From a virus, in IMG/VR virus record IMGVR_UViG_3300034012_001318, positions 1 through 20,194 of that record: a DNA stretch of 20,194 nt; one strand, written 5' to 3'. The notes under the pieces were generated by a model, which did no database searches, was not told the DNA's origin, and saw only the letters and a list, made by a program, of their open reading frames with translations. Shown here piece after piece: positions 1 to 20,194 of this stretch (positions within the stretch are counted from its first letter, which is position 1; every line of letters starts with the position of its first letter). Position numbers and translations under genes: made by a program.

Positions 1-194
1 ATCATCTTTTCAAGATACAGGCTCAAATCAAGAGCTTCTTCCTGGGCATGAGTCAGCCAATCAACGTCAGACAAATCATTACGATCCATCGTGACGCCAT
101 ACTTCTCTACCCCTAACTTTGATCTTTGTTTATACTTATTGACTACAGACTCAACAATAGAGTCAGTTGGGTGGGTGGATGTTGAGTAATACAT
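1..194 (-). CDS. MazG-like nucleotide pyrophosphohydrolase, partial
   Basis: This gene is read leftward from an ATG at 192-194 and runs off the window edge, leaving 64 codons. The visible part begins MYYSTSTHPTDSIV. It then carries a KYGVTMDR stretch and a helix with WLTHAQEEALDLSLYLEKM. The pattern of KYG followed by a helix containing H..EEA.DL is that of short phage proteins usually grouped with the all-alpha MazG/dUTPase-type nucleotide hydrolases, where acidic residues in that helix bind the metal. The call rests on this pattern only. It lies downstream of the SSB-like gene, separated from it by a terminator-like element. The leader TAATTTAATT before the ATG is the A/T-rich type seen before most genes here. 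Confidence 0.6.
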   Translation of the reverse strand, partial: MYYSTSTHPTDSIVESVVNKYKQRSKLGVEKYGVTMDRNDLSDVDWLTHAQEEALDLSLYLEKM

Positions 195-206
195 AATTAA
201 ATTAGA

Positions 207-258
207 TTAAAAATGGGTGCACTAGCCTACACCCATTGAACCAATACCCAGGCTAGTG
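207..258 (-). terminator. Leftward terminator with a competing stem
   Basis: On the minus strand, AATGGGTG (237-230) pairs with CACCCATT (219-212) around a 10-base loop. Five U residues (213-209) overlap the end of the stem and follow it, as in a Rho-independent terminator for the SSB-like gene. A second perfect 9-bp pairing, CACTAGCCT (258-250) with AGGCTAGTG (228-220), uses the loop of the first stem. The two pairings interleave, so the RNA could fold as a pseudoknot or switch between them. Confidence 0.6.
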
Positions 259-271
259 GGCAAACAACTTC

Positions 272-607
272 TTAGAACGGCAGATCGTCGTCAGTGTGAC
301 CTGATCCTGGTGTGCTAGGCGCTACGTTAGCTGCACCCGTTACTGCAAATCCCTCAATAGTGTTGAAGTACTTGACATCACCCTGTGGACTAGTCCACTC
401 ACGACCTTTCAAGCTGAACGACACCTCAGTCTCCTGGCCCTCAGCCAAGTTGTCAAGAAGTGCACACTTGTCCTTAACAAATGTGAAAGAAATAAATTGC
501 GGATACTGATCAGCAGCATCAGTTAATACTAGTTCGCGCTTGCTGAACTTTTCGGAGATTACCTCCACATTGCCTACCTTGTAGACAATTCCTCTGAATT
601 TAAACAT
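272..607 (-). CDS. Single-stranded DNA-binding protein, DUF3127-like
   Basis: A 111-aa protein starting MFKFRGIVYKVGNVEVISEK. It is followed by KFSKRELVLTD, a QFISFTFVKDK strand, an EVSFSLKGREW segment and an acidic tail ending DDDLPF. This matches the DUF3127 family, short OB-fold proteins of Bacteroidetes and their phages, and the tail is the typical SSB C-terminus used to recruit partner proteins. It would coat single-stranded DNA during phage replication or recombination. The frame stays open 14 codons upstream, but the start at 605-607 was chosen because family members begin at this MFKF-like strand and the leader TTTTAATTATCTAT is the A/T-rich type found elsewhere here. It lies near the PD-(D/E)XK nuclease in what looks like a recombination or replication set. 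Confidence 0.85.
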   Translation of the reverse strand: MFKFRGIVYKVGNVEVISEKFSKRELVLTDAADQYPQFISFTFVKDKCALLDNLAEGQETEVSFSLKGREWTSPQGDVKYFNTIEGFAVTGAANVAPSTPGSGHTDDDLPF

Positions 608-615
608 ATAGATAA

Positions 616-876
616 TTAAAAGATTACTAAAATAATTGTGACAATACATATTATTGCCACTGCAATACCTAATAAATAATTTTCAGTATTGTCTTCTACA
701 GCCTCTAAAAAGTAGATATGGTCCTGGATTACCTCAACCTCATCTGCATAGAAGTATAACTCATCAGTACCTACATTAACTAGGTAACCATAGTTATGTC
801 GCTTGGCCTCGTAGATCTTACCGACCTCGTCATGACGTAAGCCATAGCCGCCATCTGTTAACAACCGGACTCTCAT
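616..876 (-). CDS. Hypothetical protein with C-terminal membrane segment
   Basis: An 86-aa protein of unknown function. Residues 1-65 are polar with a probable small beta fold (MRVRLLTDGGYGLRHDEVGKIY then LVNVGTDELYFYADEVEVI). Residues 68-86 (LLGIAVAIICIVTIILVIF) form one hydrophobic helix at the extreme C-terminus, so it is probably a tail-anchored inner-membrane protein with the soluble part in the cytoplasm. The ATG overlaps the stop of the upstream nuclease gene as ATGA, pointing to translational coupling. The beta part resembles short phage proteins that bring a small SH3-like fold, but I cannot assign a role. Confidence 0.75.
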   Translation of the reverse strand: MRVRLLTDGGYGLRHDEVGKIYEAKRHNYGYLVNVGTDELYFYADEVEVIQDHIYFLEAVEDNTENYLLGIAVAIICIVTIILVIF

Positions 877-1658
877 AGGTTCTTGGTTTTTAATACGCCA
901 ATATATTTCTCAGCATAATCATTAGCTACCTTAAGCCAACGCTCGATCGTTGAGATGTCGTCGTCAGTCAAGGTAACCTTGACTATGGTGGCCCTCATAT
1001 TGTCATCAATGTCATCCATGTAGTGTAAGCTTGGTTCGTCCCATTCACCTAACAACTCCTCAGGTGTGTTGCATAGCATGTATGCCACCTCACCATCACG
1101 CCAATCAAGACCAGTCATCTGACGTAGCATCCATAAGTATGCCTTCACCTGCCAGTCATACCCTGACTCCTTGACCTTCTTAGCAGCCTTCTCCTCAGTC
1201 TTTGGGAATGTCTTCTTGGTGTATGATGACTTTATGTCAAGCACCTTAAGCCGCTCAGCGTCAACTACGTCAGGGTGGCCATGCATCAGTGGTGTATCTA
1301 AGTATGCATATTTGTCACCGTCAACAGTCTTGCTGTATGACGTGAAAAAGATGCGGTTATACAGCTCAATTGCCTCGTCCTCAACAGCAGTACCCTTGTC
1401 AGTCTCCTTGCTCCAGAAATGATCTTTGTACTGGTATACCTTCTCGTCAATGATCTCCTCGATCAATGTCTTGGCACCTTGACTTAGCTCAGGCTGTTGG
1501 TCACGTTTTGTAACCAACTCGTCGCGCTTGGCTGCCTGTAATTCAGTCAACTTGATCTTGGCTAGTAGACCATCAAGGGTTGCTTGTTGATTAGGCGTAA
1601 GCCCTGGTGTGCCGCTATTGAATAGCGGAGCACACTTACTTGCCCGTAACTTCAGCAT
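873..1658 (-). CDS. PD-(D/E)XK family nuclease (phage recombination exonuclease-like)
   Basis: A 261-aa protein with the full core signature of the PD-(D/E)XK fold. It has an N-terminal helical segment, KGTAVEDEAIELY with E94/E96 in the first helix, GHPDV with metal-binding D130, LDIKSS with D141 and K143, and a following QVKAYLWML helix with Q170 and Y174. This order is that of YqaJ/Cas4-like phage exonucleases, which resect double-stranded DNA ends and act with a ssDNA-binding or annealing protein. Here it lies just downstream of a 159-aa partner, overlapping it by 23 bases, and upstream of a membrane protein through an ATGA junction. An SSB-like gene is close by. Exonuclease polarity and recombination role are inferred from family and context. 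Confidence 0.85.
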   Translation of the reverse strand: MLKLRASKCAPLFNSGTPGLTPNQQATLDGLLAKIKLTELQAAKRDELVTKRDQQPELSQGAKTLIEEIIDEKVYQYKDHFWSKETDKGTAVEDEAIELYNRIFFTSYSKTVDGDKYAYLDTPLMHGHPDVVDAERLKVLDIKSSYTKKTFPKTEEKAAKKVKESGYDWQVKAYLWMLRQMTGLDWRDGEVAYMLCNTPEELLGEWDEPSLHYMDDIDDNMRATIVKVTLTDDDISTIERWLKVANDYAEKYIGVLKTKNL

Positions 1659-2115
1659 GCTGCTCAGGTGTTAGATTAAAGTCATTGATTAACTTCTCAG
1701 CTGTAGTCTTGCCATCAGCAATGGCCTGCAAGGCCTTAGCGAATCGATCAGGTGTGATGCTTGGCTTCTCCTTCTTAGGTAGCGGACGTGTGCTGAATCG
1801 CAGCGCATCAACCACACCTTGTGGACTCTTGACCTTCTCAACACCAAGCACAATCTCTTTGCCGATGTACTCATTGAAGTCGAAGGACTGGAAGAAAGTC
1901 TCGAGTCGTTTAAAGTTTGTTCGGTTGGCCACCATGCTCTTCTGAAATTCTTTGAGCTTGATGAACACCTTGTCTTCTTTACCCATCTCTCCGACCATTA
2001 CGTCCTGATAGACCTTCTCAATTGTGACGACTTTTGGCTCGTACTTACCATTGACCTCTAAGTCCCAACTCCCTAGGTACTTGTTGTCCTTCATTAAATT
2101 TCTCCAGTGCGACAT
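1636..2115 (-). CDS. Phage protein paired with the exonuclease; possible OB-fold DNA-binding protein
   Basis: A 159-aa protein. Residues 9-112 contain strands such as KYLGSWDLEV, PKVVTIEKVYQDVMVG, KVFIKLKEF, ANRTNFKRLETFF, IGKEIVLGVEKV and VDALRFSTR. This layout is shared by phage proteins next to recombination nucleases that are thought to have a small OB-like beta fold. A C-terminal helical tail (PSITPDRFAKALQAIADGKT onward) may contact partners. A second ATG at codon 8 (2092-2094) also has an A/T-rich leader preceded by GGAG, so the true start could be there. Its position directly before the nuclease suggests that it delivers DNA to, or protects DNA from, that enzyme. No catalytic motif is visible and the DNA-binding role is inference. 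Confidence 0.7.
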   Translation of the reverse strand: MSHWRNLMKDNKYLGSWDLEVNGKYEPKVVTIEKVYQDVMVGEMGKEDKVFIKLKEFQKSMVANRTNFKRLETFFQSFDFNEYIGKEIVLGVEKVKSPQGVVDALRFSTRPLPKKEKPSITPDRFAKALQAIADGKTTAEKLINDFNLTPEQHAEVTGK

Positions 2116-2170
2116 GTAAATTAAATTTTAACAAAATTAATATATTTCTTTCTTTCTTGCAAATAAATTG

Positions 2171-2647
2171 TCAACTTTTTTTATACTCAAGGATGGCATA
2201 TTCCTCCTCAAATTCAGTTGTTACGTCAATTATATACCTGAACCATATGACGTAGCCAGTCTTTGTTCTCGTCACGTAGACGATATAGACTCGGTCAGCT
2301 TGACTGTCTTTGTGGAAGTAATTGAACAGTGGTGTGTCGATGTCCTTGCGGTTGACATTTAAGCTGTGCATCTTAGCACCGTTGTACTCAAGGGTGTTTA
2401 GAGCGATGCTCAGCGCTGTGTTCATGTCGTGGGCAGTGGTGTAGAAGTTGCCTGAGCTTAAGACCTCATAGTCTGGCCGGTCTGGCTTCCATTGGGCACT
2501 GATTAGCGATGCTAACGTCATCATACCAAGGGCAAACATAGAGACTACCATAGGGATGCCAATGGCAGCTCTGATGATGTCGTTATTGATTCGTGCAACA
2601 AGGCCCATCCCGAACATTGTTGCGATAAATAAAATTAAATAAGTCAT
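2171..2647 (-). CDS. Hypothetical membrane protein
   Basis: A 158-aa protein not recognised. Two hydrophobic segments near the N-terminus (residues about 2-17 and 26-51, with MVVSMFALGMMTLASLI) form a hairpin of two membrane helices. They are followed by a soluble domain of about 105 residues with alternating strands (DRVYIVYVTRTKTGYVIWFRYIIDV) and an acidic end. The loop between the helices is very short, so both ends are likely on the same side of the inner membrane. The leader AAACTAAT before the ATG is A/T-rich. It starts one base after the end of the next gene to the right, so it belongs to the leftward operon. Confidence 0.7.
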   Translation of the reverse strand: MTYLILFIATMFGMGLVARINNDIIRAAIGIPMVVSMFALGMMTLASLISAQWKPDRPDYEVLSSGNFYTTAHDMNTALSIALNTLEYNGAKMHSLNVNRKDIDTPLFNYFHKDSQADRVYIVYVTRTKTGYVIWFRYIIDVTTEFEEEYAILEYKKS

Positions 2648-2648
2648 A

Positions 2649-2837
2649 TTAGTTTGGATTTATTTTGTTAATACTGATCTGTACAACAGCCTTGGTTATG
2701 TCGGTGACGATCTGATCACTGACAATTAGACCAAGTGATAGGGCTGTCATTGGATTGGTAGCGAATAGCTTTAGTGACTTGCCGTTGTCATAGGTCACGA
2801 TGTACCGCTTTAAGGTTGGCGACATAGATGATTTCAT
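2649..2837 (-). CDS. Small hypothetical protein (YIVTYDNG type)
   Basis: A 62-aa protein, or 58 aa if it starts at the second ATG (codon 5, 2823-2825). The core KRYIVTYDNGKSLKLFATNP followed by MTALSLGL looks like a short beta-alpha fold in which a strand pair is followed by a helix with an alanine pattern. It overlaps the 3' end of the neighbouring small gene by 38-50 bases in another frame. That neighbour (2788-2949) has the same beta-strand-then-helix plan (FHICYH, TIEAYNVKEAINKSKI), so the two may be old duplicates. Function unknown. Confidence 0.6.
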   Translation of the reverse strand: MKSSMSPTLKRYIVTYDNGKSLKLFATNPMTALSLGLIVSDQIVTDITKAVVQISINKINPN

Positions 2838-2949
2838 GTTCAGGGATTTTAGATTTATTAATTGCCTCTTTAACGTTATATGCCTCGATGGTTACACCTG
2901 AGCAGAGGATTGGACTCAGGTGATAGCATATGTGGAATTTACTTTTCAT
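2788..2949 (-). CDS. Small hypothetical protein
   Basis: A 53-aa protein starting MKSKFHICYHLSPILCSGVT, then EAYNVKEAINKSKIPEHEII. The ATG at 2947-2949 lies inside the last codons of the upstream gene (stop at 2939-2941), an overlap of 11 bases that suggests coupled translation. The frame is open ten codons further upstream, but the overlap favours this start. No family is recognised. The strand-strand-helix plan resembles the next gene downstream. Confidence 0.6.
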   Translation of the reverse strand: MKSKFHICYHLSPILCSGVTIEAYNVKEAINKSKIPEHEIIYVANLKAVHRDL

Positions 2950-3271
2950 ACGTGATAAGCCCCCAGAATAGTTTAACAATAGTCTTCCTTGTCGGCTCTG
3001 CCTTTGGCTGGCGCTTGGATACCTTCTTTAACTGAATGGTCATCAACTCAGTTTTGATTCGGTTGAGGTGTCGCTTAGTTGGGGAGCCGCTATTCCATGT
3101 GTATAGTCTCTTGCCATCAACCTTCTTGACATATCCTAGCCTCTTTACAGCTATCAAAAAGTATTGATTGATTCGGTGTTTATCTCTGATGTCAGCTAAG
3201 GTGTAGCTGTCTCTTACATACATGTCCTCTAAGACCGTCATGTACTTGGCCTGCAATCTTTGGTTCATCAT
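2939..3271 (-). CDS. Hypothetical basic protein with helix-turn-helix-like region
   Basis: A 110-aa, strongly basic protein. Residues 10-45 (YMTVLEDMYVRDSYTLADI, then RINQYFLIAVKRLGYVKK) have the helix pattern of a winged helix or helix-turn-helix, with a wing-like YVKKVDGKRLYTWN. The C-terminal half is rich in lysine and arginine (KRQPKAEPTRKT). A DNA-binding role is plausible but is inference from the pattern only. It is the first gene after a leftward terminator-like element at 3293-3364, so it may begin its own transcription unit. No clear TAnnTTTG box was seen in the gap. Confidence 0.65.
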   Translation of the reverse strand: MMNQRLQAKYMTVLEDMYVRDSYTLADIRDKHRINQYFLIAVKRLGYVKKVDGKRLYTWNSGSPTKRHLNRIKTELMTIQLKKVSKRQPKAEPTRKTIVKLFWGLITYEK

Positions 3272-3292
3272 AACTTTATACTTATTCCGTGT

Positions 3293-3364
3293 AATAAAAA
3301 ATGGATGAGAATCTCCCTGTCATCCAAACTCAGGGCAATAGACAGGCCGATAGTCCTACCGGCC
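3293..3364 (-). terminator. Leftward terminator with a competing stem and a second hairpin
   Basis: On the minus strand GGATGA (3325-3320) pairs with TCATCC (3308-3303) around an 11-base loop, followed by A and six T (3301-3296). Upstream on the same strand, CCTGTC (3346-3341) can pair with GACAGG (3321-3316), which lies in the first arm and loop of the terminator. A separate hairpin GGCCG/CGGCC spans 3364-3345. The competing stem would prevent terminator folding. Confidence 0.55.
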
Positions 3365-3373
3365 GGCCAACTT

Positions 3374-3577
3374 TCAGTGAAACGTATTGTCATAGCTTTC
3401 ATAGTAATATGCCTCTAAGATGAAGTCCTCGAAGTCGCGTAGTTGGTGGCGGCTTAGCTTGGACTTCATGTCGTTGGCGGTTGATAAATTGTTCTGCTCG
3501 ATGTGTTGAGCGATTGCTTCGAAGTAATCAGCCATGGACTCATGGCCGACGTACTCTAGGTCGTGCTTAGTTATCAT
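3374..3577 (-). CDS. Small hypothetical acidic protein
   Basis: A 67-aa protein, mostly helical by its residue pattern (ESMADYFEAIAQHIEQNNL, then LSRHQLRDFEDFILEAYYYE). It resembles small acidic phage proteins of unknown function. Its ATG overlaps the stop of the upstream zinc-ribbon-like gene as ATGA. It is the last gene before a leftward terminator-like element. Confidence 0.65.
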   Translation of the reverse strand: MITKHDLEYVGHESMADYFEAIAQHIEQNNLSTANDMKSKLSRHQLRDFEDFILEAYYYESYDNTFH

Positions 3578-3909
3578 GTTGTAAGTTTTAGTGTTCCGTT
3601 GTCATCCTTTAATTCATATACATGCTTGCAATCTACACACACGACCTTTCGACCGTCCATGTCATCAGTATCGAATTCCCAATCCTCCCGCTCATCAATT
3701 TCATCTACATTAAAGTGCATGCAGTTTGGACATGTGTAGCTAATTGTAGCAGCGTATGTTGTAGTCTCGTAGTTCGATAGCTCAGCAATTGGATTTTCTT
3801 TCATCTCGTTTGCTTTCTTTAGCGCTTTGATTTGGTCTGGGTCTCCAAATTTAGCAGGCTCAAGTTTACCATCCCGGTAAAATTGGCCGTTCTTAATTAC
3901 TACTGACAT
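3574..3909 (-). CDS. Hypothetical protein with a zinc-ribbon-like Cys pattern
   Basis: A 111-aa protein starting MSVVIKNGQFYRDGKLEPAK. The C-terminal half has two CxxC knuckles, CPNC (after ATISYT) and CVDC (in GRKVVCVDCKHVYEL), separated by an acidic stretch. This is the arrangement of a four-cysteine zinc ribbon, which commonly binds nucleic acid or protein. The short N-terminal QFYRDGK motif is also common in phage proteins of unknown role. A start eight codons further upstream is possible. The chosen one overlaps the preceding gene by only 17 bases. Function unknown. Confidence 0.7.
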   Translation of the reverse strand: MSVVIKNGQFYRDGKLEPAKFGDPDQIKALKKANEMKENPIAELSNYETTTYAATISYTCPNCMHFNVDEIDEREDWEFDTDDMDGRKVVCVDCKHVYELKDDNGTLKLTT

Positions 3910-4459
3910 GGTCGTAAAATTTAGGTGGTACAATAATGAAATGGTTTACACAGAATACGTTACTCGTTTCTAAAGTGACAACCTTAGTTGGTATACCCTT
4001 AGCCTTGAGCTCAGTTAATTTTGCGCTAAGATTTAGCGCAGCATTTGGATACGGGCTGTCGTCCCATCCACCAGTGTCAGGCTCGCAGTGAACTGAGTAC
4101 TTTGGTTTAGCGTAGCCTCTCCAACCATCCAATCGGACGTACTCTTGGCTCTCATCAAAACACATGCCTGCATGCGGGGCATCTGGCTGAGTGTTGCTGT
4201 TGACCTTTGTGAATTCGCCGTCCCATTGGTTGCCGTTTAGGATTGGTTTTTTCTTATGCATGTAGACCGATACATCGGGCAACATGTTCAACCACTTGTT
4301 GGTTGTCCGAGTCGGCCATCCGGCATTGGTGACATAGAGGCCGTCTGGTTTGTGTTCGGCGATGAGGTTTCCGAATAGGTAAAGCGAGCGGCCGTCCGTT
4401 TGGCCGTTACCTTGTTTTTTCTTTTTGCCTTCAAGGAAGGATTGGATTACTGCGTTCAT
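3893..4459 (-). CDS. Conserved phage hypothetical protein
   Basis: A 188-aa protein with a basic N-terminus (EGKKKKQGNGQTDGR). It continues with the stretch SLYLFGNLIAEHKPDGLYVTNAGWPTRTT and a later NGNQWDGEF. The combination of YLFGN, a GLYVTNAGWPTRTT strand pair and WDG is shared by hypothetical proteins common in diverse phages. I know no established function for them. The mixed beta pattern and lysine tract would suit a DNA- or RNA-associated protein, but there is no catalytic motif to support it. It ends 5 bases after the RadC-like gene begins its upstream flank and overlaps the next gene's start, in keeping with one operon. Confidence 0.7.
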   Translation of the reverse strand: MNAVIQSFLEGKKKKQGNGQTDGRSLYLFGNLIAEHKPDGLYVTNAGWPTRTTNKWLNMLPDVSVYMHKKKPILNGNQWDGEFTKVNSNTQPDAPHAGMCFDESQEYVRLDGWRGYAKPKYSVHCEPDTGGWDDSPYPNAALNLSAKLTELKAKGIPTKVVTLETSNVFCVNHFIIVPPKFYDHVSSN

Positions 4460-4464
4460 GATGT

Positions 4465-4893
4465 TTAGATTTGTCCTAGGTCAGCTAATGATGTGTAAGC
4501 TGAAGTTGGGGTTAATATAATACTGTCTAATAGGTTGATGTCTAGCAATTTAAGTCCTTTCTTTAGTTTTCTACTGAGGGCAATGTCCTCAGGGGATGGG
4601 TCAGGGTTTCCTGACGGATGATTGTGACAAAAGATTACACCGCTCGCTAGGCTGTCAACAGCATACTTCGCGACTATCTTTGAGTCAACATATGTTCCTG
4701 CAATACCACCTTGGCTGATCTTGGCGTAGCCGATTGTTTTGTTTTGCCGATTGAGTAATAAAATGAACGCGCTCTCGAATACCTCGATGTCATCACCGTA
4801 AAATTGACGGATAAATTGTTGCGCTTCATTTGATGTTGTTATCTTCTCTGTTGGGAAGTCTGACTGGATTTTCTTTAACTCGAATAATTTCAT
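4465..4893 (-). CDS. radC: RadC-like JAB/JAMM-domain protein
   Basis: A 142-aa protein with the JAMM metalloprotease-type signature of the RadC (DUF2466) family. E40 lies in the helix FESAFILLLN, H90 and H92 are in FCHNHPSGNPDPSPED, and S100 and D103 complete the Hx(1)H...SxxD zinc site. It lacks the N-terminal helix-hairpin-helix part of chromosomal RadC, so it is the short, domain-only form frequent in phages and mobile elements. The biochemical role of RadC is unsettled. Related JAMM domains cleave isopeptide bonds. The start at 4891-4893 was chosen because homologues begin near MKLFELKKIQ. It overlaps the upstream HNH-like gene by 68 bases. Confidence 0.88.
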   Translation of the reverse strand: MKLFELKKIQSDFPTEKITTSNEAQQFIRQFYGDDIEVFESAFILLLNRQNKTIGYAKISQGGIAGTYVDSKIVAKYAVDSLASGVIFCHNHPSGNPDPSPEDIALSRKLKKGLKLLDINLLDSIILTPTSAYTSLADLGQI

Positions 4894-5149
4894 GTGGATA
4901 GATATTAGAATAGTGAAACAATGTGATGAGTTGGTATTCATCCTTTGCCGTCTTGAGCGGTGTGCGGAATTTGAGATACCAATAGGTGCCGAAGTTGTCC
5001 CATGTCATTTCATCAGTGAACTGGGATTCGAGATACATGCGGAATTTCTCTCGATTCATGCAGACTAGTTGTCTTACAGTTGAGTTTTCGTTCCATCGTT
5101 TTGCTCTGATTGATTGGTTGAGCAGTTGTCTGTACTTTGTCTTTGTCAT
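4826..5149 (-). CDS. Degenerate HNH-endonuclease-like protein
   Basis: A 107-aa protein whose backbone follows the common phage HNH endonuclease pattern: NREKFRMYLESQFTDEMTW, then DNFGTYWYL, then LFHYSNIYPHEIIRVKEN. In active members the stretch after the tryptophan reads W.IDHI.P. Here it is WYLKFRTP, so the DH pair that binds metal and activates water is missing, while the later N residues (YSN, EN) remain. It is therefore probably not a nuclease, but may keep DNA binding. The start at 5147-5149 has the leader TTTAAATATG. It overlaps radC by 68 bases and is the first gene left of the origin-like repeat region. Confidence 0.65.
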   Translation of the reverse strand: MTKTKYRQLLNQSIRAKRWNENSTVRQLVCMNREKFRMYLESQFTDEMTWDNFGTYWYLKFRTPLKTAKDEYQLITLFHYSNIYPHEIIRVKENPVRLPNREDNNIK

Positions 5150-5211
5150 ATTTAAAGGGGTTATTTTATATACAAACACTTTTTGTGTTTTTTGTAAAAT
5201 TACCCGAAAAG

Positions 5212-5554
5212 CATGACGAAATGAAGTTTTTTATGACGACTTTATTAACAATATGACGAAATTTCTGTTGATTATGACGAAATTATTTTCTGTATCCTTT
5301 AATGGGCTTTGTTTTATGACGAAATGACGACTTTTAGTCTCTTATATAAAAAATAAAAAAAAGAGTATATATATTATATATATAATAATATGATAAAATA
5401 CATATAAGTATTTTTCCCCTATAGGGGTAAAAAGTCGTCATATTGTCATTCATGCTTGATAGTCAAGCATTTAGCTTTTTTTTTCGTCATATTATGACGT
5501 TTTTTCGTCATATTTGGGGTGTTTTTCGTCATATTGGAAGACGATTTCGTCATA
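5212..5554. other. Origin-like region: inverted arms of TATGACGA repeats around an AT-rich core
   Basis: The left arm has copies of (T/C/A)ATGACGA beginning at 5212, 5232, 5252, 5273, 5315 and 5323. The right arm has the reverse complement TCGTCATA beginning at 5435, 5484, 5505, 5526 and 5547, plus a forward copy at 5493 that forms a 15-base palindrome with its neighbour. Spacing is 20-21 bp (42 for one gap) on the left and exactly 21 bp for the last four on the right, about two helical turns. Between them 5331-5415 is almost pure A/T, followed by the palindrome CCCCTATAGGGG (5416-5427) and an 8-bp hairpin ATGCTTGA/TCAAGCAT (5452-5470). Iterons next to an unwinding-prone region are typical of theta replication origins. 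A regulatory array is the alternative. Confidence 0.65.
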
Positions 5555-5604
5555 TTGGCTGGCTGTAAGCCTGCTAAGATTGAAAGTTGGTCAATTGTGT
5601 ACAT
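5446..5604 (-). CDS. Possible 52-aa protein built of NMTK heptad repeats, inside the repeat array
   Basis: An open frame from an ATG at 5602-5604. It starts MYTIDQLSILAGLQPANMTK, then three more NMTK units at seven-residue steps, and ends in a lysine-rich tail. The N-terminus resembles the first helices of a helix-turn-helix. The 21-bp DNA repeats of the right arm of the origin-like region are exactly the four codons AAT ATG ACG AAA, identical at wobble positions in all four copies. The start overlaps the stop of the upstream small gene by 14 bases. It may be a real gene with the array inside it, as in lambda gene O, or the frame may simply be open because 21 is a multiple of three. Confidence 0.4.
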   Translation of the reverse strand: MYTIDQLSILAGLQPANMTKSSSNMTKNTPNMTKKRHNMTKKKAKCLTIKHE

Positions 5605-5719
5605 ATTCTTTAAAGTAATATGCTACGAGCTCTCGTAGCGTTAAACGATTAGTGTATTGACTGCATTGCGTGGCGTAGAAGCCATTGATGATTGTGACAT
5701 CGGCAATCCATTCTTTCAT
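5591..5719 (-). CDS. Small hypothetical protein (42 aa)
   Basis: A 42-aa frame starting MKEWIADVTIINGFYATQCS and ending FKEYVHN, with a helix-like LTLRELVAYYF. It is too short for standard gene calling. The evidence for it is the ATGA overlap between its start and the stop of the 89-aa gene upstream, a junction that recurs at several gene borders nearby. Function unknown. Confidence 0.55.
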   Translation of the reverse strand: MKEWIADVTIINGFYATQCSQYTNRLTLRELVAYYFKEYVHN

Positions 5720-5985
5720 TCGGCACAAAGTTCCCATGGTTGTAAATTTTTAAAGTTGATCGAGTATTCAGACTTTAAGGTCTGAACAATAAACCTAGCG
5801 AGCGCCTTGTTGGTCTTTTCTTTTGATAGGTCGTTGTCTCCGATTGCTTGGACGACCTCTCGTGGTAGCATCTGGAGAACCCGGGTGCAGAACTTTACGT
5901 CTTGGCCTAGGTAGTATGACTTGTTTCGATAGACTAGCGTCCAATAGTGCGCAAATCCGTATTGGTGTGTTATTTCAATTCTCAT
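5716..5985 (-). CDS. Hypothetical protein (89 aa)
   Basis: A protein starting MRIEITHQYGFAHYWTLVYR, then NKSYYLGQDVKFCTRVLQML and a helical C-terminal part (NKALARFIVQTLKSEYSINF). The beta-rich first half followed by helices is seen, but no family was recognised. Both ends are joined to neighbours by ATGA overlaps, so it is translated within the chain of small leftward genes. Confidence 0.7.
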   Translation of the reverse strand: MRIEITHQYGFAHYWTLVYRNKSYYLGQDVKFCTRVLQMLPREVVQAIGDNDLSKEKTNKALARFIVQTLKSEYSINFKNLQPWELCAE

Positions 5986-6131
5986 GACTTAATTATAAAT
6001 ACTTGGTTAGACATTGGGCACTGAACTGCAATTGTGGTTTCAGTTACATTGCCGATTACTTTGTATTCTCCCGTTAGGACGAACTGACGACCGCTCACAA
6101 TGAGGGTTTCTCGGTTGGATAGCTTTATCAT
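5982..6131 (-). CDS. Small hypothetical beta-rich protein (49 aa)
   Basis: Starts MIKLSNRETLIVSGRQFVLT and continues GEYKVIGNVTETTIAVQ. The alternating hydrophobic pattern suggests a short beta barrel or sheet. The stop overlaps the ATG of the 89-aa gene as ATGA, and its own ATG overlaps the stop of the next gene upstream in the same way. These two junctions are the main support. Function unknown. Confidence 0.6.
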   Translation of the reverse strand: MIKLSNRETLIVSGRQFVLTGEYKVIGNVTETTIAVQCPMSNQVFIIKS

Positions 6132-6229
6132 AGCTGTATAATAAAAATTGCGTTAGTACTTATGCATCGAATGAGATACATGTTTGCTGTCAGGTGGCCA
6201 ACTAGTTCGTGGCCTTGTGGTATGTTCAT
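6128..6229 (-). CDS. Possible 33-aa peptide
   Basis: A short frame starting MNIPQGHELVGHLTANMYLI and ending FIIQL. It fills the gap between the 49-aa and 50-aa genes. Its stop overlaps the ATG of the 49-aa gene as ATGA and it begins 5 bases after the upstream gene's stop. The A/T-rich sequence just before the ATG supports translation. At this length chance cannot be excluded. Confidence 0.4.
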   Translation of the reverse strand: MNIPQGHELVGHLTANMYLIRCISTNAIFIIQL

Positions 6230-6234
6230 GATTT

Positions 6235-6387
6235 CTATTTTTTAAATTCTTCGACTCCGGCCGCTTCTAATAATTCTACGTCATCTTTTTCGATGAACTC
6301 AGCCAAGCTTTGTAGTTCAATTAATTCACCCAGGCTTATTGTCTCTGCTCTAAGCTCTTGTCTTAAATATTCTAATCTCTCTTTCAT
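6235..6387 (-). CDS. Small conserved phage protein (50 aa, helical, acidic)
   Basis: Sequence MKERLEYLRQELRAETISLG, then ELIELQSLAEFIEKDDVELL and an EAAGVEEFKK end. This layout, two helices with a LIELQSLAE middle and a DDVELLEAAGVEEF end, is familiar from small proteins of Bacteroidetes phages and has no established function. The pattern suggests a helical dimer. The leader AACAATTTAACT is A/T-rich. It follows the 71-aa gene by 2 bases. Confidence 0.7.
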   Translation of the reverse strand: MKERLEYLRQELRAETISLGELIELQSLAEFIEKDDVELLEAAGVEEFKK

Positions 6388-6389
6388 AG

Positions 6390-6605
6390 TTAAATTGTTT
6401 GGATGTATACTTTTTCTAGGCCGTCGTCTAAGTGCACGTAGAACTCATCAGTTGAGTCGGTGTACGTCTCTACTATTGTTCTGTGCGTTTGGATGGCTTC
6501 TTTGATTTCAGTGAATAGGTCAAACGCCTCTCCGAATGACTGGAAATAAAAATGCTCGTTGTAGTCTAAACAATCGAACACGTGGTGGACTGCAAATTTT
6601 ATCAT
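6390..6605 (-). CDS. Small hypothetical protein (71 aa)
   Basis: Starts MIKFAVHHVFDCLDYNEHFY, with a central helix FGEAFDLFTEIKEAIQ and a C-terminal strand pair (EFYVHLDDGLEKVYIQTI). No family recognised. It lies 5 bases downstream of the 49-aa gene and 2 bases upstream of the 50-aa gene in the leftward chain. Confidence 0.65.
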   Translation of the reverse strand: MIKFAVHHVFDCLDYNEHFYFQSFGEAFDLFTEIKEAIQTHRTIVETYTDSTDEFYVHLDDGLEKVYIQTI

Positions 6606-6610
6606 GGTTT

Positions 6611-6760
6611 CTAGTTGTTATTCCAAACCTCATCCATCGAGTAACCATACTCGATGAACATGAAGTTTAGGTAGTTATTAAAATGATTTTTGTCAACAAA
6701 CGTTTTGTCAACATAGATGACTTGACACCATCTGTTTAGGAATTTGATTTTGACTTTCAT
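6611..6760 (-). CDS. Small hypothetical protein (49 aa)
   Basis: Starts MKVKIKFLNRWCQVIYVDKT and ends with EYGYSMDEVWNNN. The frame is open 27 codons further upstream, but the ATG at 6758-6760 overlaps the stop of the upstream membrane peptide as ATGA, which fixes the start. The first part is beta-like and basic, and the second part is aromatic and acidic. Function unknown. Confidence 0.6.
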   Translation of the reverse strand: MKVKIKFLNRWCQVIYVDKTFVDKNHFNNYLNFMFIEYGYSMDEVWNNN

Positions 6761-6879
6761 ATCGACATGCCTCCTACTTGGTTTGTTACTACTTTGTACA
6801 AGGCGAATGCGATTGCAATGCCTACTGAACTTGCCATACATATTTGGATGGCCTTTGCGATGATTAATAAAGCTTTCAT
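6757..6879 (-). CDS. Small membrane protein (40 aa)
   Basis: A frame starting MKALLIIAKAIQICMASSVG and continuing IAIAFALYKVV, a nearly continuous hydrophobic stretch of about 25 residues. It is probably a single-pass inner-membrane peptide. Both its start and its stop lie in ATGA overlaps with neighbouring genes, which makes it well supported despite its length. Small phage membrane peptides of this kind often target host envelope functions, but nothing here shows the target. Confidence 0.6.
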   Translation of the reverse strand: MKALLIIAKAIQICMASSVGIAIAFALYKVVTNQVGGMSI

Positions 6880-7076
6880 ATTGTTTGAGGGTTTAATTTC
6901 CAATAGTCATCTGAATGCAACGTTGTCTCTTCGTAAACAATCACCCAACCATTGTTGGTGTACTCGGTGCGATGCAATTTGTAGCGGATGTCTTGACGTC
7001 CGTTGTTACCTTTCAATTGGTCAACTACCACCAACGTCCCGTTGATGATAGCTTTGAATGTTTGTAGTGTTGTCAT
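6876..7076 (-). CDS. Small hypothetical protein (66 aa)
   Basis: Starts MTTLQTFKAIINGTLVVVDQ, with basic middle (QDIRYKLHRTEY) and strands NGWVIVYEETTLHSDDYW. It resembles a small all-beta protein. Leader TTTTAAATATAGATAAG before the ATG is of the A/T-rich type. The stop overlaps the next ATG as ATGA. Function unknown. Confidence 0.65.
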   Translation of the reverse strand: MTTLQTFKAIINGTLVVVDQLKGNNGRQDIRYKLHRTEYTNNGWVIVYEETTLHSDDYWKLNPQTI

Positions 7077-7077
7077 C

Positions 7078-7188
7078 TTATCTATATTTAAAAGGGATTA
7101 ATAATTTGCGTGTCTTGATTAGCACGCCTTCTTGGAAGAAACCGATGATTTCGTAACGGCCTTCGATTCTGATTACTCTAGTTTCCAT
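7078..7188 (-). CDS. Possible 36-aa protein, first of the leftward chain
   Basis: A frame starting METRVIRIEGRYEIIGFFQE and ending LLIPFKYR, with strand-like and basic character. It stops 1 base before the 66-aa gene, as expected for a packed operon, and it would be the first intact gene of the leftward transcript. Too short for certainty. Confidence 0.45.
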   Translation of the reverse strand: METRVIRIEGRYEIIGFFQEGVLIKTRKLLIPFKYR

Positions 7189-7242
7189 GTTGTTTTTGTG
7201 TTATTGGTTTGTGGTGCAGTGAGTATCGCTCTCATTAATTAG

Positions 7243-7397
7243 TCATCCTAACTGCGCCCAGTGTTTGCATGCCACGTGAAACTGCATGCCCTCTGTTAGT
7301 CTATCAGGTACCGCCTGTTGGCCTGATAGGTTGACGTTGACCACCTGAGTAGTGTATCTTCCGTCCCGACGTAGCGGAGTCTTTATACTTACCGCAT
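7243..7397 (-). pseudogene. Probable short gene broken near its start
   Basis: A frame open from 7401 down to the TGA at 7243-7245 reads like protein: KTPLRRDGRYTTQVVNVNLS, then QAVPDRLTEGMQFHV and ACKHWAQLG. It has no ATG, GTG or TTG before the GTG at codon 22. An ATG at 7395-7397 lies just upstream in another frame (ATG CGG TAA). A single missing base would join it as MRVSIKTPLRR. It may be a frameshifted gene, a sequencing deletion, or a frame started in a non-standard way. Upstream at 7467-7564 two further short frames (MTNQYSSGELKR and VPFEEFTWVKRFKVD) may be remnants of a second gene. Confidence 0.4.
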
Positions 7398-7603
7398 CGG
7401 CCTAGTGTGACTCACCTAGTTAGTTTATAGTCTTACCAATATGTCAATGAACTATGTAATGAGTAACTAATCTACTTTGAACCGCTTAACCCAGGTGAAC
7501 TCCTCGAAAGGCACTTAGTCTAGTTTTATCTTTTCAATTCACCGCTTGAATACTGATTCGTCATCGTAACCTCTAGTGGTGTTGTTAGCTCGTTTGCTTG
7601 ATA

Positions 7604-7633
7604 CAAATATAAGACAAGTATTTCGATTGTCAA
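7604..7633 (-). promoter_or_regulatory. Leftward promoter of the early operon
   Basis: On the minus strand, TATATTTG (7611-7604) matches the Bacteroidetes -7 element TAnnTTTG. It is preceded at a 19-base gap by TTG within TTGAC (7633-7629), the weaker -33 element. Transcription would start near 7597 and read the whole chain of small leftward genes. Confidence 0.6.
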
Positions 7634-7648
7634 CTATACTTTGACAAT
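7626..7648. promoter_or_regulatory. Operator-like inverted repeat over the -33 region
   Basis: ATTGTCAA (7626-7633) and TTGACAAT (7641-7648) are perfect 8-base inverted arms 7 bases apart. The left arm covers the -33 element of the leftward promoter, where a repressor would block it. The binding protein is not identified. Confidence 0.45.
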
Positions 7649-8143
7649 TATTTTCACATTTTATGCTAATTTATATTCATTCTAAATAAGGACAGGTTGC
7701 TTATTAAATGTAAAGTGTTGATTTATAGGTAGTTATAAATTAATGCAAAACAGGAAGCACGTTAAATGGGTTTGGTATTTATTTCGGTAGGTAGGGGCAA
7801 CCCCCACCTTCAGCACGCGCAACCAAGCTACAGAACACAACGAACGGCCGACCGATTGACCGATCGAAAGGGCAGCTGCCTAATTGGTCTTAAGTACATT
7901 CTATTTAACATAATGCAAATTATAAGACATACCTAGCGAACGACATGACAAACGGCAGCGCGGTCTGTAGGCCGTGTGTATTGGTATTGACGACAAACGA
8001 CAGGCCGACTGGAAAAGCCAAAAAGTTCGGCCGAAAAGTCTGAAAAGTAGACCCCCCGGGGTGAAATCAGATCGACTTCCCTTTCGGCCGGCTTCGCGTC
8101 AGATGGGGGTATTACCCAACAATTCCATACATCTAAAAATTAG
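7649..8143. other. Non-coding region with hairpins
   Basis: No convincing coding frame is seen on either strand. The first 130 bases are A/T-rich. From about 7785 to 8110 the sequence is richer in G and C and holds a strong hairpin (AGGT.GGGG / CCCC.ACCT, 7789-7809, loop CAA), the palindrome GGCAGCTGCC (7871-7880), and repeated CGACA and GGCCG words. It may hold a structured RNA, a packaging or replication site, or only regulatory DNA. No tRNA arms were found by eye. Confidence 0.4.
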
Positions 8144-8151
8144 TATATTTG
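8144..8151 (+). promoter_or_regulatory. Rightward -7 element TATATTTG
   Basis: TATATTTG is a perfect match to TAnnTTTG. No clear -33 TTG lies 17-23 bases upstream. The ATG of the 42-codon frame begins only 4 bases after it, so an mRNA starting here would be leaderless or nearly so for that frame. Confidence 0.5.
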
Positions 8152-8155
8152 CACT

Positions 8156-8284
8156 ATGACAATAATATTCTACCCAAACATCGGCCTATCAGTTGGTCTT
8201 GACTACATGCCAGCAGAGGACGGTCTACCGGCAGAGTTGATGATACACTTGTTTATTTTTAAATTATCTATATCATGGCAATAA
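8156..8284 (+). CDS. Possible 42-aa protein, similar start to the gene at the right edge
   Basis: A frame starting MTIIFYPNIGLSVGLDYMPA. The LSVGLDYM stretch resembles ISIGPDYM in the gene at 20130, and the DNA TTGGTCTTGACTACATG differs from its counterpart TTGGTCCTGATTACATG at 2 of 17 bases. It could be a short, truncated relative. It starts 4 bases after a -7 element and its stop lies just inside the next gene. Confidence 0.4.
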   Translation: MTIIFYPNIGLSVGLDYMPAEDGLPAELMIHLFIFKLSISWQ

Positions 8285-9135
8285 TGCGCACAAACCGACT
8301 AACGTCGAATACAACTCAGAAAGAAAGGAGAGTAATCCCAGCAACTGAGCTAGAGGCTCAAGACGCTGCTTTTAAATCTGAGAGAGATAGATACGAAGCT
8401 CAAGTCAGCAGATACAAGAACACACAAAAAAACGATAGATCATACGCCACGTTTGGAGGCGGTCCTGTTGACGTGAGCCCAGCTGGTTTAGCTGAATACA
8501 ATAAGAGTTACAGAGACTACGATGAGCCAGAGGCAACTCGCATCGAAAGACCAAGATCATTTGGTAGTGAGGCTGAATACTTGAAGAGGGTAGGTAAAGA
8601 TAAAAGTGTATATGTCGGCCACGTAACTTATAAGGAGCCAGTCAAACCAACAGCACAAAAAGCCGACTGGTCTAAAGTTGAGCTAAACAAAATGCCAACC
8701 AAGAAGCCGACTGTTAAGCCTAAATCTGGGTCACTTAAGCAACCAAAATCCAAAAGCACAGCTACTGAGGGTTGGTTTGGTGACGTAAATCCAAGTACAG
8801 CTGGTATGTCTAATAAACAGCTTAAGCAGTTTGCTTCATACGCATCTAAGACCAACTTAGGTGAGAGCTTTATTTCGTCACCAAAGTCTACTATCGACCA
8901 ATACAAAGGTGAGATGAAGTCTCAGCGTAAACAATACGCCAAAGAAGGCAACATGGCTGGTGTTAAAGCTACAACGGCTGACATTCGTCAGGCAAGAAGT
9001 GCCAGCAAGTTCACCGCATCTAAAAATCCGCTTGACGTGCCTGGCATGGCTACTAGTTATAGAGCTGAGCAAGACAATGCAGCCAATCGGAATACCATAA
9101 AAGAGCAAGTCGGAAGACTAAAAAAGCTAAGATAA
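8275..9135 (+). CDS. Hypothetical basic protein upstream of the chaperonin genes
   Basis: A 286-aa protein, very hydrophilic and lysine-rich, with few hydrophobic residues. It has a helical charged N-terminal part (ELEAQDAAFKSERDRYEAQV), a lysine/proline linker at about 130-165 (MPTKKPTVKPKSGSLKQPKS), and a C-terminal part with KNPLDVPGMATSYRAEQDNA. No family recognised. This composition suits a disordered virion-internal or scaffold-like protein, but no motif proves it. The leader AAATTATCTATAT before the ATG closely matches the one before the SSB-like gene. The ATG at 8284 overlapping the preceding stop as TAATG is an alternative start. A terminator follows directly. Confidence 0.75.
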   Translation: MAIMRTNRLTSNTTQKERRVIPATELEAQDAAFKSERDRYEAQVSRYKNTQKNDRSYATFGGGPVDVSPAGLAEYNKSYRDYDEPEATRIERPRSFGSEAEYLKRVGKDKSVYVGHVTYKEPVKPTAQKADWSKVELNKMPTKKPTVKPKSGSLKQPKSKSTATEGWFGDVNPSTAGMSNKQLKQFASYASKTNLGESFISSPKSTIDQYKGEMKSQRKQYAKEGNMAGVKATTADIRQARSASKFTASKNPLDVPGMATSYRAEQDNAANRNTIKEQVGRLKKLR

Positions 9136-9141
9136 GACAAT

Positions 9142-9167
9142 AAGCCCTCCAAGTGAGGGCTTTTTTG
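9142..9167 (+). terminator. Rho-independent terminator
   Basis: AAGCCCTC (9142-9149) pairs perfectly with GAGGGCTT (9155-9162) around a 5-base loop, with a T run to 9166. It ends the transcript of the 286-aa gene. The T run also supplies the TTTG that would be the -33 element of the groEL promoter. Confidence 0.85.
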
Positions 9168-9214
9168 TTACACAAAGCAAAAAATTCACTAGATTTGTAC
9201 AAAAATCAAGTGAA
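9164..9214 (+). promoter_or_regulatory. groEL promoter with overlapping 30-base inverted repeat
   Basis: TTTG (9164-9167) and TAGATTTG (9190-9197) are 22 bases apart, within the range of Bacteroidetes promoters. The -7 box lies inside an inverted repeat whose 12-base arms TTCACTAGATTT (9185-9196) and AAATCAAGTGAA (9203-9214) differ at one pair. The repeat ends directly before the groEL ATG, so a bound repressor or a hairpin would block both transcription and translation. Confidence 0.6.
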
Positions 9215-10783
9215 ATGGTAGTAAAACATGTACATTTAGGCGACGAAGGTCGCCAAAAGCTCATTAAAGGCATCAAAACGATCGCTGGAGCAGTAAAAAG
9301 CACACTCGGTGCGCGAGGACGGACAGTCCTAATTGAATCAGAGCATCACGTTGGTGGTATTACAGTCACAAAGGACGGTGTGACGGTCGCTAAGTCGATC
9401 AACCTCTATGACCCGGTTGAGAACTTGGCCGTCATGATGATGCGACAGGCTGCTGAGAAGACGGCTACTGTTGCTGGTGATGGTACAACCACGTCAATCG
9501 TGATCGCTGAGGCTATTGTGGATGCAGCATCTGACGTTTTAACGTCAGACGACAACGTAACCGAGGTCATCCGTGAGATTAATAGCATTACGACAGATGT
9601 CGTGAACCATCTGACCAAACGAGCCAAAAAGCTCTCAGGTAAGAAGCTAAAGGACGTGGCGTCTATCAGTGCCAACAATGACACCACTATTGGTGGTATG
9701 ATCGCTGACGCGTTCAGTGAGGTCAAGATGGTATCTGTTGAGAACAGTAAGGACCACAACACGTATGTTGAGGTGATCAAGGGGATTAAAGCTGACCGAG
9801 GTTGGACTAGTCGCCACTTCATCACTGACTACAAGCGCCAGGAGGCTATCCTAGAGAACCCATACGTCTTAATCACTGACCAAGAGATCAACAACCTACT
9901 CAACATTGAGAAGGTCCTACAGCATGTTGTAGCGCAAAATAAGTCACTACTCATCATCGGCGAGATGACTCCTGCTGCTTTGAACACCCTTAATATAAAC
10001 GTAGCTCAAGGCAAAATCAAGGCTTGCCATATCATGCCGCCAAGCTTTGGCTACCGTCAGAAAGACTTGCTTGAAGACCTAGCAATCGTATTGGACGGCA
10101 CATACTTTAGTGAGGACACTGGTGATGACCTATCTCTTATTGACGTGGCGCATCTTGGTCGTTGCGCTAAGGTGATCGTTGGTAAGGACAATACGATCTT
10201 TATGCCCTATGCTAGCTCTCAAGATAGCATAGACGCCCGCATTGCCGATATTAATGAGACAATCTTCGAAGGCATAACAAAAGAAGAGCTTGACAACCGC
10301 AAAGAGCGGGCAGCCAACCTATCGGGTGGTGTTGCTGTGATACACGTTGGAGCGCTCAGTGACATTGAGCAGAAGGAGAAGCGCGACCGCATCGATGACG
10401 CTGTCTGCGCTGTTGAGGCTGCATTAGAGGACGGCATTCTTCCTGGTGGTGGTGTTGCCCTGTATGAGTATGCGATTACACACCTACGCGGTAAGATAGG
10501 TGCTGCTGAGCAAATTATGTTCAGAGCCATAACAGCTCCAATGTGGCAAATACTTGTGAACGCTGGCAAAGACGCTCAAGAGATCATGGACGGCATCCTA
10601 CCGTTCCCTAACGAGGGCTATGACGTCAAAGGTGAGCAGTATGGTGACATGATCAAGCTTGGTATCATTGACCCGGCTAAAGTCACTAAAAACGCTTTAT
10701 TGAACGCTGTGTCGGTAGCTACGACGATCATGAGCACAAACGCAATCATTACAAATATCAGAGCAGATGAAAGTATTAAATAA
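9215..10783 (+). CDS. groEL: Chaperonin GroEL (Cpn60)
   Basis: A 522-aa group I chaperonin subunit, which forms ATP-driven rings that enclose and fold proteins. It aligns over its whole length with bacterial GroEL. Seen motifs are KSTLGARGRTV near the N-terminus, TVTKDGVTV (the Asp matching D52), AGDGTTTS with D89 (D87 of E. coli), DDAVCA with D395 (D398, needed for ATP hydrolysis), and PGGGVALYEY. The apical domain is present at about 190-370 and GIKADRGW to FITDYK replaces the usual RGYLSPYF. The C-terminus ends NIRADESIK without the GGM tail. All catalytic residues are kept, so it is probably active and folds virion proteins. The groES gene follows, overlapping by 17 bases. Confidence 0.97.
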   Translation: MVVKHVHLGDEGRQKLIKGIKTIAGAVKSTLGARGRTVLIESEHHVGGITVTKDGVTVAKSINLYDPVENLAVMMMRQAAEKTATVAGDGTTTSIVIAEAIVDAASDVLTSDDNVTEVIREINSITTDVVNHLTKRAKKLSGKKLKDVASISANNDTTIGGMIADAFSEVKMVSVENSKDHNTYVEVIKGIKADRGWTSRHFITDYKRQEAILENPYVLITDQEINNLLNIEKVLQHVVAQNKSLLIIGEMTPAALNTLNINVAQGKIKACHIMPPSFGYRQKDLLEDLAIVLDGTYFSEDTGDDLSLIDVAHLGRCAKVIVGKDNTIFMPYASSQDSIDARIADINETIFEGITKEELDNRKERAANLSGGVAVIHVGALSDIEQKEKRDRIDDAVCAVEAALEDGILPGGGVALYEYAITHLRGKIGAAEQIMFRAITAPMWQILVNAGKDAQEIMDGILPFPNEGYDVKGEQYGDMIKLGIIDPAKVTKNALLNAVSVATTIMSTNAIITNIRADESIK

Positions 10784-11027
10784 GTTCTTACTCGTAAAGA
10801 AAGTAGCTGAGCAAAAGCAGACCAAGAGTGGTCTACTCTTAACCGGTGAGGATTCTAATGATATGCGGTATTATAAGGCCGTAGTACACTCTGTGGGAGA
10901 CAATATCACTGGTATAAATACCAGCGATACAATACTTTACGACAAAGTGCAAAGCCATGAGATCATCCTTGATAATGAAAGGATGACTATAATTCAGGAG
11001 AGGGACGTTGTTTGCGTCTTCGATTAA
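10767..11027 (+). CDS. groES: Co-chaperonin GroES
   Basis: An 86-aa co-chaperonin that would cap the GroEL ring. The start MKVLNKFLLVKKVAEQKQTK has the first beta strand of the family. The mobile loop reads TKSGLLLTGEDSND, where LLL takes the place of the GroEL-binding IVL tripeptide of E. coli GroES. Then come KAVVHSVGDN (the VLAVG strand), SDTILYDK and a final strand RDVVCVFD. It lacks part of the roof loop, which shortens it from the usual 95-97 residues. The start codon is inside groEL, so translation is coupled. The order groEL-groES is the reverse of the usual bacterial operon. Its last 41 bases overlap an opposing gene. Confidence 0.9.
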   Translation: MKVLNKFLLVKKVAEQKQTKSGLLLTGEDSNDMRYYKAVVHSVGDNITGINTSDTILYDKVQSHEIILDNERMTIIQERDVVCVFD

Positions 11028-11472
11028 AATCTGTTATCGCAATAGCTAAGGTCTTTTGATGAAACGGTGCGTTTTTTCGGAAGGCCTTATTGCGTCTTGA
11101 TGACGTCGGAATCGGTTCTTCTCCGATTAACTTCTTATAAATTGACGTAATCATTTTCTTGGCCTTAAATGACACCTCATACAGTTGGCCTTCGTTGTAA
11201 TTTTTCTGTCGCCATTCTGCTATCCATCCCTCTTTCAACAATCTGTTGAAGCGCTGGCTGTCCCAAGTCATGAAGTTCTTGTATTCGTCAAAGTCTGACT
11301 TTCTGAACAGCCTGTTGCCATGTAAAAAGAACAGCATCTCAAGATCTGAGAGCCTAATTCCATAGTTCACTTGAGCCCATCGTCTTACGATTGCCCACTC
11401 TGTAAGAAAGTCATACTTCAGCGGTTCTCGCTTTACTATCCTTTCGTAGATGATTGTTTTTCTAACTTTCAT
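10987..11472 (-). CDS. Winged-helix-like DNA-binding protein, candidate regulator
   Basis: A 161-aa basic protein on the opposite strand to all its neighbours. Residues about 40-120 (LSDLEMLFFLHGNRLF, DEYKNFMTWDSQRFNRLLKE, GWIAEWR, then LYEVSFKAKKMITSIYKKL) follow the plan of MarR-type winged helices: helix, recognition helix with a short turn, wing. A basic tail (RRNKAFRKN, RRRKQRPS) ends it. DNA binding is likely; the target is inferred. Its 3' end overlaps groES by 41 bases in a convergent arrangement with no terminator between. Its promoter is a perfect palindrome sharing a core with the groEL promoter, which suggests autoregulation and control of the chaperonins. Similar proteins occur in other Bacteroidetes phages without assigned function. 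Confidence 0.7.
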   Translation of the reverse strand: MKVRKTIIYERIVKREPLKYDFLTEWAIVRRWAQVNYGIRLSDLEMLFFLHGNRLFRKSDFDEYKNFMTWDSQRFNRLLKEGWIAEWRQKNYNEGQLYEVSFKAKKMITSIYKKLIGEEPIPTSSRRNKAFRKNAPFHQKTLAIAITDFNRRRKQRPSPEL

Positions 11473-11490
11473 TATATTTGTACAAATATA
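11473..11490. promoter_or_regulatory. Palindrome holding two opposed -7 elements
   Basis: TATATTTGTACAAATATA is an 18-base perfect palindrome. It contains TATATTTG on both strands, so it can serve as -7 element in both directions. For the minus-strand gene a TTG (11513-11511) lies 20 bases upstream and the ATG follows directly, so that mRNA would have almost no leader. For the plus-strand gene a TTG (11454-11456) lies 16 bases upstream and the ATG at 11497 follows 6 bases after the palindrome. Confidence 0.6.
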
Positions 11491-11496
11491 TTAATA

Positions 11497-11667
11497 ATGG
11501 GACTATATAGCAACATTCACGCAAAAAGAGAGCGAATTAAAGATGGCTCCGGCGAGAAGATGCGTAAGCCTGGAGAGAAAGGAGCCCCAACAGCAAGTAA
11601 CTTCAAAAAGGCCGCTAAAACAGCAAAAAAAGATGAAAGACCCAAGACTAGAAAAAGCGGGCGTTAG
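11497..11667 (+). CDS. Small conserved phage basic protein (56 aa)
   Basis: Starts MGLYSNIHAKRERIKDGSGE, then KMRKPGEKGAPTASNFKKAA. This N-terminus, with its SNIHAKR.RI..GSGEKMRKPG core, is widespread in phage proteins of unknown function, sometimes fused to the type of domain encoded next. It is strongly basic and could bind nucleic acid. The frame is open further upstream, but the ATG at 11497 is the family start and follows the promoter palindrome. It overlaps the next gene by 35 bases. Confidence 0.75.
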   Translation: MGLYSNIHAKRERIKDGSGEKMRKPGEKGAPTASNFKKAAKTAKKDERPKTRKSGR

Positions 11668-11932
11668 TGGCTACAATAAGCCTAAACGCACTCCTAGTCA
11701 CCCGACTAAGAGTCATGTCGTGGTCGCCAAGTCTGGTGACGAGGTAAAATTAATTCGTTTTGGCCAGCAAGGCGTCAAGACCAATCAGACAGCAGGTCAA
11801 CGTGAGGCTTTCAAGAGCCGTCACGCCAAGAATATTGCAAAAGGTAAGATGAGCGCGGCATGGTGGGCTGACAAAACTAAGTGGTCTCCAAGCAAGACTG
11901 CATCACCTAGCACTAAATGGAAGAAAGGATGA
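11633..11932 (+). CDS. Conserved phage basic protein (99 aa, RFGQQGV...SAAWWA motif)
   Basis: Starts MKDPRLEKAGVSGYNKPKRT, then PSHPTKSHVVVAKSGDEVKL, IRFGQQGVKTNQTAG, SRHAKNIAKGKMSAAWWADK. The chain KSH.VVAK, IRFGQQGV, FK.RHAKNI.KGKMSAA.WA marks a family found across phages of many hosts. Its role is unknown. The many lysine, histidine and tryptophan residues suggest a small folded basic domain, maybe virion-associated. The start was chosen from the family pattern. The frame is open 30 codons upstream. It links to the next gene through ATGA. Confidence 0.8.
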   Translation: MKDPRLEKAGVSGYNKPKRTPSHPTKSHVVVAKSGDEVKLIRFGQQGVKTNQTAGQREAFKSRHAKNIAKGKMSAAWWADKTKWSPSKTASPSTKWKKG

Positions 11933-12699
11933 ACAATATACCATTCAAGAACTCAGCGATTACTCGCTTGACAGGCATGACAACCAATCCACCTTTAATT
12001 ACTAAAGGAAGGGCTAAAGAAGCGCGCAGTATGCGCGAGGGTATTACTCCAATGCAAAATGCTGACGGTACTACTTCTACACATGTCATGGCAGGTGGCG
12101 AGGGTGGATCCGGTAAGTACAAGTATACAGTAAACCCAACTGTATTCCCTAACAATGGAGGTAAGACATGGACCGATCTAAGAGAAGATCCATGGGGGGC
12201 ATATGACGAGGCATCTAAAAGAGGTGAGCTAATTGGCTTTAAGTCTGAGCGTCGTGCTGAGAAGTTTGGTATGGGATCTTGGAAGAAAGGTCAGGCAGGC
12301 CGAGAGGCTATGCAAGAATATCGTTCTGAAAAGAAAGCAGGTAATCTTTACACTCAGAAAAAGAAGGTAGATCAAAAGATTGCAGCTGTTGATGAGAACA
12401 AGCGTATTAATCGTGTTGTTGATCGTCGATATGATCGAATGGATAAGAAGTATGATCGAGCTGCAGGTAACACTCAAAAGACTGCCAAGCTTGATAAGAA
12501 ATACGGATACAATTACGAAGCAGCTAAAGCAGCTGGTATTGGTCCAGATGAGACAGGTCATTGGGGTTCAATTGGCAACGATGGTATGATATTAAAGGGA
12601 CCTAAGCATCCTTCAATGATTAAGACAAAAAAGGTTGAGGGTTATTTAGGTAACAAGATCAAAAAGATTGACGGCCAATTATACAGTGTACCTAAATGA
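11929..12699 (+). CDS. Probable virion-internal or structural protein
   Basis: A 256-aa protein starting MNNIPFKNSAITRLTGMTTN. Residues about 50-110 (THVMAGGEGGSGKYKYTVNPTVFPN, TWTDLREDPWGAYDEASKRGELIGF) resemble a domain found in phage virion proteins. That domain has the pattern: a short strand, PT.FPN, then W and A..EA..RGE...F. The rest is charged and helical (KKVDQKIAAVDENKRINRVV, DRRYDRMDKKYDRAAG). The ATG at 11929 overlaps the preceding stop as ATGA, so this start is preferred over the one 4 codons upstream. The role in the particle is inferred from context and domain resemblance. Confidence 0.65.
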   Translation: MNNIPFKNSAITRLTGMTTNPPLITKGRAKEARSMREGITPMQNADGTTSTHVMAGGEGGSGKYKYTVNPTVFPNNGGKTWTDLREDPWGAYDEASKRGELIGFKSERRAEKFGMGSWKKGQAGREAMQEYRSEKKAGNLYTQKKKVDQKIAAVDENKRINRVVDRRYDRMDKKYDRAAGNTQKTAKLDKKYGYNYEAAKAAGIGPDETGHWGSIGNDGMILKGPKHPSMIKTKKVEGYLGNKIKKIDGQLYSVPK

Positions 12700-12941
12700 T
12701 CATCCTTAAAAAACACAAAGGTCTAGGTGATACAGTGGCTGCTGTAACAGCAGCTACAGGCATCAAGGCACTAGTCGAGAGTATAACTGAGGACTGCGGA
12801 TGCCAAGAGAGGCAAGCCTCTCTTAACAACCCAGACCTATTAATAAACAAACTATTCTATGGGACAAAGCAAGACATCGAAGTATTACGCGACTCATCCG
12901 GACGCAGCAGAGCGCAGGAGGGAGAGTCAACGGAAAATTAA
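12696..12941 (+). CDS. Small phage protein with CGC motif (81 aa)
   Basis: Starts MIILKKHKGLGDTVAAVTAA, continues TGIKALVESITEDCGCQERQ, then ASLNNPDLLINKLFYGTKQD. The G.GDTVA...ATGI..LV plus CGC..R pattern is that of short Bacteroidetes phage proteins, mostly helical with a paired cysteine motif. Such relatives usually end soon after the LN.. stretch. Here the frame continues a further 27 codons in overlap with the next gene (83 bases), so the tail GRSRAQEGESTEN may be read-through after loss of the original stop. The ATG overlaps the preceding stop as ATGA. Confidence 0.7.
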   Translation: MIILKKHKGLGDTVAAVTAATGIKALVESITEDCGCQERQASLNNPDLLINKLFYGTKQDIEVLRDSSGRSRAQEGESTEN

Positions 12942-13119
12942 CCGATCAGAAGAACGTAAGAAGTACCGGGCCGATCACACAAAAGCTCGTCGTGCCAATG
13001 GCATCGACGGCAAGGGAGGGCCTGACATGAGTTCCACAAAAAGTGGTAAATTTGTAAAAGAAAACCCAAAGACAAACCGAGCTCGCAATGGAGCGAACGG
13101 CAAGTCTACTAAAAAATAA
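12859..13119 (+). CDS. Small basic phage protein (86 aa)
   Basis: Starts MGQSKTSKYYATHPDAAERR, then RESQRKINRSEERKKYRADH, ANGIDGKGGPDMSSTKSGKF and KTNRARNGANGKS. This layout (SKTS.YY..HP.A..., a lysine/arginine-rich helix, DGK..D.S.TK.G, NR...NG) is a family of small phage proteins often encoded near head or tail genes. Function unknown. It overlaps the upstream gene by 83 bases in another frame. Confidence 0.75.
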   Translation: MGQSKTSKYYATHPDAAERRRESQRKINRSEERKKYRADHTKARRANGIDGKGGPDMSSTKSGKFVKENPKTNRARNGANGKSTKK

Positions 13120-13122
13120 GAC

Positions 13123-13389
13123 ATGGCATATCAAAAACTACAAGTACAACGCGCGGCATTAGTTACACCGAGCAACACTGTTGACATCCCATACGTAGGT
13201 GGTGACGGAACAACTCCAAGCTGGCCTTGTGTCCTTTATATCGGCACTGGCGGAAATCTTCGCGTTCTAACCGAAGGAGGCGATGACGTGGTATTCACAA
13301 ACGTATTAGGCGGCACAACGCTTCCTGTGAATGTTGTAAGAGTATTTGCTACCAACACAACGGCTAGCAATATCGTAGCAATGTGGTAA
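13123..13389 (+). CDS. Spike-base-like protein (RCAP_rcc01079 type)
   Basis: An 88-aa protein: QRAALVTPSNTVDIPYVGGD, VLYIGTGGNLRVLTEGGDDV, VFTNVLGGTTLPVNVVRVFA, TNTTASNIVAMW. The order VTPSDT, LYVGTGGNL.V.T.GG, F.NV..GT.LPV.V.RV.AT.TTA..IVA.W is that of the small beta-barrel spike-base proteins named after the gene of the Rhodobacter gene transfer agent, which join a head or tail spike to the capsid. It would be a minor virion protein. It begins 3 bases after the preceding gene and ends 1 base before the next ATG. Confidence 0.75.
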   Translation: MAYQKLQVQRAALVTPSNTVDIPYVGGDGTTPSWPCVLYIGTGGNLRVLTEGGDDVVFTNVLGGTTLPVNVVRVFATNTTASNIVAMW

Positions 13390-13390
13390 T

Positions 13391-13546
13391 ATGTGGATAT
13401 TTAGCGCCATAGCAAATGCCGTAGGAGCCAACTACATAGGTGATCCTAACTATATAGCTGTATCATTTCGTAACAGAGTTCAAGCGGATGGCGGTACATT
13501 TGAGGCACAAAACTGTTTAATATCATTTCTAAATAGCTTATCATGA
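13391..13546 (+). CDS. Small phage protein (51 aa)
   Basis: Starts MWIFSAIANAVGANYIGDPN and has AVSFRNRVQADGGTFEAQNC near the end. The stretch RV.ADGGTFEA..CL...L..L is a recurring short motif at the ends of Bacteroidetes phage tail or fibre proteins. It is too short for default gene calling, but its stop overlaps the ATG of the fibre gene as ATGA and its start lies 1 base after the preceding stop. It is probably a linker or tip-associated peptide; role unproved. Confidence 0.6.
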   Translation: MWIFSAIANAVGANYIGDPNYIAVSFRNRVQADGGTFEAQNCLISFLNSLS

Positions 13547-15351
13547 GTCTATTAACACAGGCATCTTTGGTTGTGACTCCGAATGGAGTAAAAGAGGGCA
13601 AACTTTATTCCGTCATCCCGTCCGATGGTTCGGGCGATATGTCCGTAGTAAGAGCAACAACTGCAACAAGAGTCAATAGTGCGGGGTTGGTTGAGTTAGT
13701 GCCTTATAACCTTGTGCAGTATAGCGAGCAGTTTAATAATGCTGCGTGGTTAAAACAAGATGCAACAATAACTGCAAATAGTATTGATGCGCCAAATGGA
13801 ACTTTAACTGCTGATACAATTACGGATAATTCAACTTTAGACAGACACATAACTTATCAGTCTTTAGATTCTGAAAGGTCTTTAACAAGAACCTTGTCAA
13901 TTTATGCTAAACAAGGAACATTAAGATATTTAGTGTTAAGCGTTACAATTACAAGTGATTCTACTGCTTGTTACTCTGCAATTTTTGATTTACAAACTGG
14001 AACAATAACCGCAACTAAAAATAATGGTTCGGCAACAATTAGTGCATCTATTGAAAACACGGGTAATGGTTGGTATCGATGTGCAATATCGGGTGCTTTA
14101 GGAAGTGGATTCGAAACAATTTACCCAGTTATTGCGACAAGCGATAGAGCTGGTTTTACTGGTTCATTATCAAATAACAATTTACCAATATATGCTGGCA
14201 GCGGACAAAGCCTTTACATTTGGGGTGCACAACTTAACGAGGGTACAATACTCCCCTACCAAAAGACGGAAACAAGACTTAACATACCACGTCTTGACTA
14301 CTCAAACGGTACTTGTCCAAGTTTGTTAGTAGAACCGCAAAGGACAAACCTCTTGACTTATAGTTCGTCTTTTGATAACGCTGCGTGGATTAAATTTAAC
14401 GCAAGTATTAGCGCAAATGTAACAGCAACTCTTGACCCATCTGGAAACTATGGTGCTTCAAAGATTGTAGAAGATAGTAGTTCTTCTTTTCACGATATTG
14501 ACCAAGTAGAAGTATATTCAGCGGGCGCAAATACAATTTCAGTTTACGCAAAAGCTGCTGGAAGAAACCATATATTTTTGCAGCATTTTGATGGTTCTTC
14601 GTTCTTGACGAGCGGGACATTTAATCTTTCAAATGGAACGGTAAGCGGAAACGGTACGATTCAAAGCGTAGGCAACGGATGGTATCGCTGCTCATTTACT
14701 GCAACAACTGTAAACGGAACTGGAAAGTCTTATATTAATCTTTCAAATGGAACTACTGGAAACTATCAAGGCGATGGCACTTCTGGTGTATACGTTTACG
14801 GAGCTCAACTTGAACTCGGCAGCTACGCCACTTCATACATACCTACAACCTCAGCAAGTGTAACACGAAACGCTGACGTAATATCAAAGACGGGTATTAG
14901 TTCGCTTATCGGTCAAACGGAGGGGACTTTGTTTTTGGATGTTGTTTTAAAAAATCCATTTACATCAATAAACAGATTATTTTCAATTACAGAGACAGTT
15001 TGGAATGTTGGCGGTTCTATTAGAATAGAAGCTGAATCTAATAAATTTACCGCTGATTTTGTTAATGCTGGTTCAAGTATGGGTAAAATTGAATTTTTTA
15101 CAACTGTTCAGCAAAACACTCGTTATAAAATTGCAGTTGCATACAAGCAAAATGATTGTCAAATGTATATTAACGGGACAAATGCTGGTAGCGACACAAC
15201 AACAGCAGCAATGCCTACTTGTTCAGAATTATATTTAAACGCTTTAGGAGGTGGATTTGTAGCCGCATACGATGCAAATAATATCAACGCAGCAGCCCTT
15301 TGGAAAACTCGCTTAACCAACGCACAATTAGCAACCTTAACAACTATATAA
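13543..15351 (+). CDS. Tail fibre or spike protein with carbohydrate-binding-like modules
   Basis: A 602-aa beta-rich protein. Two copies of one module lie 213 residues apart. Each begins NLxxYSxxFxNAAWxK (residues 56 and 269), passes a TLSIYAK or TISVYAK strand, then NGWYRC, and ends with IWGAQLNEG or VYGAQLELGSYATSYIPTT. This is the pattern of beta-sandwich carbohydrate-binding modules of phage head or tail fibres. From about residue 460 (GTLFLDVVLKN) to the end (WKTRLTNAQLATL) it looks like a concanavalin-type lectin sandwich. It would bind a host surface sugar. Codon choice differs visibly from its neighbours, with more A/T-ending codons, fitting a swapped host-range cassette. Confidence 0.8.
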   Translation: MSLLTQASLVVTPNGVKEGKLYSVIPSDGSGDMSVVRATTATRVNSAGLVELVPYNLVQYSEQFNNAAWLKQDATITANSIDAPNGTLTADTITDNSTLDRHITYQSLDSERSLTRTLSIYAKQGTLRYLVLSVTITSDSTACYSAIFDLQTGTITATKNNGSATISASIENTGNGWYRCAISGALGSGFETIYPVIATSDRAGFTGSLSNNNLPIYAGSGQSLYIWGAQLNEGTILPYQKTETRLNIPRLDYSNGTCPSLLVEPQRTNLLTYSSSFDNAAWIKFNASISANVTATLDPSGNYGASKIVEDSSSSFHDIDQVEVYSAGANTISVYAKAAGRNHIFLQHFDGSSFLTSGTFNLSNGTVSGNGTIQSVGNGWYRCSFTATTVNGTGKSYINLSNGTTGNYQGDGTSGVYVYGAQLELGSYATSYIPTTSASVTRNADVISKTGISSLIGQTEGTLFLDVVLKNPFTSINRLFSITETVWNVGGSIRIEAESNKFTADFVNAGSSMGKIEFFTTVQQNTRYKIAVAYKQNDCQMYINGTNAGSDTTTAAMPTCSELYLNALGGGFVAAYDANNINAAALWKTRLTNAQLATLTTI

Positions 15352-15352
15352 A

Positions 15353-15697
15353 ATGAATATTTTTAAACTCACTTACCCAAACAAAGAAGCAGCAGTTGCT
15401 GACTTAAAAGCCAAAAACATTCTTGTAGAAGTTGACGGCATTGACGGAGAAAAACACGAAGCCTACGGAAACGGAGTGCAAGCAGTTGTCGAACTTGGGC
15501 TCATCCTCGTGACTCCACCAGTAATGGATGGAATGGATATCGTAACCCCACCCGTTTACGCTGATGGCTACCACTACGACGTAATGAGTTCCGAGCTTTA
15601 CGACTTCGGGGCTAACCTTGTAGAACCTAAGAACCCAAAACACGCATTTGCTGGACACGCAATAACAGAGGAGTTCCCTTATGAGCCAATCGTTTAG
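15353..15697 (+). CDS. Fibre-associated hypothetical protein (114 aa)
   Basis: Starts MNIFKLTYPNKEAAVADLKA. The motif YADGYHYDVMSSELYDFGAN and the end HAFAGHAITEEFP are seen. Relatives lie directly behind fibre genes in other Bacteroidetes phages, so it may be a fibre assembly chaperone or minor component, but this is inference from position. It begins 1 base after the fibre gene's stop and overlaps the next gene by 17 bases. Confidence 0.6.
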   Translation: MNIFKLTYPNKEAAVADLKAKNILVEVDGIDGEKHEAYGNGVQAVVELGLILVTPPVMDGMDIVTPPVYADGYHYDVMSSELYDFGANLVEPKNPKHAFAGHAITEEFPYEPIV

Positions 15698-16010
15698 TAA
15701 CCAAGGTACTTTATCAACGTCCGGGACTGTATTACATACAGGCCCTGAAAACAATATATCTGAGTTATACTCAATGAGATTTAATAATCCTGCTGCCTAT
15801 ACCTTAACTGTTTCTAAATATACAGCCTCCACGACTGTCACTACTCAAGTATATTCAATAAACCTTTCAGCAGGTGATACGGTGACAGATACATTTAAGT
15901 ATCATTTAGATGAGGGAGACTATATCACAGCGACATCTAGCGTAGCAGGGACAACTTTTATAGTAGAAGGATCTGACTTACCTAATGTTAATGTGATAAG
16001 ATGCAAGTAG
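15681..16010 (+). CDS. Minor structural protein, probable small beta sandwich
   Basis: A 109-aa protein: MSQSFSNQGTLSTSGTVLHT, NPAAYTLTVSKYTASTTVTT, SAGDTVTDTFKYHLDEGDYI. Strands alternate with threonine/serine turns, as in small virion beta sandwiches. No family recognised. It overlaps the genes on both sides (17 and 10 bases), which indicates coupled translation with the 633-aa fibre. Confidence 0.65.
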   Translation: MSQSFSNQGTLSTSGTVLHTGPENNISELYSMRFNNPAAYTLTVSKYTASTTVTTQVYSINLSAGDTVTDTFKYHLDEGDYITATSSVAGTTFIVEGSDLPNVNVIRCK

Positions 16011-17902
16011 TAGATGTAAATGGCAATATGTTTGGTTACGACCACCTAGAGATTATAGGTGCGGATGGTAGGCCAAAAACATTAGACAGCGGACTGACAT
16101 CAGTCGGCCTTTCAATGCCATCTGCGTTCTCTGTATCCAACAGTCCTTTAACATCAAATGGTACTATAGGCGTTACGGGCGCAGGCACATCATCTGAATA
16201 TATTGACGGCACTGGCGCATTAAGAACTTTTCCGTCATTAACAGGCTATGTCACAGCAGTCACCGCATCATCTCCGTTAAGCTCATCAGGTGGAACTACA
16301 CCTAACATATCAATACTTAGAGCCAACACAACAACTGATGGCTACTTAAGTGCTATTGACTGGAATACTTTCAATAACAAACAACCGGCAGGCAACTATA
16401 TTACTACAAGTAGAACGCTTACCATTAATGGCACTACATATGATTTAAGTGCCAATCGTTCATGGTCGGTAGGTACCGTAACGAGCGTTGCGATGACTGT
16501 ACCTACAGGGTTGACAGTTGCAGGTTCTCCAATAACAGGATCAGGTACATTTGCGTTAGGTCTTCAATCAGGTTATTCAATACCAACAACAGCCAATCAA
16601 TCAAATTGGACAACAGCATATAACCGATCTTTAACTGCATTTAGTATTAATTATGGTACATTTAGCACTAACCTTATATTAACAGAACAAGACTTAAGCA
16701 CACTAAGTTTAAGCTTAATTGCAGGCGCTGCAGCGCAGGGGAAAATTGTATTCTTCAACGGAAGTAATTTGGCATATACCTCATTGAATGCTTCAGCACC
16801 TTTGAGTCTTGATCCTAATAACTTTACGTTTTCAATCAGTCAGGCAAATACATCTACAAACGGGTTCTTAAGTTCAACTGATTGGAATACATTCAACAAC
16901 AAGCAGAACGCAATTACACTCACCACTACAGGATCAAGTGGAGCGGCTACGCTTATTGGCAGTACTTTAAATATACCAAACTACTCATCGGCATTAAGCG
17001 GATATGTTCCGACAAGCCGTCAGTTAACAATAAACGGCACGTCATACGACCTATCTACTGACAGATCTTGGAGTGTTGGTACAGTTACAAGTGTTGCTAC
17101 TACAGGTCCAATTACAGGCGGTACTATTACTGGTAGTGGGACGATAGGCATCACACAAGCTACTACGTCTACAGATGGCTATCTAAGTTCAACAGACTGG
17201 AATACATTTAATGACAAGCAGGAAGAGATTACATTAACAACTACAGGCACGAGCGGCCCTGCTACATTTACGTCAGATTCGTTAAACATACCTGACTACT
17301 CATCTGCACCAAGAGGTAACTTTGCGCAGACAGCAAAGAGTGTTCCTGTAACAAATACCACTGAGGCACAGTCGTTAATATATGTAAACTTTGAGAGAAG
17401 AGTTGACAACGATGGAGGTGTCACTGAGTCTTTAGACTGCATGGAGTCTGAGTTGAGGAATTATGGCAGCGTTGGCTCATTATCTGTACCTGCCAATTCA
17501 TTTAGAGTTGGTGATTCTTTTCATGTCAACTTAAGTGGATATATTAGCTCTCAAAACAACCAAGATATCGAAATAAGAGTCATGGCAAATGGAGGAGCGA
17601 CTGTGTTAGCTTTAGCATCAACCACACTGGCTACAGCAACAAATAAGTTTTTTGATTTAGTGATTACATTTACAATCAGAGCAATAGGCTCTGCCGGTGT
17701 TGCAAAGATTGCAACTTCCGGGCAGTTTACCTACTCAAAGGACGCATCAAATGCGTTTGAGGGAACTGATTTTATATACATCAACGAGGATACATTTGAC
17801 ACAACAATTTACAACACTTTAGATATAACAGCTCAGTGGGAAAATGCAAGCACGTCAAATAGCATACACAGTGAGATTTTTACACTTCAAAAAATATATT
17901 AA
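16001..17902 (+). CDS. Long tail fibre protein with DWNTF repeats
   Basis: A 633-aa threonine/serine-rich protein. Three copies of (T)DGYLSSTDWNTFNNKQ (near residues 110, 285 and 390) and two of LTINGTTYDLSANRSWSVGT plus VTSVA follow each other as a shaft. The last 190 residues (from RGNFAQTAKSVPV) form a separate beta-rich domain ending SEIFTLQKIY. Such repeats are typical of trimeric phage fibre shafts, with the C-terminal domain as tip. The N-terminus MQVVDVNGNMFGYDHLEIIG would attach to the virion. It is the second candidate adsorption protein in the window. Confidence 0.8.
   Translation: MQVVDVNGNMFGYDHLEIIGADGRPKTLDSGLTSVGLSMPSAFSVSNSPLTSNGTIGVTGAGTSSEYIDGTGALRTFPSLTGYVTAVTASSPLSSSGGTTPNISILRANTTTDGYLSAIDWNTFNNKQPAGNYITTSRTLTINGTTYDLSANRSWSVGTVTSVAMTVPTGLTVAGSPITGSGTFALGLQSGYSIPTTANQSNWTTAYNRSLTAFSINYGTFSTNLILTEQDLSTLSLSLIAGAAAQGKIVFFNGSNLAYTSLNASAPLSLDPNNFTFSISQANTSTNGFLSSTDWNTFNNKQNAITLTTTGSSGAATLIGSTLNIPNYSSALSGYVPTSRQLTINGTSYDLSTDRSWSVGTVTSVATTGPITGGTITGSGTIGITQATTSTDGYLSSTDWNTFNDKQEEITLTTTGTSGPATFTSDSLNIPDYSSAPRGNFAQTAKSVPVTNTTEAQSLIYVNFERRVDNDGGVTESLDCMESELRNYGSVGSLSVPANSFRVGDSFHVNLSGYISSQNNQDIEIRVMANGGATVLALASTTLATATNKFFDLVITFTIRAIGSAGVAKIATSGQFTYSKDASNAFEGTDFIYINEDTFDTTIYNTLDITAQWENASTSNSIHSEIFTLQKIY
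16320..17222 (+). repeat. Three fibre-shaft repeats
   Basis: Segments at about 16322-16383, 16843-16906 and 17158-17222 encode similar 20-residue units centred on DWNTFN. The second and third are closest, sharing most bases around AACTGATTGGAATACATT. They are separated by differing sequence, so they are protein-level repeats rather than a recent tandem duplication. Confidence 0.6.
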
Positions 17903-17904
17903 CC

Positions 17905-18039
17905 ATGACAAAAGAACAAGCTTACCAAGTATTAGTAGATGCAGTAAACTTAGCAACTACAAAAGGAGCATTTAACCTGCAAGATGTGTCTGCAATCATC
18001 ACAGCACTTCAAGCATTAAAGCCTGAAGAAGATGTATAA
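17905..18039 (+). CDS. Small helical phage protein (44 aa)
   Basis: Starts MTKEQAYQVLVDAVNLATTK and ends with AITALQALKPEEDV-like helix (SAIITALQALKPEEDV). The pattern EQAYQVL..A..LA...G.F.L.D...I..AL..L is that of very small helical proteins placed behind fibre genes in Bacteroidetes phages. The role is unknown; an assembly or lysis accessory is possible. The stop lies 8 bases inside the next gene. Confidence 0.65.
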   Translation: MTKEQAYQVLVDAVNLATTKGAFNLQDVSAIITALQALKPEEDV

Positions 18040-18463
18040 GTTACTATTACCCCTACTCATAGTTATAACGGCTTGTTCACCGACTAAAAGGTTTACACGC
18101 CTTATTACTAAGTACCCGTATTTAATTACTACAGACACTGTAGTAATAAAAGACACCATCACCCTCTACGTCCCTGAAGTGAAAACTGATACAGTTGTTA
18201 CTATCCAGCAACTTATCGATACAGTAACTCTGACTAAAGACAGAGTCACTGTTAAGACATGGTACGTCCCAAAAGAAAAGAAGGTTTATATCCAAGGCAA
18301 GTGCGATCCTATATACGTCACAAAGATTGTAGAGCGCAAGGTGCCTGTCAAGTATTATGAAAAGTACCCATGGTGGAAGAAGCTATTAAACAACCTATTA
18401 GCTATTTTTATTATCTTTGCTTTACTCTATGCATTGCATAGAGCAATCAAAAAACTACCATGA
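18032..18463 (+). CDS. Lipoprotein with C-terminal membrane segment, u-spanin candidate
   Basis: A 143-aa protein. The N-terminus MYKLLLPLLIVITACSPTKR is a lipoprotein signal with lipobox ITAC, so residue 15 would become the lipidated cysteine. Residues about 30-110 have repeated DTV motifs with strand character (TTDTVVIKDTITLYVP, TDTVVTIQQLIDTVTL). A hydrophobic helix LLNNLLAIFIIFALLYALHR follows near the C-terminus, with a basic end (RAIKKLP). One protein tethered to the outer membrane by lipid and to the inner membrane by a C-terminal helix is the layout of unimolecular spanins such as T1 gp11, which fuse the two membranes at lysis. Adjacent holin and endolysin genes support this. Role inferred. 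Confidence 0.65.
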   Translation: MYKLLLPLLIVITACSPTKRFTRLITKYPYLITTDTVVIKDTITLYVPEVKTDTVVTIQQLIDTVTLTKDRVTVKTWYVPKEKKVYIQGKCDPIYVTKIVERKVPVKYYEKYPWWKKLLNNLLAIFIIFALLYALHRAIKKLP

Positions 18464-18903
18464 AAACTAACGCACTAATTATTTTGTCTGGAATCATTAC
18501 CATCCTCGCACCGGTGGGACCGTTGCTAACCATAGCTTTAATTTCCATTCTATTAGACGTTGGTTTTGGAGTATGGCGCTCATACAAGAAACGTGCAGAT
18601 CAAGAGGCAAAATTTTGGGATGTAGTCCAAAGCCAGCGTTTATACGCTACAGCAGTTAAGTCTGCTATTTACGCAGCAGCAATCACATTCTTCTTTTTAG
18701 TAGAGAAGTACATTGCAGGTGATATCATCGCACATTTTATATCAATAGAGTTATTACTGACTAAAGCAGTGGCTCTATTTTTTGTTTTTATTGAAGTCAA
18801 GAGCATGAATGAGAGCTACAAAGATGTCACAGGTAAAGACATACTAGTGTCATTTAAGAAGTTCATCACAGGTCTTAAATCAGAAAGCGATAAGTGGAAG
18901 TAA
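18460..18903 (+). CDS. Holin
   Basis: A 147-aa membrane protein with about four hydrophobic segments: residues 5-33 ([20 protein letters not shown] through SILLDVGFG, probably two short helices), 64-80 ([17 protein letters not shown]) and 92-112 ([20 protein letters not shown]). The stretch [20 protein letters not shown] and the charged [13 protein letters not shown] loop match holins of Bacteroidetes phages. It would form pores that release or activate the endolysin. The ATG overlaps the stop of the spanin-like gene as ATGA, and the endolysin follows 1 base after its stop. Confidence 0.75.
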
Positions 18904-18904
18904 T

Positions 18905-19369
18905 ATGTTGAGTACAACACAAATTATAGCAAAATACGGCCAACCAAACGAAAAAGGAACGTATCTAAAAACCATCAACCTACCCTACCCGATGCGCATT
19001 GCTTGGGATTTAAAGACAAAGGTTACAAAGATGCGTTGCCACAAGGACGTAGCAGATAACTTTTTAGCTGTTTTTAATGAACTTTTAGAGGTTTACGGCT
19101 ATGAACGCATTGTTGAGCTTGGTATAGATCTCTATGGCGGTTGTTTCAACTTTCGTAAAATGAGAGGTGGGGCGTCATGGTCTACTCACGCTTGGGGTAT
19201 TGCTATTGATTTGGATCCGGCTAGAAACAAATTAAAGGAAACAAGCAGAACAGCCCGCTTTGCAAGACCTGAATATAAAGATATGATTGATATATTTTAC
19301 AAGCATGGTTTTGTTTCGCTTGGACGTGAAAAAAATTATGACTGGATGCACTTTCAAATAAATCACTAA
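18905..19369 (+). CDS. Endolysin, M15-family peptidase
   Basis: A 154-aa peptidase with the LAS zinc site. H95 and D102 are in [12 protein letters not shown], and H149 is in DWMHFQI, with D146 three residues before it. [12 protein letters not shown] before the first histidine is also typical. Family members are D,D-carboxypeptidases or L-alanyl-D-glutamate endopeptidases that cut the peptide part of peptidoglycan. No signal peptide and no cell-wall-binding domain are seen, so it needs the holin to reach the wall. It completes the cassette of spanin, holin and endolysin. Confidence 0.9.
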
Positions 19370-19374
19370 CTTTG
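19367..19374 (+). promoter_or_regulatory. Possible -7 element TAACTTTG
   Basis: TAACTTTG fits TAnnTTTG and overlaps the endolysin stop. The next ATG (19379) follows after 4 bases, the same spacing as at 8144-8156. No good -33 element is seen, so this is a weak candidate. Confidence 0.3.
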
Positions 19375-19378
19375 TTAT

Positions 19379-19504
19379 ATGAAGAAGGTTGAGTCTAAAT
19401 CAATTGTAAAGATTAAGGTCAAGCGACCAGGCGTTCATGCAAAGAGTAAAACGTCTAAGCTAAAGTCTTCTAAGAACTACAAAAAGAAAAACAGAGGTCA
19501 ATGA
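19379..19504 (+). CDS. Small basic phage protein (41 aa, PGVHAKSKTSK motif)
   Basis: Starts MKKVESKSIVKIKVKRPGVH and continues AKSKTSKLKSSKNYKKKNRG. The string RPGVHAK.KTSK.KSSKNYKK.YRGQ is a frequent small protein of Bacteroidetes phages. About a third of its residues are lysine or arginine, so it is probably a nucleic-acid-binding or virion-internal peptide. It is too short for default gene calling but ends in an ATGA overlap with the next gene. Confidence 0.7.
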   Translation: MKKVESKSIVKIKVKRPGVHAKSKTSKLKSSKNYKKKNRGQ

Positions 19505-19902
19505 AAGTACAAGATTATATTACAGCCACACCAAGCACAACATCAAAAGTCTTTGGTACTAATGCTGCTGGAAACACAGTTAACTTCGACGTAACTGCCT
19601 TATTGGCTTTAAATCAGACCCCTACAGTTGTCACAACAAATGTGCTAACTGCAGCAACCCTAACAAACGTAAACACATACTTCACAGGAACACCAGGTGC
19701 ATCTTTTGCAGTTACTCTTCCAGCATCAAACTCAAATCTTGATGGTGTTAAGTATGTAGTTATGTCAATAGCAACTAGAGCTACAACAACATGGTCATCA
19801 TCTGGTGCTGCTATTGTTGGCGCTCCTGCTACATTAACATCAAACACACCGGTATGTCTTCAGTATAGTCATGCCAATACAACCTGGTATATTTCAATCT
19901 AA
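19501..19902 (+). CDS. Minor structural protein (133 aa)
   Basis: Starts MKVQDYITATPSTTSKVFGT, then AAGNTVNFDVTALLAL, and a beta-rich rest (GTPGASFAVTLPASNSNLDG, WSSSGAAIVGAPATL, HANTTWYISI). The N-terminal pattern is shared by small putative fibre or decoration proteins of Bacteroidetes phages. The C-terminal part resembles short virion beta domains that end in W.I. Function inferred from resemblance and position. Confidence 0.6.
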   Translation: MKVQDYITATPSTTSKVFGTNAAGNTVNFDVTALLALNQTPTVVTTNVLTAATLTNVNTYFTGTPGASFAVTLPASNSNLDGVKYVVMSIATRATTTWSSSGAAIVGAPATLTSNTPVCLQYSHANTTWYISI

Positions 19903-19906
19903 TCAT

Positions 19907-20143
19907 ATGTCAAAAATCAAAAAAGAAGAGCTCGAAGCGTTGGTTAACGCTAATCGAGTTTACAGAGATCTAAAATTTAATCTAGCAGACATCGAGATGA
20001 GCGTTCGTCGTTTAGGCGAGCAGAAAGAGCTCACAATGCAGCAACTTGAAATTGCAGCAGCAACGCTCACTCAAGAGCAGCAATCCATCTTTGATAAGTA
20101 TGGCGATGTCAGTGTAAATCTACAAACAGGTGAGTATAATTAG
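19907..20143 (+). CDS. Small coiled-coil protein (78 aa)
   Basis: Starts MSKIKKEELEALVNANRVYR, then DLKFNLADIEMSVRRLGEQK and ELTMQQLEIAAATLTQEQQS. Residues 5-62 are one long helix with heptad-like leucines, then KYGDVSVNLQTGEYN. Similar short coiled-coil proteins are common in Bacteroidetes phages with no fixed function. The ATG at 19907 follows the preceding stop directly. The frame is open 12 codons further upstream within that gene. Confidence 0.7.
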   Translation: MSKIKKEELEALVNANRVYRDLKFNLADIEMSVRRLGEQKELTMQQLEIAAATLTQEQQSIFDKYGDVSVNLQTGEYN

Positions 20144-20194
20144 AAAAATTTCCATTGGTCCTGATTACATGAAGTCCATGCACTACATGGTTGG
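20130..20194 (+). CDS. Phage hypothetical protein, cut by the window edge
   Basis: A frame from a GTG at 20130-20132, overlapping the preceding stop by 14 bases, reads VSIIRKISIGPDYMKSMHYM and continues past the edge. The string ISIG.DY...MHY.VG is the start of a small protein frequent in Bacteroidetes phages, of unknown function. GTG is inferred because no ATG lies earlier in the frame in a suitable place. Confidence 0.55.
   Translation, partial: MSIIRKISIGPDYMKSMHYMV

Follow-up and report, generated by a model that had tools for sequence, protein, structure and literature searches.

Iteron plasmid origins and DnaA-type bacterial origins consist of repeated words beside an A/T-rich unwinding element, and their readers are RepA- or DnaA-type initiators. 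P4 has a primase that is not known to be of the archaeo-eukaryotic type, and it has a separate crr, a second cis region needed for replication. The P4 alpha protein is described as a fused primase-helicase (PMC7145576), with an origin-binding domain that is a winged helix (PMC10516667). In the passages of a further report that bear on the subject, the SaPI5 Rep contains primase and helicase domains, and SaPI origins, which are made of iterons, lie directly downstream of rep; their reader is the C-terminal domain of Rep, apparently in the form of two hexamers (PMC7581432). The same passages describe SCCmec Cch2 as a D5-type helicase, the isolated C-terminal domain of which binds a putative origin beside its gene; that origin has short direct repeats in the form of three iterons and lies downstream of the gene (PMC7581432).

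The element considered here occupies positions 5212 to 5554 of a 20,194-base virus record, the whole of which we call the window. We read it, with a probability of roughly 0.7, as a phage replication origin recognized by the phage's own primase-SF3 (D5-type) helicase through the C-terminal domain of that protein. The reading is based on the architecture of the element, its recurrence, its phasing, a concerted change of its repeated word, gene adjacency, and a predicted fold. General traits of SF3/D5 origins are present, namely repeated words around an easily melted A/T stretch and a primase-helicase in the same replicon (gene 23 of the near relative G001).

By analogy, the element appears to work like the SaPI and P4 origins without being a member of either group, given its occurrence in a whole phage, its upstream position, and its inverted paired sites. 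The predicted primase-helicase has a model that resembles the SaPI5 Rep fold (7ola/7om0), although the match is tied with those to other D5-type enzymes and confidence in the modelled ATPase core is low. Whereas the SaPI origin is downstream of rep, the element is upstream of the helicase gene, by about 4.8 to 9.8 kb in the near branch or by about 100 bp in the distant branch, in all 17 loci with an orientation score of at least 8 and in the branch where the two are adjacent. SaPIs are helper-dependent satellites, whereas the element is found in whole phages (MW202828.1, 60.8 kb; G001, 65 kb, which shares late genes with MW202828.1), and it has two inverted, phased arms with an inner pair of words offset by 8 bp. 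The likeness to P4 lies in the fused primase-helicase and perhaps in its predicted C-terminal winged helix, which matches 1ka8 (the P4 origin-binding domain) with Z 5.4 and rmsd 3.3 over 73 residues, tied with unrelated winged helices including many general regulators; the N-terminal model, unlike the P4 primase, matches AEP-type enzymes (PrimPols, RepB'). The conserved feature that separates the element from the Cch2 origin is its inverted arms. Repeated words by an A/T-rich unwinding element are shared with iteron plasmid and DnaA-type origins, but here words stand on either side of the A/T core, and the window has no copy of the DnaA box, TTATNCACA.

The first-pass annotation described at least 11 copies of an 8-base word in two arms of opposite orientation, and that count stands. 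There are nine exact copies of TATGACGA, on the plus strand at 5232, 5252, 5273, and 5315 and on the minus strand at 5435, 5484, 5505, 5526, and 5547, and the copies at 5212 and 5323 have the right orientation with one mismatch each. The left outer arm (5212 to 5280, plus strand) contains the words at 5212 (first base C for T), 5232, 5252, and 5273, spaced 20, 20, and 21 bp apart. After a further 42 bp comes the left inner pair (5315 to 5330, plus strand), made of TATGACGA and AATGACGA at an 8-bp offset and followed by CTTTT. The right inner pair (5435 to 5450, minus strand) has TATGACGA at 5435 and, 8 bp on, its partner AATGACAA at 5443; 49 bp separate 5435 from 5484, where the right outer arm begins (5484 to 5554, minus strand; words at 5484, 5505, 5526, and 5547, 21 bp apart). 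The spacings are those originally claimed, 20-21 or 42 bp on the left and 21 bp for four copies on the right. The inner pairs, which had been said to mirror each other, do so in layout, but the word at 5443 is a weak one, with two mismatches to TATGACGA. A near-copy, TATGACGT, lies on the plus strand at 5493, in the wrong orientation within the right arm. When any 7-mer with at least two G/C was counted within 343 bp, 11 copies were never reached in 200 dinucleotide shuffles of the window (maximum 6, mean 3.6).

Since 21 bp is seven codons, the right arm might be a coding repeat and the left arm a product of chance. An open reading frame at 5446-5604 with NMTK heptad repeats does stay open through the four 21-bp units in both the window and G001. 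In the relative G003, however, the same arm has 20-bp spacing and in-frame stops, and the right arm is therefore not a protein repeat. The arm linkers also differ between relatives, and the left arm is inverted and phased as well. We give this explanation next to no credence.

The preferred reading, an origin with its words on one face of the helix, is consistent with the spacings in a wider set of elements. Among 121 same-arm spacings of 10 to 70 bp in 23 elements, the period is about 10.5 bp (R 0.73 at 10.5 and 0.74 at 10.75, and between 0.68 and 0.74 across 10.25-11; largest null value 0.29 in 2,000 draws), the near-duplicates L062, L118, and L015 having been left out of the 23 and the remainder being still related, which inflates the counts. 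The 8-bp offset occurs 30 times in the 23 elements.

The identity of the word varies between elements while remaining nearly uniform within most of them. With words classed by a pattern of our choosing, [AG]TG[AT][CT][AG], and with L127 not in the word table, six elements have 11-13 words of the TGA type (ATGACGA) versus 0-1 of the other type, and 14 elements have 9-16 words of the TGT type (ATGTYRA) versus 0-3. Seven helicase-adjacent or distant elements are of the TGT type or mixed, L106 and L108 having four of each. By this comparison, nearly all sites of an element have changed their word in concert, as would be expected if one protein reads all of the sites. The same word in the same layout had been proposed as a mark of the origin in related phages: the inverted paired layout around the A/T core is indeed kept, but the word differs between branches.

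The A/T-rich core (5331 to 5416), the presumed unwinding element, contains TATA tracts and an A-run, which reads as a run of T in the helicase sense. It is A/T-rich as annotated, but "nearly pure" over about 85 bases overstates the case, the best 85-mer (5332-5416) being 89% A/T and the best 50-mer 96%. A stability minimum at this place had been put forward as a check on the origin proposal, and no other 80-mer of the window is as unstable as that of the core (z 4.8); the same is true of G001 (z 4.7). Among 24 contigs, the detected site is no more than 100 bp from the least stable 80-mer in 20, and the G018 site is near a tied one; for G019 and G020 the detector ranked another site highest, but the element sits at the least stable place. 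Because the detector demanded an A/T-rich centre and several of the contigs are near-identical, this coincidence is supportive, not independent. The G024 site, among the 20, was dropped as spurious because it did not have the appearance of the element when read, and the top sites in L109 (5485) and L115 were dropped on reading as well. An exception to the stability pattern is G012 (L021:10300-10570), which has ATGACGA words in both orientations without an A/T core; this could be either a real loss or an assembly collapse.

Two further features of the window are the 12-base palindrome CCCCTATAGGGG at 5416-5427, which is degenerate or absent in other branches, and a hairpin, ATGCTTGA-TAG-TCAAGCAT, at 5452 to 5470 between the right inner pair and the outer arm. 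A stable stem occurs at the hairpin position in five of six folded ATGACGA-type relatives (L048, L055, L058, L012, and L014, but not L072), with energies from -8.5 to -14.2 kcal/mol by RNA parameters. The stem of L048 and L055 is that of the window and those of L058, L012, and L014 differ, giving at least three stem sequences overall. Nine folded elements with other words (L063, L066, L068, L071, L078, L084, L086, L107, and L116) had no comparably stable stem, only 0 to -5.7 kcal/mol by RNA energies. Both features exist in the window as first annotated, but neither is kept outside the window's own branch, and they are lineage-specific extras. The hairpin looks like a terminator on the plus strand of the window; the T-run that would come after it was not seen in L012 or L058, and a general role as terminator was rejected. 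The palindromes of the form CTGATNATCAG were likewise rejected as a general part, being within about 130 bases of the element only in G006, G016, G018, and G019 (element at about 39,500), and elsewhere or absent in other contigs. An Rfam search of 4900-6000 gave two matches far under the gathering scores, which we take as chance.

The remark that no recognized initiator is present holds for the window, but only because the 20-kb fragment ends before the primase-helicase gene. A megablast search of the whole window against the phage collection gave no match. The near relative G001 (65,113 bases) has a 128-base terminal overlap at 99% identity and is therefore probably complete; it carries the same element, with the primase-SF3 helicase gene (gene 23) about 6 kb away. 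Past the equivalent of the window's left end, G001 encodes a 777-residue protein with BT4734-like_N and DUF5906 matches, a helicase with segments of intein type, a VRR-type nuclease, and a small protein that weakly resembles DnaA domain IV. The GGTGKG, DD, and ITTNY segments of the 777-residue protein we take to be SF3-type helicase motifs. The gene of the helicase with intein-type segments, which has intein-splicing/HINT matches, is split over two open reading frames (L029:5531-7750; G001 25.5-27.8 kb) and is conserved. The helicase has weak matches among phages that infect Cellulophaga, Flavobacterium, Nonlabens, Polaribacter, Bacteroides, and others, and from these phages the host is probably a member of the Bacteroidota.

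Within the window, a neighbouring replication gene (272 to 649, minus strand) encodes a DUF3127/ssDNA-binding-like protein with DDDLPF as its last residues. In MW202828.1, a short protein of similar kind, with the ending DDVPF, is encoded ahead of the element and the helicase gene; tblastn did not match it. A 42-codon open reading frame at 5591-5719 (minus strand) begins at the stop of the 5716-5985 gene (MKEWIADVTIINGFYATQCSQYTNRLTLRELVAYYFKEYVHN), and similar readings in relatives make it probable that this is a real gene, if a small one, situated between the 5716-5985 gene and the putative origin. A RadC-like JAB domain gene (4465-4941, minus strand; E 6.9e-32) lies next to the putative origin, and among the contigs used for gene comparison was matched only in the window, G002, and G004. 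GroEL-like (522 aa) and GroES-like (86 aa) genes are found at 9215-11027 (plus strand), and their G001 copies were matched in 9 of 10 other large contigs.

DnaA-type proteins bind repeated origin words, and the element might be an origin whose word is read by a protein other than the primase-helicase, which would be recruited later. The reader could then be the DnaA-domain-IV-like product of G001 gene 18 (L029:5092-5556, minus strand), another phage protein, or a host factor. Gene 18 resembles Bac_DnaA_C with E 4.3e-6, below the curated cut-off, and dnaA-like genes are annotated in MW202828.1. We consider this unlikely. The gene 18 protein is strongly diverged between relatives and fails to track the word, being 36% identical in G006, which has the same word (a partial protein at a contig end), and 52% in G010, which has a different one. 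Gene 18 also falls outside the set of G001 genes that have matches in 7 or more of 10 large contigs, and the lack of a DnaA box in the window counts against a DnaA-type reader as well.

The primase-helicase, which is the reader in our preferred interpretation, was matched in all 10 other large contigs, as were the helicase of genes 19/20, the nuclease gene 17 (leftward, early genes in G001), and a large number of late genes; for exonuclease gene 29, gene 30, and DUF3127 there were matches in 7 of 10. In G017, which has the same word as the window, the helicase is 95% identical and the DUF3127 protein 70%, and in G010 and G016, which have the other word, the helicases are 74-75% identical and the DUF3127 proteins 85-88%. 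By these comparisons the primase-helicase appears to track the word. Genes 29, 30, and 36 track it too in the near branch, which counts against the helicase as the clear reader. Also against it, the helicase C-terminal domain was not enriched in fixed differences between the word branches, 9 of 102 falling in residues 691-777 when the ATGACGA branch was compared with six loci of the 73-76% branch, L060 and L069 being left out of both sides.

Structure prediction for the full-length helicase gave a mean pLDDT of 75 and pTM of 0.44, with the model poor over most of residues 495-624. The model matches AEP-type N-termini and D5-type helicases, including the SaPI5 primase-helicase (7ola, Foldseek E 5.3e-4; 7om0, Z 10.2, rmsd 6.9 over 328 residues). 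Chains of AsfvPrimPol, with Z 10-11, are tied with the SaPI5 match, and poxvirus D5/E5 chains have Z 8-9. A sequence-profile search of the helicase against PDB sequences gave two chance-level hits only. The C-terminal 110 residues modelled alone form a predicted winged helix (mean pLDDT 90) with best matches at Z 5-6, such as the RFX DNA-binding domain 1dp7 (Z 5.6, rmsd 2.6 over 66 residues); Foldseek alone found no match to this domain below E 0.001. As model comparisons, the scores speak for fold, not function.

The strongest pointer to the initiator is the adjacency of the element and the helicase gene in distant relatives. In the distant branch (L106, L108, L122, L125, L126, and L127), the element is centred 90-121 bp before the primase-helicase start. 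It has the corresponding place, immediately before the primase-helicase gene, in the record MW202828.1 ("Podoviridae sp. isolate ctfjg026, complete genome"), a circular genome with groEL, portal, terminase, and structural protein annotations and the gene order SSB-like gene, element, primase-helicase. An annotated hypothetical CDS (53503-53628) that spans the element in MW202828.1 is probably spurious.

Recurrence was followed through both the element-adjacent gene and the helicase. Relatives of the element-adjacent gene gave 11 loci, some near-identical, and the element was seen in 11 of 11, among them L021 (contig G012), which is without the A/T core, and L019, which has extra genes between. 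In the helicase search, 80 loci were kept of 416 relatives, many of them too short upstream to contain the element. A strict pattern, which asked for inverted pairs at an 8-bp offset with an A/T core between them, was present in 11 of the 80. An orientation score of at least 8 was reached by 17 of 80 loci (including the three near-identical pairs L048/L049, L063/L064, and L086/L087) versus 2 of 80 for the reversed-orientation control, the two being L068, beside its own element, and L114. Where at least 6.9 kb of sequence lay upstream of the helicase gene, the element was judged by eye to be present in 20 of 28 loci. No convincing element with this word was seen by eye in the other eight (L081, L097, L104, L110, L112, L114, L115, and L124), of which L124 and L104 have an A/T peak with other short repeats alongside. 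Those of L124 (L124:1-330) are direct repeats of the TCTGCCAT type, about 10 kb upstream of the helicase gene, and possibly represent the same kind of origin with another word.

The Flavobacterium phage elemoF_6-3D and the Maribacter phage Panino show a partial primase/helicase match, and no such element was found at three A/T peaks in the first 30 kb of each. A scan of genome contigs with a helicase alignment gave 273 pattern matches and no relative. Three pattern-scan loci were set aside as unrelated: L005 has no cluster, and L008 and L010 have same-orientation tandem repeats only. G015 has two elements with similar words, at about 2,980 and 11,550, 8.6 kb apart, of which only the first is at the stability minimum and the GC-skew minimum. 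The second element is not predicted by a single-origin model and counts against the origin reading.

The position of the element between co-directional genes would also suit a transcription control region, in which phased operators bound by a phage regulator surround an A/T-rich promoter region. Where the element is directly upstream of the helicase gene, as in the distant branch, it could govern expression there too. A conceivable reader is the conserved small protein of G001 gene 47 (window 10987-11472), which we read as winged-helix/MarR-like; it has no match to a Pfam family, and no function is given for its PHROG. In MW202828.1, the gene next to groES, at the corresponding place, is annotated "repressor protein". 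Against this explanation, the gene downstream of the element differs between the near and distant branches, and ATGACGA is clustered only at the element (11 of 14 occurrences in the window, 11 of 18 in G001). A promoter scan limited to the sigma-70 type gave 2 hits versus 3.7 in shuffles, and the gene 47 protein fails to track the word, being 62% identical in G017 (same word) and 65% in G016 (other word). We regard transcription control as improbable. Phased repeats occur also in plasmid centromeres and packaging sites, and the element could in principle be a partition, packaging, or recombination site built of phased binding sites. Such sites would not be expected to have the least stable DNA between inverted pairs, nor to lie next to a primase-helicase gene as the element does in the distant branch, and no partition gene was recognized in the gene lists read, a minority of whose proteins were searched; this possibility seems very remote.

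For a replication origin, a GC-skew change at the element had also been suggested as a check. Gene direction too shapes GC skew. In the window, cumulative skew reaches its minimum near 2.2 kb, some 3 kb away from the element. The distance from the detrended skew minimum to the element is 0.15 kb in G023 and 0.17 kb in G015 (first element; 8.7 kb from the second), 1.0 kb in G019, 1.1 kb in G009, 2.8-2.9 kb in G016, G017, G001, and G002, 3.3 kb in G020, 3.5 kb in G010, 4.4 kb in G011, and 5.7 kb in G014. It is large in G022 (9.3 kb), G018 (about 10 kb, if circular), and MW202828.1 (10.1 kb). The minimum is thus near the element in most near relatives but not on it, and some 9-10 kb off in those three; GC skew supports an origin weakly in the near branch and not at all in the distant branch.

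The candidate origin proposed in the first-pass annotation is supported by the stability minimum, the kept inverted layout, the phasing, the concerted word change, and the helicase-gene adjacency in distant relatives. We suggest the following mechanism. The primase-SF3 (D5-type) helicase, encoded outside the fragment, would bind the TATGACGA words through its C-terminal winged-helix domain. With the words on one helix face in two inverted arms, bound subunits would assemble on either side of the A/T core. The inner 8-bp-offset pairs face each other with about 100 bp of weak DNA between them, and each pair would position a single helicase ring on its side. The core would then melt, both rings would be loaded in head-to-head orientation, and the fused primase would begin synthesis both ways, giving bidirectional replication.

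A search of open-licence papers found no recognized description of this element. It may tentatively represent an undescribed family of phage origins, an idea to which we give somewhat less than even odds, in which two inverted 8-bp-offset pairs, extended by phased arms, would set a pair of primase-helicase rings against each other, head to head, on the two sides of a melted core. The initiator of this family would have changed its specificity, between ATGTYRA and ATGACGA, and the approximately 11 sites would all have changed with it. If true, these phages would preserve a natural record of the co-evolution of initiator and origin, in a very simple replicon of one protein and a single 340-bp site.

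The origins of uncultured phages are short, unannotated, and seldom located, to the point that MW202828.1 has a CDS drawn across its element. A relative of the primase-helicase is encoded by 416 of 500 matched stretches; if the assignment holds, the element would serve as a signature by which origins could be recognized across a large group of phages from the environment, and a function would be suggested for phrog_28855, which is listed as unknown in PHROGs. The concerted change of the sites would make the co-evolution of initiator and origin testable with a few swapped domains and words.
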